From Lentzea kentuckyensis (GTDB lineage: Bacteria > Actinomycetota > Actinomycetes > Mycobacteriales > Pseudonocardiaceae), in assembly GCF_002150765.1 (NCBI RefSeq), contig NZ_MUYM01000004.1:1-64000 (forward strand): a stretch of 64,000 nt of DNA. Reading direction: 5' to 3'. Position numbers and translations under genes: made by a program. Of this stretch, positions 1 to 64,000 are shown piece after piece. A model generated the notes under the pieces. That model made no database searches and had not been told where the DNA came from. It worked only from the letters and a program-made list of their open reading frames with translations. Each line of letters begins with the position of its first letter. Position 1 is the stretch's first letter.

Positions 1-81
1 GGCCACGACGTCGTGGCCCTCCTCGGCCAGCAGGCGGATGAGGCCCTCGCGCAGCAGCGTCGAGTCCTCGGCCAGGATCAC
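1..81 (-). CDS. Response regulator, N-terminal fragment (cut by window edge)
   Basis: Reading leftward from GTG at 81, the 27 visible residues begin VILAEDSTLLREGLIRLL. This is the start of a receiver domain: beta-1 followed by the acidic pair (E, D) that binds Mg2+. The GTG overlaps the TGA of the upstream histidine kinase by 4 bp, so the two are translationally coupled. By analogy with other kinase/regulator pairs of this type, the missing part should hold the phosphoacceptor Asp and a LuxR-type helix-turn-helix, but none of that is visible. A second GTG at 87 is possible. Confidence 0.8.
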   Translation of the reverse strand, partial: MILAEDSTLLREGLIRLLAEEGHDVVA

Positions 82-1286
82 GCGCACGGCACCCTCGCGC
101 AGATCGTGGTGGGACCGCCCCGCGGGCTGATCACCTCGAAGCCGCCGTCCACCGCCTTGACCCTCCTGGCGAGCCCGGACAACCCGCTGCCGCTCGGGTC
201 CGCGCCGCCGACGCCGTCGTCCCTGACCACCACCACGATGTCCTGCTCGCTCTGCCACACCGAGATCTCGACGACCGACGGCGCGGCGTGCTTGGCCGCG
301 TTGGTGACGGCCTCGGACACCACGAAGTAGATCACCGTCTCCAGCGCGGTGCCGGGCGACTCGCGCAGTTCGTTGCTGATCTCGACGCGCACGCTCGACC
401 GTTCCGCCAGCACCTCCAGCGCCGTGTCCAACCCGGAGTCGTCGAGCACGGCCGGGTAGACCCGCGTCGCGACCTCGCGCAGCTCGTCGATGGTCTCGCC
501 CGCGGTGTCGTGCGCCTGCCGCAGCAGCTGCTGGAGCTGCTCGTCGTCCTTCGCCCGCCGCGCACGCCCGATCAGCATCCCCAGCGCGACGAGCCGCTGC
601 TGGACCCCGTCGTGCAGGTCGCGCTCGATCCGGCGGCGCTCGTCGTCGATCGCCTCGATCACCTCGGCCCGCGTGCTGGTGAGCACCGCGACCCGTTGGC
701 GCAGCAGCGTTTGCTGACTGGTCCCGAGCATCGTGGTGGCGAGCCACTGGTCGAGCTTCGCCACCCCGGTGATCCCCGCCAGCGTGACGAAGATGAGCAA
801 CGTGCCCGGCACCGTCGCCACCAGGATCAGCTGCGTGTCGACCACGTCGCCGTCCCTGACCAGCCCCCACTTGCCGTCGAAGAGCCACGCCGTGATCATC
901 GACAGCGCCGTGGCGATGAACAGCATCAGCATCGAGATCACCCCGACACCCATGCCGCCCACCAGCCACCGCACCCCGAGGTACCGCTGGCACCGCCGCG
1001 GCGTGAGCGGATCGGCGTGCGCCGCCTCGCCGTACCGCGCGATCCGGCCGAGTTCGAGTTGGGTCATCTTGACCACGCCGACGCCCAGCATCGCCGCCAA
1101 CAGGTCGGGCAGGGCGGTCCACGCCCCCATCAACACGCCGTAGAACGTCCGGAACCACCCGCGCACCAGCGATCCCGCGCTGAGCTGCTCCTCCTGATGC
1201 ACGTTCGCCACGGTACTGGCCACGATCAGCCCCGGCATTGCGGTTTCCCACAGTATTCCCCTGCGGTTTCCCACCCTGATTCTCAA
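78..1286 (-). CDS. NarL-type sensor histidine kinase (HisKA_3)
   Basis: A membrane sensor kinase that would phosphorylate the adjoining regulator. Hydrophobic segments lie near residues 55-75, 108-135 and 152-175. They are followed by a dimerisation helix containing ERDLHDGVQQRL, whose His225 is the predicted phosphoacceptor. A C-terminal HATPase_c domain carries the N-box (SEAVTNAAKHA) and G-box (DDGVGGADPSGSGLSGL). No extracellular sensory domain of any size is evident, so the signal is probably sensed in or at the membrane. The true start may be the internal ATG at 1238, because residues 1-16 are basic and atypical. The stop overlaps the regulator start. Confidence 0.88.
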   Translation of the reverse strand: MRIRVGNRRGILWETAMPGLIVASTVANVHQEEQLSAGSLVRGWFRTFYGVLMGAWTALPDLLAAMLGVGVVKMTQLELGRIARYGEAAHADPLTPRRCQRYLGVRWLVGGMGVGVISMLMLFIATALSMITAWLFDGKWGLVRDGDVVDTQLILVATVPGTLLIFVTLAGITGVAKLDQWLATTMLGTSQQTLLRQRVAVLTSTRAEVIEAIDDERRRIERDLHDGVQQRLVALGMLIGRARRAKDDEQLQQLLRQAHDTAGETIDELREVATRVYPAVLDDSGLDTALEVLAERSSVRVEISNELRESPGTALETVIYFVVSEAVTNAAKHAAPSVVEISVWQSEQDIVVVVRDDGVGGADPSGSGLSGLARRVKAVDGGFEVISPRGGPTTICARVPCA

Positions 1287-1366
1287 CGGTCCACCTCATG
1301 GCGCCCGCCGTTGTGAATTCCTAGCGTTGACCCCGACCCAGAACCATTGCTGCGAAAGGGAAATCA

Positions 1367-2008
1367 ATGCTGGCTGAGTGGGCAGTGCACGTCATGGAAA
1401 CGCTGGGAGGCTTCGGCGCGGCCGTGATCGTGGGCCTGGACAACCTCTTCCCGCCGATCCCGAGTGAACTGGTACTACCCCTGGCCGGCTTCTCCGCGAG
1501 CAAGGGCGTGTTCAGCCTGCCCGCCGCCCTGTTCTGGACCACCCTGGGCTCTGTGGCGGGCGCCATCATCGTCTACCTCGCGGGCATGCTCCTGGGTCGC
1601 GACCGCACCCGCCGCCTGGTGGCCCGCATCCCGCTGGTCGACGTGAGCGACTTCGACAAGACCGAAGCCTGGTTCACCCGCCACGGCACCAAAGCCGTGT
1701 TCCTCGGCCGGATGATCCCGCTGTTCCGCAGCTTCATCTCCCTGCCCGCAGGCGTGGAACGCATGAACTTCACGGTGTTCCTGGCGCTCACCACGCTGGG
1801 CAGCCTGATCTGGAACACCATCTTCGTCGGCGCCGGCTACCTGCTGGGCGAGAACTGGCACCGCGTGGAGGACTACGCCGGCATCTTCCAGAAGCTGGTG
1901 CTCGCCGCCGTGGCCGTCGCACTCGGCCTGTTCGTGGTGACGCGCCTGCGCCAGCGCTCGAAGGGCGACCCGGAGGCCACCGCCGTGTTACCGCGCGTCA
2001 AGCGATAA
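1367..2008 (+). CDS. DedA/VTT-domain membrane protein
   Basis: A 213-residue integral membrane protein of the DedA (SNARE-associated, VTT) family, whose members are linked to phospholipid flipping and envelope homeostasis. The N-terminal FPPIPSELVLPLAG motif (residues ~29-42) and the central FLGRMIPLFRSFISLPAG stretch, with its conserved Gly and Arg, are diagnostic. Four or five hydrophobic helices are visible, and the C-terminal tail is basic. An AAGGGA-like ribosome binding site sits 6-8 nt before the ATG. It diverges from the histidine kinase and appears monocistronic. The precise substrate is unknown. Confidence 0.87.
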   Translation: MLAEWAVHVMETLGGFGAAVIVGLDNLFPPIPSELVLPLAGFSASKGVFSLPAALFWTTLGSVAGAIIVYLAGMLLGRDRTRRLVARIPLVDVSDFDKTEAWFTRHGTKAVFLGRMIPLFRSFISLPAGVERMNFTVFLALTTLGSLIWNTIFVGAGYLLGENWHRVEDYAGIFQKLVLAAVAVALGLFVVTRLRQRSKGDPEATAVLPRVKR

Positions 2009-2083
2009 GCGTTGCAGCGCAACACAACCCGGACCCGAGTCCGACTGAGACTCGTCGCCAGCGCACCATGAAGCGTCTGCTGG

Positions 2084-2383
2084 TCAGGCGGGATCGGTGT
2101 ACGAGATCGGCTTGCCGGTGGCGCGGGCATATGCGATCTCCCTGCTCGTGGACTCGCCGATGTACCCGCCGGGGTTGACGACCAGAACCCGGTCAGCCAG
2201 ATCGATCTTGCGCAGGTGGAGAGCGTCCAGCGCGGCCTTCTGCTCGTCGGTGAGCAACTCGCCTGCTTCGCCCGGCGCGACGACGATGACACCTGCGAGG
2301 GTCAGATCACGGTTCGCCGCACGCATCTCGTCCACGAACCGCGTGGAGCCGCAGATGCAGACGATCTCAGGCCGGTCGGGCAC
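2084..2383 (-). CDS. Small Rossmann-like protein, deoxyribosyltransferase/DUF4406-like
   Basis: A 99-residue protein beginning with GTG. It carries a CICGSTRF motif near the N-terminus and a later VVNPGGYIGESTSREI stretch. Both resemble small nucleoside 2-deoxyribosyltransferase-like proteins (DUF4406 type), where the Gly-Ser-Thr loop contacts a nucleotide. Family members often lack proven activity, so the reaction is not assigned. It lies downstream of katG on the same strand, but a strong terminator (2491-2528) separates them. Confidence 0.6.
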   Translation of the reverse strand: MPDRPEIVCICGSTRFVDEMRAANRDLTLAGVIVVAPGEAGELLTDEQKAALDALHLRKIDLADRVLVVNPGGYIGESTSREIAYARATGKPISYTDPA

Positions 2384-2490
2384 GGCTCAGTCCTTCGGTC
2401 GAACGGGAGTTGTCAACGTGACCACGAGCCAGCAGTTGCGCACTGTCCGAAGTGGACCCGGAAGTGCTCCAGCTGTGGCTCCCGAAGACG

Positions 2491-2528
2491 CCGGTACCCC
2501 AGGCCGGGGGAGTGGCCTGGGGTACCGG
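2491..2528 (-). terminator. Hairpin terminator after katG
   Basis: A perfect 15-bp inverted repeat (CCGGTACCCCAGGCC and its complement) surrounds an 8-nt loop. It lies 12 nt beyond the katG stop codon on the minus strand. No U-tract follows, which is usual for actinobacterial terminators. Confidence 0.8.
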
Positions 2529-2540
2529 GGAAGGGCTGGA

Positions 2541-4781
<2,241 letters not shown>

Positions 4782-5216
4782 TCAGGAACTTTTCGCGGCG
4801 GTCGTGCACTCGGGGCAGGTGCCCCAGTAGATGACCTCGGCCTCGTCGATGACGAACCCGTGGTCGTCGGATGCGTCCAGGCACGGCGCGGCGCCGACTG
4901 CGCAGTCGACGTCGGCGATGGCACCGCAGGATCGGCACACGACATGGTGGTGGTTGTCCCCGACGCGCGCCTCATAACGCGCAACGGAGCCCTGAGGTTC
5001 GATGCGTCGCAACAGGCGTGCTCCGGTCAGTGCCCGGAGCACGTCGTAAACGGCCTGGTGGGAGACCGCGCCGAGGTTCTGACGCACGACACCGATGATC
5101 GAGTCCGTGTCGGCGTGCGGGTTGCTGTGCACGGCGGACAGCACAGCAATCCGCGGAGCCGTCACCCGAAGTGACGCTCCACGCAACATGCGCTCGAAGT
5201 CGGAAGCCGTGGGCAC
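4782..5216 (-). CDS. furA: FurA-type peroxide-responsive repressor
   Basis: A Fur-family winged-helix repressor (144 residues) expected to control itself and katG. The helix-turn-helix lies around AVSHQAVYDVLRAL. The NHHHVVCRSCG stretch supplies His ligands and the first CxxC pair, and CPEC near the C-terminus supplies the second pair for structural zinc. GTG at 5216 is preferred because GGCAGGGTGG precedes it. A longer frame beginning with TTG at 5250-5252 runs into the AT-rich putative operator and is unlikely. Confidence 0.9.
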   Translation of the reverse strand: MPTASDFERMLRGASLRVTAPRIAVLSAVHSNPHADTDSIIGVVRQNLGAVSHQAVYDVLRALTGARLLRRIEPQGSVARYEARVGDNHHHVVCRSCGAIADVDCAVGAAPCLDASDDHGFVIDEAEVIYWGTCPECTTAAKSS

Positions 5217-5224
5217 GGGAGCCA

Positions 5225-5275
5225 CCCTGCCGTCTTTTCTGGATTGAGTCAAGTTAATGAACGATACAAGTCACC
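5225..5275 (-). promoter_or_regulatory. Putative furA promoter/operator
   Basis: Immediately upstream of furA is an AT-rich island (around GTTAATGAACGATACAAG on the plus strand) in otherwise GC-rich DNA. Autoregulated furA promoters are known to carry an AT-rich FurA-binding stretch here. The match is by position and composition only, and no box was proven. Confidence 0.45.
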
Positions 5276-5286
5276 CGACCGGGTCA

Positions 5287-6687
5287 TCACCGCACGTCAG
5301 ACACGGCGGCCACGGCGTCGGCCAGCCGCCGCACGCCCTCGGCGAGCACGTGCTCAGGTGCGCCGCCGTAGGTCAAACGGAGAAAACCGCCCGGTGGTTC
5401 AGCGGCGAACCACGGCCGTCCCGGGAAGACCACCACGTCGCGGGCCGCGGCAGCTGTCGTCAGCTCCTGCTCGTCGACGCCGTCCGGCAACGTCGCCCAC
5501 AGGTGCAGGCCCCCGGACGACCGCGCGACCTCGAACTCCGGCAGGTGCTCGCGGATCGCGCGGGCCAGAGCGTCGCGCCTCGACCTCAAGGACTGCTGGA
5601 GCGTGCGCAGGTGCCGGCGCCAGACCGGTGACGTCACGAAGTCGATCGCCGCCTCCTGCAACGGCCCGGCGACGTACAGGTCCTGCCGCGACCTGGTGTT
5701 CTTCAGCCGGGTGCCCGCCGGTCCGCGCGCCCCGATCACGGCCACGCGCAGCCCCGGCGCGGCGACCTTGGTCAGCGAGCGGACGTAGACGACGTGGCCG
5801 TCGCTGTCCTGCGAGGCCAGCGTCGGCGGTGCGGCGCCGTCGATCGTGAAGCCGCGCGCCCAGTCGTCCTCGACCAGGAACGCGCCGACTCGGCGAATGA
5901 TCCGCATGACCTCGGGCCGTCGTTCGTCGGACAGCACCGCGCCGTGCGGGTTCGCGTGCAACGGCTGGCAGTAGAAGAGCTTCGAGCCGGTGCGTTCGAA
6001 CGCGGCCTGCAGCAGGTCCGGCCGCACGCCGTCCTGATCCGCCGGCACGGGAACGACCTTGAGTCCCGCGTCGCGCGCGGCCGCGATCGCGCCCAGGTAG
6101 GTGGGCGACTCGACGAGCACGGTGTCACCGCGGTCACCGAGCCCGCGGAAGACCGTCGCGAGCGCTTCCTGCGCGCCCGCGCACACCGTCATGTCGCCGG
6201 CCCTGAGCTCGCCGCCCGCCTCTTTCGCGAACCAGGCGCGCAACTCCTCCTTGCCCTCCACCGGAACGCGCCCCCACGAGGCGGGCCGCCGAGCCGCCCG
6301 GCTCAACGCGGCGCCGAGTGCGTCGGCGGGCTGCAGGTCGGGGTCGAGGTAGCCGCTGGACAACGGGATGGCCTCGGGTTTCGGCACCGCGAGGAGGTTC
6401 GCCACGAGCTCCTCACCCGGCCTGCCCTCGCCGAGCGCGACAGCCTGCCACGACAGGTCGTGGCTGGTGGCGGGCGTGTGTTGCGCGACGTAACTGCCCC
6501 GGCCGGGACGCACCTCGACGAGTCCTTCTGCCGCCACGCGCTGGATCGCCTGCTGCACCGTCGCGGGAGAGGCCCGGTGCCGCGCCATCAGATCGCGCAC
6601 CGACGGCATCCGGTCGCCCGCTCGCCCGGCGAGTGCCGTGGCTCTCAGGTCCTCGATAACGCGGACGGCTGCGTTATCATCATTCAT
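5287..6687 (-). CDS. MocR/PdxR-type GntR-aminotransferase regulator
   Basis: A chimeric transcription factor of 466 residues. It has an N-terminal GntR winged helix (MPSVRDLMARHRASPATVQQ, recognition helix near residues 35-50) and a fold-type I aminotransferase domain. The PLP-binding lysine is expected in VRSLTKVAAPGLR. Such MocR proteins (GabR, PdxR, TauR) sense PLP or amino compounds and bind direct repeats. ATG at 6687 is chosen because the upstream in-frame codon is TTG. The neighbouring EamA exporter is divergent and is the likely target. Direct CGTTATC repeats lie in the shared control region. Confidence 0.9.
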   Translation of the reverse strand: MNDDNAAVRVIEDLRATALAGRAGDRMPSVRDLMARHRASPATVQQAIQRVAAEGLVEVRPGRGSYVAQHTPATSHDLSWQAVALGEGRPGEELVANLLAVPKPEAIPLSSGYLDPDLQPADALGAALSRAARRPASWGRVPVEGKEELRAWFAKEAGGELRAGDMTVCAGAQEALATVFRGLGDRGDTVLVESPTYLGAIAAARDAGLKVVPVPADQDGVRPDLLQAAFERTGSKLFYCQPLHANPHGAVLSDERRPEVMRIIRRVGAFLVEDDWARGFTIDGAAPPTLASQDSDGHVVYVRSLTKVAAPGLRVAVIGARGPAGTRLKNTRSRQDLYVAGPLQEAAIDFVTSPVWRRHLRTLQQSLRSRRDALARAIREHLPEFEVARSSGGLHLWATLPDGVDEQELTTAAAARDVVVFPGRPWFAAEPPGGFLRLTYGGAPEHVLAEGVRRLADAVAAVSDVR

Positions 6688-6709
6688 GAGAGCCAAGAGT
6701 AACGTTATC
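6672..6709. promoter_or_regulatory. Direct-repeat operator candidate between MocR and EamA genes
   Basis: CGTTATC occurs at 6672-6678 and again at 6703-6709, on the same strand and 31 bp apart (about three helical turns). MocR regulators characteristically bind direct repeats at such phasing. Both repeats flank the overlapping divergent start codons. A third CGTTATC occurs inside the transporter gene near 6862. Confidence 0.5.
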
Positions 6710-7600
6710 TTGCCCGCAGGGGTAACACTCGGCGCGCTGGGCGTGCTGGGTTTCAGCTTCTCCCTCCCAGCAACCCGCTTGGCAGTGGCAGGTCTCGACC
6801 CGTGGTTCGTCGCGTTCGGCCGCGCGGCCGTCGCCGGCGCTCTGGCGATCGCCTACCTCGCGTTATCCCGTGCGCCACGACCTTCGGTAACACAGGTGCG
6901 CCGCCTGGTCATCGTCGCCGCGGGCATCGTGATCGGCTTCCCGCTCTTCACCTCCCTGGCCCTCACCACCCAGACCTCGGCCCACGGCGCCGTCGTGATC
7001 GCCGTCCTGCCCATGAGCACGGCGATCTGGGCGGTCCTGCGCGCCGCCGAACGCCCACCCATCGCCTTCTGGCTGGCCAGCGGCGCCGGCCTGCTCGCGG
7101 TGCTGGCCTTCGTGGCCACCGGCGGCGGTTTCTCCGGCTCCCTCGGCACCGCCGACGTCTACCTGCTGATCGCGGTGGTGCTGTGCGGCCTGGGCTACGC
7201 CGAGGGCGGCGCACTCTCCCGCGAACTGGGCGGCGCGCGAACGGTCTGCTGGGCGCTGGTCGTCGCGCTCCCCGTGACGATCCCGATTTCCTGCTACACA
7301 GCGGACTTCTCGCGCACCACGCCCGTCGTGTGGCTCAGTTTCGCTTACGTGGCCCTGATCTCGATGTTCCTGGGCTTCTTCGCCTGGTACGCGGGCCTGG
7401 CCGCGGGCGGCGTGGCCAAGATCGGCCAAATCCAGCTGGCCCAACCGGTCCTGACTCTCATGTGGTCGGCCGTGGTGCTGGGCGAACCGGTCGGCTGGCC
7501 CGCCCTTGCCACCGCCACGGTGGTGGTCGTGTGCGTCGTGCTGACCCAACGCAGCCGTGTCACGCCCACGGCGGTCGCCGTAGAGCAACCAGTTCGGTGA
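6686..7600 (+). CDS. EamA/DMT-family transporter
   Basis: A 304-residue inner-membrane carrier of the drug/metabolite superfamily with about ten hydrophobic helices arranged as two EamA repeats (residues ~8-140 and ~155-290). The second half ends with the usual GEPVGWPALATATVVVVCVV stretch. Divergence from a MocR regulator suggests export of an amino acid or amine sensed by that regulator. The ATG at 6686 overlaps the regulator's ATG on the other strand and has no ribosome binding site, so translation may be leaderless or begin at TTG 6710. Confidence 0.88.
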   Translation: MRAKSNVILPAGVTLGALGVLGFSFSLPATRLAVAGLDPWFVAFGRAAVAGALAIAYLALSRAPRPSVTQVRRLVIVAAGIVIGFPLFTSLALTTQTSAHGAVVIAVLPMSTAIWAVLRAAERPPIAFWLASGAGLLAVLAFVATGGGFSGSLGTADVYLLIAVVLCGLGYAEGGALSRELGGARTVCWALVVALPVTIPISCYTADFSRTTPVVWLSFAYVALISMFLGFFAWYAGLAAGGVAKIGQIQLAQPVLTLMWSAVVLGEPVGWPALATATVVVVCVVLTQRSRVTPTAVAVEQPVR

Positions 7601-7642
7601 AGTCCTCATATACTGCTGCTCTTCCGCTTTTGGGGGTCGGCA

Positions 7643-7990
7643 GTGGCAACACGGGACAAGCAGCTCTTCAAGATCGTGGACGGGCTCGCCGAGGTGCAGC
7701 GCTCCTCCGGTCAGCAGTACGACACGTTCCGCGTGCGGGGCAAGATCTTCGGCTACTACTGGCCGCGCACGCAGACCGTCGGGCTGAAGCAGACGCTGTC
7801 CGAGCAGCTGGCGTTGGTCTCCGAACGACCGGACGTGTTCGAAGTGCAGTTCACCGCCGGCGGTTTCGGCTGGGTCGTGGTGTACCTGGAGGGCATCGAG
7901 GCCGACGAGCTGGCGGAGCTGGTGTTCGAGGCGTGGCGGTTGTCCGCGCCGGAAGAGCTCGTCGCCCAGGTGCCGGACCTCGCGCGCTGA
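7643..7990 (+). CDS. MmcQ/YjbR family protein
   Basis: A 115-residue protein with the CyaY-like fold typical of MmcQ/YjbR (double-wing) proteins. VRGKIFGYYW and the closing FEAWRLSAPEELVAQV are family hallmarks. The molecular role is unknown. The GTG start at 7643 is preceded by GGGGGTCGG. A TATACT hexamer at 7609-7614 could be its -10 element, although no good -35 accompanies it. Confidence 0.75.
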   Translation: MATRDKQLFKIVDGLAEVQRSSGQQYDTFRVRGKIFGYYWPRTQTVGLKQTLSEQLALVSERPDVFEVQFTAGGFGWVVVYLEGIEADELAELVFEAWRLSAPEELVAQVPDLAR

Positions 7991-8048
7991 CCAGCGTCGT
8001 GAACGAAGGCTTGACCTCCGGCGAGCTGGAGGTTGCACCATCCCGGTT

Positions 8049-8723
8049 GTGAACGTGGTGATCACCGGTGGTGGCAGGGGTTTCGGACGCACGATCGCGC
8101 GGCGGTTCGCGGAACAGGGTGCGACGGTGGTGGTCACGGCCCGTGATCTCGTTGCCGCACAACGCACGAGCGATCTGCTACCGGACGCACACGCGCTGCG
8201 ATGCGACCTGACGGACGCGGCGTCGGTCCGGCGTTGCGCCGAACAGGTGGGGGAACTGCTCGGTCATGTCGACGTGCTGGTCAACAACGGGGCCGCGTTC
8301 CTCGCGGAGTCGCAGGCGGATGACGACGCGATCGTGCGGACCATCCTGTCCGGTACGGCCGGAACGGTGTTGACGACCGAGAGTTTCCTGCCGTTGCTGC
8401 GTCGTTCCGAACGCCCGGACATCGTGACGATCGTGTCGCTGGAAGCCGAGTCGCGAAGCGATCCCGCGCACGTCGCGCACGCGGCATTCCACGCGGCCAA
8501 GGCGGGACAGGGGCGTTATGCGGAGATCATGTCGCAACGGTTGCGGCCCGAGGGCATTCGCATGATCTCGCTGTACCCACCGGACTTCGACAACGACGAC
8601 GACGCGGCGCGCGAGGGTGTGCTCACCGCGCGGTCGGTGGCCGACTGCGTGCTGTTCGCCGTGAACCAGCCCCGTGACTGCTTCATCCGGTCATTTCACT
8701 TCGAGCCGATGCGGGTCCGCTGA
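8049..8723 (+). CDS. SDR-family protein lacking the catalytic tyrosine
   Basis: A short-chain dehydrogenase/reductase-like protein of 224 residues. The cofactor loop GGGRGFGR follows strand 1 (residues ~6-13). The RCDLTD and NNGA motifs are in place, and a Ser lies in the expected active-site strand (IVSLEAES). The YxxxK motif reads FHAAK, so the catalytic Tyr is replaced by Phe. The protein is therefore either a binding or regulatory protein or uses altered chemistry. It is tail-to-tail with the beta-lactamase-like gene and their stops abut. Confidence 0.8.
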   Translation: MNVVITGGGRGFGRTIARRFAEQGATVVVTARDLVAAQRTSDLLPDAHALRCDLTDAASVRRCAEQVGELLGHVDVLVNNGAAFLAESQADDDAIVRTILSGTAGTVLTTESFLPLLRRSERPDIVTIVSLEAESRSDPAHVAHAAFHAAKAGQGRYAEIMSQRLRPEGIRMISLYPPDFDNDDDAAREGVLTARSVADCVLFAVNQPRDCFIRSFHFEPMRVR

Positions 8724-9614
8724 TCAGCGGAAGAGCAGGCGGGTGATCTCCGTGTCGGTGGCGCGGCCCGCGTCGTAGGCGCCCTCGCCCTTGAGGTTGT
8801 TCATGATCGCGAGCGTGTACCGCTCGTCCTGCCCGACGAACCCGACCGAGTTCATCACCCAGCCGCCATCCTCTTCGGACCAGCCGTTCTTCGCGCCGGA
8901 GTCAGGTCCCCAGACGCCCCACTGCTGTTCGGGGCCGACCTGCCGCATCTGCCCGACGATGTAGGTGCGGTCCTCCGCCGGCACGGTGTCGAGCACGTAG
9001 TTGATCAGGCGGTCGAGGTCGTTCGTCGTGCACTTCTCAAAGCCCCAATAGGGAAAACTGGCCGAATAACCCTTTTGGGCCACCAAATCGGTCATGCCGT
9101 ACTTGGGGAACGCCGCGTTGAACGTCGCGCCGCCGTAGCGCTTCCACAGCGTGTCCGCCGCGTCGTCGTCGGAGCTGTGCAGCATGGCGGTCATCAGCCG
9201 GCGGTCGTCCGCGGTCAGCGTGATCTTGCCGGCCCGGTTGCGCTCCAGCAGGTTCACCACCATCGCGAGCTTGATCGTCGACGCCGTCCACGTCATGTCG
9301 TCCGCGTGCTCGTTGCGCCACGTGACCCCGGCCTTGCGGTCGCGCAGCACGATCCCGACGCTGCCCGGCCTGGTCTCGGCGTAGTTGCGCGCCTCCACGA
9401 TCCGCTTCTGGAAGCCGCACTCGAAGCCGCTGTCGGGCAGCGGGCACACCTCGGGCGTGGCGACCATGGGCGCGGCCGCCGGGGAGGGGGCGGGCTGCGA
9501 CGACGACGGTGGTTGCGTGCTGGTACCGGCGGGCGGTTCCGCCGGCGCGGCCTGGCCGCACGCCGTGAGGGCAAGCGCGCACGCAACAAGGATCGGACGG
9601 AGCATGTGTCGCAC
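8724..9614 (-). CDS. Class A beta-lactamase-like serine hydrolase, lipoprotein
   Basis: A secreted lipoprotein: the signal peptide ends in the lipobox LTAC, followed by a Pro/Ser-rich linker to residue ~55. The domain contains the penicillin-recognising motifs STIK (SxxK, nucleophile Ser), SSDDDAAD in the SDN position, and AKNGW in the KTG position. Motifs 2 and 3 are degenerate compared with true beta-lactamases, so beta-lactam hydrolysis is uncertain. A cell-wall or regulatory role is equally possible. ATG at 9614 or 9605 may be used. Confidence 0.8.
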   Translation of the reverse strand: MRHMLRPILVACALALTACGQAAPAEPPAGTSTQPPSSSQPAPSPAAAPMVATPEVCPLPDSGFECGFQKRIVEARNYAETRPGSVGIVLRDRKAGVTWRNEHADDMTWTASTIKLAMVVNLLERNRAGKITLTADDRRLMTAMLHSSDDDAADTLWKRYGGATFNAAFPKYGMTDLVAQKGYSASFPYWGFEKCTTNDLDRLINYVLDTVPAEDRTYIVGQMRQVGPEQQWGVWGPDSGAKNGWSEEDGGWVMNSVGFVGQDERYTLAIMNNLKGEGAYDAGRATDTEITRLLFR

Positions 9615-9678
9615 GCTAATGGGTCCGATCGGAGGCAGTCGACCGCCATACGGACGCGCTGATCAAGTCACAGCATAA

Positions 9679-9718
9679 GTCAAAGATGTTTGACACGGTG
9701 TCTGCTTCGCTTTACCTT
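9679..9718 (+). promoter_or_regulatory. Promoter with overlapping palindrome
   Basis: TTGACA (9690-9695), a 17-nt spacer and TACCTT (9713-9718) form a good housekeeping promoter for the membrane protein/XRE pair. A palindrome, GTCAAA-gatg-TTTGAC (9679-9694), overlaps the -35. A third TTTGAC half site lies further downstream, just before the ribosome binding site. This arrangement suggests repression by a dimeric regulator, possibly the XRE protein itself. Confidence 0.6.
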
Positions 9719-9755
9719 GGTCGTGTCAGGTTTCTTTGACATCAGGAGCTGGACC

Positions 9756-10178
9756 ATGGCGGTCGAGGAGAAGCGGGCGTGGGCGCTGGCCATCACAGCG
9801 GTGGTCGGCTATGCCGCATATGTACTGGTCGTCCTGCTTGGGGCGGACGGGAGACCGCTCGTCGAGGCGCCGTACGCGGGCGCGCTGCTGTGGACGATCG
9901 TGTTCGGGATCGTCGTCGGCATCGTGACCGGGATCTGGTTCGGCATCGCCGCGCGCAACGACGGCATGCAGACCGACGAACGCGACCGCGAGATAGGCCG
10001 GTTCGGTGACCACGTCGGCCAGTCGTTCGTCATCATCGGCGGCGTCTCCGCGATGGCGCTGGCGGTGTTCGAAGCGCCGTACTTCTGGATCGCGAACGTG
10101 CTCTACCTGTGCTTCGTGCTGTCCGCGGTGCTCGGTTCGGTGGCGAAGATCTTCGCTTACCGGCGGGGGATGGCATGA
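9756..10178 (+). CDS. Small membrane protein, DUF2178-like
   Basis: A 140-residue protein starting at ATG 9756 behind AGGAGC. Four hydrophobic helices are visible: two near the N-terminus, a polar loop with RNDGMQTDERDREIGRFGD, then two more. The short charged loop containing the MxTDERD motif is seen in DUF2178/DUF3796-type membrane proteins that are regularly paired with an XRE regulator, as here. The following gene overlaps by 4 bp. Function unknown; probably the sensory or controlled partner of the regulator. Confidence 0.65.
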   Translation: MAVEEKRAWALAITAVVGYAAYVLVVLLGADGRPLVEAPYAGALLWTIVFGIVVGIVTGIWFGIAARNDGMQTDERDREIGRFGDHVGQSFVIIGGVSAMALAVFEAPYFWIANVLYLCFVLSAVLGSVAKIFAYRRGMA

Positions 10179-10399
10179 AGCCCACGAAGGTCACGAACTC
10201 CATCCGCGCCCTGCGGTTCGCGCACGGCGAGATGAAGCAGGCCGACCTCGCGTCGGCGATCGGGGTGACGCGGCAGACGTTGATCGCCATCGAGCAGGGG
10301 AAGTACTCGCCCTCGCTGGAGGTCGCGTTCAAGATCGCGCGCGTGTTCGGGGTGTCGCTCGAAGAGGTGTTCCAGTACCCGGAGGAGGAAGAGCTGTGA
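10175..10399 (+). CDS. XRE-family helix-turn-helix regulator
   Basis: A 74-residue, single-domain HTH_3 protein. The helix-turn-helix spans roughly residues 22-45 (ADLASAIGVTRQTLIAIEQG) and ends in the acidic PEEEEL. Its ATG overlaps the stop of the membrane protein (ATGA), and its stop is overlapped by the next gene (GTGA). It belongs to the YozG-like compact regulators. The palindrome at 9679-9694 in the operon promoter is its most likely operator. Confidence 0.85.
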   Translation: MKPTKVTNSIRALRFAHGEMKQADLASAIGVTRQTLIAIEQGKYSPSLEVAFKIARVFGVSLEEVFQYPEEEEL

Positions 10400-11340
10400 A
10401 GGCTGTCGTGCAACGAAGATACGGATCGGCAGTGCTCGGTGATCTCGATGTGCCTGTGCCTGGGCAAGGGCAGGTTCTGCTGGAGGTGCGGGCCGCGGGC
10501 GTCGACATGGGCGTCTGGCACCTGCTCACCGGCAAGCCCTACCTGGTGCGGGTCATCGGGTTCGGGTTCCGCGGGCCGAAGTCGCCCGTGCCGGGACGCG
10601 ACGTGTCCGGCGTGGTGAAGGAGATCGGGCCTGGTGTCACCGAGTTCGACCTCGGCGACGAGGTGTTCGGCACGTGCGAGGGGTCGTTCGCCGAGTACGC
10701 GGTCGCGCCGGTCGCACGGCTGGCGCGCAAGCCGCGGGGCATCTCGTTCACCGAAGCGGCCGCGGTGCCGATCTCGGGTGGAACCGCGCTGCAGGGACTG
10801 CGCGGAGTTCAAACCGGGCAACGGGTTCTGGTGCTCGGCGCCGGTGGCGGCGTCGGGTCGTACGGGGTACAGATCGCGAAAGCCCTTGGCGCCCACGTGA
10901 CCGGCGTGTGCAGCACACGCAAGGTGGATTTGGTGCGCTCGTTGGGCGCGGACGAGGTTTTCGACTACACGGTCGCAGACTTCACCGGCACGTACGACCT
11001 CATCCTGGACTGCGGCGGCGGCAGACCGTTGTCCAGGCTGCGCAAGGCGGCCAACGAGCGCGGCAGGATCGTGCTGGTCGGCGCGGAGACCGGGGGATCG
11101 ATCACGGGCGGGTTCCAGAAGTCGCTGGGATCGGTCGCGCTGAACCCGTTCTCCTCGAAGAAGTTCGTGCCGCTGATGTCCACCGAGCGCGGTGAGGTCT
11201 TCGACGAGCTGCGTCTGATGATCGAGGCGGGCAAGCTGAAACCCGCGGTGGACCGGACTTTCCCGTTGTCCGAAGCACTCGACGCGATCGAGTACGTCTA
11301 CTCGCGACGGTCGCGCGGCAAGGTCGTCGTCACGATCTGA
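10396..11340 (+). CDS. MDR-family NAD(P)H:quinone oxidoreductase/alcohol dehydrogenase
   Basis: A 314-residue medium-chain dehydrogenase. The N-terminal GroES-like domain includes GRDVSGVVKEIGPGV. The nucleotide-binding domain starts at VLVLGAGGGVGSYGVQIAKA, and the later FDYT and LDCGGG strands are also present. No structural Cys4 zinc loop is present, which places it with zinc-free quinone-oxidoreductase-type members. The GTG start overlaps the XRE stop, so it is the third gene of that operon and could be a target of the regulator. Substrate unknown. Confidence 0.85.
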   Translation: MKAVVQRRYGSAVLGDLDVPVPGQGQVLLEVRAAGVDMGVWHLLTGKPYLVRVIGFGFRGPKSPVPGRDVSGVVKEIGPGVTEFDLGDEVFGTCEGSFAEYAVAPVARLARKPRGISFTEAAAVPISGGTALQGLRGVQTGQRVLVLGAGGGVGSYGVQIAKALGAHVTGVCSTRKVDLVRSLGADEVFDYTVADFTGTYDLILDCGGGRPLSRLRKAANERGRIVLVGAETGGSITGGFQKSLGSVALNPFSSKKFVPLMSTERGEVFDELRLMIEAGKLKPAVDRTFPLSEALDAIEYVYSRRSRGKVVVTI

Positions 11341-12479
11341 CCGCCGATGATCACGGTGGTCACGTCGTGCAGAGCCGTGATGTCCCGCATCGGATCACCC
11401 TGCACAGCGATGATGTCCGCGTCCCAGCCGGGTCTGAGCATTCCCTTGGTGACGCTGAGCGCCCTCGCCGCCTGACTCGTGGCCGCGGCCAGCGCGGCCT
11501 TGTTCGGCACACCGCCCTTGACCAGGTCGGTGACGGAGTAGGCGATCACCCCGTGCCCCTTGCCGCCTCCGATGCCACCATCGGTGCCGGCGACGGTCCT
11601 GACGCCGTGGTCGTACATCAGGCCGGCCATGCTGACCTTGCCGGCGTAACTCATGCCGATCTTGTCCCACGCCTCCCTGATGAAGGGCGGCGGTTCCTGC
11701 GTGACGCCGAGCGTGTGGCAGACCGTGATCTCCGCCTCCGCCAACGCGTCCAGCAGGTCCGCGGGGACGTGCATGCCGTGATCGGTCAGGCACGACAGGT
11801 GTTCGATTCCGTCCACACCCGCGGCCACGGCCCGCTGTGCCGAGGCGAGGCTGTGGGAGTGGGCGGTCACCGGCAGCCCGTGCGCGTGGGCCTCCTCGAC
11901 GACGACGCGGAGTTCGTGCTCGGTGAACTGGCAGTCGGAGACGTTGCTACCGGGCGTCGCGAAGCCGCCGCTGGCCATGATCTTCACGACGTCGACCCCG
12001 CGCTCGGCCCGCTCGCGGACGGCCCGGCGCAGTTCCTCCTCGCCACAGGCTTCACCGCCCATCGACCAGCAGTGACCCCGCTTGCAGGTGATGGGCGGGC
12101 CGGAGCCGAGCACGCGCTGCCGGTGGCGGTCCCGCTGGTCGATCACGGACCACTGGTGGTCGCCCAGGTCGCGGACCGTGGTGACGCCGGCCTTGAGCTG
12201 GCGGTGCAGGCTTTCCGCGATCACCGCGTCGAGCTGGTCGGCGGTGTAGCCGGGCAGGCGGTCCAGCGCGCCGTTCTCACTGTCCGCGCCCAGGTGGACG
12301 TGGGTGTCGATGAGTCCGGGTAGGACGGTCGCGGTGCCGAGATCGACGACCTCGGCACCGGGTACGTCCGGAAGACCCTGCTCGACGGCCTTGATCGTGC
12401 CGTTCTCGGTGATGACCGTGACGGGACCGGCAAGCGTTCGCTCACCGTCGAAGGCACGCCCTGCTCGCAGCGCCAGCAT
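11298..12479 (-). CDS. Amidohydrolase family protein
   Basis: A 393-residue metal-dependent amidohydrolase of the imidazolonepropionase/prolidase-like group. Metal-site motifs appear in order: DTHVHLG, a lysine in VKIMASGG, TAHSHS, EHLSCL and the catalytic Asp in AGTDGG. A composite beta-sandwich flanks the barrel (VVDLGTATVLPG and the C-terminal GWDADI). ATG at 12479 gives normal family length. Its 3' end overlaps the converging oxidoreductase gene by 43 bp. The natural substrate is unknown (a cyclic amide or dipeptide is typical). Confidence 0.87.
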   Translation of the reverse strand: MLALRAGRAFDGERTLAGPVTVITENGTIKAVEQGLPDVPGAEVVDLGTATVLPGLIDTHVHLGADSENGALDRLPGYTADQLDAVIAESLHRQLKAGVTTVRDLGDHQWSVIDQRDRHRQRVLGSGPPITCKRGHCWSMGGEACGEEELRRAVRERAERGVDVVKIMASGGFATPGSNVSDCQFTEHELRVVVEEAHAHGLPVTAHSHSLASAQRAVAAGVDGIEHLSCLTDHGMHVPADLLDALAEAEITVCHTLGVTQEPPPFIREAWDKIGMSYAGKVSMAGLMYDHGVRTVAGTDGGIGGGKGHGVIAYSVTDLVKGGVPNKAALAAATSQAARALSVTKGMLRPGWDADIIAVQGDPMRDITALHDVTTVIIGGQIVTTTLPRDRRE

Positions 12480-12517
12480 CGAGACATTCTGAGCGCCACA
12501 TGCTGGGAAAGCAACGG

Positions 12518-13150
12518 TCAGCGGGCGTGCGGCAACGGGAAGGAGTCGACCTGCGGCAGATCGTGACCGAGCCGGTCGCGCTTGGCCGTCAGGTACGCGA
12601 TGTTGTGCGCGTTGGGCGTCATCAACGACGGAACCCTGGCGGTCACCGGAATTCCGTTGGACTCCAGGGCCGCGATCTTGTCCGGGTTGTTGGACATGAG
12701 GCGCACCGACTGAACCCGGAGGTGGCGCAGCACGCGGGCGGCGGGGGTGTAGTCGCGGACGTCCACGGGCAGGCCGAGAGACGTGGCCGAGTCCAGCGTG
12801 TCGAGACCCTGGTCCTGCAGGACGTGCGTGCGGATCTTGTCGACCAGGCCGATGCCACGGCCCTCGTGGCCGCGCAGGTAGACGAGGATGCCGCTGCCCT
12901 CGCGCACGATGGTGTTCAGCGCGGCGTCCAGCTGTTCGCCGCACTCGCAGCGCATGGCGGCGAAGATGTCGCCCGTCATGCACTCGGAATGGATGCGAAC
13001 GAGGACGTTCTCGCGCAGCTTCGTCTTGCCGTAGACGAGCGCCATGTGCTCGTGGCCGTCCGCGCGGAACGCGACTGCGCGGAAGGTGCCACGGCGGGTC
13101 ACCAGGTCGGACTCCGCTACGTCTTCGTCGTTGAAGGCCTGTTCGAACAT
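12518..13150 (-). CDS. ribA: GTP cyclohydrolase II homologue with altered product-switch residue
   Basis: A 210-residue GTP cyclohydrolase II. Zinc ligands are Cys57, Cys68 and Cys70 (SECMTGDIF...RCECG), and the catalytic loop reads RGHEGRGIGL. The motif that is KIRAY in E. coli RibA reads KIRTH here, so the residue equivalent to Tyr105 is His109. I recall that in Streptomyces coelicolor SCO6655 the same position is Met, and that this enzyme releases the formylated intermediate FAPy instead of the normal diamino product. His here suggests a similar altered outcome (inference). GAGGGG precedes the ATG. It diverges from the PTPS-like gene and probably serves the following cluster rather than riboflavin synthesis. 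Confidence 0.88.
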   Translation of the reverse strand: MFEQAFNDEDVAESDLVTRRGTFRAVAFRADGHEHMALVYGKTKLRENVLVRIHSECMTGDIFAAMRCECGEQLDAALNTIVREGSGILVYLRGHEGRGIGLVDKIRTHVLQDQGLDTLDSATSLGLPVDVRDYTPAARVLRHLRVQSVRLMSNNPDKIAALESNGIPVTARVPSLMTPNAHNIAYLTAKRDRLGHDLPQVDSFPLPHAR

Positions 13151-13243
13151 CTCGGGTCCCCTCGTCCACACGGCGCCTCCCGAGCGTGCAGCTACGCTCG
13201 GATGGAGATCGCACCGTAACCCGACCGCACAGCGGAGGTCATC

Positions 13244-13654
13244 CTGTTCAGCATCACCGTCCGCGATCACGTGATGATCGCCCACAGTTTCCGCGGCGAG
13301 GTCTTCGGTCCGGCACAACGTCTGCATGGAGCAACGTTCCTGGTGGACGCTACGTTCAAACGTGCTGAGCTCGATTCGGACAACATCGTTGTCGACATCG
13401 GACTCGCCACGCAGGAGCTGGGCAAGGTCCTGGCCGCGTTCAACTACCGCAACCTGGACGAAGAACCGCAGTTCGCGGGCATCAACACGTCCACGGAGTG
13501 GCTGGCGAAACACATCGCCGACCAGCTCGCGGACCGGATCTCCGAGGGTGCTCTGGGTGAGGGTGCTCACGGCATCGATGCGATCGCCGTCACACTCCAC
13601 GAGTCCCATGTGGCGTGGGCCGGCTACGAACGTGCACTTCGTACTGCCGGCTGA
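13244..13654 (+). CDS. PTPS/QueD-fold protein with degenerate active site, CTG start
   Basis: A 136-residue T-fold protein of the 6-pyruvoyl-tetrahydropterin synthase family. Homology begins before the first GTG (13271). In-frame CTG at 13244 preceded by GCGGAGG at ideal spacing gives the family-like N-terminus [14 protein letters not shown]. Of the three zinc His residues, His14 and His28 remain, but the third is Ala30 (HGA instead of HGH). The catalytic Cys before it is absent. The pterin-anchoring Glu in [11 protein letters not shown] is kept. The S. coelicolor homologue SCO6650 is recalled to lack zinc and PTPS activity too. It probably binds a pterin-like or pyrimidine ligand. Confidence 0.82.
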
Positions 13655-14603
13655 CGTCGACGATCCGGACAGTCCCAGCGGCGGCAACGTCTACGACAGA
13701 CGGGTCGGTACAGGCCTCAACCGACTGACCGTCGCTGGTGACTGGCCGCGACCGAGTGATGCCACGGCGTTGGAGCAAGCGCTTGCGGGAATCCCGGACG
13801 GGGACGTCGTGCTCCTCGACGGCCTGGTCAGCTGCGGTGTACCCGAAGTTGTCGTGCCGCACGCACGACGGTTGAAGCTCGCCGTGCTGGTGCACCTGCC
13901 GCTGGCGGACGAGACCGGGCTCGATCCCGCGACCGCCGCGCTCCTGAACGAGAAGGAACAGCAGGTCCTGCGGGCCGCGAGCGCGGTCATCGCGACCAGC
14001 CCGACGGCGGCGCTCGACATCAGGAACAGGCACGGGCTCGACCACGTCCACGTCGTGCTCCCCGGCACCGATCCGGCGCCGGAAGCGACCGGCACGGACG
14101 GCGTGCACCACCTGCTCTGCGTCGCGTCCATCACACCCCGCAAGGGCCACGACCTGCTGGTCAGAGCGTTGCGGAAGATCGACGTCGACTGGCGGCTGAC
14201 GTGCGTCGGCCCACATCGGCCGTTCCTCGCCCAGCTCCCGCGAGACGAGCGCGTCAGCTATCCCGGACCACTCACCGGTGAGGCTCTGAGCAGCGCGTAT
14301 GCCAGCGCCGACCTGTTCGTGCTGGCGTCACGCAACGAGACCTACGGCATGGTCGTCACCGAGGCGCTCGCACGGGGTTTGCCGGTCATCGCGAGCGCGG
14401 TGCCGGACGCGCTCGGAGACGGCGGCCTGCTCCTCCCGCCGGGCGACGAAAATGCATTGGAAGCTGCACTAACGCGCTGGTTCCAAGATCAGGAATTCCG
14501 GGCGGAGCTGCGCGCCAGAGCGATCACCAGACGGGTCAATCTGTCCACTTGGGACGAATCCACAGAGGACCTGCGGAGGGTGCTGGCTAGTCTGCGGCCA
14601 TGA
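13632..14603 (+). CDS. GT-B glycosyltransferase, family 4-like
   Basis: A 323-residue retaining GT-B glycosyltransferase starting at GTG 13632, which overlaps the PTPS-like gene by 23 bp. The N-terminal half opens with [11 protein letters not shown]. The C-terminal Rossmann half has [20 protein letters not shown] and the nucleotide-sugar EX7E motif ETYGMVVTE. It would transfer a sugar to a product of this cluster; donor and acceptor are unknown. The next gene begins inside its stop codon (ATGA). Confidence 0.87.
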
Positions 14604-15379
14604 CCTTCGCCCCGGAATGGCTGGCACTGCGGGAAAGCGCCGACGCGTCCGCACGCTCGACGGAGCTCGTGGACGTGGTCCGCGAAACTCTGGTGAACCG
14701 AAACCCGCTGACGATCCGTGATCTGGGTTGTGGCACGGGATCGATGGGACGATGGCTCGCCGGGAGGCTCGGCGGCGTACAGCACTGGGTGCTGCACGAC
14801 CGCGACCCCCGGCTGCTCGGGCTGGCGGAGGCCAGCATGAGCGAGCTGAAGGACGTCACCGTCGAGACGCGGCAGGGGGACCTGACCGCGCTCACCGCCG
14901 CTGATCTCGCGGGCGCTGACCTGGTCACGTGCTCCGCACTGCTCGACTTGCTCACTTCTGACGAGATGAACGCTCTGGCGGTTGCATGCGTAGAAGCACA
15001 TGTGCCCGCACTGTTCACGCTCTCGGTGGCAGGCCGGATCGACATCGAACCGGCCGAGCCGCTCGATGCCGCCTTCCAGGACGCGTTCAACGCTCACCAG
15101 CGCCGCGTCGTCGACGGGCGCAGGCTCCTCGGGCCGGATGCTCCGGCCGCTGCTGAAGAAGCATTCGTGGCAGCCGGAGCTTCGGTTCGAACGGCTTCGA
15201 GCCCCTGGCACCTGAACGCCGACGCCCTGCTCGGGGAGTGGCTGAAGGGCTGGGTCGGTGCGGCGGTCGAGCAGGAACCCGCACTCGCCGATGAGGCGTC
15301 CGAGTACCTGCGCCGCAGGTCAGAGGCTTCCGCGGTGGTCCACCACGTCGACCTGCTAGCGATACCGAGGGCTGTGTGA
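14600..15379 (+). CDS. Class I SAM-dependent methyltransferase
   Basis: A 259-residue methyltransferase. Motif I is IRDLGCGTGSMGRWLAG (residues ~37-53), followed by an acidic loop (LHDRDPR) and motif IV (ADLVTCSALLDLL). It is coupled to the glycosyltransferase upstream (ATGA) and to the membrane protein downstream (GTGA), so it should act in the same pathway. The acceptor atom is unknown. Confidence 0.86.
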   Translation: MTFAPEWLALRESADASARSTELVDVVRETLVNRNPLTIRDLGCGTGSMGRWLAGRLGGVQHWVLHDRDPRLLGLAEASMSELKDVTVETRQGDLTALTAADLAGADLVTCSALLDLLTSDEMNALAVACVEAHVPALFTLSVAGRIDIEPAEPLDAAFQDAFNAHQRRVVDGRRLLGPDAPAAAEEAFVAAGASVRTASSPWHLNADALLGEWLKGWVGAAVEQEPALADEASEYLRRRSEASAVVHHVDLLAIPRAV

Positions 15380-16341
15380 TGAAGAAGTTCTGGCCGTGGC
15401 TTCGCCTGTTGCTGGCGGTGGCGATCCTGGTGGCCATGGGCGTGCGCCTGGGCACTGGAGCGTTCCTGGACGGACTGCGCGCGATCGACGCGTTCTCCGT
15501 CGCCGCCGCGCTGGCGATCGGGTTCGTGACGACGTTGCTCAGCGCCGGTCGCTGGGTGCTCATCGCGCGCCGCCTCGGCCTGTCGCTGTCCCTGCGCACC
15601 GCGGTCAGCGACTACTACCGCGCGTTGCTGGTCAACGCCGTGCTGCCCGCGGGCGTGCTCGGTGACGTGCACCGTGCGGTCAACCACGGCCGTGAGTCCG
15701 GCGACGTCGGACGAGGCGTGCGCGCCGTGTTCTTCGAACGCTTCGCCGGACAGATGGTGCTCATCGGGATCGGGCTCGCGGTGCTGTTCCTGCACCCCGC
15801 GCCCGGCCTCGACCTCGGGCTGAACGGCATGGCCGCCGGTCTCGTGCTCGTCGGTCTGGTGGCGCTCGTCGCCGTCGGCTGGCGCATCAAGCCCGTGCGG
15901 AAAGTCCTGGTCAACACCCTCGCGGACGGCATCCGGCTGCTCTCGCTGAAGACCCTGCCGGCGGTGCTCGGGCTGTCGGCCGCGACGGTCGCCGGCTACG
16001 TGGCGATGTTCGTGGTCGCCGCCCGCGCCGCCGGGTCGGACGCCACGATCACGCAGCTCGCGCCGGTCGTGGTGCTGGCCCTGCTGATCATGGCGATCCC
16101 GGTCAACATCGGCGGGTTCGGGCCGCGCGAGGCGTTCCTCGCGGTGGCGTTCAGCGCCGCCGGACTGGGGGCCCAGCACGGCTTCACCACGGGCATCGTC
16201 TACGGCGTGCTGGCGTTGATCGCGGCGCTGCCCGGCGCGGTCGTGCTGTTCCTGTCACGCCGTACCAAGGTCGAAAAGTCCGAGGTAGTGGCCGAAGGAC
16301 TCGGCCAGCCCCGCGAGCAGGAGCTCGCCCTTGCGCGCTGA
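15376..16341 (+). CDS. Lysylphosphatidylglycerol-synthase TM/UPF0104-type membrane protein
   Basis: A 321-residue polytopic protein with about eight helices, related to the flippase-like membrane half of MprF (UPF0104). The LSAGRWVLIARRLGL and GGFGPREAFLAVAFS segments are family-typical, and no aminoacyl-transferase domain follows. In this operon it is a candidate for moving a lipid-linked intermediate across the membrane. The start is GTG 15376 or ATG 15379. Its last 87 bp overlap the converging creatininase-family gene. Confidence 0.83.
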   Translation: MMKKFWPWLRLLLAVAILVAMGVRLGTGAFLDGLRAIDAFSVAAALAIGFVTTLLSAGRWVLIARRLGLSLSLRTAVSDYYRALLVNAVLPAGVLGDVHRAVNHGRESGDVGRGVRAVFFERFAGQMVLIGIGLAVLFLHPAPGLDLGLNGMAAGLVLVGLVALVAVGWRIKPVRKVLVNTLADGIRLLSLKTLPAVLGLSAATVAGYVAMFVVAARAAGSDATITQLAPVVVLALLIMAIPVNIGGFGPREAFLAVAFSAAGLGAQHGFTTGIVYGVLALIAALPGAVVLFLSRRTKVEKSEVVAEGLGQPREQELALAR

Positions 16342-16959
16342 CGCGAGCGAAGGACGCCCGATGACGCCGGACGACGTGTACGGCGCCAGACCCAGGGTGA
16401 GCATGTGCCGCCGGTCCTCCGCCAGGTGGTCAGCAGTCTCGTAGCCGGGCCGGATGAGATCGGGGTGGGCGTGCAGCAGGATCGAGGTCTCCAGCTCACC
16501 CGCGTGCATGTCGCTGTACGCCGAGGTCTCGATGCCGGCCTTCTCCCGCGCGAACGCCCAGTCGTCGCGGCCGGGGAACAACGCCAGGCCCTGCGACTCC
16601 TGCACGATGTTCGACAGCACGTAGTTGCCGCCGTGGCCGTTCACCAGCACCAGGCCGGTGACCCCGGTACGCCGCAAAGAGTCCGCGATGTCCGTGACCA
16701 CTGAGATCAACGTGCTCGCGGAGATGCTGACGGTGCCCGGCCAGTCGGCGTGCTCCTGCGAGCACGAGAACTGGATCGGCGGCAGCAACCGGACCGGGTG
16801 CCGCGCCGCGATCTCCGACGCGATGGTCCACGCGATCACCGAGTCCGTGGCGAGCGGCAGGTGCGGGCCGTGCTGCTCGGTGCTGCCGACCGGGAGCACG
16901 GCCACGCGCTGGTCGCGGACGTCGACCGTGGTGTCACGAGGAAACATGGCTGTGTCCAT
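16255..16959 (-). CDS. Creatininase-family amidohydrolase
   Basis: A 234-residue member of the creatininase superfamily with metal ligands in place: STEQHGPHLPLATDS, VNGHGGN and HAGELETS. The family includes creatininase, the mycofactocin peptidase MftE and the archaeal FAPy deformylase ArfB. Beside a GTP cyclohydrolase predicted to leave the formyl group on, a deformylase-like role is attractive but unproven. The start is ATG 16959 behind AAGGAG, or ATG 16947. The gene overlaps the upstream dehydrogenase by up to 26 bp. Confidence 0.85.
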   Translation of the reverse strand: MDTAMFPRDTTVDVRDQRVAVLPVGSTEQHGPHLPLATDSVIAWTIASEIAARHPVRLLPPIQFSCSQEHADWPGTVSISASTLISVVTDIADSLRRTGVTGLVLVNGHGGNYVLSNIVQESQGLALFPGRDDWAFAREKAGIETSAYSDMHAGELETSILLHAHPDLIRPGYETADHLAEDRRHMLTLGLAPYTSSGVIGRPSLASARKGELLLAGLAESFGHYLGLFDLGTA

Positions 16960-17932
16960 TCTCCTTGGGACCGTAGTCAATCCGGTGGCACAGCGCCGGA
17001 ATCTCGCCGTCGGCCAGCTTCGGCATCACGTCCGGGAGCTCCTCGAACGCGCTGTGGCCCGTGATGAGCGCGTCGAACCGGTCGTCGTCGAGGAGGTCGA
17101 GCGCGAGCGCCATGCGTTCGGCGTAGCTGCGGTCCGGGCGGCCGACCGTGCCGACCTGGCTGCTGCGGATCGTGAGCCGCTTCGAGTGGAAGAACTCGCC
17201 CAGCGGCACGGCGATCTTCCGGTCCCCGTACCAGCTGAGCTCGACGACCCGGCCTTCCGGCGCGAGCAGGTTCAAAGCGGTGGTGAGGCCGGGTTCGGTC
17301 GCACTGGCGTGGAAAACGAGATCGCAGCCGTCGAGAGCGTTGTCCGGCAAGGCGAAACCCACACCGAGCTGGTCGGCGACGGCCTGCCGGGCAGGATCCG
17401 CGTCCACCAGCTGGACGCGAGCGCCGGGGAACGTCGCCAGCACCGCCGCGATGCTCGACCCGACCATGCCACCACCGACCACCGCGATCCGGTCACCGAT
17501 CAACGGATGCGCGTCCCACACGGCGTTCACGGCCGTCTCGACGGTGCCCGCGAGGACCGCGCGACCGGCAGGAACCGCGTCGGGCACGACCGTGACCGAG
17601 CTTTCCGGGACCACGTAACGAGTCTGATGTGGATAGAGGCAGAACACCGTGCGCCCACGCAGTTGTTCGGGCCCGTGTTCAACCACGCCCACGTTGAGGT
17701 ACCCGTACTTGACCGGCCACGGGAACTCGCCCTCCTGGAAAGGAGCCCTCATCGTCGCGTACTGGTTCTCCGGCACGCCACCGCGGAAGACGAGGGTCTC
17801 CGTGCCACGGCTCACGCCGGAGAACAGCGTGCGCACCTCGACCTCACCCGGACCGGGCCCGGCCAGCGTGACCTGCCGGACTTCCCCTTTTCCGGATTCA
17901 TTGAGCCAAAAGGCACTCGCCGTACGTGTCAC
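16934..17932 (-). CDS. Zinc-free MDR dehydrogenase (BchC/threonine-DH-like)
   Basis: A 332-residue medium-chain dehydrogenase. The GroES-like part includes GVSRGTETLVFRGG, and the Rossmann domain has IAVVGGGMVGSSIAAVLA. The C-terminal HSKRLTIRSSQVGTVG segment resembles bacteriochlorophyllide-type dehydrogenases. No structural zinc Cys cluster is visible. It is the first gene of a two-gene minus-strand unit with the creatininase homologue and diverges from the CDP-alcohol transferase across only 41 bp, implying shared control within the cluster. Confidence 0.83.
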   Translation of the reverse strand: MTRTASAFWLNESGKGEVRQVTLAGPGPGEVEVRTLFSGVSRGTETLVFRGGVPENQYATMRAPFQEGEFPWPVKYGYLNVGVVEHGPEQLRGRTVFCLYPHQTRYVVPESSVTVVPDAVPAGRAVLAGTVETAVNAVWDAHPLIGDRIAVVGGGMVGSSIAAVLATFPGARVQLVDADPARQAVADQLGVGFALPDNALDGCDLVFHASATEPGLTTALNLLAPEGRVVELSWYGDRKIAVPLGEFFHSKRLTIRSSQVGTVGRPDRSYAERMALALDLLDDDRFDALITGHSAFEELPDVMPKLADGEIPALCHRIDYGPKENGHSHVSS

Positions 17933-17973
17933 TCACAACACCTCCGCCGCACGAAGTCCACTAGGGGCACCTG

Positions 17974-18708
17974 ATGATCACACTTCAGCACACCAGGACA
18001 CCTGTTGTCGTTCGGGAGCCTGCCGCGTGGGCGATCGCCCAGGTGCTCCTGCTGGGCGTGGTCGGTGTCACCACCGGTCTCGGACCGCTGGGCTGGGCCG
18101 CCGGTCTCGCCTACGGGTTCGCCACGTGGGCGTTCCTCGGCTACGGCATGCAGCGGCACCGCACCAGGTCGCTGGGCCCGGCTGACCGGGTCACGCTGGC
18201 CCGCGGCCTGATGGTCGGCGCGGTGACCGCGCTGGTCGCCGATCGCGCTGGTCAGGACGTTCCGGTGACGCTGGTCGTGTCCTTGGCGGCCGTCGCGCTG
18301 TCCCTCGACTGGGTGGACGGTCAGGTCGCGCGCCGCACCGGCACCTCGTCCGCGCTCGGTGCGCGGTTCGACATGGAGGTCGACGCGTTCCTGATCCTGG
18401 TGCTGAGCGCGTACGTGGCCGTGCACATGGGGCCGTGGGTGCTCGCGATCGGGCTCATGCGGTACGTGTTCGTCGCCGCGTCGTGGCGTTTCCGCTGGAT
18501 GAACGCACCGCTGCCGGCCAGCTACGCGCGCAAGGTCGTGGCCGCCGTGCAGGGCATCTTCCTCGTCGTCGCGGCCTCGGGGCTGCTCCCGTTCGCGGCG
18601 GTTCTCGTCGGCCTCGCGCTGGCGTCGCTGGTGTGGTCGTTCGGCCGCGACGTGCTGTGGCTGTGGCGTCACGCCGGAGTCGCGGTGGCAGGATCCGGTC
18701 ATGTCTGA
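17974..18708 (+). CDS. CDP-alcohol phosphatidyltransferase
   Basis: A 244-residue integral membrane enzyme with about six helices. The complete CDP-alcohol signature D-x2-DG-x2-AR-x8-G-x3-D-x3-D is read from DWVDGQVARR through GARFDMEVD. It would move a phospho-alcohol or diacylglycerol-phosphate between CMP and an acceptor, linking the soluble product of this cluster to lipid. The alcohol is unknown. An AGGGGC site precedes the ATG. The next gene overlaps by 8 bp. Confidence 0.88.
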   Translation: MITLQHTRTPVVVREPAAWAIAQVLLLGVVGVTTGLGPLGWAAGLAYGFATWAFLGYGMQRHRTRSLGPADRVTLARGLMVGAVTALVADRAGQDVPVTLVVSLAAVALSLDWVDGQVARRTGTSSALGARFDMEVDAFLILVLSAYVAVHMGPWVLAIGLMRYVFVAASWRFRWMNAPLPASYARKVVAAVQGIFLVVAASGLLPFAAVLVGLALASLVWSFGRDVLWLWRHAGVAVAGSGHV

Positions 18709-19102
18709 GCAGACCTCGACCGCGGCGAAGATCGGCAACATCGTCGTCTGGATCCTGCAGATCGCGCTGGCGCTCCAGTTCCTCAAGAACGGCTACGCGC
18801 TGTTCACCGACGACTTCGTGAAGAAGTTCGACGACATCGGCTTCGGCCAGTGGTTCCGCTACTTCACCGGCGTGCTGGAGATCGGTACCGCGATCGGCCT
18901 GCTCATCCCGCGCGTGTGCGGCATCGCGGCGCTGGGCCTGGCCGGCATCATGGGCGGCGCCGCGCTCACCGAGTTCTTCCTCGTGACCAACGGTGGTCTC
19001 GACGACGCGACGATGCCCCTGATCTTCATGGTGTGGGCGCTCGTGATCGCGGTCTACCGCCGCGAGCAGATCCTCGGACTGCTCAAGCTCGTCAAGAAGT
19101 GA
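18701..19102 (+). CDS. DoxX-like membrane protein
   Basis: A 133-residue protein with four hydrophobic helices (residues ~10-30, 50-72, 75-95 and 102-120), with ALQFLKNGYALFTDDF and GVLEIGTAIGLLIP typical of the DoxX/YphA family. Such proteins are linked to oxidative or redox membrane functions without a settled mechanism. It overlaps the CDP-alcohol transferase start-to-stop and its 3' end overlaps the converging reductase by 11 bp. It may be a passenger rather than a pathway enzyme. Confidence 0.75.
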   Translation: MSEQTSTAAKIGNIVVWILQIALALQFLKNGYALFTDDFVKKFDDIGFGQWFRYFTGVLEIGTAIGLLIPRVCGIAALGLAGIMGGAALTEFFLVTNGGLDDATMPLIFMVWALVIAVYRREQILGLLKLVKK

Positions 19103-19745
19103 TTTTCGGGAAGTAACGGAGCACCGCGACGTCTCCGACTTTCGTGACGTCCTCCAGGTGGAATCGGCGCGCCGGTCCACCGGGGAATTCGGCGGGATTC
19201 ACGAAACGCGGAGCGGTCGCCTGCCCGATCAGCATCGGTGCGACCGCCACCCTGATCTCGTCGGCCAGTCCGGCTTGCAGGAACGCCGTGTGAATGCTCG
19301 TGCCGCCTTCGACCATGAGTTTTCGCACGCCGCGTGCGCCGAGATCGTCCAGAATCTCTGAGAATTCGCTGAAGGTTTTGACTTCGGCCAGGTGGTCGAC
19401 CGTGGTCGTCGGGTTCTTGGTGTAGACCAGCCTGGTGCCGCCGCAGTGCCAAAATCGCAGCTCAGGGTCCAACTGGCCACTCCTGGTGACGGTGACCCGC
19501 AGTGGGAACTCCGGTTTGCCGTCCGCTATTCTCTGCGCGCGCCGCTCGTCGCTGTAGACGAGCAGGCGTGCGTTGTCGCGTCGTAGCGTCTCCGCCCCGG
19601 CGAGAATCGCGTCCGACTCCGCGCGCATCCGGTCGACGTGATCGAAGTCCTCGGCGTTGGAAAGCGGAAACCTCTCGGTGCCGCGATCGTCGATGTGGCC
19701 GTCGAGGCTGACGGCGACGCTCAGCAGAACGTGCGGGCGGGTCAC
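19092..19745 (-). CDS. RibD C-terminal/dihydrofolate-reductase-fold reductase
   Basis: A 217-residue stand-alone pyrimidine-reductase domain. SVAVSLDGHID near the N-terminus, the DAILAGAETLRRDNARLLV segment and the NADPH-loop VRKLMVEGGTSIHTAFL are the family markers. Proteins of this type reduce the ribosyl side chain of 2,5-diamino-6-ribosylaminopyrimidinone phosphate (archaeal Rib7/ArfC), although many paralogues have other substrates. No deaminase domain is attached. Its presence near a GTP cyclohydrolase II fits a shared pathway. Confidence 0.84.
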   Translation of the reverse strand: MTRPHVLLSVAVSLDGHIDDRGTERFPLSNAEDFDHVDRMRAESDAILAGAETLRRDNARLLVYSDERRAQRIADGKPEFPLRVTVTRSGQLDPELRFWHCGGTRLVYTKNPTTTVDHLAEVKTFSEFSEILDDLGARGVRKLMVEGGTSIHTAFLQAGLADEIRVAVAPMLIGQATAPRFVNPAEFPGGPARRFHLEDVTKVGDVAVLRYFPKITS

Positions 19746-19822
19746 GGACTCGATGGTAGTGCAGTTGAACCGGACGCGGGTCGCCGTGCGTTTATCTCAT
19801 AGGTCAGGAAAGGGGAATCTCG

Positions 19823-21403
19823 GTGAGGATGTTGCTGCGGCGGACGGCCACGGTCTTGGCAGGGCTGTTCGTGTTGTTCGTGCTCATCGCACCGAGCGAC
19901 CTGGAGAAGTTCACCCCCGAGGCGTTCCTGCGGGTGCCGCTCGAGGGTCTCGTCGGAGTCATGGTGCTGGTGCTGCTGCCGGACCGGTTCCGCAAGCCGG
20001 CCGCGATCGTCGGCGGCGTCGCGCTGGGCGTGTTCACCATCGTGAAGATCATGGACATCGGGTTCGACATGGTGCTGTACCGGCCGTTCGACCTGGTGCT
20101 GGACTGGCCGCTGCTGGTGCCCGCGATCGACTTCGTGGACGTGACGTTCGGCCGCTTCGCCTCGGTCCTGGCCGTGGTCGCGGCGGTGGCGCTGGTCGGC
20201 GGGATCGTGTTCCTGGCCTCGGTCTCGGTGCTGCGGCTCAGTTCTGCCGCCGCCGGCCGGCGTCCGGTGGCGATCCGCGCGGTCGCATTGGTGGCGGTGG
20301 CATGTGTTTCGCTTGCGCTGCCTGGGATTCCGGTCTACTCCGACGCCGCCGCGACCTCGTTGGTCGACCACGCGCGGCGCGTTCAGGCCGGGCTGCACGA
20401 CCAGGAGGTGTTCGCGGAGGAGTCCTCGGTCGACGCGTTCCGCGGCCACCCAGGGCTGCTGTCCTCGTTGCAGGGCAAGGACGTCGTCATCAACTTCGTG
20501 GAGAGCTACGGCAAGTCGGCGCTCGACATGCCGGAGGTCGCCGCCAAGCTCGCCCAGGGCAATGATCGTCTGAAGGCGGCCGGCTACACGGCCAAGTCCG
20601 CCTACCTGACGTCGCCGACCGCCGGCGGCGGCAGCTGGATGGCGCAGGCGACGCTGCTGTCCGGGTTGTGGATCGACAACCAGCAGCGCTACCGCAATCT
20701 CGTGGCCTCGGACCGGCTGACGCTGCCGCGGGCCTTCCGCGAGGCGTCGTGGCGTTCGGTCGGCGTGGTCCCCGGCATCACGCAGGCGTGGCCGGAAGGC
20801 GACTTCTTCCACTACAACAAGGTTTATGCCGCGCAGGACCTCGGTTACAAGGGCCCGCGGTTCGGCTACGCGACCACGCCGGACCAGTTCACCTTGGAGT
20901 CGTTCCAACGCAACGAGCGCGCCAAGCAGGACGGCCCGGTGATGGCCGCGATCCCGATGGTCTCGTCGCACGCGCCGTGGTCACCGACCCCGGACTCGGT
21001 GGAGTGGGACAAGCTCGGCGACGGCTCGATCTACTCGACCATGCCCGCCTCGAACGACCCGCCCGAGTCGATCTTCGGCCGCGACCCGGCGGCCGTGCGC
21101 GGCGACTACGCGCACTCCATCTCGTACTCGCTGGAGTCGGTGGTCTCGTGGCTGGAGCGCTACGGCGACGAGAACCTGGTGTTCGTGTTCCTGGGCGACC
21201 ACCAGCCGGCGCAGATGGTGACCGGTGAGGGGGCGTCGCGGGACGTGCCGATCACCATCGTCGCCAAGGATCCCGCCGTGCTCCAGCGCGTCGAGGCCTG
21301 GAAGTGGGACGACGGGATCAGGCCGGGAGGATCGGCCCCGGTGACGCGGATGAGCGACTTCCGGGACCAGTTCCTCTCGACCTTCTCGCCACCGAGGCCC
21401 TGA
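19823..21403 (+). CDS. Membrane-anchored sulfatase/LtaS-like phosphotransferase
   Basis: A 526-residue protein with about five N-terminal transmembrane helices (to residue ~160), then an extracytoplasmic alkaline-phosphatase-superfamily domain. The first metal ligand is in VVINFVESYGKS, the nucleophile Thr/Ser in TSPTAGGGSW, and the Asp-His metal pair in VFVFLGDHQPAQ. The topology matches LtaS and phosphoethanolamine-transferase-like enzymes, so transfer of a phospho-alcohol outside the membrane is likely. The GTG start (or ATG 19829) follows AAAGGGG. It ends the cluster. Confidence 0.83.
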   Translation: MRMLLRRTATVLAGLFVLFVLIAPSDLEKFTPEAFLRVPLEGLVGVMVLVLLPDRFRKPAAIVGGVALGVFTIVKIMDIGFDMVLYRPFDLVLDWPLLVPAIDFVDVTFGRFASVLAVVAAVALVGGIVFLASVSVLRLSSAAAGRRPVAIRAVALVAVACVSLALPGIPVYSDAAATSLVDHARRVQAGLHDQEVFAEESSVDAFRGHPGLLSSLQGKDVVINFVESYGKSALDMPEVAAKLAQGNDRLKAAGYTAKSAYLTSPTAGGGSWMAQATLLSGLWIDNQQRYRNLVASDRLTLPRAFREASWRSVGVVPGITQAWPEGDFFHYNKVYAAQDLGYKGPRFGYATTPDQFTLESFQRNERAKQDGPVMAAIPMVSSHAPWSPTPDSVEWDKLGDGSIYSTMPASNDPPESIFGRDPAAVRGDYAHSISYSLESVVSWLERYGDENLVFVFLGDHQPAQMVTGEGASRDVPITIVAKDPAVLQRVEAWKWDDGIRPGGSAPVTRMSDFRDQFLSTFSPPRP

Positions 21404-21412
21404 GAAGGAACC

Positions 21413-21925
21413 TCAGCCCATCGTCTTCTGGCCGTCGATCGTCTCGCGGATGATGTCCGCGTGGCCCGCGTGCTGCGAGGTCTCGGCGATGATGTGCACC
21501 AGCACGCGGCGCGCCGACCACGTCTTGCCCTCGGGGAACCACGGGGCGGCCGGCAGCGCGTGCGCCAGGTCCAGGTCGACCGTCTCGACCAGCTTGTCGG
21601 TGTAGGCCGCGACCTCGTGGTAGCGCGCGAGGAGACCCTCCAGCGTGTCCTCGGGCTCCATCCGGAAGTTCTTCTCGTGGTTCTCGTGCGTGTCGGCGGT
21701 GGGCTCCATCGCCGACGTGCCCTCCTCGATGAACCGGATCCAGTTCCCTTCGACCCGCGTGACGTGCTTGATCAGGCCGCCGATGGACAGTGCGCTGACC
21801 GTCGGCGACGACGCCGCCTGCTCGTCGGTCAGACCCTGCGCGGTGAACGTCAGGAACCAGCGGTGCTGGCGCAACGTCTCGAGCAGGTCCGCGCGCTCGC
21901 CGGTGAGGGTCTCGGTGGTGGTCAT
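21413..21925 (-). CDS. DinB-superfamily protein
   Basis: A 170-residue four-helix DinB/DUF664 protein. Histidines in GLIKHVTRVEGNW, HEVAAYTDKL and AETSQHAGHADIIRE form the usual metal site. Members are metal-dependent thiol (mycothiol or bacillithiol) transferases or of unknown role. ATG at 21925 gives the standard length. A second, distantly related DinB gene lies at 22799. Confidence 0.83.
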   Translation of the reverse strand: MTTTETLTGERADLLETLRQHRWFLTFTAQGLTDEQAASSPTVSALSIGGLIKHVTRVEGNWIRFIEEGTSAMEPTADTHENHEKNFRMEPEDTLEGLLARYHEVAAYTDKLVETVDLDLAHALPAAPWFPEGKTWSARRVLVHIIAETSQHAGHADIIRETIDGQKTMG

Positions 21926-22004
21926 CGTCCAGTCCTTCGCTCGTTTGTCCCGACATGAAGGACTGTATGACCACTTGCGGTCAGGTTGTGTCCTAGACGA
22001 ACGG

Positions 22005-22027
22005 CCGCTCAAGCGAAACTTGAGCGG
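22005..22027. repeat. Inverted repeat upstream of lipoprotein gene
   Basis: CCGCTCAAG and its exact complement surround CGAAA. It lies 43 bp before the lipoprotein start in the divergent region with the DinB gene. It could be an operator or a 5' leader hairpin. Confidence 0.5.
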
Positions 22028-22069
22028 AATTCGAGTGATCGGACCCTGACCTGCTGCGAGACTCCTCGC

Positions 22070-22789
22070 ATGCGCCTCGCCCTGTCGCTGCTGCTGGTCC
22101 TGGCCGGGTGCACTGCGGCGCCCGCTGACCCGGTGGCGTTGCTCGGCCGGTGGCTCGACACCATCCGCGAGCAGGAGTCGGTGCGGTTCAAAGTCGAGAT
22201 CGAGGTCGAGGGCGACGATCCGCGCCGGCGCACGTTCGCGGGCGTCATGCACGTCAACAGGAACGGGGGCGCTGTCGCGCAACAGGACGTGACAGCGCAC
22301 GTGCAACAGCGGTACGGCGTCACGGACTACCGCGCGGTGAGCCTGGACCAGGACGTCTACCTGCAGCACGACGACCTCACGCTGCCGCCGGGCAAGACGT
22401 TCGCACGGCTGGAGACCCAGGGCATGAGCTGGTGCTGGAACTACCTGACGGACCTGTCCCTCGCCGAGATCGACTACCACCCCGGCAACGTGTTCCGCGA
22501 CCTCGACCGCGAGACGATCCGCCTCGTCGCGCACGACGACAACCGGTTCGAGTTCAGCGCGGGCGGAACGCCGCACTCCGGCAGTTACGTGCAGGGCGAC
22601 GTGCGGCTGGTCGTCCTGGTGGACGACGAGGACCGCGTGGTCAGGGCCGAGCGCAGTGGGCCGTCGGTCGATCGGCAGCGGGAGCGGAGCGTCGCCGAGT
22701 ACAGCCAGTGGGGTACCGCAGCCGACGTGCTGCGGCCGGTGGACCCGTCAGTGGCGAAAGCGGCCGAGGTCGTCGTCCACGAACGTTAG
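22070..22789 (+). CDS. Putative lipoprotein of unknown function
   Basis: A 239-residue protein starting at ATG 22070. The short signal peptide ends with the lipobox VLAGC (Cys ~residue 15). The mature part resembles LppX/LprG-like or DUF-type sensor lipoproteins in having repeated beta-rich segments (KTFARLETQGMSWCWNYL, DRETIRLVAHDDNRFEFSAG), but no family was confidently recognised. It precedes the second DinB gene by 9 bp and probably shares its transcript. Confidence 0.65.
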   Translation: MRLALSLLLVLAGCTAAPADPVALLGRWLDTIREQESVRFKVEIEVEGDDPRRRTFAGVMHVNRNGGAVAQQDVTAHVQQRYGVTDYRAVSLDQDVYLQHDDLTLPPGKTFARLETQGMSWCWNYLTDLSLAEIDYHPGNVFRDLDRETIRLVAHDDNRFEFSAGGTPHSGSYVQGDVRLVVLVDDEDRVVRAERSGPSVDRQRERSVAEYSQWGTAADVLRPVDPSVAKAAEVVVHER

Positions 22790-22798
22790 TGTCGCGGC

Positions 22799-23368
22799 AT
22801 GATTACCGAAGTTCTCCAGCGCTACCTGCGGGCGTCACGCGACTCCGTGTTGTCCACTTTGGACGGACTGAGCGAGTACGACGCGCGCCGCCCGATCGTG
22901 CCCAGCGGCACCAACCTGCTCGGCCTGGTGAAGCACCTGTCCGGCATCGAGTTCGGCTACCTCGGTGACAGCGCGGGGCGTCCCACGCCGGTGTCGTTGC
23001 CGTGGGTCGAGGACGGCTCGGTCTGGGAGAACGGCGACCTGTGGGTCAAGCCGACCGAGACGCGTGAGTACATCGTCGGTCTGTACCGCAGGGCCTGGCA
23101 ACACTCGGACGAGTCGATCGCGGAGCTGCCGCTGGACGCGCCCGCGTCGGTCGCGTGGTGGCCGGAACACCGGCGCCAGACCACGTTCGGGCATCTGCTC
23201 GTCCGCGTCGTGGCGGAGACCGCGCGGCACGCCGGGCACTGCGACCTCGTGCGGGAGCTGATCGACGGACGGTCCGGCGCGGACAACCCGGAGGGGTACT
23301 ACGACCTGGTCCTCAGCATGGCGAGCGCGCCGATCACCGGGCCCGGCACGAGCAGCAGGAACGCGTAA
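22799..23368 (+). CDS. DinB-superfamily protein (DUF664)
   Basis: A 189-residue DinB-like protein with GLVKHLSGIEFGYLGDSAGR and VVAETARHAGHCDLVRELIDG. These supply the three metal-binding His residues of the family. The length and the WWPEHRR insertion match mycothiol-dependent DUF664 proteins of actinomycetes. It begins 9 bp after the lipoprotein gene and its 3' end overlaps the converging MFS gene by 70 bp. Confidence 0.83.
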   Translation: MITEVLQRYLRASRDSVLSTLDGLSEYDARRPIVPSGTNLLGLVKHLSGIEFGYLGDSAGRPTPVSLPWVEDGSVWENGDLWVKPTETREYIVGLYRRAWQHSDESIAELPLDAPASVAWWPEHRRQTTFGHLLVRVVAETARHAGHCDLVRELIDGRSGADNPEGYYDLVLSMASAPITGPGTSSRNA

Positions 23369-24426
23369 CGCCAGGTCACGACCTCGGCGAGGAGCGGCAC
23401 GAGCTGGATGCTGACCACCGTCAGCCCGAACCCGATGGCGGTCAGCGCGGTGAGGGCCGTCCCCACGTAGCGCGGGTCGGCCACCTCGCTCAGCGACGTG
23501 GAGAACACCCCGGAGTCGGCGATCACCGACGCGCCCCACACCGCGCAGAACGCGATCAGCAGCGGCGTGCCCCACGCCAGGGGCGAGAGCAGGCAGCAGA
23601 GTCCGCTCACCGTCAGCGCGCCCACGGCGGCGGGCGCGCGGCCGAACCTGTCCGCCGCCCAGCCACCGGCGAGACAGCCGGCGAAGCCCGCCACGCCCAT
23701 CGTCAGGAACACGGTGAGCCCGACCGGGGCGTTGGAGCTCAACAGGAACGTCGGCAGCCATGTCCACAGCGCGTACAGCTCCCACATGTGTCCGAAGTAG
23801 CCGAGGTTCACCAGTCGCGGCTTGCGTTCGCGGAACATCTGCAGGGCGTACCGCGGGTTGAGCTGCGCGGTCGTCGCGGTCAGGAACGGTCCCGGCCGGA
23901 CGAACACCAGCGCTGTCAGCGCGCCGAGGAACGCGATCGCGGCCGCCGTCACGAGCACCTCGCGCCACGGCAGCTGTCCGAACACGTGAGGGAGTGCGCT
24001 GCCGAGCGTCAGCGCCCCGATCAGCACGCCCAGCGCCCGGCCCCGGTTGCGGGTCTCCGACCAGGACGCCATCAGCTTCATGCCCACCGGGTAGACACCG
24101 GCGAGCGCCACCCCGGTGAGGAACCGCAGCGGGATCGCGGCACCGAGCCCGTGCACGGTCAGCCCGAGCATCAGTGTGCACACCGCACCGGCCGCCGCCG
24201 AGACGGCGAGCAGCAGGTGCGGGCGGACGCGATCGGCCAGGTTGAGCACCGTGGCCCCGACCGCGCCCGTGACGAACCCGAGCTGCACGGACGCGGTCAG
24301 CCACACCGCCGCGCCCGCGCTGATGCCCCACTCGGTCCGCAGCGAGGGCACGACCGCGGACATCGAGAACCACACGGCCAGGCCGAGGACCTGGACGAGA
24401 GCGATGGCCGCGCGCTGGATCAGCAC
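23299..24426 (-). CDS. MFS transporter
   Basis: A 375-residue major-facilitator carrier with about twelve helices. The loop 2-3 region is degenerate (LNLADRVRP). The cytoplasmic-loop motif ADRFGRAPAAVG lies between helices 8 and 9, and RFLTGVALAGVYPVGMKLMA is typical of helix 4-5. It resembles cyanate/nitrate-like or drug-efflux MFS members, but no substrate can be named. The GTG start has no strong ribosome binding site. It diverges from the PAP2 gene. Confidence 0.82.
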   Translation of the reverse strand: MLIQRAAIALVQVLGLAVWFSMSAVVPSLRTEWGISAGAAVWLTASVQLGFVTGAVGATVLNLADRVRPHLLLAVSAAAGAVCTLMLGLTVHGLGAAIPLRFLTGVALAGVYPVGMKLMASWSETRNRGRALGVLIGALTLGSALPHVFGQLPWREVLVTAAAIAFLGALTALVFVRPGPFLTATTAQLNPRYALQMFRERKPRLVNLGYFGHMWELYALWTWLPTFLLSSNAPVGLTVFLTMGVAGFAGCLAGGWAADRFGRAPAAVGALTVSGLCCLLSPLAWGTPLLIAFCAVWGASVIADSGVFSTSLSEVADPRYVGTALTALTAIGFGLTVVSIQLVPLLAEVVTWRYAFLLLVPGPVIGALAMLRTRS

Positions 24427-24494
24427 CGGGTGAATCTGCCACGTTCCGCCCGTCGCCGCAGCGCGTGCCGCGCCGACCTTGTCGAAAGTAAGGT

Positions 24495-24512
24495 CCGATC
24501 GGTTCCGATCGG
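24495..24512. promoter_or_regulatory. Tandem palindromes in MFS/PAP2 divergent region
   Basis: CCGATCGG occurs twice, separated by TT. Each copy is itself a palindrome. It lies between the divergent starts at 24426 and 24552 and could be an operator. Confidence 0.35.
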
Positions 24513-24551
24513 CAGAGGTGCGCCGGCCGAGATCTTCGTAGGTTCGGCTGG

Positions 24552-25031
24552 GTGACCTGGATGGTGATCGGCACCGACGCGGTGCTGGGTGTGTTCGCGG
24601 TGATGTTCCTGTTGTTGTGGTTCAAGCACCGGCTCAGGGCGTTCCTCGCCGGAGCGGGCGTGGTCGTGGCCTACGTGATCAGTGAGGTCATCAAGCTTGC
24701 GGTACAAGAAGAACGGCCCTGTCGCACGGCGCCGTCACTCGCGAAGTGCCCGGAGCCGGGCGACTGGTCGTTCCCCAGCAACCACTCGGTGATCGCGGGC
24801 GCGTCCGCGATGGCGATCTGGGCGCTGCACCGGACCTACGGCTGGGTGGCGGCGGTCTGCGCGCTCGCGGCGGCCTCGTCGCGCGTCATCGTCGGTGTCC
24901 ACTATGTACACGACGTGCTGGCCGGGCTGGCGCTCGGAGCGTTGGTGTCGTGGGGGATCGCGGTGCTGCTGAAGAGGAACGAGCGGAGCGAGGACGACGC
25001 TCCGACCGTGGTGATGCAGCGGCTGGGATGA
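24552..25031 (+). CDS. PAP2-family membrane phosphatase
   Basis: A 159-residue membrane phosphatase with all three PAP2 signature blocks: KLAVQEERP, FPSNHS and SRVIVGVHYVHD. These supply the Lys/Arg, His and Asp of the vanadate-type active site. It probably dephosphorylates a lipid (phosphatidate or undecaprenyl pyrophosphate type) at the outer face. It is translationally coupled to the sensor kinase (ATGA overlap), so the two-component system may sense envelope or lipid state. Confidence 0.88.
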   Translation: MTWMVIGTDAVLGVFAVMFLLLWFKHRLRAFLAGAGVVVAYVISEVIKLAVQEERPCRTAPSLAKCPEPGDWSFPSNHSVIAGASAMAIWALHRTYGWVAAVCALAAASSRVIVGVHYVHDVLAGLALGALVSWGIAVLLKRNERSEDDAPTVVMQRLG

Positions 25032-26509
25032 TGGGTGCCGTGTGGGTGCGGCTGATCCTGTGGGTGTGCGCGGCGACGCTGGTGGTGGCCGCGGCGGCGA
25101 CCTCGCGGCCCGGCCGGCTCCCGGTCTGGGAAGTGGCGCTGTACCTGGTCGTGCTCGCCGTCGCGTTCGTGGTCGTGCGCCGGCGGCCCGCGGCGGCGCT
25201 CGGCCTCGTGCTCGGCGCGTGGCTCGTCTGCTACCTCGTCCGGGTCGAGTTCGACAGCGCCACAGGTGTGCTGGCACTCGCTCCGGCACTCGCCATCACG
25301 AGCTTCCTCGCCGGCCGGCACGCCGCGGACCCGCGGGGGACGGCCATCGCGCTGACCATCGCCGAGATCGCCGGTGTGGTCGTGGCACTGACCGAGCGCG
25401 GTGGCTCGGACACCGCGCTCGCCGTCACGTCCGGCATCGGTGTGCTCGGGGTGGTGCCGTGGGTGGTGGGACGGTTCCGGCGGCGGTACGTGGAGCTCCA
25501 GGGCGTCGGCTGGGAGCACGCTTCCTTGCTGGAACGGGATGCCGACAACGCTCGCAACGCCGAACGGGCCCGGCTCGCCGGTGAGATGCACGACCTGGTG
25601 GGTCACGAACTGGCGCGCGCCGCCCTCCTCGTGGGTGCGCTGGAGCTGGAACCGACCCTTACCGCGCAACAACGTGAGGCAGCCAAGACCGCGCGTGCGA
25701 GCGTCACGGCCGCGGCGGAACGGCTCGCCGACGTCATGCAGGTGCTGAGAGCCGACGAGGACGAACCCGTCGCGACGGTCGAGGAAGTCGTTGCCAGGAG
25801 CGGACTCCACGTCGAACTCACCAACGGGCGCAAGACGGCGATCGACGGCATCATCGCGAAGACGGTCCACCGGGTGGTCGCTGAGGCGCTCACGAACGTG
25901 ATCAAGCACGCGCCCGGCGCCGAGGTCACCGTGAGCCTGTCCGCGAACCTCGAAGTCCGGATCACCAACGGGCCGGCGCCGAAGACTCAGGCGGTGGGCA
26001 GTGGCAAAGGGTTGGTGGGCCTCGCCGAACGCGTCGCGCTCGTCGGCGGCTGGTTCGAGGCAGGACCCTCGGACGACGGAGGGTTCGAGGTCAGGGCCAA
26101 GCTGCCGGAACGCCCGCGGGCGAGAACCATGCCCACGCACGTGCGTCGCGAACGCACCGAGGAAGAGATTCGCAAGAGCGCGAAACGCACTGTGCTGATC
26201 ACATCTGTCGTGTGTGCGGGAATCGCGATCGGTGTGCCGGGGTACATGGTGTTCGACGCGGCGACGTCCGTTCTCACCCCGACGCAGTTCGAACGGGCGG
26301 AAATCGGGCAGGACGAGGACGACCTGGACCTGCCGCTGCGCACCCGCGTCGACAACCCGCTCGGCGTCACCGCGCCGCCCGGCACCGAGTGCCGCTACTA
26401 CAGCACGCACCCCAACCCGTTCGACAGCAACCGCCATGACCTGCACCAGCTCTGCTTCCGGCAGGATCGGCTGGTGTCCAAGGAGTGGCTCGCGAGGAGG
26501 AGCGGTTGA
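25028..26509 (+). CDS. Sensor histidine kinase with extra C-terminal TM and outer domain
   Basis: A 493-residue kinase. Five to six N-terminal helices (to ~residue 145) precede the HisKA_3 helix with GEMHDLVGHELARAA (His188 predicted phosphoacceptor). The HATPase_c domain includes AEALTNVIKHAPGAE and GSGKGLVGLAERV. Unusually, after the ATPase domain there is a basic linker and another transmembrane helix (residues ~387-410). About 83 extracytoplasmic residues with two Cys (ECRYY, QLCF) follow, suggesting a C-terminal sensor. It is coupled to PAP2 upstream and to the regulator downstream. Confidence 0.87.
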   Translation: MMGAVWVRLILWVCAATLVVAAAATSRPGRLPVWEVALYLVVLAVAFVVVRRRPAAALGLVLGAWLVCYLVRVEFDSATGVLALAPALAITSFLAGRHAADPRGTAIALTIAEIAGVVVALTERGGSDTALAVTSGIGVLGVVPWVVGRFRRRYVELQGVGWEHASLLERDADNARNAERARLAGEMHDLVGHELARAALLVGALELEPTLTAQQREAAKTARASVTAAAERLADVMQVLRADEDEPVATVEEVVARSGLHVELTNGRKTAIDGIIAKTVHRVVAEALTNVIKHAPGAEVTVSLSANLEVRITNGPAPKTQAVGSGKGLVGLAERVALVGGWFEAGPSDDGGFEVRAKLPERPRARTMPTHVRRERTEEEIRKSAKRTVLITSVVCAGIAIGVPGYMVFDAATSVLTPTQFERAEIGQDEDDLDLPLRTRVDNPLGVTAPPGTECRYYSTHPNPFDSNRHDLHQLCFRQDRLVSKEWLARRSG

Positions 26510-27153
26510 TCAGGGTGGTGCTCGCCGACGACGAGCCGGTGGTCCGCTTCGGCGTGAAGGCGGTGCTCGCGACCGCGCGGGACGTCGAGGTGGTCGCGGA
26601 GGCGGAGAACGGGAGCGAGGCGATCGACCTGGTCGCGCGGCACCGGCCGGACGTCGCCGTGCTCGACATCCGCATGCCCGTGTTCGACGGGCTGGACGCG
26701 GCGAGGGTGATCCGCGAATGCCATCCGGGCACGAGCACGTTGGTGCTGACGACGTTCGCGGACGACGCCTACATCAGCCGGGCGCTGGGGGAGGGCGCGG
26801 CCGGGTTCGTGCTGAAGACGGGCGATCCGCAGGAGATCATCTCCGGCGTCCGCGCGGTCGCGGGCGGGGGCGCGTTCCTGTCTCCGCTGGTGGCGAAGAG
26901 AGTCGTCGACCAGCTCTCCCGGGCACATCCCCGACCGCTTGCCACGCAACGGATCGAGGTCCTGACCGCACGTGAGCGCGAGGTGCTCGGACTGGTCGGC
27001 GCCGGCCTGTCCAACGCCGAGATCGCGGCTCGCCTGCACGTCGTCGAGGGGACCGTGAAGGTGTACGTGAGCACCATCTTCCGGCAGCTCGGCGTCCGCA
27101 ACCGGGTGCAGGCCGCGATCATCGCGCACGAGTCGGGGATCATCCCCGACTGA
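26506..27153 (+). CDS. NarL/LuxR-type response regulator
   Basis: A 215-residue regulator. The receiver has the acidic pocket (ADDEP), phosphoacceptor Asp in VLDIRMP, and Thr and Lys in LTTF and LKTGD. The C-terminal LuxR helix-turn-helix is LTAREREVLGLVGAGLSNAE through VKVYVSTIFRQLGVRNR. The start is TTG 26506, overlapping the kinase stop, with GAGGAG in front. It is the cognate partner of the preceding kinase. Confidence 0.92.
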   Translation: MIRVVLADDEPVVRFGVKAVLATARDVEVVAEAENGSEAIDLVARHRPDVAVLDIRMPVFDGLDAARVIRECHPGTSTLVLTTFADDAYISRALGEGAAGFVLKTGDPQEIISGVRAVAGGGAFLSPLVAKRVVDQLSRAHPRPLATQRIEVLTAREREVLGLVGAGLSNAEIAARLHVVEGTVKVYVSTIFRQLGVRNRVQAAIIAHESGIIPD

Positions 27154-27158
27154 TCGGC

Positions 27159-28739
27159 TCAGGCCTTGGCGCCGATGCCCGAGATCGCCCGGACTTCCAT
27201 CTCCGCCGCCTTGCCCGCCATCTCCGGCTCCCGCTTCGACAAGATCGTCGCGAGGAACCCGCAGAGGAACGAGAACGGGATAGACACGATGCCGGGGTTG
27301 CCGAGCGGGAACCAGGCGAAGTCGACGTTCGGGAAGATCGACGTCTTCGCGCCGGACAGCACCGGCGAGAAGATGATCAGGAAGAGGCACGAGCCGAGGC
27401 CGCCGTAGATGCTCCACAGCGTGCCGATGGTGTTGAAGCGCCGCCAGAAGATCGTGTAGAGGATCGTCGACAGGTTCGCCGAGGCGGCCAGCGCCAGCGC
27501 CAGTGACACCAGGAACGCCACGTTCTGGCCGTTCGCCGCGATGCCGCCGATGATCGACAGGAGGCCGACGACGATGGCCGTCAACCGGGCGACCCGGATC
27601 TCCCTGCGCGGCTCCGCGTTGCCGCGCTTGATCACGTTCGCGTAGACGTCGTGGGCGAACGAGGCCGACGCGGCCAGCGTCAGGCCCGCGACCACGGCGA
27701 GGATCGTCGCGAACGCCACCGCGGACACGATGCCGAGCAGTACGGCGCCACCGATGCGGAACGCCAGCAGCGGCGCGGCGGAGTTCTCGCCACCCGGTGC
27801 CGCGGCGATCGTGTCGGTGCCCACCAGGGCCATCGCGCCGAAGCCGATCACCAGCGTGCACAGGTAGAAGATGACCATCGTCCAGGTCGCCCACACGACC
27901 GAACGACGGGCTTCCGAGGCGTTCGGCACGGTGTAGAAGCGCATCAGCACGTGCGGCAGGGACGCGATGCCGAGCACCAGGGACAGGGCCAGCGAGACGA
28001 AGTCCAGTTTGGACATCGCGCTGAAGCCGTACTTGGCGCCGGGGTCGAGGACGGCCTCGCCGAGCTTGTTGTTCTCGGTGGCCTGCTGCATGATCGCCGA
28101 CAGGCTGAAGCCGAACTTGCCCAGCAGGAAGATCGTCATCAGCGTCACGCAGAGCAGCAGCAGGACGGCCTTGATGATCTGCACCCAGGTCGTGCCCTTC
28201 ATGCCGCCGACCAGCACGTAGAGCACCATCACCATGCCGACCACCGCGATCAGCAGCGCCTGGCCCCACTTCGAGTGCACGTTGAGCAGCAACGCGATCA
28301 GGCCGCCGGCGCCCGCCATCTGCGCGATCATGTAGAAGAACGAGATCACCAGGGTCGCGTTGGCCGCCGCCGCGCGCACCGGGCGTTGCCGCATCCGGAA
28401 CGCCAGCACGTCGCCGACGGTGAAGCGGCCGGTGTTGCGCAGGCCCTCCGCGATCAGCAGCAGGCCGACCAGCCACGCGACGACCCAGCCGACGGAGTAC
28501 AGGAAGCCGTCGTAGCCGTGCGCCGCGATACCGCCGGAGATGCCGAGGAACGACGCGGCGGACAGGAAGTCACCGGACAGCGCCACGCCGTTCTGGGCAC
28601 CCGTGAACGAGCTGCCCGCGGCGTAGTAGTCCGACGCCGTGACGTTGCGGCTGCTGGCGCGGTAGACGATGTAGAGGGTGATCAGGACGAACACCGCGAA
28701 GACGCTGAGGTTCAGCACCGGGTTGCCGGTGGTGGGCAT
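27159..28739 (-). CDS. actP: Cation/acetate symporter, SSS family
   Basis: A 526-residue sodium:solute symporter with thirteen predicted helices, matching ActP-type monocarboxylate permeases. Markers include ASDYYAAGSSFTGAQNG at the N-terminus, GDFLSAASFLGISGG, and the sodium-site region SASFAHDVY. It follows its DUF485 partner with a 3-bp gap, the standard arrangement of yjcH-actP. It is convergent with the response regulator gene. Confidence 0.9.
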   Translation of the reverse strand: MPTTGNPVLNLSVFAVFVLITLYIVYRASSRNVTASDYYAAGSSFTGAQNGVALSGDFLSAASFLGISGGIAAHGYDGFLYSVGWVVAWLVGLLLIAEGLRNTGRFTVGDVLAFRMRQRPVRAAAANATLVISFFYMIAQMAGAGGLIALLLNVHSKWGQALLIAVVGMVMVLYVLVGGMKGTTWVQIIKAVLLLLCVTLMTIFLLGKFGFSLSAIMQQATENNKLGEAVLDPGAKYGFSAMSKLDFVSLALSLVLGIASLPHVLMRFYTVPNASEARRSVVWATWTMVIFYLCTLVIGFGAMALVGTDTIAAAPGGENSAAPLLAFRIGGAVLLGIVSAVAFATILAVVAGLTLAASASFAHDVYANVIKRGNAEPRREIRVARLTAIVVGLLSIIGGIAANGQNVAFLVSLALALAASANLSTILYTIFWRRFNTIGTLWSIYGGLGSCLFLIIFSPVLSGAKTSIFPNVDFAWFPLGNPGIVSIPFSFLCGFLATILSKREPEMAGKAAEMEVRAISGIGAKA

Positions 28740-28742
28740 GCC

Positions 28743-29159
28743 TTACTCCTCGACGCCTGTCTTCTCTGCGAGCAATTTGCGCTGCGGGTCCAGCCGTCGC
28801 TTTGCGTAACGGGCATAACCGAGCGTGATGATGATCGAAGTCACAAACTGGCTCAGTCCCAGCAGGATGCCGAGGTTGATGACGCCGATCACCTTGGTGC
28901 TGACGAAGTCTTTCGCATACGCGGACAGCAGCACGAAGGTCAAGTAGGAGGTGAGGAAAAGCGCCGTCATCGGGAAGACGAACGTCGTGAGGCGCCTGCG
29001 CAGAGTGCGGAATTCGTCGGTCTGCCGAATGAGCTCGAAGTTCGGTTTGCCGTTCGAATCCACGTACGACAAAGCCTCGGGGTCGTCGAACGACGCGAAA
29101 CCCCGGCTTTCCCGATGCTCGTGCTGCGTTTCGCCAGGCGACCACATCGCCTTGGTCAT
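28743..29159 (-). CDS. DUF485 membrane protein (ActP partner)
   Basis: A 138-residue protein with two hydrophobic helices (residues ~60-82 and ~95-118) and conserved FRTLRRRLTTFVFPMTALFL and YARYAKRRLD. This is the DUF485 family, always encoded before acetate-type symporters. The N-terminal ~45 residues are a charged cytoplasmic extension. It would associate with the permease. It diverges from the OFA/conservon operon across 278 bp. Confidence 0.87.
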   Translation of the reverse strand: MTKAMWSPGETQHEHRESRGFASFDDPEALSYVDSNGKPNFELIRQTDEFRTLRRRLTTFVFPMTALFLTSYLTFVLLSAYAKDFVSTKVIGVINLGILLGLSQFVTSIIITLGYARYAKRRLDPQRKLLAEKTGVEE

Positions 29160-29319
29160 GTACCCCTGCCCCTCGCGTGTGCGGCGCCCACTGTAGCGCT
29201 CTCACGTGTGCAGTCAACGCATCGGAGTCGCCGGAACCGGGCAAAACCGGGCCAAACCCGGACACTGCATTTGTCTCAAATGGTGCGCAGTGCAGGTTGT
29301 ACCACAGCGAGAGCTCGAG

Positions 29320-29348
29320 GTTGCATCGGATGCAACGCCGTATGCAAC
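29320..29348. promoter_or_regulatory. Palindromic operator with extra half site
   Basis: GTTGCATC-G-GATGCAAC (29320-29336) is a perfect 8-bp palindrome. It is followed 4 bp later by another ATGCAAC half site ending at 29348. It lies in the divergent region between the acetate-symporter and OFA-carrier operons, just upstream of the promoter at 29372-29400. It is the best operator candidate there. The regulator is not identified. Confidence 0.55.
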
Positions 29349-29371
29349 AGCGAACGACAAGGTCCAGACCG

Positions 29372-29400
29372 TTGTCGCACGTGTACACCTGGCCTAGGAT
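29372..29400 (+). promoter_or_regulatory. Promoter of OFA-carrier/conservon operon
   Basis: TTGTCG (29372-29377), a 17-nt spacer and TAGGAT (29395-29400) match the housekeeping consensus. They place the transcript start about 30 nt before the GTG at 29438. The operator-like palindrome lies directly upstream. Confidence 0.5.
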
Positions 29401-29437
29401 CGGCCGGTCCGCGTTTTTGGTGACGGTTGGGGATAAA

Positions 29438-31051
29438 GTGGGGTTCTTAGCGCGCGAACGCCAAGTCGCGCCTCCCGGATGGAACCGCTGGCTCGTTCCG
29501 CCCGCAGCACTGGCGATTCATCTCTCCATTGGCCAGGCATACGCCTGGAGTGTCTTCAAGACGCCGCTGGAGAAATCGCTCGGCATCACGGGAACGCAGT
29601 CCGCACTGCCCTTCCAGCTCGGCATCGTGATGCTCGGGCTGTCCGCGGCCGTGCTCGGTACGACCGTCGAACGCAGGGGTCCGCGCTGGGCGATGCTCAT
29701 GTCGCTGATCGCCTTCTGCTCCGGCCTGCTGATCTCGGCCGCCGGTGTGTGGGCGGGTCAGTACTGGGTCGTGGTCTTCGGCTACGGCCTGATCGGTGGC
29801 ATCGGCCTCGGCATCGGCTACATCTCGCCGGTGTCCACGCTGATCAAGTGGTTCCCCGACCGGCCGGGCATGGCGACCGGTATCGCGATCATGGGCTTCG
29901 GCGGCGGCGCGTTGATCGCCTCGCCGTGGTCGACCTCGATGCTGACGGCGTTCGGCAACACCTCGACGTCGGGCATCGGCAAGGCGTTCCTGGTGCACGG
30001 CATCGTCTACGCGATCTTCATGAGCGTCGGCGTGCTGTTGATCCGCCTGCCCTCCAAGGAGTTCACGCAGGAGAAGGCGGAGCTGCTCAAGGACAAGCCG
30101 AAGTCCACCGTCGGCTTCAACGTCTCGGCGAACAACGCCATCAAGACGCCGCAGTTCTGGCTGCTCTGGGTCGTGCTCTGCTTCAACGTCACCGCGGGCA
30201 TCGGCATCCTGGAGAAGGCCGCGCCGATGCTGGTCGACTTCTTCAAGGAGTCCTCGACGCCGGTCGCCGCGACGGCCGCCACCGGTTTCGTGGCACTGCT
30301 CAGCGCCGCCAACATGGCCGGCCGGTTCATCTGGTCGTCCACTTCGGACATCGTCGGCCGCAAGAACATCTACCGCCTCTACCTGGGTGTCGGCGCGCTG
30401 CTCTACCTGGTGTTGCTGACGTTCGGCCCGACCAGCACGCCGCTGTTCGTGGTCGCGGCGATGGTGATCCTGTCGTTCTACGGCGCGGGCTTCGCGACCG
30501 TCCCGGCGTACCTGCGCGACCTGTTCGGCACCTACCAGGTCGGCGCGATCCACGGTCGCCTGCTGACCGCGTGGTCGGTGGCCGGCGTGCTCGGGCCGCT
30601 GATCGTCAACGCCATCGCGGACGCGGGCAAGAAGGCCGGGCACGTCGGTCCTGACTTGTACGCGACGTCGTTCTACATCATGATCTCGCTGCTGGTCGTC
30701 GGTTTCGTCGCGAACGAGTTGATCCGCCCGGTCAACCCGAAGTTCCACGAGCCGACGGCAGAGGCGGAGGCAGAGGTCGTCGACGAGCCCGAGGCCGCGG
30801 CCGAGGCTGAGGTGGAGAAGTCCGAGCCGAAGGCCGCGAAGGCGGAGGACGTCGTCGCCGAGCCCGAGGCGGAGAAGTCCGAGCCGAAGGCCGCGAAGGC
30901 GGAAGACGTCGTCGCCGAGGCCGAGAAGCCCGGGCCGAAGTCGGACGACGAGGCGACGGTCGCCAAGTGGAACGAGGCCGAGGCGGCGGAAGCCGCGGAC
31001 GTCGCGGAGTCGGCTGAGAAGGAAGAGGCGGAAGGCGTGGTGCAGAAGTGA
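29438..31051 (+). CDS. OFA-type MFS transporter with repetitive charged tail
   Basis: A 537-residue MFS protein resembling the oxalate/formate antiporter group. LAIHLSIGQAYAWSVFKTPL is characteristic of the first helix, with IKWFPDRPGMATGIAIMGFG around helix 4-5 and SSTSDIVGRKNIYR in the central loop. Twelve helices end near residue ~430. The remaining ~105 residues are a soluble Glu/Ala/Lys-rich tail containing a 19-residue tandem repeat. GTG at 29438 is chosen as the start because homology begins just after it. The next gene overlaps its stop. Confidence 0.85.
   Translation: MGFLARERQVAPPGWNRWLVPPAALAIHLSIGQAYAWSVFKTPLEKSLGITGTQSALPFQLGIVMLGLSAAVLGTTVERRGPRWAMLMSLIAFCSGLLISAAGVWAGQYWVVVFGYGLIGGIGLGIGYISPVSTLIKWFPDRPGMATGIAIMGFGGGALIASPWSTSMLTAFGNTSTSGIGKAFLVHGIVYAIFMSVGVLLIRLPSKEFTQEKAELLKDKPKSTVGFNVSANNAIKTPQFWLLWVVLCFNVTAGIGILEKAAPMLVDFFKESSTPVAATAATGFVALLSAANMAGRFIWSSTSDIVGRKNIYRLYLGVGALLYLVLLTFGPTSTPLFVVAAMVILSFYGAGFATVPAYLRDLFGTYQVGAIHGRLLTAWSVAGVLGPLIVNAIADAGKKAGHVGPDLYATSFYIMISLLVVGFVANELIRPVNPKFHEPTAEAEAEVVDEPEAAAEAEVEKSEPKAAKAEDVVAEPEAEKSEPKAAKAEDVVAEAEKPGPKSDDEATVAKWNEAEAAEAADVAESAEKEEAEGVVQK
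30815..30928 (+). repeat. 57-bp tandem repeat in transporter tail
   Basis: Two near-identical 57-bp units encode EKSEPKAAKAEDVVAE-type segments of 19 residues in the cytoplasmic tail of the OFA carrier. Only a few positions differ between copies, so the duplication is recent or homogenised. Confidence 0.85.
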
Positions 31052-31155
31052 ACTCCCAGCGCTTGTTGCTCATCGGAGCGTGGCTGTGGGTGGGTCTTCC
31101 GCTCGCCTACGGCCTGTACCGGCTCTTCCTGAACGCGGCCAAGCTCTTCGTCTGA
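31048..31155 (+). CDS. MFS transporter small subunit (35 residues)
   Basis: The GTG overlaps the carrier stop codon (GTGA) and its own TGA overlaps the next ATG (TGATG). The 35-residue product is MNSQRLLLIGAWLWVGLPLA followed by YGLYRLFLNAAKLFV: one hydrophobic helix with an amphipathic end. Short single-helix proteins of this type regularly follow OFA-family carriers and are presumed accessory subunits. Confidence 0.75.
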   Translation: MNSQRLLLIGAWLWVGLPLAYGLYRLFLNAAKLFV

Positions 31156-33269
31156 TGTTCAACGCGCTCGTCAACTGGCGCAACTGGCGCCTGCCGGTGA
31201 AGCTCGCCGCGGTGTTGATCGTTCCGGTCGCCATCGCGGTGGGCGCCGGCGTGCTGCAGATCCAGTCGCACATGGAACGCGCCGAGTCGTACGCGGCGCT
31301 CCAGCGGCTGGTCAAGGTCCGCGCGGCCCTCATCCCCGTGATCGAGGGGGTGCAGGCGGAACGGCGGATCATCGCGGAGGGCGTCGGCCCGCAGATCCTG
31401 TCCGAACAGGTGCGGCGCACCGACGACGCCCGCGCCGCGTTGCGCGAGCAGATCGCCAAGACCTCGTTGAGCGACGTCGTGATCGCCCAGATGAACGAGG
31501 TCCAGGGCAAGATCGGCGGCCTGACCGCGTTGCGCGAGCAGGCCGGCGACGTCCCGACCGCGATCAACACCTACACCGAGCTCACCGACTCGTTGCTCGA
31601 CATGGACGAGGTGCTCGCCAGCGAGTTCGGCGACGCCGCGCTCTTCCGCACGGCGATGGGCCTGCACCACGTCGTGCACGTGCAGGAAGAGGTCCTGTAC
31701 CAGCAGGCGGTCGTGCTGTCCGGGCTCACCCGCGGCCAGTTGCTGACCGCCGAGGTGCGGTCGCTGGTCGAGTCGAACGTGAAGCTCGGCTACATCGCCG
31801 GCGAGTTCGCCTCGCTGGCGACCCCGGAGCAGTTGAAGGCCTATGGCGTGGACTTCAACGGCCCGGACATCGAGGCCCACCGCAAGATGCTGGCGACCGC
31901 GCTGCTGCATCCGACCTCGGACGCACCCAGCACGAGTACCAACAACGGCAACAGCAACGGCAACAACAGCAACAACAACGCGGCCAGGCCCAAGCCGTTG
32001 CCGATCGCGGCCTCGGACTGGAGCAAGGCCTCCGGCGCGGTCGCGACCTCGCTCGGCGGCGTGGTGGACGGTCTGCAGAACGATCTGCGCGACACCGCGA
32101 ACCGCCTGCGCGACGAGACCAGTGACGCGGCCGGTACGGCGTCCGCGATCCTGTTCGCCAGCCTGATCCTGGCCGGCACCATCGGGTTCGTCGTCGGCCG
32201 CTACCTGCTGCGCTCGCTCAACGCGTTGCGCCGCTCGGCACTCGAAGTGGCGTGGCACAAACTTCCCGAAATGGTGGCAACCGGACGCGGCAGCACGGAG
32301 ATCGACCCGGTGCCGGTGGACACGACGGAGGAGTTCGGCCAAGTGGCGCGCGCGTTCGACGCGGTGCACCAGCAGGCCGTCCAGTCGGTCATCGAGCAGG
32401 CCAGCATGCGCGCGAACATGCGCAACATCTTCGTGAACCTCTCGCGGCGCAGCCAGAGCCTCGTCGAACGCCAGCTCAAGCTGATGGAGGAGCTGGAGAA
32501 GTACGAGGAGGACCCGGACCAGCTCGCGAACCTCTTCAAGCTCGACCACCTCGCCACCCGCATGCGCCGCAACAACGAGAACCTGATGGTGCTGTCCGGC
32601 GGTGACGTGGCGCGGCGGTTCACCCGCCCGATCCCGCTGACCGACGTGCTGCGCGCGGCGGCCGCGGAGATCGAGCAGTACCAACGGGTGATGGTGCACA
32701 CGGCGCCCAATGCCGAAGTTGTCGGTTATGTGGCAAGCGACCTGGTTCGGCTGCTGGCCGAACTTCTTGACAACGCAACGGCTTTCTCGCCGCCGCACAC
32801 CCAGGTCTCGATCAGCGCGTCGATCGAGGCCGGCGACATCGTGCAGATCGACGTGGTGGACCACGGCATCGGCATCGACCCCGAGGCGCTGGCGGCCGCA
32901 AACCACCGGCTCGAGGCCGCTGGCGAGGGCATGGACGTCCAGGTGTTCCGCGAAATGGGACTTTTCGTCGTGGGCAGGCTCGCCGCACGCCACCAGATCG
33001 TGGTACGCCTCGATGCTCAACAGGGCAAGGGAACTCGCGCGATCGTGTTGGTTCCGGCGGAACTGGCCCCACGACGAGAAGAGTCCTGGGAGAGTTTCCG
33101 CGGGGAAGCGATCGAGCAGCAGCAGGCGTCGTGGTTCCAGACGCCCGCGGCCGGCCCGCCGCCTCCCCCCGCACCCGCGCGTCAGACGCCGGAATCTGCC
33201 CGAGGATTCCTCAACGCCTTCCAGCGTGGTGTGCAGCGAGGCCTTCCCGACCACCAGGAGAGTCGATGA
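31155..33269 (+). CDS. cvnA: CvnA-type sensor histidine-kinase-like protein
   Basis: A 704-residue membrane sensor, first component of an actinobacterial conservon. An N-terminal helix (residues ~17-36) and a nitrate/nitrite-sensor-like helical outer domain precede a second helix (~328-352) and a HAMP linker. An atypical dimerisation helix carries LDHLATRMRRNNENLMV (His465), and a HATPase domain has ELLDNATAFSPP. The outer domain carries an Asn-rich low-complexity loop near residues 256-275. The C-terminal ~50 residues are Pro-rich. CvnA proteins are thought to signal through CvnB-D. Its ATG overlaps the small-subunit stop. Confidence 0.88.
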   Translation: MFNALVNWRNWRLPVKLAAVLIVPVAIAVGAGVLQIQSHMERAESYAALQRLVKVRAALIPVIEGVQAERRIIAEGVGPQILSEQVRRTDDARAALREQIAKTSLSDVVIAQMNEVQGKIGGLTALREQAGDVPTAINTYTELTDSLLDMDEVLASEFGDAALFRTAMGLHHVVHVQEEVLYQQAVVLSGLTRGQLLTAEVRSLVESNVKLGYIAGEFASLATPEQLKAYGVDFNGPDIEAHRKMLATALLHPTSDAPSTSTNNGNSNGNNSNNNAARPKPLPIAASDWSKASGAVATSLGGVVDGLQNDLRDTANRLRDETSDAAGTASAILFASLILAGTIGFVVGRYLLRSLNALRRSALEVAWHKLPEMVATGRGSTEIDPVPVDTTEEFGQVARAFDAVHQQAVQSVIEQASMRANMRNIFVNLSRRSQSLVERQLKLMEELEKYEEDPDQLANLFKLDHLATRMRRNNENLMVLSGGDVARRFTRPIPLTDVLRAAAAEIEQYQRVMVHTAPNAEVVGYVASDLVRLLAELLDNATAFSPPHTQVSISASIEAGDIVQIDVVDHGIGIDPEALAAANHRLEAAGEGMDVQVFREMGLFVVGRLAARHQIVVRLDAQQGKGTRAIVLVPAELAPRREESWESFRGEAIEQQQASWFQTPAAGPPPPPAPARQTPESARGFLNAFQRGVQRGLPDHQESR

Positions 33270-33664
33270 GCACGCAGGTGGACCAGTTCGGCTGGCTGGT
33301 CACCAACTTCGCCGAACGCACACCCGGCATCGAGCACGCCGTGGTGATCTCGGCCGACGGCTTGGTGTTGATCTCGTCCTCGAAGCTGCCGGGGCACGTC
33401 GCCCCGCAGTTCGCGGCGATCGTGGCCGGTGTGGTCTCCCTCGCCGAGTCCGCCTCCCAGTGCTTCGCCGGCGAGTCGGTCGTCCGCACGGTCGTGCAGA
33501 TGGACAAGGGCGTGATGCTGCTGTCGTCGATCAGCGACGGCTCGGTCCTCGCGGTGCTGGCGTCGGCCACCTCCGACGTCGCGCAGGTGGCGTACGAGAT
33601 GACGGTGGTCGTGCGCCAGGTGGGCCAGCTGCTCACGCCGGAACTGCGGGCCGAGCTGGCATGA
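33266..33664 (+). CDS. cvnB: CvnB roadblock/LC7-domain protein
   Basis: A 132-residue roadblock/LC7 protein (FGWLVTNFAERTPGIEHAVV, ISADGLVLISSS). In conservons this Mgl-B-like subunit regulates a Ras-like GTPase (CvnD). It overlaps CvnA and CvnC by 4 bp on each side (ATGA). Confidence 0.93.
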   Translation: MSTQVDQFGWLVTNFAERTPGIEHAVVISADGLVLISSSKLPGHVAPQFAAIVAGVVSLAESASQCFAGESVVRTVVQMDKGVMLLSSISDGSVLAVLASATSDVAQVAYEMTVVVRQVGQLLTPELRAELA

Positions 33665-34203
33665 ACGGACAGTCCGACGAACAGGTCAACTTCGGCGATC
33701 TGATCAGCGGTTTCAGCTTCGACAGCGAGCGGATCCGCAAGCGCGGCAAGAAGAAGGCCCAGCGCGCCCCGGAACCCGTGCCGGAGCAGCCGGACCCGTA
33801 CGCCACGCTGCCGTTCGAACCGCCGGTCCCGCCGCTGCCGTCGATCGAGCCGTCGTCCTTCGAGACGTCGTCCTCGATCGTGCGCGCCTACGCGTGGACC
33901 GGCGGCCGCACCACGTCCGACGTGCACCTGGAGATCGAGACCCTGGTGTCGGTGAACGAGCGCTCGGCCACCGCCGTGCGCCCGGAACACCACGACGTGC
34001 TGGCGTTGTGCCACTCGCCGCGGTCGGTGGCGGAGATCGCCGCCCTGCGCGGGTTGCCGTTGGGCGTCACCAAGGTGCTGCTGGGCGACATGGCCTCGCA
34101 CGGGTTGATCGACGTGCACCGCACCGCGTCGTCCTACGGCGATGACGCTCGGCCGGACAGCGCGCTGCTGGAGAGGGTGCTGGCGGGCCTGCGACGCCTC
34201 TGA
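33661..34203 (+). CDS. cvnC: CvnC DUF742 protein
   Basis: A 180-residue DUF742 protein. A long Pro/Glu-rich N-terminal linker precedes the winged-helix-like domain (VRAYAWTGGRTTSDVHLEIE through LRGLPLGVTKVLLGDMASHG). It completes CvnA-B-C, but no CvnD GTPase follows. The next DNA is non-coding and the following gene is on the opposite strand. The N-terminal extension is longer than in usual CvnC proteins. Confidence 0.9.
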   Translation: MNGQSDEQVNFGDLISGFSFDSERIRKRGKKKAQRAPEPVPEQPDPYATLPFEPPVPPLPSIEPSSFETSSSIVRAYAWTGGRTTSDVHLEIETLVSVNERSATAVRPEHHDVLALCHSPRSVAEIAALRGLPLGVTKVLLGDMASHGLIDVHRTASSYGDDARPDSALLERVLAGLRRL

Positions 34204-34327
34204 CCGGTGCTGATCGGCTTCGGCCGACTTTGGCAGACCCTCTGAGTACGTTGAGATGCAGGGGTTCCCGGCTCGGGGCAGGGCCCCGGCAAAGTCCCGT
34301 CAGGCCATCCGCCTGGCTGGCGATGGC

Positions 34328-34483
34328 GTGTGCAAGTACCACCAACCCAACATCAACAAGCACTTTGCTACTACCAACTGGCCTCGTCGATCCCAGCGCC
34401 CGGCTCAGCCATGTTCGGCAACTGGCGAACATGTTGGGTGTAGTTGGCGGCGATTTGATCAAGAGTTGGTAGTACTTGCAGAC
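34328..34483. repeat. Nested inverted-repeat element between convergent genes
   Basis: Outer arms TGCAAGTACCACCAAC (34331-34346) and GTTGGTAGTACTTGCA (34465-34480) match at 15 of 16 positions. A 9-bp inner pair (ACCCAACAT, 34345-34353, with 34431-34439) and a perfect CATGTTCG/CGAACATG hairpin (34410-34433) nest inside. TACTACCAACT at 34369-34379 can also pair with the right arm. The element occupies most of the gap between cvnC and the SARP gene. It may be a bidirectional terminator or a small palindromic mobile remnant. The rest of the gap (34204-34327) holds nothing recognised. Confidence 0.6.
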
Positions 34484-34485
34484 GC

Positions 34486-37275
34486 CTACCAGCAGAAACG
34501 ACTTTGTCCGGGCCTTGGCGGCTCGGGGGTACCCCTGCGCAAGCACGCCCGGGGCAGCCCCAGTTCCGCGAGCAGCCGCTCACCCTCGGGGTCGCCCAGC
34601 CGCACCAGCGTCCGCATCAGCTCCAACGGCAGCGAGATCCGCCGGAAGATCCCCGCCGCCTCCTCCCACAGCGCGCGCTCCCCGGTCACATCCCCGAGCC
34701 GGCGCAACGCCGCGGCCGTGCCCTGCGGATCCCGGTGCTCGCGCAACACGGCCAGCCCGGCACGAAGCCGCGAAACCGCCAGGTCAGCCCGCCCGGCAAC
34801 GAAGTCCGCGTAGCCGTGCGCCAAGTCGAGGTGCGCGAGCCCGGGCCGGTCGTCCATCTCCAAGATCGCCGAGCGAGCCACCGCCAGCGTCTCCAGCGCC
34901 TCCTCGGGCCGGCCGGCGTCGATCAGCAGCTCCGCGTACTCCTTCAATCCCATCGACGTGAGCCGCGACGGCGGGTCGCCCAGGAACGTCTTCAACACCA
35001 CCGAAGCCTCGGGAGACCCCAGATCAGCCAAAGCGATCCCGAGGCCCCACCGCGTCAGCGCGTCGTGCACGGGAGTCCCGCACGAAGCGAACTCCGCCGC
35101 ACACTCCCGAAACGAAGCGACCGCCTCGTGCAACTGACCGAACCGGGCGGCGGTCGCGGCCACCTGCCAGCGCGCCTCGGCGATGTCGAGCGGGTTGCCC
35201 ACCTGGGCCGCGATGGCCTGCACCTCGGCGGCGAGGGCGGGGAGTTCCAGGTTGCGGTCCTGCTGGGTGTACAGGGCGAACAGCGCGCGGATGTTCACGA
35301 GTTTGCGCGGGTCGGGGCCGGGCAGGCAGTCGATCACGGCTCGGGTGACGGCCTCGCCCTCGGTGAAGTACTGGCGCACCGAGAAGAACGCGCGGGCGCG
35401 CACGGCCAGTTCGGAGGCCTCGTCGGCCAGTGAGAGGGAGGCCGCGCGCCGGATCGTCGAGACCAGGACCTCGCGTTCCGCCTCGAACCAGTCGAACGGA
35501 CGGGCGCTCGCCACCTCCAGGGCCGGCGGTGCGTCGCCCGCGACGAGGGCGTGGGAGAGCACGGCGCCGTGGCCGAGGCGGTCATCGGCGGTGGCGGCCA
35601 GCGCCAGCAGTCCGTGGACCAGCCGCGTCACGGCACCGCGCTGCTCGGCCACCGGCTCCTGAACCACGAGCTCGGAGGCGAACTCGTGCACCAGGTCGTG
35701 CAGGAAGAACCGGGTCTGACCGGCCTCGTCGACCCCCGCGGGCTCGGCGAGGTGGCACGACAGCAGGTCGTCCAGCAGGCGCTCGCCCGCCTCCCACGGC
35801 TGGTCGGCGAACGCGGCCAGCACCCACGCCGGCATGGTCACGCCGCCCAGCAACCCGAGCCGGCGGAACGCCACCGCGGCGGCGGGGGACAGGGCGCGGT
35901 AGCTCAGCGCGATGCTGCCGCGCACGTCGAGATCACCGACCGCCAGCTCGTCGAGCAGGGCGCGTTGCCCCGCGAGCCGTGTCAGCAACCGGGCCGGCGT
36001 CATGTCCGGGCGGGTGAGCCGGGCCGCCATCACGCTCAACGCCAGCGGCAGCCGTCCGCAGAGCACCGCGAGCGACCTGGCCGGCTCGTCCGACGCACCC
36101 AGCATCGCCGTCGCGTCGTCCAGGGAGAGCAGCGGAACGACGATGTGCCGAGCCTCGCGCAGTGCGGCCAGGGAACGGCGCGACGTCACCAGCAACGCCG
36201 AACCCGGATAGCCCGGAAGAAGCGGCCGGACCTGGCGCTCGTCCACGGCGTCGTCCAGCACGACCAGCACCCGCCGCGACGCCAGCAGGGAGCGGTATTC
36301 GGCAGCCCGTTCGTCCTCGGACGCGGGCACCTCCGCCGGTGGCACGCCCAGCGCGCGTAGGAACCGGCCGAGCACCTCGAAAGCGGACGTCCCCTGGAGC
36401 TTGGCGTACAGCTGACCACCTGGGTACCTGGCCGCCAGATCGTGCGCCACCCGCACGGCCAGCGCGGACTTCCCGACACCGCCCTGCCCGGTCAGCACCA
36501 CCACCGGCAGTGAGGAGACCACCTCGGCGACCAGTGCCGTCCGTCCACAAAGGACCACTGCGGGAGGTAGCTGGCGCGGTCCGGAAACCCCGGGGTCCAG
36601 GTCGTGGCGCAGGATCTGTTCGTGGAGCGACCGAACGGCCGGCGAGGGAACGACACCCAGCTCGGCGTCCAGCAGGTCGCGCAAAGTCTGAAAGGCGGCC
36701 AGAGCGTCGGCCTGACGCCCGGCCAGGTAGTAGGACCGCATCAGCAGTGCGACGAGAGGCTCGCGGTACGGGTGCGACGAAACGAGCGCGCGCACCTCTT
36801 CCAGCACGTCGAGACCGAGGTCGAGGTCCTCGCCGATCCGTTGCTCCAGAGCCGAGAGCCGTCGCTCGTCCAACGCCTGGGCGGCGGGGACCAGCGCCGC
36901 ACTGCCCAGCCCGTCCAACGCCGGACCGCGCCACAACGCCAGCGCCGCACCGACGTCGGCGGACACCAGCCGATCGAACTCCGCCAGGTCGAACCAGCAC
37001 CCCGTCAGGTCGAGCACGAAACCGGGTTCGGCGGCAGCGATCACCCCGTCCGAAGCACCCGCCGCGACCAGATCACGGCGCAACGACGTGGTCGTGTTGC
37101 GGATCTGCCGGGCGGCGGTCGCGGGCGGGTCGGCATCCCACACGGCGGCGGTGAGCTGGTCGACGCTCACCACGCGGCCGGCGTTGAGCAGCAGCGTGGC
37201 GAGGATCTTGCGCTTGCGCGGGCCGACAACCTCGCAACCGGAGACGTCGAGCGGCCCTAGCACGCTAAATCGCAC
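34486..37275 (-). CDS. AfsR/SARP-type regulator with NB-ARC and TPR region
   Basis: A 929-residue transcription factor. The N-terminal OmpR-like winged helix (PRKRKILATLLLNAGRVVSV) and the bacterial activator domain (to ~residue 240) form the SARP part. Next comes an NB-ARC ATPase (Walker A GQGGVGKSALAV; LLVTSRRSLAALR) and a C-terminal TPR-like helical region from ~600. The layout is that of AfsR, a pleiotropic activator of secondary metabolism. The GTG start lies 44 bp from the divergent LAL regulator. Confidence 0.9.
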   Translation of the reverse strand: MRFSVLGPLDVSGCEVVGPRKRKILATLLLNAGRVVSVDQLTAAVWDADPPATAARQIRNTTTSLRRDLVAAGASDGVIAAAEPGFVLDLTGCWFDLAEFDRLVSADVGAALALWRGPALDGLGSAALVPAAQALDERRLSALEQRIGEDLDLGLDVLEEVRALVSSHPYREPLVALLMRSYYLAGRQADALAAFQTLRDLLDAELGVVPSPAVRSLHEQILRHDLDPGVSGPRQLPPAVVLCGRTALVAEVVSSLPVVVLTGQGGVGKSALAVRVAHDLAARYPGGQLYAKLQGTSAFEVLGRFLRALGVPPAEVPASEDERAAEYRSLLASRRVLVVLDDAVDERQVRPLLPGYPGSALLVTSRRSLAALREARHIVVPLLSLDDATAMLGASDEPARSLAVLCGRLPLALSVMAARLTRPDMTPARLLTRLAGQRALLDELAVGDLDVRGSIALSYRALSPAAAVAFRRLGLLGGVTMPAWVLAAFADQPWEAGERLLDDLLSCHLAEPAGVDEAGQTRFFLHDLVHEFASELVVQEPVAEQRGAVTRLVHGLLALAATADDRLGHGAVLSHALVAGDAPPALEVASARPFDWFEAEREVLVSTIRRAASLSLADEASELAVRARAFFSVRQYFTEGEAVTRAVIDCLPGPDPRKLVNIRALFALYTQQDRNLELPALAAEVQAIAAQVGNPLDIAEARWQVAATAARFGQLHEAVASFRECAAEFASCGTPVHDALTRWGLGIALADLGSPEASVVLKTFLGDPPSRLTSMGLKEYAELLIDAGRPEEALETLAVARSAILEMDDRPGLAHLDLAHGYADFVAGRADLAVSRLRAGLAVLREHRDPQGTAAALRRLGDVTGERALWEEAAGIFRRISLPLELMRTLVRLGDPEGERLLAELGLPRACLRRGTPEPPRPGQSRFCW

Positions 37276-37319
37276 AAAACCGAAACTAGCAGCACAAATG
37301 CGCCGACGGTGCGGAAACG

Positions 37320-39890
37320 ATGCACGCCGTCGGCAGGCTGCGGCCCGTGACGGCTCAGATTGTCAGCGACCCGATCGCGACCACAACGAGGGAAACCCCT
37401 CGGGTCGGCCGCGACCGCGAATGGCAGCAGCTCACCCGGCACCTGGACAACGGCGCCGTGGCCCTGGCCGGTGATCCGGGCATGGGCAAGTCCACGTTGC
37501 TCGGCGCCCTCGCCGGCCGCCACCCGCGCGTGCTCTCCGGGCGGATCGGCGAGTTCGAGCGCAGCATCCCGTTCGGCGTGTTCGTGGACGCGCTCGGCGA
37601 GCACTGGACGCTGGACCTCAGCGCCGACCTCACCGCCGCCGGACGGCACTCGTTGCACCGCGAGATCAGGTCGTTGCTGCACGACCTCGGTGACGTCCTG
37701 CTGGTGCTCGACGACCTGCACTGGGCCGACGCGGCGTCACTCGACCTGCTGCACCACCTGGTGCGGCACCGGCCACCGGGCACGAAGATCGCCTGCGGGT
37801 TCCGGCCGCGGCAGCTGCGGATCGACTGGCTGCCGGTCGTCGAACTCGGTCCGCTGACGCGACAAGAAGCCGGAGAACTGCTCGGAACACCCGTCACACA
37901 GCAGTTGTACGACGAGAGCGGAGGCAACCCGTTCTACCTGGAGACGCTCGCCGGTGGCTCGGAGGCGCTGCAGGCGGCGTTGCGCGGCGAGATGTCCGTC
38001 CTGGCGCCGCAGACCGCCAGGTTGTTGCAGGTCGCGGCGGTGCTGGGGGACCAGTTCGAGGCCTCGGTCGTCGCCGAGATCGCCGATCAAGACGTCGATG
38101 ACGCCCGCACAGCGCTCGACGACCTCATCACCGCCGACCTGATCAGGCACGACCAGCGCGCCTACCGCTTCCGGCACCCGACCGTCCGCACCGCCGCCTA
38201 CCACTCGGCCCCGGTCGCCACCAGACACAAGGCCCACAGCAGAGCCGCCGAAGTGCTCGAACGCCTTGGCGCGCCGGCGGAAGCCCGCGCCCATCACGTC
38301 GAACTGGCCGCGACACCGGGAGATCGGCACGCCGTCGGCGTCCTGGCCGCCGCCGCGCACTCGGTGATGCACAAGGCTCCGGCGACCGCCGCCCAGTGGT
38401 ACGCGACGGCGTTGTCGCTGAGCACCGGCGACGAGTGGGAACTGCGCTGGGGACAAGCCCGCGCACTCGGCCTGTCCGGACGCCTCAACGACAGCCGCGC
38501 CGCGTTGCACGACCTGTTGAACGCCCTGCCCAAGGACCACCCGCAGCGGGTCGACGTCGTGGCCTTCTGCGCCCACGTCGAACGCGCGCTCGGCCGGCAC
38601 GCCGAGGTCAGGGCGCTGGCGGCGCGAGAGCTGGAATCCGTGCGGGACAACGCGGTGCTGAAGCTGGTGCTGGCCGTGTCGCTGCTGCAGGTCATGGAAT
38701 CGGCGGACACGATCGCGGAACTGCTGGCGGACGTGCGGGAGATCGCGCGAGCACAAGATGACGCGGTCCTGGAAGCGGGCGCGGCGGCGGTGGCCTCGCT
38801 GTCGGACGGCGACGTGTCCCGGCTGGCGTTCGCCGCGTCCGCTGTGGACGGTGCGACGGACCAGGACGTGGCGCGCAGACTGGAATCCGTGGTCTGGCTG
38901 GCGTGGAGCGAACTGCGGCTCGGCCGGTACCAGGACTCGCTGAGGCATTACGAACGCGCGCTCGCGGTCGCCCGTTGCACCGGCCAGCACCACGTCCTCG
39001 GCAACCTCCTGCTCGGCGTGGCGAACGCGCTGCGCTGGCTGGGGTGCCTGGACGAAGCATGTGAAGGTGCGGCGGAAGCGGCCGAGGCGGCGTTCCTCAG
39101 CGGCAGCAAGGACTTGCATGCCCTCACGCTGTCCGTGCACTCGTGGCTGCTCACGTTGCGGGGCGACCACGTGACCGGGCTGGAGGTGGCGCGCCGGGCC
39201 GTCGACGTGGCCCGCGCGATCGAGGGCTGGCACCCGACGATCGCCCGGCTGCGGGTCGGTCACGCGCTGCTCGCGGCGGGGGAGAAGGACGCGGCGGCGG
39301 CCGAGATCCTCTCCGCCGGTGGCGGCGCGGAACTGCCGAAGGTCCCGGCGGTCTACCGCGCCGAGATGTACGAACTTCTTGTGCAGGCAACGGGTTCCGC
39401 CGAATGGGCCGAGCACGCGTCCGAGGCGGCTGACCTGGCGGGGCTGGCTGGCTGCCACGGGTTCGCGGAACTCGCCTGGGCCCAGGTGCACCAGGCGCTC
39501 GGCGAGCACGCGGAGGCCGGGCAACGGGCCGCGCGCGCCGTCCACCACTTCGAGCAGGCAGGCCAGCGGCTGGAGGAGGGACGAGCGCGGCTGGCGAGGA
39601 GCGTCGCGCTCGGCTCGCGCGCGGAGGGCGAGGCCGAACTCCGCCGCGCACAAGGGTTGTTCGCCGCCTGTGGTGCGCCGATGCCGGCCCAGGACGGGCT
39701 CGACACGCTGACCTCCCGCGAACGCCAGGTCGCCGGGCTCGTCGGCGAGGGCCTGACGAACCGCCAGGTCGCCCGGCAGCTCCGGATGGCCGAGAAGACC
39801 GTCGAAGGTCACCTGTCGCGGATCTTCGCGAAGCTGGAGGTGCGGTCCAGGGCCGGTGTGGCGGCCCAGGTGGGAAGACTGGGGCGCTGA
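37320..39890 (+). CDS. LAL-type LuxR regulator with AAA ATPase
   Basis: An 856-residue large ATP-binding LuxR regulator. The AAA domain has GDPGMGKSTLLGA (Walker A) and LLVLDDLHWADAAS (Walker B). A long helical TPR-like middle precedes the C-terminal LuxR helix-turn-helix LTSRERQVAGLVGEGLTNRQ and AEKTVEGHLSRIFAKLEVRS. It is convergent with nothing and divergent from the SARP gene. The start may instead be GTG 37347. A 19-bp hairpin follows the gene. Confidence 0.9.
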   Translation: MHAVGRLRPVTAQIVSDPIATTTRETPRVGRDREWQQLTRHLDNGAVALAGDPGMGKSTLLGALAGRHPRVLSGRIGEFERSIPFGVFVDALGEHWTLDLSADLTAAGRHSLHREIRSLLHDLGDVLLVLDDLHWADAASLDLLHHLVRHRPPGTKIACGFRPRQLRIDWLPVVELGPLTRQEAGELLGTPVTQQLYDESGGNPFYLETLAGGSEALQAALRGEMSVLAPQTARLLQVAAVLGDQFEASVVAEIADQDVDDARTALDDLITADLIRHDQRAYRFRHPTVRTAAYHSAPVATRHKAHSRAAEVLERLGAPAEARAHHVELAATPGDRHAVGVLAAAAHSVMHKAPATAAQWYATALSLSTGDEWELRWGQARALGLSGRLNDSRAALHDLLNALPKDHPQRVDVVAFCAHVERALGRHAEVRALAARELESVRDNAVLKLVLAVSLLQVMESADTIAELLADVREIARAQDDAVLEAGAAAVASLSDGDVSRLAFAASAVDGATDQDVARRLESVVWLAWSELRLGRYQDSLRHYERALAVARCTGQHHVLGNLLLGVANALRWLGCLDEACEGAAEAAEAAFLSGSKDLHALTLSVHSWLLTLRGDHVTGLEVARRAVDVARAIEGWHPTIARLRVGHALLAAGEKDAAAAEILSAGGGAELPKVPAVYRAEMYELLVQATGSAEWAEHASEAADLAGLAGCHGFAELAWAQVHQALGEHAEAGQRAARAVHHFEQAGQRLEEGRARLARSVALGSRAEGEAELRRAQGLFAACGAPMPAQDGLDTLTSRERQVAGLVGEGLTNRQVARQLRMAEKTVEGHLSRIFAKLEVRSRAGVAAQVGRLGR

Positions 39891-39923
39891 TACGGTGCTT
39901 TTGGGAAAATAAACAGGACTTGG

Positions 39924-39968
39924 TGACTTTTCGCCTCACGAGAAGGGCGCTCGTGAGGCGAAAAGTCA
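39924..39968. terminator. Strong hairpin between LAL regulator and nitroreductase
   Basis: A perfect 19-bp inverted repeat (TGACTTTTCGCCTCACGAG and complement) surrounds a 7-nt loop. It lies 34 bp after the regulator stop and 27 bp before the nitroreductase start. It most likely terminates the regulator transcript, but its position in the nitroreductase leader also permits a regulatory role. Confidence 0.65.
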
Positions 39969-39994
39969 AACCCTGTCTCTTGGGGGAGGTCGAC

Positions 39995-40582
39995 ATGGAG
40001 TTCCAGGACGTCGTCCGGCGCCGCCGCATGGTGCGCAAGTTCACCAGCGAGCCCGTCAGCGACGAGAGCATCCAGCGGATCATGCGCAACGCCGTGCGTG
40101 GTCCGTCCGCCGGGTTCTCGCAGGGCCAGGGTTTCCTGGTGCTGCAGGGCGAGCAGCTGAAGCGGCTCGCCGAGAAGTTCGAGTGGTGGGCCGGGGAGGA
40201 GACCAAGAAGGCACCCGTCGTCGTCATCCCGTTCTCGGCCAAGGAGGTCTACCTCGACCGGTACGCCCAGGCCGACAAGGGCTGGACGGACCGCAGCGAG
40301 GACCACTGGCCGGTCCCGTACTGGGACATCGACACCGGCATGGCCGCGTTGCTGATCCTGCAGACCGCCGTCGACGAGGGCCTCGGCGCGGTGTTCTTCG
40401 GTACCAGCAAGGAGGAGTGGCCGGCGCTGCGCGCGGAGTTCGGCGTGCCGGACAAGTACGTGCCGATCGGCATGATCGCGATCGGGCACCCCGCGGAGGA
40501 CGGCATTTCCGAGGGCGCCTCGCCGCGGACCCGCAAGCGTTTGCGGTTCGACGAGATGGTGCACTGGGGTCAGTGGCAGTGA
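39995..40582 (+). CDS. Nitroreductase-family flavoprotein
   Basis: A 195-residue FMN-dependent nitroreductase-fold protein. The N-terminal RRRRMVRKFTSEPVSDE and the RGPSAGFSQGQGFLVL loop are the FMN-binding signature. GLGAVFFGTS and IPIG-like IGMIAIGHPAED close the fold. It would reduce quinones, nitro compounds or enones with NAD(P)H. GGGGGAGGT precedes the ATG at 39995. It is coupled to the second SARP (GTGA overlap). Confidence 0.88.
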   Translation: MEFQDVVRRRRMVRKFTSEPVSDESIQRIMRNAVRGPSAGFSQGQGFLVLQGEQLKRLAEKFEWWAGEETKKAPVVVIPFSAKEVYLDRYAQADKGWTDRSEDHWPVPYWDIDTGMAALLILQTAVDEGLGAVFFGTSKEEWPALRAEFGVPDKYVPIGMIAIGHPAEDGISEGASPRTRKRLRFDEMVHWGQWQ

Positions 40583-43500
40583 GATCGTTCGGCCTGCTCG
40601 GGCCGTTGGACGTGGTGCTCGACGGGCGCCACGTCCACGTCCCGCCCGGCAAGCGGCGGGTGGTGCTCGCCGCGCTGTTGCTGCGGCCCGGCCAGGTGGT
40701 CGGCGTCGACGAACTGGTCGAGCTGGTCGGCGGTTCGCGCAACGCCCTGCAGACCACCGTCGGCCGGCTCCGCGAGGACCTCGGCGACGCAACGCTCGTG
40801 CAGACCAGGCCCGGTGGCTACCTGCTGGACGTGCGGCCGGAAGAGGTCGACGTCCACCGGTTCGACCAGCTGGAACCGCGGGAGGCGCTCGCGTTGTGGC
40901 GCGGCCGGCCGTTCGCCGACATCGGCAGCGACGCCCTCGAACGCGACCACCTGCCCGCGTTGACCGAGAAGCACCTCGCGACGCTGGAAGCGCGGATCGA
41001 GCACGACCTGCGCGACGGCAGGCACGAGCAACTGGTCCCCGAACTGCGCACGCTCACCCGTCAGCACCCCACCAGGGAACGGATGTGGGCCCAGCTGATC
41101 ATTGCGCTGCACCGCTGCGACCGGCAGACCGAGGCGCTGCGGGCCTACGACGACATCCGCACCCGGCTCGCCGAGGAGCTCGGCCTCGACCCCGGCAAGG
41201 ACCTGCAACAGGCCCACCAGCAGGTGCTCACGGCCGACAACCGGCCGCGGACCCGCAACGACCTGCCTGGCGACATCCCCGACTTCGCCGGCCGCGCCGA
41301 CGACCTCGGCGAGATCCTCGCCGCCGTGCCGTCCGGCTGCGTCGCGATCACCGCGATCGACGGCATGGCGGGCATCGGCAAGACCACGCTCGCGGTTCGC
41401 GCGGCGCACCGGCTCGCCGAGAAGTTCCCGGACGCGCAGCTGTTCGTCGACCTGCACTCCTACACCGAGGGCGTCGAACCGCGCACCCCGGCGGACGCCC
41501 TGCTGGCGTTGCTGACCGCCCTCGGCGTGCCCGCCCACGACATCCCGGACGGCCTCGACGCCCGCGCGGCGCGGTGGCGCGCGGAAATGGCCCACCGCAA
41601 GGCACTCGTGGTGCTCGACAACGCCGGCAGCGCCGCGCAGGTCCGTCCGCTGCTGCCTGGAACGGGTCTGGTCCTGGTCACCAGCAGGCGCAGGCTCGTG
41701 GACCTGGACGCCGCGTACACGATCTCGCTCGACGTTCTGTCCGAAGAGGACTCGCTGAGCCTGCTCGCGAGCATCGTGGGACGGAGAGCCGATCTCGACG
41801 GCTCCCGCGAGATCGTCCGGCTCTGCGGTTACCTGCCGCTCGCGGTGCGGATCGTCGGTGCCCGCTGGCGCACCAGGCCCGCGTGGTCCACGCAGGACGT
41901 CATCCGGCGGCTCACCGAGCACCGGCTGACCGAGCTGACCGCGGGCGAACGCAGCGTCGCCGGCGCGTTCGCCCTGTCGTACCAGCAACTCACGCCCGAG
42001 CAGCAGCGCCTGTTCCGGCGGCTCGGCCTGCACACCGGCGAGGACTGGGACGCCTACCTCGCGGCCGCGGTGATCGGCTCGACGCGGGCGGACGCCGAAC
42101 GGCTGCTGGACGAGCTGCTCGACGTGCATCTGGTGCAGCAGAAGGAGAACGGCCGCTACCGGTTCCACGACCTGCTGGCCGACCACGCGAAAGCCAGTGT
42201 GGAACAGGAGGAAACCGAGGAGGTGGTGCTGCGCATCCTCGACTACTACCTGCACATGGCGAGCCTTGCGGAGTTCCGGATGTCCCCAGGCCGCCCGCAG
42301 ATCCACTCCGTCCTGCGGTACCTCCCGTTCGACCCGCCGCCGCTCACGACCGTCCGGGACGCGGCGCAATGGCTCGACGCAGAGCGCTTGAACCTCAGGG
42401 CATCCGTGTATCTGGCGGCCTACCGCGGCCATTACGCGCACGCTTGGCAGGTGCCGCACCACATGGCGAACTTCCTGCTGGGCTATGGCCGCGAACGGAT
42501 CGAGCTGCAGAACGTCGCGCTCGCCGCCGCACGCCAGCTCGGCGACCTGAAAGCCCGCGCGGAGGCGTTGAGGGGCCTCGGATCGGCCTACATGGCGCGG
42601 CAGGACGCGAAGCCGCTTGATCACCTGTACGAGTCGTTGGAACTGATGCGCCAGATCGGCGATCTGCGCGGGGAAGCGTCCGTACTGGCGTTGCTCGGCA
42701 TCATCGCGCGGGAAACCAATCAGCTCGACAAGGCGCAGGAGTACTTCGAACGAGGGTTGAAGCTGATGCGGGCCGCGGGAGCGCCGACGGGTGAGGCGAG
42801 CGCGCTGCACAACCTCAGCCTCGTGTACGTGCTCCGGGGCCAGAACGACGAAGCATTGGCGCACGTCGAGGCAGCGCTGTCGTTGCTCGAAGAGCACGGC
42901 GACATCTGGCGCGCCGCAATGGTGTTGCAGGACCTCGGTTATACCCACTTCTACTTGTTCAACGACGACGAGTGTGTCGAGTACCTGGAACGATCCCTGC
43001 TGGCGTTCCAGGAGTACGGGGACTGGCGCAACGAATTGCTCTCGCGGTCCGACTTCGCCTACGCGGTACTTGAGTTCGGCATGCCGGGCAAGGCGCTGGA
43101 GTTGACGCGCGCGGCAGTGGACCTTTGCCGGGAAGGCCTGGGAGTGGCCGGTGACGACGAGGCGCTCAGGGCCATGGACGAGATCGAGGACCACGCCGGT
43201 GAACTGGAGCTGGCCCTGGTGCTCGCCATCCGCGCGGAGCTGGAAGGACGGTTGACCGAGGCCGTGCGGTACGGCGAATGGAGTCTGGAGGCGATCAAGA
43301 AGGCCAGGCGTCTGTGGATGGGCGACCGCGTGCTCGGCCAGCTGTGCCGGCTGCATTTGGCGCTCGGCGACCGGGAGACCGCCGTCCGCTACGGCGAGGA
43401 GGCGGTCCAGGCCGCCGAGCGCTTGCGTCAGCCCAGGGCGGTGGCAGTCGCGAAGCGGATTCTCGCTAGAGCCACAGCGCCAGCAGAACCAGCGTCGTAG
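40579..43500 (+). CDS. Second AfsR/SARP-type regulator with NB-ARC and TPR repeats
   Basis: A 973-residue AfsR-like protein. The winged helix (PGKRRVVLAALLLRPGQVVG) and activator domain reach ~residue 225. The NB-ARC ATPase has DGMAGIGKTTLAVRA and LVVLDNAGS. TPR repeats run from ~residue 600 to the end (EASVLALLGIIARETNQLDK, EASALHNLSLVYVLRGQNDE). The GTG at 40579 overlaps the nitroreductase stop, making the nitroreductase a candidate co-regulated enzyme. It is related to, but clearly diverged from, the SARP at 34486. Confidence 0.9.
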   Translation: MRSFGLLGPLDVVLDGRHVHVPPGKRRVVLAALLLRPGQVVGVDELVELVGGSRNALQTTVGRLREDLGDATLVQTRPGGYLLDVRPEEVDVHRFDQLEPREALALWRGRPFADIGSDALERDHLPALTEKHLATLEARIEHDLRDGRHEQLVPELRTLTRQHPTRERMWAQLIIALHRCDRQTEALRAYDDIRTRLAEELGLDPGKDLQQAHQQVLTADNRPRTRNDLPGDIPDFAGRADDLGEILAAVPSGCVAITAIDGMAGIGKTTLAVRAAHRLAEKFPDAQLFVDLHSYTEGVEPRTPADALLALLTALGVPAHDIPDGLDARAARWRAEMAHRKALVVLDNAGSAAQVRPLLPGTGLVLVTSRRRLVDLDAAYTISLDVLSEEDSLSLLASIVGRRADLDGSREIVRLCGYLPLAVRIVGARWRTRPAWSTQDVIRRLTEHRLTELTAGERSVAGAFALSYQQLTPEQQRLFRRLGLHTGEDWDAYLAAAVIGSTRADAERLLDELLDVHLVQQKENGRYRFHDLLADHAKASVEQEETEEVVLRILDYYLHMASLAEFRMSPGRPQIHSVLRYLPFDPPPLTTVRDAAQWLDAERLNLRASVYLAAYRGHYAHAWQVPHHMANFLLGYGRERIELQNVALAAARQLGDLKARAEALRGLGSAYMARQDAKPLDHLYESLELMRQIGDLRGEASVLALLGIIARETNQLDKAQEYFERGLKLMRAAGAPTGEASALHNLSLVYVLRGQNDEALAHVEAALSLLEEHGDIWRAAMVLQDLGYTHFYLFNDDECVEYLERSLLAFQEYGDWRNELLSRSDFAYAVLEFGMPGKALELTRAAVDLCREGLGVAGDDEALRAMDEIEDHAGELELALVLAIRAELEGRLTEAVRYGEWSLEAIKKARRLWMGDRVLGQLCRLHLALGDRETAVRYGEEAVQAAERLRQPRAVAVAKRILARATAPAEPAS

Positions 43501-43561
43501 CAACTCCCGCGATCAACGCGAACGCCGCGTATTGAGCGACCTTGTCCTTGGTGCTGCGCAT
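43466..43561 (-). CDS. Small single-helix membrane peptide
   Basis: A 31-residue open frame from ATG 43561, read as MRSTKDKVAQYAAFALIAGV followed by ATTLVLLALWL. It has a basic N-terminus and one hydrophobic helix. GGGGAG precedes the ATG at good spacing. It overlaps the SARP 3' end by 35 bp on the opposite strand. Similar tiny membrane peptides are common but rarely annotated, and no function can be given. Confidence 0.5.
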   Translation of the reverse strand: MRSTKDKVAQYAAFALIAGVATTLVLLALWL

Positions 43562-43570
43562 TCCCGGCTC

Positions 43571-43595
43571 CCCTCGGTGGTGGTGCCACCGAGGG
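43571..43595 (-). promoter_or_regulatory. Hairpin over the ribosome binding site of the small membrane peptide
   Basis: A perfect 10-bp stem (CCCTCGGTGG with CCACCGAGGG) with a 5-nt loop lies just before the small minus-strand gene. Its 3' arm contains part of the GAGGGGAG translation signal, so folding could restrict translation. The remaining DNA to 43997 holds an AT-rich patch near 43735-43770 but no convincing gene. Confidence 0.4.
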
Positions 43596-43997
43596 TGTTG
43601 GAGAGCGTCCACACATCGTCCCCACCACGATCACACGGCCTTCCGCGAGGTATTGCTCCAACAGAGTGCTTGGCGGGCTCGTAAGATTCCGTTAGGGTCG
43701 CATTCGCGGACAATTGGCAGGGGCGATGGCGTTACCGAAAATCGCCCGAAAATTGATCAAAAATTAGCCAGTTGTTCGATTGCAACCAAAAGGCTGCTCC
43801 GTCCGGGTGGCGCCTTCCACGGCAGGACCACTCGACGCTCACCCAGCGAGGCGGGCGTGACGGAGACGTGTGCGCGCAGTGGTGTGAGGTCGGCCAAAAG
43901 GGGCTTGTGAGTCGTGCGAATCGGACCAGTCTTGTCTAATGGCATCGCCGGGATCCGTCCGGCGGACAGTGGCCTCGACACGGGGGTGGAACGCACC

Positions 43998-47784
<3,787 letters not shown>

Positions 47785-47788
<4 letters not shown>

Positions 47789-49131
47789 GCTTGGGGCCTT
47801 CTCTGTGTCGGCTTCCTTCGGGTGGCGACCAACGGCAGCTGGTTCGGCTGCATGGTCGCCTTCACCTGGGCGTAGACGCGTTGTCCCGCAACGGGAACGA
47901 GATCCCACCGGGTGGCGATCGTCGCGGCCGCGATCGCGATCTCCGTGTGGGCGAGGAAATGTCCAGGGCAGAACCGCGAGCCGCCGCCGAACGGGATGAA
48001 GGCGCCCTTCGGCACCTCGGCCGCTCTGGCAGGCTCCCAACGGTCCGGGTCGAACCCGTCGGGATCCGGGAACCAGCGCGGATCGCGGTGCAGCGTGTGC
48101 TGCGAGACCGCGATCTCGGAGCCCTTCTCGATGAGCACGCCACCGATCTCGACGTCCTCACGGGCCCGGCGCATCAGGATGATCGGCGGGGTGCGCCGCA
48201 GCACCTCGTTGATGATCCGGCCGGTGTACTCGAGCTTCGCCACGTCCTCGAACGTCGCCGGCCGATCGCCCAGCACGGCGTCGACCTCGGCGTGGAACCG
48301 CCGGCGCACCTCGGGTCGCGTGCCGACCTCGTGGAAGAACCAGGCCAGCGCCACCGCCGTCGTCTCCGCGCCGGTGGTGAGGATCGTGACGACCTCGTCG
48401 TGGATCTGCTCGTCGGTCATCGCCTCGCCGGTGTCCGCGTCCCGCGCGGCGAGCAGTGCGGAGAGCAGGTCACCGTGGTCGGCGCCGCCCTCCCTGGCCC
48501 CGACGACGACCTCGGGAATGATCCTGCGCAGCCGGGCGGCGGCCTCGTCGAACTCGCGGTTCGCCCTGATCGGCAGCTTTTCCACGAAGCCAGGCGAGAA
48601 CGCGCGCACCAGCACGTGCTGGAGCATGATCGGGATGGAGTGCTTGATCTCGGCCAGCACCTCGGGACCGAGGTCGGCGGAGAACAGCGTGCGACCGGCG
48701 ACGGTCATCACGAAGTCCTGCATGACCTCGTCGAACTCGAGCCGCTGACCGTCGTGCCACGAGTCGCGCAGTTCGGTCGCCAGCGTGGTGATCACGGTCT
48801 CGGCGTAGGTCGAGACTCTGTTGCGGCTGAACGCGGGCAACATCATCCGGCGCTGCCGCTGGTTGAACGCGCCGTTCGAGGTGGCGAGCCCGTTGCCGAA
48901 CAACGGGCGCATCTTGTCGAAGACGATGCCCTTGTCGAACTTGTCCGACGTGAGCAGCTTCGTCGCCAGCTCGGGTGTCGTGACCAGGTGCACCGGTAGG
49001 GGACCGAGGAAGACTCTGACCACGTCGCCCTTGGCGGATAACGAGGACAGGAACTCGACCGGCGACCTGAGCAGGGTGACGGTATGACCGATGAGAGGCC
49101 ATCGGCCCGGCACCGTCGTGACGCTCGGCAT
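47785..49131 (-). CDS. Cytochrome P450 monooxygenase
   Basis: A 448-residue P450 beginning at ATG 49131. The I-helix oxygen site is TTGAETTAV, the K-helix ExxR is EVLR, and the haem loop is FGGGSRFCPGHF with the Cys ligand. The N-terminal PGRWPLIGHTVTLLRSPVEF is like terpene- and fatty-acid-oxidising bacterial P450s (CYP170 or pentalenene-oxidase type). The neighbouring geosmin synthase makes terpenoid oxidation an inference. It is translationally coupled to the secreted hydrolase. Confidence 0.9.
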
Positions 49132-49226
49132 CACACCACCCTCTCGCGACCCCGAACAACCTAGAGCCATCGCGCCAGTGGTGGCGAGCAGATACACACG
49201 ATTGGATGCTCATCCGTTCGGCCGAT

Positions 49227-49266
49227 CTGCCGCACACATCGGCAGGTATGGCGTACACAAGTACGC
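49227..49266. promoter_or_regulatory. Two inverted repeats before the DUF574 methyltransferase
   Basis: CTGCCG/CGGCAG (49227-49245) and GCGTAC-acaa-GTACGC (49251-49266) are perfect. The second ends 8 bp before the GTG start. They are possible operators or a leader hairpin that masks the start. Confidence 0.4.
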
Positions 49267-49273
49267 TCAGTCG

Positions 49274-50092
49274 GTGAGCAACGACCTCGGTTGGGTTCCA
49301 CCAGGTGTAGACACGACGGTGCCGTCACCGGCACGGGTGTACGACTACTGGCTCGGTGGCGGTCACAACTTCGCCCCGGACCGCATGCTGGCCGAGAAGA
49401 TCCTGCAGATCATGCCCGGCGTCCGTGACGCCGCGCGGCTCAACAGGTCGTTCCTGCGCAGGGCCGCGCTGCACATGGTCCAGCAGGGCGTGCGGCAGTT
49501 CCTCGACATCGGCTCCGGCATCCCCACCGTGGGCAACCTGCACGAGATCGTGCAGGCGGAGGCCCCCGACTGCCGGGTCGTCTACGTCGACCGGGATCCG
49601 GTGGCGGTCGCGCACAGCGAGCTGATCCTGGCCGGCAACGGCAACACCGCCGTGGTGCAGGCCGATCTGCGCGACCTGGACGCGATCTTCAACGCCGACC
49701 CGACCCGCAAGCTCCTCGACTTCGACCAGCCGGTCGGCCTGTTCATGTTGCTGGTGCTGCACTTCGTTCCGGACGACTGGGAACCGGCGGCGGTCGTCGG
49801 CCAGTACCGCGACCGGCTGGCGCCCGGCAGTTTCCTCGCGTTGTCACACGCGTCGGCCGAGGCCAAGCCCGCCGGCATGGACGAGGCCGTGCAGGCCTAC
49901 AACACCAAGAGCTCCCAGAACCAGGCCTTCCCGCGCACGCACGACGAGGTGCTGGCGTTCTTCGGCGGGTTCGAGCTGGTCGAGCCGGGGCTCGTCGGCT
50001 GCCCGGCGTGGCGGCCGGACGGTGCGGGCGACTTCGCGGCGAACCCGGAGATCAACGAGGTCCCGTTCGCGGGGGTCGCTGTCAAACCCTGA
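49274..50092 (+). CDS. SAM-dependent methyltransferase, DUF574 family
   Basis: A 272-residue member of the actinobacterial DUF574 methyltransferases. PSPARVYDYWLGGGHNFAPDR is the family signature. The SAM loop is FLDIGSGIPTVGN, and VVYVDRDPVAVAH is the acidic strand. Substrates are unknown. Genes of this family are present in many copies in actinomycetes, often near regulators. The start is GTG 49274. Confidence 0.9.
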   Translation: MSNDLGWVPPGVDTTVPSPARVYDYWLGGGHNFAPDRMLAEKILQIMPGVRDAARLNRSFLRRAALHMVQQGVRQFLDIGSGIPTVGNLHEIVQAEAPDCRVVYVDRDPVAVAHSELILAGNGNTAVVQADLRDLDAIFNADPTRKLLDFDQPVGLFMLLVLHFVPDDWEPAAVVGQYRDRLAPGSFLALSHASAEAKPAGMDEAVQAYNTKSSQNQAFPRTHDEVLAFFGGFELVEPGLVGCPAWRPDGAGDFAANPEINEVPFAGVAVKP

Positions 50093-50106
50093 CTGTCAAA
50101 CCCTGA
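50079..50106 (+). repeat. 14-bp tandem duplication across a stop codon
   Basis: CTGTCAAACCCTGA occurs twice in direct succession. The first copy contains the stop codon of the methyltransferase gene. Confidence 0.85.
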
Positions 50107-50189
50107 ACGGGGCTGACAGCCGTTGGACAGCGGACGGTCAGTGCTGGTCGGCACCTTGTGAGCAACACCGACTCACAGGGGGCAACACC

Positions 50190-51287
50190 ATGACGAACGT
50201 CCTGATCTCCGGCGCCAGCATCGGCGGTCCCGCACTCGCGTACTGGCTGCGCCGCTACGGTTTCAGCGTCACCGTGGTCGAGCGGGCACGCGGCCTGCGG
50301 CCCGGCGGCCAGGCCATCGACGTGCGCGGTCCCGCGTTGGAGGTCGTCGAGCGGATGGGCCTCGGCGACCAGCTGCGGTCGTTCGACACGAACATGCGCG
50401 GCATGAGCATGGTCGACGCGGACGGCAACGAGCTGTTCAGCTCCACGACGCACACCCTCAGCGGCGGCGACCTCGCGAGCCCCGACGTCGAGCTCCTGCG
50501 CGACGACCTCGCGAACATGCTGTTCGACGCGGCCGAGGGCGTGGAGTACCTGTTCGACGACACGATCACCTCGATCGACGGCACCCGCGTGACGTTCGAG
50601 AAGGCGGCGCCCCGCGACTTCGACATCATCGTCGGCGCGGACGGCCTGCACTCCAACGTCCGCCGGCTCGCCTTCGGGCCGGAGCAGCGGTTCATCACCA
50701 ACCTGGGCATGAACCTGGCCGTCTTCACCGCGCCGAACTTCCTCGGCCTGGACCACTGGCAGACCTTCCAGCAGGGTGAAATCGTCGGTGGCGGCATCAT
50801 GAGCGCCCGCGCGAACGCGGAATGCCGCGTCTACATGGGTTTCAACGGTGAGGTGGACTTCGACTACCGCGACGTCGACGCACAGCGCGCGTTGATCGCC
50901 GAGAAGTTCGCCGACGCCGGCTGGGCGTGGCCGACCGCGCTGAAGCACATGTGGGAGGCGCCCGACTTCCACTTCGACTCGATGAGCCAGATCCGGATGG
51001 ACTCCTGGTCCCGCGGCAACGTCGTGCTGCTCGGTGACGCGGGCTACTGCGGTTCGCCGTTGTCCGGTCAGGGCACCAGCATGGCGCTGGTGGGCGCGTA
51101 CGTGCTCGCCGGCGAACTGCGCGACAACCCCGGCAACCCCGCCACCGCCTTCCAGCGCTACGAGGAGATCCTGCGGCCGTACGTGACGGCCAACCAGGAC
51201 ATGGCGCTGCGCAACCAGGAACGCGGCGGTGCTCCCGGCGACGACTTCGCGGAGATCGTGAACAGTCTCAGTCTTCCCAGCTACTGA
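50190..51287 (+). CDS. FAD-dependent monooxygenase (TetX/PHBH type)
   Basis: A 365-residue class A flavin monooxygenase. The nucleotide-binding GASIGGPALAYWLRR is at the N-terminus, DIIVGADGLHSNVRR is the DG motif, and VVLLGDAGYCGSPLSGQG is the GD motif. It would hydroxylate an aromatic or polyketide-like substrate with NAD(P)H and O2. CAGGGGG precedes the ATG. The last 20 bp overlap the converging gene. Confidence 0.88.
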   Translation: MTNVLISGASIGGPALAYWLRRYGFSVTVVERARGLRPGGQAIDVRGPALEVVERMGLGDQLRSFDTNMRGMSMVDADGNELFSSTTHTLSGGDLASPDVELLRDDLANMLFDAAEGVEYLFDDTITSIDGTRVTFEKAAPRDFDIIVGADGLHSNVRRLAFGPEQRFITNLGMNLAVFTAPNFLGLDHWQTFQQGEIVGGGIMSARANAECRVYMGFNGEVDFDYRDVDAQRALIAEKFADAGWAWPTALKHMWEAPDFHFDSMSQIRMDSWSRGNVVLLGDAGYCGSPLSGQGTSMALVGAYVLAGELRDNPGNPATAFQRYEEILRPYVTANQDMALRNQERGGAPGDDFAEIVNSLSLPSY

Positions 51288-52833
51288 ACAACTCCTCGAT
51301 CGCCGCGCGGACGTCGTCCTCGGGGATCACGGCACCGGTGAACCTCACCGCCGCCGTGATCCCCTTGGCGTTGCGGTGCCGCCAGTCAGCGAAGTTCAGG
51401 CCCTCCACCGCCTTTCCCACCTCCGGATCGACGTTGGTCCACTCCGGGTTCAGCACCTCGCGGGCGTCGACCACCTGACCGTCGCGGGCGAACGACAGGC
51501 ACGTCAGTGCGTCCGCGGTCCAGAAGTGGCTGGCGGCCTTTCCGTTGCGGGACAAGCGTTCCAGCACCTCAGGCCGGGAGCCCTGATAATTGTTGACCTC
51601 GATGACGATCACGTCGCTGCCGATCTCCACGGCGATCGAGTCCTCCTCGAACTCGTCCACCACGTCGTCGACGTCGATGTTCGTGATGATCGTGACGGTC
51701 GCCGCCACCTCGAGCTCGTCCTCGAGCCACCAGTACGGACGCTCGGGACGGGAGAGCGGTGGCGGCGCGGGTTCTCCGCGCAGCAGGTGGCCGACCCGGT
51801 CGGTCGCCTTGCGCAGCACCGGATCCCGATGCGGCTCCGGCCAGATGAGGAGTTCGTACCGCTCGTCGCCCTCGTCGCGGCCGGTCGCACACACGCGGAC
51901 CCGGAACTCGCCCGGCCACGGTGCGGTGGCGCCGTGGCCGAGCTTCGCGTCGCCCTGCACCGCGCGGTAGCTGATCTCCGCGATCTCGTCCCACATCTCG
52001 GCGTTCGGCAGCGGTGGCGCCTGCATCAGCACGCTCACCGACACGGGGACCTGGCCCTCCGCGATGCCGGTGCGGACCGCGAACCCGGTGTCGATCGCGC
52101 TCACCAGACCCGTCGCGGTGAAGTCGGCTTTGGTGAGGCCCAGTTCCTCGACGAGCACGAACTCGTGGTCGAACACCACGGCGTTCGTGTACCACGACGC
52201 ACTGCGGTACTCCGCGCGTCGCTTGTCCAGCAACGCTTGTTCGTACGCGGGCGGCATGGCGACGTCCGGGAGGATCTCCGCGGTGGCACCGATCGCGATC
52301 CCGACGGCCGCCACCGGGTCGGACGCGGCGGGCGTGCCGAGCGCGTTCAGCACCGCCCTGGACACGGCCACGGCGACCGCGAGATGTGCGGCACCGCGCT
52401 TGGTGACGATGGCCGCCTCGTCGCCGGTGAAGTCGGTGAGGTCCGGGAGCAGTGCCCGCACGTGCCGGACGATCAGGCCGGTCGCGCCGGGGTGCACGCC
52501 CTCCACCAGGATCATCGGAGTGGCCATCGCGCTCTGACCGGTCGAGGTCAGGTACGAGAACGCGCTGCCGTCGGGCAACGGCTTCAGTTCCGCGACGAGC
52601 TCCTGCGGCGCGGTCAGGTCCAGCCGGGCCACGGCCAGTTCCAGCGCGCCGAGCAGCCGTTCCGCCGACAGGCCCGCAACGTCGCGCAACGCCTGCTGCA
52701 CGAGTGACCCGCTCGGGAAGGCGTCCCGCCTCCCGCGTTCGGTGCGCCTGCCCAGTTCCGCCGCCGGAGCCGCGGGGATCAGCGCCTCGATCCGCGCCGC
52801 GGTGTTCATGATCAGTTCTCGGAAGTCCCCCAC
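51268..52833 (-). CDS. Unrecognised 521-residue protein
   Basis: No enzyme motif was recognised. The N-terminal half is Ala/Leu-rich and helical (residues ~1-190). The middle contains SASWYTNAVVFDHEFVLVEE. The C-terminal part (GKAASHFWTADALTCLSFAR) resembles the DUF6461-type domain that packs a Phe/Trp-rich beta sheet. Two acidic stretches (VDDVVDEFEEDSIAVEIGSD) may fold as a separate module. It has no signal peptide or membrane helix. The start is GTG 52833 or ATG 52809. It diverges from the cobalamin operon. Confidence 0.6.
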   Translation of the reverse strand: MGDFRELIMNTAARIEALIPAAPAAELGRRTERGRRDAFPSGSLVQQALRDVAGLSAERLLGALELAVARLDLTAPQELVAELKPLPDGSAFSYLTSTGQSAMATPMILVEGVHPGATGLIVRHVRALLPDLTDFTGDEAAIVTKRGAAHLAVAVAVSRAVLNALGTPAASDPVAAVGIAIGATAEILPDVAMPPAYEQALLDKRRAEYRSASWYTNAVVFDHEFVLVEELGLTKADFTATGLVSAIDTGFAVRTGIAEGQVPVSVSVLMQAPPLPNAEMWDEIAEISYRAVQGDAKLGHGATAPWPGEFRVRVCATGRDEGDERYELLIWPEPHRDPVLRKATDRVGHLLRGEPAPPPLSRPERPYWWLEDELEVAATVTIITNIDVDDVVDEFEEDSIAVEIGSDVIVIEVNNYQGSRPEVLERLSRNGKAASHFWTADALTCLSFARDGQVVDAREVLNPEWTNVDPEVGKAVEGLNFADWRHRNAKGITAAVRFTGAVIPEDDVRAAIEELFSSWED

Positions 52834-52884
52834 TCCGGCGAGTGTGGCAGTCGATGGCCCAGCTCACAGCCATTTGACTCGAAT

Positions 52885-53002
52885 TGATCCCTCCCGCACG
52901 ATCGGGAGTCGACAACAGCATCCGCACGCCGCGGGGGAAGCCGGTGCAACTCCGGCACTGACCCGCAACGGTGAAAGTCCGACTGCCCGTGGCGCGCGGT
53001 AG
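52885..53002 (+). ncRNA. Cobalamin riboswitch
   Basis: A conserved cobalamin aptamer core is visible: GGGGAAGCCGGTGCAACTCC (52934-52953), the matching CCGGC arm, then CTGACCCGCAACGGTGA and the B12-box-like AAGTCCGACTGCCCG (52975-52989). It lies 43 nt before the first gene of the ECF operon. It should switch expression off when adenosylcobalamin is plentiful, probably at translation since no terminator hairpin with U-tract follows. A CCCCG/CGGGG stem lies just before the GGGAGG translation signal. Confidence 0.88.
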
Positions 53003-53044
53003 CTCCACCAACCCCGTCGAGGAACAGCGGGGCAGGGAGGCGTA

Positions 53045-54232
53045 GTGATCAGGAAATCCGCGTTGGTCGCGGTCGTCGCGGCCGCGCTCGTGGCGGCACC
53101 GCAGGCGCAGGCGGCCGAGCTCTCGTCGGGAACCTGGCTGGCCGGCCAGTTCAGCGGGGGTGATCGACTGCTCCGCTTCCCGAACGACCCCTCCTCCGGT
53201 GATCCCGGCCTCACCGCCGACGGCGTCTACGCGTTGGCGGCCGCGGGCGTCGGCAAGTCGACCGCGGTGAAGGCCGCCGCGTGGCTGGCCGCGTCACCGC
53301 AGCTGGAGACGTTCATCGGCGACGGCGAGGCCGAGTCGTACGTCGGCGGCCTCACGAAGCTCGCGCTGGTCGCGCAGACGCTCGGGGACGACCCGGCGGA
53401 GTTCGGCGGCGTGGATCTGGTGAAACGGCTGGTGGCGCTGGAAGAGCCGACCGGGCGGTTCCGCGACAGGACCGATCCGTCGTTCGACCAGACCAACGCG
53501 TTCACGCAGGCGCTGGCGATCATCGTGCTGAAGCGCGCGGGGCAGGACGTCGCGCAGCCCGTCACGTTCCAGGCCGCCGCGCAGTGCCCGGACGGCGGGT
53601 TCCCGATCGTGTTCGGCGAGGCGGCCTGCAAGTCCGATGTGGACGGTACGGCGATGGTGTTGCAGGCACTGCTGGCCGCGGGGGAGAAGACCGCGTCGGC
53701 GAAGGCCCTCGACTGGCTCGTGGCGCAGCAGCAGGCCGACGGCGGGTTCCAGGCGATGGTGCCGCCGACGAACGCCAACACCACCGGCCTCGCCGTCGGT
53801 GCCCTGGTCGCCGGTGGTCGGACGGCCGCCGCGGACAAGGCCGTCGCCTTCCTGAAGACGTTGCAGCTCGGTTGCGCCGCACCTGGGGCCCAGCGCGGCG
53901 CGATCGCGTTCGACAGCAAGGGTTTCGACGCCGGAACCACCCTGCGCGCGACCGTGCAGGGCATGCTCGGGCTGGCTCGGGTGAGCCTCGCCGAGGTGTC
54001 CGCGGCGTCCGCTGCTGCCGGCGTGCCCGCGATCGTCTGCTCCGCACCGGTCACCTCCGCGCCGGTCACCTCGGCGCCCGCCCCGGCCGGCCCCGCCGAG
54101 CCGCCGGTGGATCCGCCGCTCGCCGCCACCGGCCCGGACCAGGCCGTGCCGCTGACGCTGTTCGGTTCGTTCGCGGTCGTCGCCGGTGCCGTGCTGCTCG
54201 TGGTTTTCCGTCGTCGGAAGGTTGGTGCGTGA
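53045..54232 (+). CDS. Sortase-anchored alpha-barrel protein, intrinsic-factor-like
   Basis: A 395-residue exported protein. The signal peptide ends at AQAA (residue ~25). The body is an alpha/alpha barrel with prenyltransferase/squalene-oxidase-type repeats (QQQADGGFQAM, QCPDGGFPIV, LQALLAAGEKTASAKALDWL), the fold also used by the alpha domain of intrinsic factor and transcobalamin. Four Cys could form disulfides. The C-terminus has a Pro-rich spacer, the sorting signal LAATG, a hydrophobic helix and a basic tail, implying class-E sortase attachment to the wall. It is the first gene after the riboswitch; GTG is preceded by GGGAGG. Confidence 0.8.
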   Translation: MIRKSALVAVVAAALVAAPQAQAAELSSGTWLAGQFSGGDRLLRFPNDPSSGDPGLTADGVYALAAAGVGKSTAVKAAAWLAASPQLETFIGDGEAESYVGGLTKLALVAQTLGDDPAEFGGVDLVKRLVALEEPTGRFRDRTDPSFDQTNAFTQALAIIVLKRAGQDVAQPVTFQAAAQCPDGGFPIVFGEAACKSDVDGTAMVLQALLAAGEKTASAKALDWLVAQQQADGGFQAMVPPTNANTTGLAVGALVAGGRTAAADKAVAFLKTLQLGCAAPGAQRGAIAFDSKGFDAGTTLRATVQGMLGLARVSLAEVSAASAAAGVPAIVCSAPVTSAPVTSAPAPAGPAEPPVDPPLAATGPDQAVPLTLFGSFAVVAGAVLLVVFRRRKVGA

Positions 54233-54639
54233 TGCGCCGGATCCTCGTTGTTCTCGCCCTCGCCGCGAGCTCGTTCGTCGTCGTTCCCGCGTCGGCTGCT
54301 GACTGCGCGTACGTGAAGGTCGTCGTGGACTTCACCGCGTTCGGGGGCGGCGTCGAAACCGCTTGCACCACAGCCGATCCGGCCAACGGTCTCGAAGCGC
54401 TGAAGCCGAACTTCCCGTACACCACCGTGCCGCGCCAACCCGGTTTCGTGTGCACGATCAAGAAGCTGCCGAACCCGTGCACCATGCCCACGACCAGCGC
54501 GTACTGGTCGTACTGGCACGCCACGCCCGGCGGCACCTGCACCTACAGCACCTCGGGCGCGGGCAGCTACGACCCGGCGCCGGGCACCGTCGAGGGCTGG
54601 TCGTTCGGCGCGGGCACCGCTCCGAACGCCACTCCGTGA
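54232..54639 (+). CDS. Secreted DUF4430/transcobalamin beta-domain-like protein (short copy)
   Basis: A 135-residue exported protein (signal peptide to ~residue 22). It begins with CAYVKVVVDFTAFGGGVETA and ends with YWSYWHATPGG and GTVEGWSFGAG, the pattern of DUF4430 domains at the C-terminus of transcobalamin and intrinsic factor. Two to four Cys are present. It has no membrane anchor. Its ATG overlaps the upstream stop (TGATG) and its stop is overlapped by the next gene. Confidence 0.72.
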   Translation: MRRILVVLALAASSFVVVPASAADCAYVKVVVDFTAFGGGVETACTTADPANGLEALKPNFPYTTVPRQPGFVCTIKKLPNPCTMPTTSAYWSYWHATPGGTCTYSTSGAGSYDPAPGTVEGWSFGAGTAPNATP

Positions 54640-55397
54640 AAAGGCTCTTCGTCGCGCTGGCACTGGTGGTCGCGTTTCTGCCGGTGCCGGTGCCGGCGCA
54701 CGCGGCGGGCTGCGACGGCGTGACCGTCGTCGTGGACTTCCGCGCCCTCGGGGGAGGCGTGCAACAAGGTTGCGCGCCGGGCAGTCCGACGTCCGGGGTG
54801 GCGGCGCTGACGGCGGCCGGGTTCGGCTACACGTACGCGTCGCGCCAGCAGGGTTTCGTGTGCCGCATCAACGGAAAGCCGGGCGCGGACGCGGACAGGT
54901 GCGTCACCACCTCGCCCGCTTCGGCGTACTGGTCGTACTGGCACGGCTCGCCGGGCGGTTCCTGGTCGTACAGCAACCAGGGCGCGGCGACGTACGTGCC
55001 GGCTCGCGGAACCGTCGAGGGCTGGGCGTTCGGCGCCGGGGAACAGCCCGGCATCGCACCGCCCGCGGCTCCGGCACCCGTGCCTCCCGCACCGCAACCG
55101 CCACCGGTGCAGCAACCTCCGGCCCGACAACCGCCGGCACAACAACCACCAGCCGTGACAACGACTACCGCGCCGCCCACCTCCTCGGCGGTTCCGACGT
55201 CGTCTTCGGCAACGACTTCCTCCTCGACGCCTTCGACCACTGTGTCGTCGGTGGCGGTCGAAGAGAAGTCGCAGCAGGTTGCGGAGAAGTCGGGGTCCGG
55301 GTGGCTATGGACGGGGATCGGCGCCCTGTTGATCGCGGCGCTCGTGGTGGCCGGCCTGCTGATCGCACGACGTCGCCGCGGCGCGGAAGACGCGTGA
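54636..55397 (+). CDS. Membrane-anchored DUF4430/transcobalamin beta-domain-like protein
   Basis: A 253-residue paralogue of the preceding protein. It has a signal peptide to ~residue 24, a DUF4430-like domain (CDGVTVVVDFRALGGGVQQG to YWSYWHGSPGGSWSYSNQG and GTVEGWAFGAG), a Pro- and then Ser/Thr-rich linker (~residues 143-205) and a C-terminal helix with basic tail (WLWTGIGALLIAALVVAGLL). It is probably the membrane-tethered partner near the importer. Confidence 0.75.
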   Translation: MKRLFVALALVVAFLPVPVPAHAAGCDGVTVVVDFRALGGGVQQGCAPGSPTSGVAALTAAGFGYTYASRQQGFVCRINGKPGADADRCVTTSPASAYWSYWHGSPGGSWSYSNQGAATYVPARGTVEGWAFGAGEQPGIAPPAAPAPVPPAPQPPPVQQPPARQPPAQQPPAVTTTTAPPTSSAVPTSSSATTSSSTPSTTVSSVAVEEKSQQVAEKSGSGWLWTGIGALLIAALVVAGLLIARRRRGAEDA

Positions 55398-56425
55398 GGC
55401 TGCACTCCGGTGCGTGGTGGCTTTGGGCGCTGGGCCTGGCCACCGCCGCCAGCCGCACGACGAACCCCCTGGTGCTGGGCCTGATCCTGGCCGTGGCGGG
55501 CGTGGTCGTGGTGACCTGCCGGGCGAACACGCCGTGGGCGGGAACCTACGGCGTGTTCCTCAAGTTCGGCCTGCTGATCATCGGCCTGCGCGTTCTGCTG
55601 CACGTCTTCCTCGGCGGCATCGCGGGCCCGACGATCCTGTTCACGCTGCCTCAGGTCCCGCTCCCGGACTGGGCCCAGGGCATCAGAATCGGCGGCCCGG
55701 TCTCCACCGAGGGGCTGGTTTTCGCGCTGTACCAGGGTTTGCTGCTCGCGACGATCCTCAGCTGCGTAGGTGCCGCCAACGCCCTCGCGAACCCCAAACG
55801 CCTGCTCCGCTCGCTGCCCGCCGCGTTGTACGAGGTGAGCGTGGCCGTCGTGGTGGCGCTGACCGTGGCACCGCAGCTGGTCGCGTCCGCGCGGTCGGTG
55901 CGGAAGGCGCGTCAGCTCAGAGGTGACACGGCACGTGGTGTGCGGGCGGTCCGCACGATGTTGGTGCCGGTGCTGGAAGACGCCCTCGAACGGTCGTTGG
56001 TGCTGGCCGCCTCCATGGACTCCCGCGGCTATGGCCGCACGGCCGGTATCTCGCGGCGGGACCGGGCGTTGACGGGAACGTTGGTGCTGGCCGGGCTCTT
56101 CGGGTTCTGCATCGGCATGTACGGCCTGCTCGCCGACGCGTACTCCGGCTGGCCGCTGCTGGCGCTCGGCGGTGTGCTGGCGATCGCGGGCCTGAAGGTC
56201 GGCGCGCGCCGGGTGCCGCGCACGCGTTATCGGCCGGACCGGTGGACCGCCAGGGCTGTCGGGGTGGCGTTGAGCGGGGCCGTGGCGGCTGTGGTGCTGG
56301 TGTTCTCGGCGGATCCGGCGTTGTCGCCGTCGACGGTGCCGCTGACCGCGCCGGAACTGCCGCTGCTGCCGGCGTTGGCCGTGTTGGTGGCGTTGGCACC
56401 GATGGTGATCGCGAGGGAAGCATGA
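55394..56425 (+). CDS. ecfT: ECF transporter T component
   Basis: A 343-residue membrane coupling protein with about eight helices. The cytoplasmic coupling helices carry SARSVRKARQLRGD and LAASMDSRGYGR, the Ala-Arg-Gly-type motifs that contact the ATPases. The length exceeds the usual ~260 because of extra helices at the C-terminus. The start is GTG overlapping the previous stop. The adjacent A-A' and S genes make this a dedicated (group I) transporter. Confidence 0.88.
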   Translation: MRLHSGAWWLWALGLATAASRTTNPLVLGLILAVAGVVVVTCRANTPWAGTYGVFLKFGLLIIGLRVLLHVFLGGIAGPTILFTLPQVPLPDWAQGIRIGGPVSTEGLVFALYQGLLLATILSCVGAANALANPKRLLRSLPAALYEVSVAVVVALTVAPQLVASARSVRKARQLRGDTARGVRAVRTMLVPVLEDALERSLVLAASMDSRGYGRTAGISRRDRALTGTLVLAGLFGFCIGMYGLLADAYSGWPLLALGGVLAIAGLKVGARRVPRTRYRPDRWTARAVGVALSGAVAAVVLVFSADPALSPSTVPLTAPELPLLPALAVLVALAPMVIAREA

Positions 56426-57978
56426 TCGAGTTCGAGAACGTCACGATCACCTACGCCGAGCAGCCGGTGCTGTCGGGCATCTCGGTGGAGATCCCCGAGG
56501 GCGAGCTGTGCCTGGTCGTCGGCCGCACCGGCTCCGGCAAGTCGACGTTCCTGCGCGCGATCAACGGCCTGGTCCCGCACTTCAGCGGGGGCACGCTGGC
56601 CGGACGGGTGCTGGTGGACGGCCGTGACACCGCGAAGCACCCGCCGCGCGAACTGGCGGACGTGGTCGGGTTCGTCGGCCAGGACCCGATGGCGGGCTTC
56701 GTCGCGGACAACGTCGAGGACGAGCTCGCCTACTCGATGGAGTCGCTCGGCCTGCCCGGCGACGTCATGCGCAAGCGCGTCGAGGAAACCCTTGACCTGC
56801 TGGGCCTTGCCTCGTTACGAGACCGTCCACTCGCGACTCTGAGCGGCGGCCAGCAGCAACGGGTCGCGATCGGCGCGGCACTCACCGCCCACCCGAGGAT
56901 CCTCGTCCTGGACGAACCGACCTCCGCGCTCGACCCCGGCGCCGCCGAAGACGTTCTGGCCGCCGTGCAACGGCTTGTGCACGACCTCGGCATGACGGTC
57001 GTGATCGCCGAGCACCGCCTGGAACGCGTCGCCCAGTACGCGGACCGGGCCCTCCTGCTGCCGCAGGGCGAGATCGGCGACGTCGGTGAGATCCTGGCCG
57101 CCGCACCGGTCGCGCCACCCGTGGTCAGACTCGCGCGGGTCGCCGGGTGGTCGCCCGTACCGGTGAGCGTGCGAGACGCGCGGCGGGTCGCGGCACCCCT
57201 GCGCGCACGACTCCCGCAACCCACGACCGAGACCCGCGAACCGACCGCGACCGTGCTCGAAGCGCGGGACGTCGTCGTGAAGTACGGCGATGTCCGGGCC
57301 GTGCAAGGGGTTTCGCTGGCCGTCGGTGCCGGGGAACGCGTCGCGCTCATGGGCCGCAACGGTTCCGGCAAGTCGTCGCTGCTGTGGGCGGTGCAGGGCA
57401 GTGGCAAGCGCGCGTCCGGCACCGTGTCCGTCGGTGGCACCGACCCGAAGACGTCGAAGCCCGCCGTACGCCGCACAACCGTCGCGTTGGTGCCTCAGCA
57501 GCCGTCCGACCTGCTCTACCTGGAGTCGGTCGCGCAGGAGTGCGCGCTGGCCGACACCGAGACCGGTCGACCGGCCGGTACCTGCCGGAGGTTGCTGGAC
57601 GGCCTGGCTTCCGTGCCGCAGGACGCGCACCCGCGCGACCTGTCGGAGGGCCAACGGCTCGCGCTCGTGCTGGCCGTGATGCTGACCGGGGCCCCGGGCG
57701 TGCTGCTGCTCGACGAACCGACGCGCGGCCTCGACCACCCGGCGAAGGCAGCGCTCGCCGAGGTGCTCAAGAAGTCGGGCAGTGCGATCGTGCTGGCCAC
57801 GCACGACGTCGAGTTCGTCGCCGAGTACGCGACGCGGGTGATCGTGATGGCCGAGGGCGAGGTGGTCGCGGACGGCCCGGCGCGCGAGGTGGTCACCTCG
57901 TCACCGATCTTCGCCCCGCAGGTCAGCAAGATCCTCGGGCCGTGGCTGACGGTCGCCGACGTCGAGGCAGCGCTGTGA
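56422..57978 (+). CDS. ECF transporter fused A-A' ATPase
   Basis: A 518-residue fusion of two ABC ATPases. The first has GRTGSGKSTFL (Walker A), LSGGQQQRVAIGAAL (signature), LVLDEPTSALDP (Walker B) and the switch His in AEHRLE. The second has GRNGSGKSSLL, the altered signature DLSEGQRLALVLA, LLLDEPTRGLDHP and ATHD. It powers the importer with the T and S proteins. The ATG overlaps the T stop and the GTG of S overlaps its stop. Confidence 0.92.
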   Translation: MIEFENVTITYAEQPVLSGISVEIPEGELCLVVGRTGSGKSTFLRAINGLVPHFSGGTLAGRVLVDGRDTAKHPPRELADVVGFVGQDPMAGFVADNVEDELAYSMESLGLPGDVMRKRVEETLDLLGLASLRDRPLATLSGGQQQRVAIGAALTAHPRILVLDEPTSALDPGAAEDVLAAVQRLVHDLGMTVVIAEHRLERVAQYADRALLLPQGEIGDVGEILAAAPVAPPVVRLARVAGWSPVPVSVRDARRVAAPLRARLPQPTTETREPTATVLEARDVVVKYGDVRAVQGVSLAVGAGERVALMGRNGSGKSSLLWAVQGSGKRASGTVSVGGTDPKTSKPAVRRTTVALVPQQPSDLLYLESVAQECALADTETGRPAGTCRRLLDGLASVPQDAHPRDLSEGQRLALVLAVMLTGAPGVLLLDEPTRGLDHPAKAALAEVLKKSGSAIVLATHDVEFVAEYATRVIVMAEGEVVADGPAREVVTSSPIFAPQVSKILGPWLTVADVEAAL

Positions 57979-58817
57979 TCGCGATTCCACGCCGGTCGGC
58001 GATCGCCCTGGTGGTGTCCGGGGTGATCGGCCTGGCCGCGTTCACCTGGCCGCTGTTCGTCGCGCCGTCCAGCGACATCGCGCACGGCGGTGACGCGCCG
58101 TGGACGTTCGCGCTGCTGCTGCCGTTGGTGCTGGCGGTCGTCCTCGCCGAGTTGAGCGACAAGGGCATGGACTCCAAGGCGATCGCCATGCTCGGGGTGC
58201 TGTCCGCGCTCGGCGCCGCGATCCGGCCGCTCGGCGCGGGCACGGCGGGCATCGAGACGGTCTTCTTCCTGATGGTGCTGGGCGGCCGGGTGTTCGGCCC
58301 CGGCTTCGGTTTCGTGCTGGGCAACACCACGTTGTTCGCCTCGGCCCTGCTGACCGGCGGCGTCGGCCCGTGGCTGCCGTACCAGATGCTCGGCGCGGCC
58401 TGGGTCGCTCTCGGTGCCGGCCTGCTCCCGCAGTGGCGCGGCCGGGCGGAGATCGCGCTGCTGGCGGGGTACGGCGTGATCAGTTCACTGCTGTTCGGGT
58501 TCCTGCTGAACCTGTCGTTCTGGCCGTTCGCGGTCGGCGAGGGCACCTCGGTGAGCTTCGACCCGGACGCGTCCGCGGGCACGAACCTGGTGCGGCTGGC
58601 GGCTTTCACGCTCGCCACCTCGCTCGGCTGGGACGTCGGGCGAGCCGTCACCACCGCGGTTCTGGTGGTGCTGACGGGACCCGTGCTGCTGCGGACACTG
58701 CGCCGCGCCGCACGGAGAGCCACGTTCGAATTGGCTCAGACCATTGACGGCCGATGGGAAGGATGGTCACGCTGGTCCTCGGGTCGCCGCCCCTCGACTC
58801 ATGAGGAGGAGTCGTGA
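57975..58817 (+). CDS. ECF transporter S component (putative cobalamin specificity)
   Basis: A 280-residue membrane protein with about six helices, including an N-terminal extension and the core LGVLSALGAAIRPLGAGTAG and GRVFGPGFGFVLGNTTLFAS. The ECF S family is recognised by position and the small-residue-rich helix 1. Cobalamin as substrate follows from the riboswitch and the binding-protein-like genes, not from motifs. The stop overlaps the GH20 start (GTGA). Confidence 0.82.
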   Translation: MIAIPRRSAIALVVSGVIGLAAFTWPLFVAPSSDIAHGGDAPWTFALLLPLVLAVVLAELSDKGMDSKAIAMLGVLSALGAAIRPLGAGTAGIETVFFLMVLGGRVFGPGFGFVLGNTTLFASALLTGGVGPWLPYQMLGAAWVALGAGLLPQWRGRAEIALLAGYGVISSLLFGFLLNLSFWPFAVGEGTSVSFDPDASAGTNLVRLAAFTLATSLGWDVGRAVTTAVLVVLTGPVLLRTLRRAARRATFELAQTIDGRWEGWSRWSSGRRPSTHEEES

Positions 58818-60541
58818 GAACTCGGGTTCTCGCCGTGGTCGTCACCGTGACCGCGGCGCTCTCCGTGAGCGCGCAGTCGCAGGCCGCGGAACCGTTGCGG
58901 AGTCTCGTCCCGATACCTGTCTCGGTCCAGGCCAGGGCAGGCGTCACGCACAACCTGACGGCCGCCACCAAGATCTACACCGCCCCGGCCGCACGGGACG
59001 TCGGCACCTTCCTGGCGGGCGTGCTGCGGCCGTCGACCGGGTACGCCCTGCCGGTGTCCGACGCGGTCGGCACACCCGCTGACGGCATCTCGCTGCTGCT
59101 GTCGGGGGCACCTGGCCAGGTCGGCCAGCAGGGTTACCAGCTCGACGTCGCGGCGAACGCCATCGTGGTGCGCGCCAACACTTCGGAGGGCTTGTTCGCC
59201 GGCGCGCAGACGCTCCGGCAGCTGCTGCCCGCCGCCGTGGAGAGCCCGACCACGCAACCCGGTCCGTGGAGCGTGCCGGGTGCGCTGATCATCGACCACC
59301 CGCGGTTCTCCCACCGTGGCGCGATGCTCGACGTGGCCCGCCACTTCCACCCGGTCGCCACGGTCAAGCGCTATCTCGACCAGCTGGCGCTCTACAAGAT
59401 CAACTACTTCCACCTGCACCTGAGCGACGACCAGGGCTGGCGGATCGTGATCGACAGCTGGCCGCGGCTCGCGACCTACGGCGGCAGCACGCAGGTCGGC
59501 GGCGGCCCCGGCGGTTACTACACCAAGGCGCAGTACAGCGAGATCGTGCAGTACGCGGCGGCGCGCGGGATCACGGTGATCCCCGAGATCGACATGCCCG
59601 GCCACACCAACGCCGCGCAGGCCTCGTACGCCGAGCTCAACTGCACCAACCAGGCCCCGCCGCTGCGCACGGACATAGAGGTCGGCTACTCCTCGCTGTG
59701 CGTGAACAAGGACATCACCTACCAGTTCATCGATGACGTGGTGCGCGAGATCGCGGCGCTCACGCCCGGCCCGTACTTCCACATCGGCGGCGACGAGGCG
59801 CACGCGACCTCCGACGCCGACTACCAGACGTTCATGAACCGCGCCCTGCCGATCGTGCGGAAATACGGCAAGACCGTGCTCGGCTGGCACGAGTTCGTGA
59901 AGACCACGACCGACACCACCGCCATCCCGCAGTACTGGGGCACCACGACGTCCAACGCGACGGTGCAGGCAGCGGCGGCGCGCGGCAACAAGGTCATCAT
60001 GTCGCCCGCGAACAAGGCGTACCTGGACATGAAGTACAACTCCAGCACGCCGCTCGGCCTGTCGTGGGCGGGCTACATCGAGGTCCAGACCGCCTACGAG
60101 TGGAACCCCGGCACGCACCTGAGCGGTGTCCCGGAGTCCGCGGTCCGCGGCGTCGAAGCTCCACTGTGGACCGAGACGATCGTGACCGGGCGCGACATCG
60201 AGTTCATGGCGTTCCCGCGGCTCGGGGCGATCGCGGAGCTCGCCTGGTCGCCGTGGTCGACGCACAACTGGGACCAGTTCAAGGTGCGTCTGGGCAACCA
60301 GGGCCCGCGCTGGACGACCATGGGCATCAACTTCTACAGGTCGACCCAGGTCCCGTGGGACACCGGCGGCCCGCCGCCCGGCCCGTGCTCGCAGCCGGCG
60401 TGGGAGCGCGCGAAGGTCTACACCGGCGGCAACGTGGTCTCGCACAACGGCCACAAGTGGACCGCGCAGTGGTGGACGCAGGGCGAGGAGCCCGGCACCA
60501 CCGGCCAGTGGGGCGTCTGGCGCGACGGCGGAGTCTGCTGA
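58814..60541 (+). CDS. Secreted GH20 beta-N-acetylhexosaminidase with CBM5/12
   Basis: A 575-residue exported glycosidase. The signal peptide ends near AQSQAA. A GH20b N-domain precedes the barrel with FHLHLSDDQGWR, VIPEIDMPGHTNAA and the catalytic Asp-Glu pair in HIGGDEAHA. A C-terminal chitin-binding CBM5/12 (WERAKVYTGGNVVSHNGHKW) follows a Pro-rich linker. It releases GlcNAc from chitin-type glycans. It is translationally coupled to the ECF S gene, an odd partner for a vitamin importer. Confidence 0.93.
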   Translation: MRTRVLAVVVTVTAALSVSAQSQAAEPLRSLVPIPVSVQARAGVTHNLTAATKIYTAPAARDVGTFLAGVLRPSTGYALPVSDAVGTPADGISLLLSGAPGQVGQQGYQLDVAANAIVVRANTSEGLFAGAQTLRQLLPAAVESPTTQPGPWSVPGALIIDHPRFSHRGAMLDVARHFHPVATVKRYLDQLALYKINYFHLHLSDDQGWRIVIDSWPRLATYGGSTQVGGGPGGYYTKAQYSEIVQYAAARGITVIPEIDMPGHTNAAQASYAELNCTNQAPPLRTDIEVGYSSLCVNKDITYQFIDDVVREIAALTPGPYFHIGGDEAHATSDADYQTFMNRALPIVRKYGKTVLGWHEFVKTTTDTTAIPQYWGTTTSNATVQAAAARGNKVIMSPANKAYLDMKYNSSTPLGLSWAGYIEVQTAYEWNPGTHLSGVPESAVRGVEAPLWTETIVTGRDIEFMAFPRLGAIAELAWSPWSTHNWDQFKVRLGNQGPRWTTMGINFYRSTQVPWDTGGPPPGPCSQPAWERAKVYTGGNVVSHNGHKWTAQWWTQGEEPGTTGQWGVWRDGGVC

Positions 60542-60601
60542 GGCCGGGGCGTGATTCGGTGCGGGCGAATATCGTTCGCCCGCACCGGGTACCAGGATGT
60601 C

Positions 60602-61507
60602 GTGGATGCCCGAGTTGCCGTATTTGCACCTTCTCCTCAGCTCACCGTCACCGTCGAGGACCTCGACGGCGAGCCCGACGTGCACCTGCACGCGGGCGGC
60701 CAGGGCTTCTGGCAGTCGAGAATGATCGCCGCGCTGGGCGTCGAAGCCGTGGTGTGTGCGACGTTCGGTGGCGAAACAGGCCGTGTGCTGCGCACGTTGC
60801 TGGAAGGCGAACATGTCGACGTGCGCGCGCATGACGTCGCCGCGCGCAACAGTGCGTACGTGCACGATCGCCGTGACGGCCACCGTTCCGAGATGGTGGA
60901 GATGCCGCCGGACGCGTTGTCCCGGCACGAGCTCGACGACCTGTACGAGGCAACGCTGATCGAAGGCATACGCGCGGGCACGGCCGTGTTGAGCGGTCCG
61001 TCCGACGACCGGGTGCTGCCCCACGAGACGTACTACCGCCTGACCGCCGACCTGACCAGCAACGACTGCCGCGTGATCGTCGACCTGTCCGGCGACCGGC
61101 TCGCCGAAGCGGTGCGCGGCGGCCCGCACGTCGTGAAGGTCTCGCACGAGGAACTGGGCGAGGAAGACGTGCCCAAGCTCGTGCACAAGGCCCGTGACAT
61201 CGCTTCTTCAGGCGTGCACGGTGTCGTCGTCTCTCGCGCTGACGAACCGGCGTTGGCGCTGCTCAACGACCAGTTGTACTTCGTGCGAATGCCTCAGTTG
61301 CAACCCGTCGACACGCGCGGCGCCGGCGACTCCATGACCGCGGGGATTTCGGCGGGACTCGCGCTGGGTATGTCGTTGGAGGACGCGGTGAAGCTCGGCG
61401 CGGCCGCCGGTGCGGTCAACGTGACGCGGCACGGCCTCGGCAGCGGAGGGGGAGAAGCGGTGCGCGAGCTGGGCAAACGCGTGGAACTGGAGCCGATCGA
61501 GGAATGA
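60602..61507 (+). CDS. PfkB-family carbohydrate kinase
   Basis: A 301-residue ribokinase/1-phosphofructokinase-like protein starting at GTG 60602. The N-terminal HAGGQGFWQSRMIAALG is the PfkB substrate-binding signature. The C-terminal DTRGAGDSMTAGISAGLALG provides the anion hole and the catalytic Asp in GAGD. The sugar is unknown; hexosamine phosphates would fit the GH20 gene, which is inference only. surE starts 4 bp after it. Confidence 0.87.
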   Translation: MDARVAVFAPSPQLTVTVEDLDGEPDVHLHAGGQGFWQSRMIAALGVEAVVCATFGGETGRVLRTLLEGEHVDVRAHDVAARNSAYVHDRRDGHRSEMVEMPPDALSRHELDDLYEATLIEGIRAGTAVLSGPSDDRVLPHETYYRLTADLTSNDCRVIVDLSGDRLAEAVRGGPHVVKVSHEELGEEDVPKLVHKARDIASSGVHGVVVSRADEPALALLNDQLYFVRMPQLQPVDTRGAGDSMTAGISAGLALGMSLEDAVKLGAAAGAVNVTRHGLGSGGGEAVRELGKRVELEPIEE

Positions 61508-61511
61508 GCGG

Positions 61512-62267
61512 ATGCGCGCGCTGATCACCAACGACGACGGAATCGACTCTCCCGGCCTCGCGACCCTGGCCACCGCGGCGCTGGACTGCGGGCTCGACGT
61601 GGTCGTCGCGGCGCCGTCGGCGCAGGCCAGCGGCACCTCGGCGTCGGTCGTGGCCGTCAGCGACACCGGCCGCGTGGCCAGCTCGCGCCGCACGCTGCCG
61701 GGTGTGGACGTCGAGGCCTACGCGGTGGCCGCACACCCAGGCCTGATCTCGCTGATCGCGTGCCGTGGCGGGTTCGGCGGCAAACCGGACCTCGTCCTGT
61801 CCGGCGTGAACCTGGGCGCGAACGTCGGCCGGGCGATCCTGCACTCGGGCACGGTCGGCGCCGCGCTGACCGCCCACCTCAACGACGTCACGGCGATGGC
61901 GGTGTCGCTCGACGTCGGATTGGACGGGCCCGAACCGTTGTGGGACAAGGCGGGCGAGGCCGTGCGCGCGGTGCTGCCGGTGTTGCTGGAGATGCCCGCG
62001 GCCTCGGTCGTCTCGCTGAACGTGCCCAACATCGTTGACGTGCAAGGACTTCGCTGGGCCGAGCTGGCGAGGTTCGGCACGGTGCAGAGCCGCGTGGACG
62101 AACTGGACGACGGCGAGGTCGAACTCGTCCACGTGTACTCGGAGGAATCGCTCGTACCGGGCACCGACGCGGCCTTGCTGGCCGACGGCTACGCGACCCT
62201 GACGGCCCTGCGCTCGGTGGGCCGCGACGTCAGTTCGGAGCGCGCTTTGCCGGCCTGGCCAGCGTGA
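61512..62267 (+). CDS. surE: 5'/3'-nucleotidase SurE
   Basis: A 251-residue SurE phosphatase. ITNDDGIDSPG at the N-terminus holds the metal-binding Asp-Asp. Substrate-site elements include LSGVNLGANVGRAILHSGTV, and VVSLNVPN follows later. It dephosphorylates nucleoside monophosphates and some sugar phosphates. Coupling to a PfkB kinase suggests a balanced phosphate metabolism. The 3' end overlaps the converging small membrane gene by 38 bp. Confidence 0.93.
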   Translation: MRALITNDDGIDSPGLATLATAALDCGLDVVVAAPSAQASGTSASVVAVSDTGRVASSRRTLPGVDVEAYAVAAHPGLISLIACRGGFGGKPDLVLSGVNLGANVGRAILHSGTVGAALTAHLNDVTAMAVSLDVGLDGPEPLWDKAGEAVRAVLPVLLEMPAASVVSLNVPNIVDVQGLRWAELARFGTVQSRVDELDDGEVELVHVYSEESLVPGTDAALLADGYATLTALRSVGRDVSSERALPAWPA

Positions 62268-62559
62268 TCACGAGCCCGATCAACGCCGTCCGCACCTCGA
62301 GAAAGCTTTCGGTGGTCACGTCGTTGAGCGAAAAAGCCAGCGTTCCGAACGACAGCAGCAACAGAATCCCGTACATCCGCGCGAGGTCGTGCCGCCACGC
62401 CATCGCGACGCCCAGCGCCCCGACCCCGACCTGGATCACGTGGTAGTTCGGGTCCAGCCCGAACACGTCGAACCATCCGAACGCGAGCTGCAACAACCCC
62501 GCTGTCAGCGTGAGCACCTGCGGCCTCGTGAACTCGAACTGATCGCTCAACAAGGCCAT
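62230..62559 (-). CDS. Small membrane protein of unknown function
   Basis: A 109-residue protein starting at ATG 62559. About four hydrophobic helices are visible (VLTLTAGLLQLAFGWFDVFG, VIQVGVGALGVAMAW, MYGILLLLSFGTLAFSL, LIGLVITLA). It resembles DUF4383-type small membrane proteins but the match is weak. It lies 7 bp downstream of the DUF5313 gene and probably shares its transcript with the MarR regulator. Confidence 0.65.
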   Translation of the reverse strand: MALLSDQFEFTRPQVLTLTAGLLQLAFGWFDVFGLDPNYHVIQVGVGALGVAMAWRHDLARMYGILLLLSFGTLAFSLNDVTTESFLEVRTALIGLVITLARPAKRAPN

Positions 62560-62566
62560 TCCGGTC

Positions 62567-62962
62567 CTACCCTTCGGATTGCCGCCAGACCGCGTCGTAC
62601 TTCGCTTGTCGTTCGCGGTCCTGCGCGGCGTTTCGTTCTCGGCGCCCCTCGGTCGCCGACCCTCGTGGGTACCCGTACTTCGTGAGCCGGTAATCCACAC
62701 TTTCAGGTGCGTAGGACAACGCGAAGTACAGTCCTACAACGAAACCGAGCGCTCCGCACGCGATTGCCAGTGGCCACGCCGAGCCAAGTCCGTACACGAG
62801 CGCGAGAGCGATGACCGTGACCAGCGGCGTGACCTGCACCAGGCTCCGGATCGTGAAGCGCACCAACCACTTCGGACCGGTCACGTCCTCGAAGACGAAC
62901 TCGCGGTACTTCTGCGGCAGCCGTCCGCCCGCGTAGTACCAGACCTTCAGCGCGGGGTTCAT
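62567..62962 (-). CDS. DUF5313 membrane protein
   Basis: A 131-residue actinobacterial protein. YAGGRLPQKYREFVFEDVTG at the N-terminus is typical of DUF5313. Two helices (VTVIALALVYGLGSAW and IACGALGFVVGLYFAL) are followed by a highly charged C-terminal tail. Role unknown. Its ATG overlaps the MarR stop (ATGA). Confidence 0.8.
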   Translation of the reverse strand: MNPALKVWYYAGGRLPQKYREFVFEDVTGPKWLVRFTIRSLVQVTPLVTVIALALVYGLGSAWPLAIACGALGFVVGLYFALSYAPESVDYRLTKYGYPRGSATEGRRERNAAQDRERQAKYDAVWRQSEG

Positions 62963-63408
62963 CTCGTCGCCTTGGCGATCACCTTGTGCAGCACCTCGTT
63001 CAGCTGCGCGAGCTCCTCGAACGACATGTCCAGCTGCTCCACGACCTTGAAGGGGATCTTGAGTGCTTCTTTGCGGAGCTCCTGGCCTTCCGCGGTCAGC
63101 GTGAGGGCCAGCGCGCGCTCGTCGGTTTTGTCCCGCTGCCGCGTGACGTACCCGATGGCCTCCAGCCGCTTGAGCAGCGGGCTGAGCGTGCCGGGGTCGA
63201 GCTGCAGCGCGTTGCTCAGGTCCTTGACGGTGCGCGGGGACCGTTCCCAGAGGGCCAGCATCACCAGGTACTGCGGGTGGGTGAGGTTGAGCGGCTCGAG
63301 GATCGGGCGGTACACCGCGATCACCGTCCGGGAGGCCACGGCGAGGGCGAAGCAGACCTGCCGTTCCAGCTCGAGCGGGTTCTCCGGAATACTTGGTGTA
63401 CTAATCAT
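62959..63408 (-). CDS. MarR-family regulator, OhrR-like
   Basis: A 149-residue winged-helix regulator. The N-terminal LERQVCFALAVASR places Cys19 at the peroxide-sensing position of OhrR. The recognition helix is in LDPGTLSPLLKRLEAIGYV, and the wing is RQRDKTDERALALTLT. OhrR normally controls an adjacent ohr peroxidase gene, but none is present here. It may instead control the two small membrane genes behind it. A TGTAC/GTACA repeat overlaps its start. Confidence 0.88.
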   Translation of the reverse strand: MISTPSIPENPLELERQVCFALAVASRTVIAVYRPILEPLNLTHPQYLVMLALWERSPRTVKDLSNALQLDPGTLSPLLKRLEAIGYVTRQRDKTDERALALTLTAEGQELRKEALKIPFKVVEQLDMSFEELAQLNEVLHKVIAKATR

Positions 63409-63418
63409 TTGTGTACAC
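63396..63418. promoter_or_regulatory. Inverted repeat over the MarR start
   Basis: GGTGTAC ... GTGTACAC, with TGTAC and GTACA arms 11 bp apart, spans the MarR ATG. It is a plausible autoregulatory operator. The next 58 bp up to the GNAT start hold nothing else recognised. Confidence 0.4.
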
Positions 63419-63476
63419 GGTAACTCGCGGGCGCACTGCGCGCCAACCGGTGTGGGCGAGGTGACAGGATCGGCGG

Positions 63477-64000
63477 GTGATCGATTCCTGGGGGCAGGCC
63501 GTCGAAGACTGGGTGTGGGGCTGGGCGTTGTCCCGCGGCACCCCCGATCCCGTCACGGAGCCCGACGGCTACCGCATCGACGTCGGGCTGCCCGGCCACC
63601 AGGTGCGCTACGTCCTGCGGAATCCTGGTTCGGTTCGCCCGCGCGCCGCCGGACTCACCGAACCCGGCACCTGGCTGAAGGTGTGCGGCTCGCCCGCGCG
63701 GGTGCGGTCCGGGCTGGGCGCCGGCTGGACGATTCGCGCGCCCGAGTACCTGATGAGCACCCAGTTGGAGGACCAGCCGCCCGTCGCCGCTCCGGACCCC
63801 TACACCGTGGACCTGTACAGCACCGGTGACGTGCACGATGTCGTCGTCCGCGCCGCCGACGGCGAGTGTGCGGCGAAGGGACGGGTCGCGGTGCACGGCC
63901 GTGCGGCCGTCATCGACATGGTGGAGACCGACCCAGCGCACCGGAGGCGCGGTCTCGGCAAGGTCGTCATGGCTGAGCTGTCGCGCGTCGCCGCGGATCG
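63477..64000 (+). CDS. GNAT-family acetyltransferase (cut by window edge)
   Basis: An open frame of 174 codons running off the right end from GTG 63477. The N-terminal ~100 residues are a Trp-rich extension (WGQAVEDWVWGWALSRGTPD). The GNAT domain becomes visible at the end: AVIDMVETDPAHRRRGLGKV contains the acetyl-CoA pyrophosphate loop (RRRGLG). The acceptor is unknown, and the final part of the acetyl-CoA site lies outside. Confidence 0.82.
   Translation, partial: MIDSWGQAVEDWVWGWALSRGTPDPVTEPDGYRIDVGLPGHQVRYVLRNPGSVRPRAAGLTEPGTWLKVCGSPARVRSGLGAGWTIRAPEYLMSTQLEDQPPVAAPDPYTVDLYSTGDVHDVVVRAADGECAAKGRVAVHGRAAVIDMVETDPAHRRRGLGKVVMAELSRVAAD

Follow-up and report, generated by a model that had tools for sequence, protein, structure and literature searches.

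What does the ECF transporter operon in this stretch of Lentzea kentuckyensis DNA (64,000 nucleotides, hereafter the window) take up, and what do the secreted proteins encoded ahead of the transporter contribute? We consider it probable that the operon serves cobalamin (corrinoid) uptake and captures its ligand with a transcobalamin-like carrier built from separate chains. The features on which this reading is built are as follows.

52925..52996, + strand: AdoCbl-II cobalamin riboswitch aptamer (RF01689, 40.7 bits, E 2.8e-6).
53045..54232, + strand: alpha, a secreted alpha/alpha toroid protein of 395 aa with a GTG start, transcobalamin alpha-domain-like.
54119..54133, + strand: LAATG sortase motif close to the C-terminus of alpha, with a hydrophobic stretch and RRRK behind it (TIGR01167, NF058582).
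54232..54639, + strand: beta1, a free secreted beta-domain protein of 135 aa (55% identity to the beta2 core).
54636..55397, + strand: beta2, a secreted transcobalamin-type beta domain with a Pro/Ser/Thr linker and a C-terminal membrane helix, 253 aa (AlphaFold2, Foldseek).
55302..55367, + strand: C-terminal membrane helix of beta2, predicted from sequence (best 19-residue hydropathy 2.53, window copy L007).
55394..56425, + strand: EcfT, the CbiQ-like transmembrane component (PF02361).
56422..57978, + strand: EcfA, a single chain with two ABC ATPase domains (two PF00005 matches, TIGR01166).
57975..58817, + strand: S-component, the substrate-specific subunit of the ECF transporter (sub-threshold PF12822, conserved family).
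58814..60541, + strand: GH20 beta-hexosaminidase with CBM5/12 (PF00728, E 1.6e-91).

As claimed in the initial annotation, a cobalamin riboswitch heads the operon. With the covariance model of RF01689 the aptamer exceeded the gathering score of 36.5, and AdoCbl-II was the sole Rfam family to reach its gathering score within the 64-kb window. The general Cobalamin model RF00174 also matched positions 52870-53079 with 35.2 bits. Folding of the leader RNA gave a z of -0.08, energy of folding alone being uninformative. Among 61 related loci that had been chosen by alpha or S similarity, 36 have a cobalamin riboswitch upstream and on the same strand, in 35 cases at most 650 nt from the first alpha or beta domain. 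No riboswitch at threshold was present upstream of 25 of the 61, and the three scanned loci L108-L110, presumed to belong to the genus Streptomyces, were without one at threshold.

The genome also holds corrin-synthesis genes (CbiC, CobN and a CobG-like gene). CobN lies behind another riboswitch, as does a FecCD permease; with the synthesis genes and this permease present, a need for scavenging does not follow. The same architecture and mechanism could instead serve another corrinoid or a precursor, such as cobinamide or another cobamide, that an organism able to make B12 salvages. With CbiC in the genome and CobN behind a riboswitch, it would be reasonable for incomplete corrinoids to be salvaged, and cobinamide is accepted by ECF-CbrT and by the human carriers according to the accessible part of PMC5997447. 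However, the sequence gives no preference for cobinamide over cobalamin and the riboswitch family takes its name from adenosylcobalamin, so that we regard this alternative as unlikely.

Behind the riboswitch, the gene order is alpha, beta1, beta2, EcfT, double EcfA and S-component. Six genes joined by overlaps had been described, and the overlaps hold in our gene reading, with 1 nt shared by alpha and beta1 and 4 nt at each of the four further junctions from beta1 to S. The chain does not end there, however, as the GH20 gene starts inside the S stop codon with a 4-nt overlap and extends the series past 58817. This beta-hexosaminidase is possibly co-translated with S, and a homologue is present in four of the six Lentzea loci (L090-L093).

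Although the alpha and beta proteins had all been called secreted, their predicted fates are three. The signal peptide of alpha was recognised by eye, and its C-terminal sortase signal scored 20.3 bits with TIGR01167 (cut-off 15.9) and 26.7 bits with NF058582, 0.3 bits short of the cut-off of 27; together with five sortase matches in the genome, this marks alpha as a putative sortase-anchored surface protein. Of 113 frames containing alpha, 65 have LxxTG close to their end, in some cases by chance. Beta1 has neither a membrane or wall anchor nor a C-terminal hydrophobic stretch, and beta2 ends in its membrane helix.

The structure prediction suggested earlier bore out a transcobalamin-type beta domain in beta2. 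AlphaFold2 modelled its 113-residue core with a pLDDT of 87.2, and ranks 1-5 of a Foldseek search against the PDB were all human or rat transcobalamin (prob 0.99-1.00, TMq 0.55-0.59, E 0.0068-0.036, none at E<=0.001), which amount to one independent hit because all are of one protein family. Beyond rank 5 the matches weaken abruptly, E going from 0.036 to 0.19. The elements of the model (E6-12, E20-26, H32-38, E43-46, E49-56, E76-82, E88-90, E105-111), with strands assigned by eye, follow the order S1-S2-helix-hairpin-S3-S4-S5, the same topology that PMC1949818 and PMC1796856, in the parts available to us, give for the transcobalamin-type clade. The beta-hairpin insert after the helix and the ranking of transcobalamin above other folds place beta2 among the transcobalamin-type SLBB beta-grasp domains. 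Beta1 was assigned the same fold on the strength of its identity to the beta2 core (alignment A2).

The description of these proteins as DUF4430-like therefore stands by fold, through the beta2 model and the identity of beta1 to it, but not by Pfam sequence model. PF14478, one of the HMMs put forward as a check, matched none of the 50 window-type betas at E<=1 and nothing in the window genome. No Pfam or NCBIfam model exceeded its cut-off on the beta proteins; NF040672 (SCO2322) was sub-threshold with 28.0 bits for beta1 and 32.4 bits for beta2 against 85, aligning about 40 residues. A profile search of the beta alignment against the PDB returned no match at E<=10, and hhalign of the window-type betas (A2) with two Pfam-recognised DUF4430 proteins (A4), both of which sit near a canonical alpha, lent no support (prob 0.4).

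The proposed division of alpha and beta between separate chains agrees with the separate genes in the window and with the relatives, where 37 of 45 annotated loci (33 of 41 without duplicates) have the full set of alpha, beta, T, A and S. Fusion of alpha and beta was seen in only some relatives (L201, L205, L106, L107 and L147). Those of L201 and L205 are natural fusions in the transcobalamin order, alpha then beta, and lie beside T-A-S. By sequence, the fused L201 protein gave 10 matches in the PDB at E<=10, with cyclases at the top and no transcobalamin.

Beta2 alone, or beta1 and beta2, might act as the receptor, in which case alpha would be a scaffold or bind another ligand and a joint clamp would be wrong. 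Four loci (L192-L195) have a beta gene and a T-A-A-S chain with no alpha detected, so beta is apparently able to serve alone. Nevertheless, 37 of 70 loci have both a canonical alpha and a canonical beta and 8 have a permuted pair, the two are fused in L201 and L205, and in L014 a riboswitch lies ahead of an alpha that has no T-A-S within the fetched stretch. These observations make a receptor without alpha improbable.

The alpha barrel predicted by the initial annotation was recovered as an alpha/alpha toroid, with residues 24-332 modelled by AlphaFold2 at a pLDDT of 96.8 and toroids among the Foldseek matches. Neither outcome that the initial annotation had named as refuting it was seen, since the aptamer matched Rfam and the models showed the toroid and the transcobalamin-type beta domain. 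Cyclases and prenyltransferases fill the best 50 of the 848 fold matches and transcobalamin is absent from these 50; the kinship of alpha with the carrier therefore rests on fold class and context. PF13243 scored 26.2 bits (cut-off 26.1). NF053823 (SCO2321_fam) reached 94.1 bits against a cut-off of 300 and aligned to the window alpha as two pieces in swapped order instead of as a full-length collinear match. PF01122, another of the HMMs suggested as a check, had no match to the window alpha at E<=1 and matched 8 of 60 alphas weakly, with a best E of 0.0074.

Could alpha be an enzyme, squalene/terpene cyclase-like or prenyltransferase-like, in an operon that imports a lipid-derived ligand? Its best matches by sequence and by fold are indeed squalene-hopene cyclases and prenyltransferases. 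The catalytic motif of squalene/terpene cyclases is DXDD. A cyclase aligned with alpha shows DVDD, whereas the corresponding alpha site reads mostly S-D-V-D-[A/S/G], and its last D is present in 1 of the 60 alphas aligned; a squalene cyclase was rejected because the motif is incomplete in the other 59. The signal peptide and sortase signal, the transcobalamin-like beta and the cobalamin riboswitch also speak against an enzyme, which we consider very improbable. A complement-TED assignment was likewise rejected, as CGEQ is absent from the 60 alphas.

As had been stated, the transporter is complete, its T, A and S all being encoded in this operon. EcfT passed PF02361 with 32.1 bits (cut-off 25). 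EcfA contains two ABC_tran (PF00005) stretches (E 4.3e-51) and scored 231.3 bits with TIGR01166 cbiO (cut-off 211.8), while TIGR04521 and TIGR04520 fell under their cut-offs. The S-component passed no curated cut-off in Pfam or NCBIfam models; PF12822 gave 21.9 bits against 30.7, and its membership among ECF S-components rests accordingly on context, a conserved S sitting in the same place in relatives. A sequence search of the PDB with S gave no solved relative at E<=5, and it showed no sequence link to the cobalamin S-component CbrT. Of 396 Actinomycetota genomes sampled, 77 contain the S-family. A B12-controlled cobalt importer beside unrelated alpha and beta surface proteins, for which the CbiQ-like EcfT and a CbtA-type cobalt transporter gene behind another riboswitch in the genome could be cited, is highly unlikely given that no CbiM or CbiN model matched S at E<=1, that relatives keep the parts of the operon together, and that a transcobalamin-type domain is not known to have a role with free cobalt.

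For the cobalamin uptake operon that we favor, binding by alpha and beta, their joint clamping and carriage by the S-component are inferred, and the following course can be envisaged. Scarce cobalamin would lead the riboswitch to permit expression. Wall-linked alpha and a beta subunit would then enclose cobalamin, one on either side, on the model of transcobalamin, whose alpha and beta domains do so within one chain. Beta1 might be a loose lid, and linker-tethered beta2 would carry the ligand to the membrane. There the two-part clamp would open and pass cobalamin to the S-component, which EcfT/EcfA would drive. With its halves separate, such a carrier would need no proteolysis for release, unlike the human carriers, for which a near-zero off-rate and release by proteolysis are reported in the portion of PMC5997447 seen. 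A precedent for action in trans is intrinsic factor cleaved into IF30 and IF20, which together still bind cobalamin tightly (PMC6257451, from the excerpt available).

In Streptomyces-type relatives, alpha and beta are both circularly permuted relative to the window proteins. One locus, L203, has only alpha permuted, apparently as a separate event; since its permutation looks independent, L203 is not taken as an intermediate and does not tell whether alpha or beta changed first in the other lineage. A slip of repeat register is an unlikely cause of the apparent permutation, as rotating the profile produces one main peak at nearly full coverage. Non-repeated motifs were seen by eye in swapped order in L203 and L108. 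On the alpha tree, permuted alphas require 4 changes, of which well-supported branches force at least 2; on the S tree they require 6, at least 4 of them forced. These trees do not bear out a single origin. Horizontal exchange of alpha and beta between operons is an alternative that may also explain these counts. To our knowledge, circular permutation of both partners in one proposed binding site is unusual, and it is open to direct checking.

We tentatively propose, as a possibility short of probable, that the system is a trans-acting carrier whose clamp halves are free, wall-linked and membrane-tethered so that a very tight vitamin complex could open with the protein left intact. Freed of a linker, the halves would have become circularly permuted; in the toroid this would have happened two times or more, near one and the same loop. 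A natural series would then be made up of fused (L201, L205) and split forms, of L203 with alpha alone permuted and of forms with both halves permuted, animal transcobalamin standing at one end; if this is true, the series shows a two-domain carrier taken apart and re-cut. The rearranged ends in both halves would thereby offer a testable idea for how a vitamin leaves a very tight carrier.

In outline, the window operon is not new, as the general idea was published in 2007. Burroughs, Iyer and Aravind (PMC1796856, seen in part) described a bacterial transcobalamin-like domain with a toroid in a CbiO/CbiQ operon and proposed B12 scavenging. Their systems and the window share the secreted transcobalamin-type beta-grasp, the alpha/alpha toroid, the CbiO-like ATPase and CbiQ, Gram-positive anchors and sometimes a second paralogous SLBB protein. 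In contrast, toroid and SLBB are commonly one chain there and separate chains with differing anchors here, and their hosts usually lack key B12-synthesis enzymes, whereas the Lentzea host has synthesis genes. No mention of circular permutation of both domains was found in the accessible part of PMC1796856, and no description of a split or permuted system in the literature searched (open-licence PubMed Central, mostly listings). The permutation of both halves in Streptomyces-type relatives is new. SCO2321 and SCO2322 of Streptomyces (NF053823, NF040672) occupy the same operon position as the homologous alpha and beta, both permuted relative to the window; they and a widespread actinobacterial ECF S-component (77/396 genomes) would gain a concrete, testable function.

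BtuG/DUF4465 proteins of Bacteroides belong to other protein families and another cell envelope than the Lentzea system. They capture B12 at the surface ahead of an importer, as proposed here (PMC6143338, PMC13398666). The Isd proteins and the ECF haem importer LhaSTA likewise pair, at a single locus, ligand-binding proteins anchored to the wall with an ECF importer, but proteins and ligand are unrelated to those of the window and the likeness is an analogy only (PMC7299338, in part). ECF-CbrT of Lactobacillus delbrueckii is also an ECF-type importer, with cobalamin the substrate that we propose here; CbrT itself binds cobalamin and its ECF module is shared among S-components, whereas the window has its own T-A-S operon and extracellular capture proteins (PMC5997447, in part). 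Animal transcobalamin, intrinsic factor and haptocorrin share with our system the beta2 fold, a toroid partner and, in L201 and L205, the alpha-then-beta order. Unlike these carriers, which rely on endocytosis and show no kinship to the window proteins detectable by Pfam, the window encodes alpha and beta as separate chains, with two betas, anchors to wall and membrane, and an adjoining ATP-driven importer. A split, separately anchored bacterial version would show how a grip as tight as that of the human carriers becomes reversible, and would give the animal carriers a bacterial context of fused, split and re-cut forms.

Six genes lie downstream of a cobalamin riboswitch on the same strand, with start codons located within the stop region of the preceding gene. 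The initial annotation had claimed this arrangement, and its coordinates and start/stop overlaps proved correct when the genes were read from the sequence. The riboswitch matched AdoCbl-II, the sole Rfam family reported across the window.

52925-52996, + strand: AdoCbl-II riboswitch (40.7 bits)
53045-54232, + strand: alpha, the toroid protein
54232-54639, + strand: beta1, a beta-domain protein
54636-55397, + strand: beta2, a beta-domain protein
55394-56425, + strand: EcfT (T)
56422-57978, + strand: EcfA (A)
57975-58817, + strand: S-component (S)
58814-60541: GH20 beta-hexosaminidase with CBM5/12, seventh gene of the chain (4-nt overlap with the S gene)

Because the hexosaminidase gene starts within the stop region of S and has a homologue at four of the six Lentzea loci examined (L090-L093; L denotes loci of the alpha/beta operon and its relatives), it may be part of the same transcript as the alpha-to-S operon. 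Lentzea species are the nearest named relatives judged by alpha.

By Pfam, alpha showed only a weak toroid match, and beta1 and beta2 showed nothing notable. Alignments of 60 alphas and 50 betas were built from the window and related loci, and structures were predicted for the window alpha and beta2, beta1 being represented by its 55% identity to the beta2 core in the beta alignment. The predicted alpha contains thirteen helices (mean pLDDT 96.8, pTM 0.94), and the best 50 of its 848 Foldseek matches are toroid enzymes (cyclases, prenyltransferases), which upholds the alpha-barrel fold proposed for this protein. Since transcobalamin is absent from these best 50 of 848 matches, the fold search supports a predicted toroid and nothing beyond that. 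For the predicted beta2 (pLDDT 87.2, pTM 0.83), PDB ranks 1-5 were human and rat transcobalamin (E 0.0068 to 0.036, probability 1.00 to 0.99, TMq 0.55-0.59), modest E-values for five matches that form a single protein family among 350,542 chains searched; the sixth match had E 0.19 and probability 0.69, and the seventh probability 0.12. Furthermore, beta2 has a hairpin insert following the helix, and this strand order defines the transcobalamin-type clade. The resemblance of the betas to the transcobalamin beta domain thus agrees with the beta2 prediction, whereas their description as DUF4430-like failed by sequence model, as the DUF4430 Pfam model matched none of the 50 betas. A PDB profile search with the beta alignment gave no match, and hhalign of the betas against two recognised DUF4430 proteins revealed no link.

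Alpha ends with LAATG followed by a hydrophobic stretch and RRRK, and scored 20.3 with sorting-signal model TIGR01167 (cut-off 15.9) and 26.7 with NF058582 (cut-off 27); the window genome contains five sortase matches and a single alpha match. In beta2, a linker rich in proline, serine and threonine is accompanied by a membrane helix; neither was seen in beta1. Among 113 alpha-containing frames across related loci, LxxTG was found near the end of 65, in part by chance (e.g. LGLTG inside free alphas), a hydrophobic C-terminal stretch in 69, both together in 58 and neither in 37. Eighteen of these 37 end no more than 2 residues past the toroid and are apparently free alphas; of the other anchorless frames, many extend past the end of the sequence stretch examined. 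Free alphas are sometimes located apart from the operon, as in a Lentzea-genus genome (G011) where the distance is about 20 kb.

Alpha, beta, T, A and S occur together at 37 of the 45 loci first annotated; with duplicates removed, the count is 33 of 41. The order is mostly alpha-beta-(beta)-T-A-S, and some loci have additional copies of alpha or beta. The eight exceptions are L098 (without S, at the edge of the stretch examined), L115 and L116 (without a recognised beta), and L110, L114, L118, L121 and L127 (alpha alone or alpha and beta). The same parts are present in deep Actinomycetota lineages. At three deep-lineage loci, an RNase P RNA gene lies within about 1.6 kb downstream of S (L200, 234-641; L187, 1832-2213; L202, 1202-1588). 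A search with the S-component was positive (E≤1e-20) for 77 of 396 Actinomycetota genomes, representing 54 of 237 genera. Within the genus, 9 of 24 genomes (the window genome among them) gave an alpha match, 7 of them with a close copy (at least 68% identity); within the family, 56 of 200 genomes did, the weaker matches resembling other toroids or wall-sorting tails.

An Rfam scan of 61 operon loci, selected via protein similarity and not by riboswitch, located a cobalamin-clan riboswitch reaching the gathering score upstream on the same strand at 36. All but one lie 91-621 nt ahead of the first alpha or beta domain, the other (L191) at 1980 nt. The six RF00174 matches in the 10.2-Mb window genome correspond to fewer than one expected in the sequence scanned at the 61 loci. 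No riboswitch reached the threshold at the three loci scanned (L108-L110) from the presumed Streptomyces genus, a name inferred from the SCO-family cut-off passed by that genus. At L014 (1072-1407; 1501-2442, +; 1-1077, -), two divergent cobalamin riboswitches are each followed by an alpha-like frame; no membrane anchor was seen in the forward alpha.

The NCBIfam SCO2321 model matched the window alpha in two pieces of swapped order. We shifted the window-type alpha profile by 10 columns per step and scored it on 11 SCO2321-like relatives. Unrotated, it gave 106 bits over 198 of 327 columns; cut at 120, it gave 157.5 bits over 313 columns, with one main peak over all rotations. On eight relatives, the unrotated beta profile scored 32 bits over 48 of 128 columns; a cut at 75-80 raised this to 49 bits over 122 columns. 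Direct reading confirmed that the YWSFW...GFRF half precedes the VIDFG...C...C half in permuted betas, and hhalign of window-type against permuted betas aligned the YWSFW...GFRF half alone (probability 98.3). Among 70 loci, both domains were canonical (window-type order) at 37 and permuted at 8, permuted alpha accompanied canonical beta at one (L203), and the converse was found at none; the remaining 24 had one part absent or of unclear class, including L149 (alpha unclear, beta permuted) and L196 (alpha not found, beta permuted). The mixed form of L203 comprises frames 1863-3551 (+) and 3383-4537 (+).

In a tree of alphas brought into one common register, L203 clustered with canonical L204 (97/81), apart from the remaining permuted alphas, and its permutation seems to have arisen separately from that of the Streptomyces type. 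The permutation label changes 4 times on this tree, at least 2 changes being forced by well-supported branches; weakly supported branches place a few canonical alphas among the permuted. Therefore, two or more permutation events at roughly one and the same loop are probable for the toroid, and one or more for beta. The label is spread more widely over the S tree (6 changes, no fewer than 4 of them forced), a distribution also consistent with capture genes having been exchanged between operons. Canonical forms predominate in deep lineages, beta being unclear in L186 and L188. Since both trees were drawn with midpoint roots, we infer rather than observe that the canonical topology is ancestral.

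Two loci encode an alpha-beta fusion in transcobalamin order beside T-A-S: L201 (566 codons) and L205 (818 codons). The latter frame (3120-5573, +) bears CWB2 cell-wall-binding repeats, a putative alternative means of fixing the carrier to the wall. Single frames encode beta-alpha at L107 (7067-9223, -) and beta-alpha-alpha at L106 (7065-9959, -); L098 (4706-7399, -) and L147 (5236-8919, -) also belong to this single-frame set (beta-alpha, beta-alpha-alpha, alpha-alpha). Tandem copies of alpha offer a ready starting point for circular permutation via duplication and trimming. Four loci have what appears to be a single-chain ECF transporter, in which an open frame of 1013-1196 codons spans EcfT, two ATPase domains and S (Pfam on two of four): L192, 2537-5575; L193, 2608-5661; L194, 2617-5862; L195, 2342-5929, all on the - strand. 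A canonical beta precedes it, and alpha was not detected at any of the four. Genomes of the presumed Streptomyces genus also carry a second type of operon (L142, L143), made up of T-A-S, a canonical alpha and a small protein, a Pfam-recognised DUF4430 (L139, 1273-1653; L140, 1273-1656).

The window genome encodes CbiC and seven B12-binding-domain matches above cut-off, and its other five riboswitch matches adjoin CobN with a CobG-like gene, a magnesium-chelatase-like gene, ribonucleotide reductase, CbtA and a FecCD permease. The host therefore probably makes, uses and, by another route, imports cobalamin, and its synthesis genes speak against a simple scavenger story. According to Burroughs et al. 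(PMC1796856), organisms with such proteins are usually devoid of key enzymes of B12 synthesis; this host has every synthesis enzyme looked for or met.

Beyond the riboswitch, the predicted folds, the anchors and the operon, we infer that the ligand is cobalamin and that it is clamped between alpha and beta and handed over to S. Wall-linked alpha and a beta would close on cobalamin as two separate chains able to part, the long linker would allow beta2 to extend from the membrane as far as the wall, and opening of the pair would let the S-component take the ligand; beta1 could serve as a loose lid or be exported as a scavenger. Cleaved intrinsic factor is a direct precedent for such a split clamp: according to PMC6257451, both fragments together still bind cobalamin tightly in a three-part complex, which is recognised by its receptor.

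In the open-licence PMC literature, we found no description of the split form with different anchors, of the permutation of both domains, or of a link between SCO2321/SCO2322 and a split carrier, all of which appear to be new. A proteomics table (PMC9963975) carries the database label 'additional lipoprotein component of putative cobalamin ECF transporter'. The general scheme is already known, as the 2007 paper (PMC1796856) joined transcobalamin-like domains of bacteria with toroids, CbiO and CbiQ and predicted B12 scavenging. In the systems described there, toroid and transcobalamin-like domain are commonly one fused chain, whereas in the window they are separate chains.
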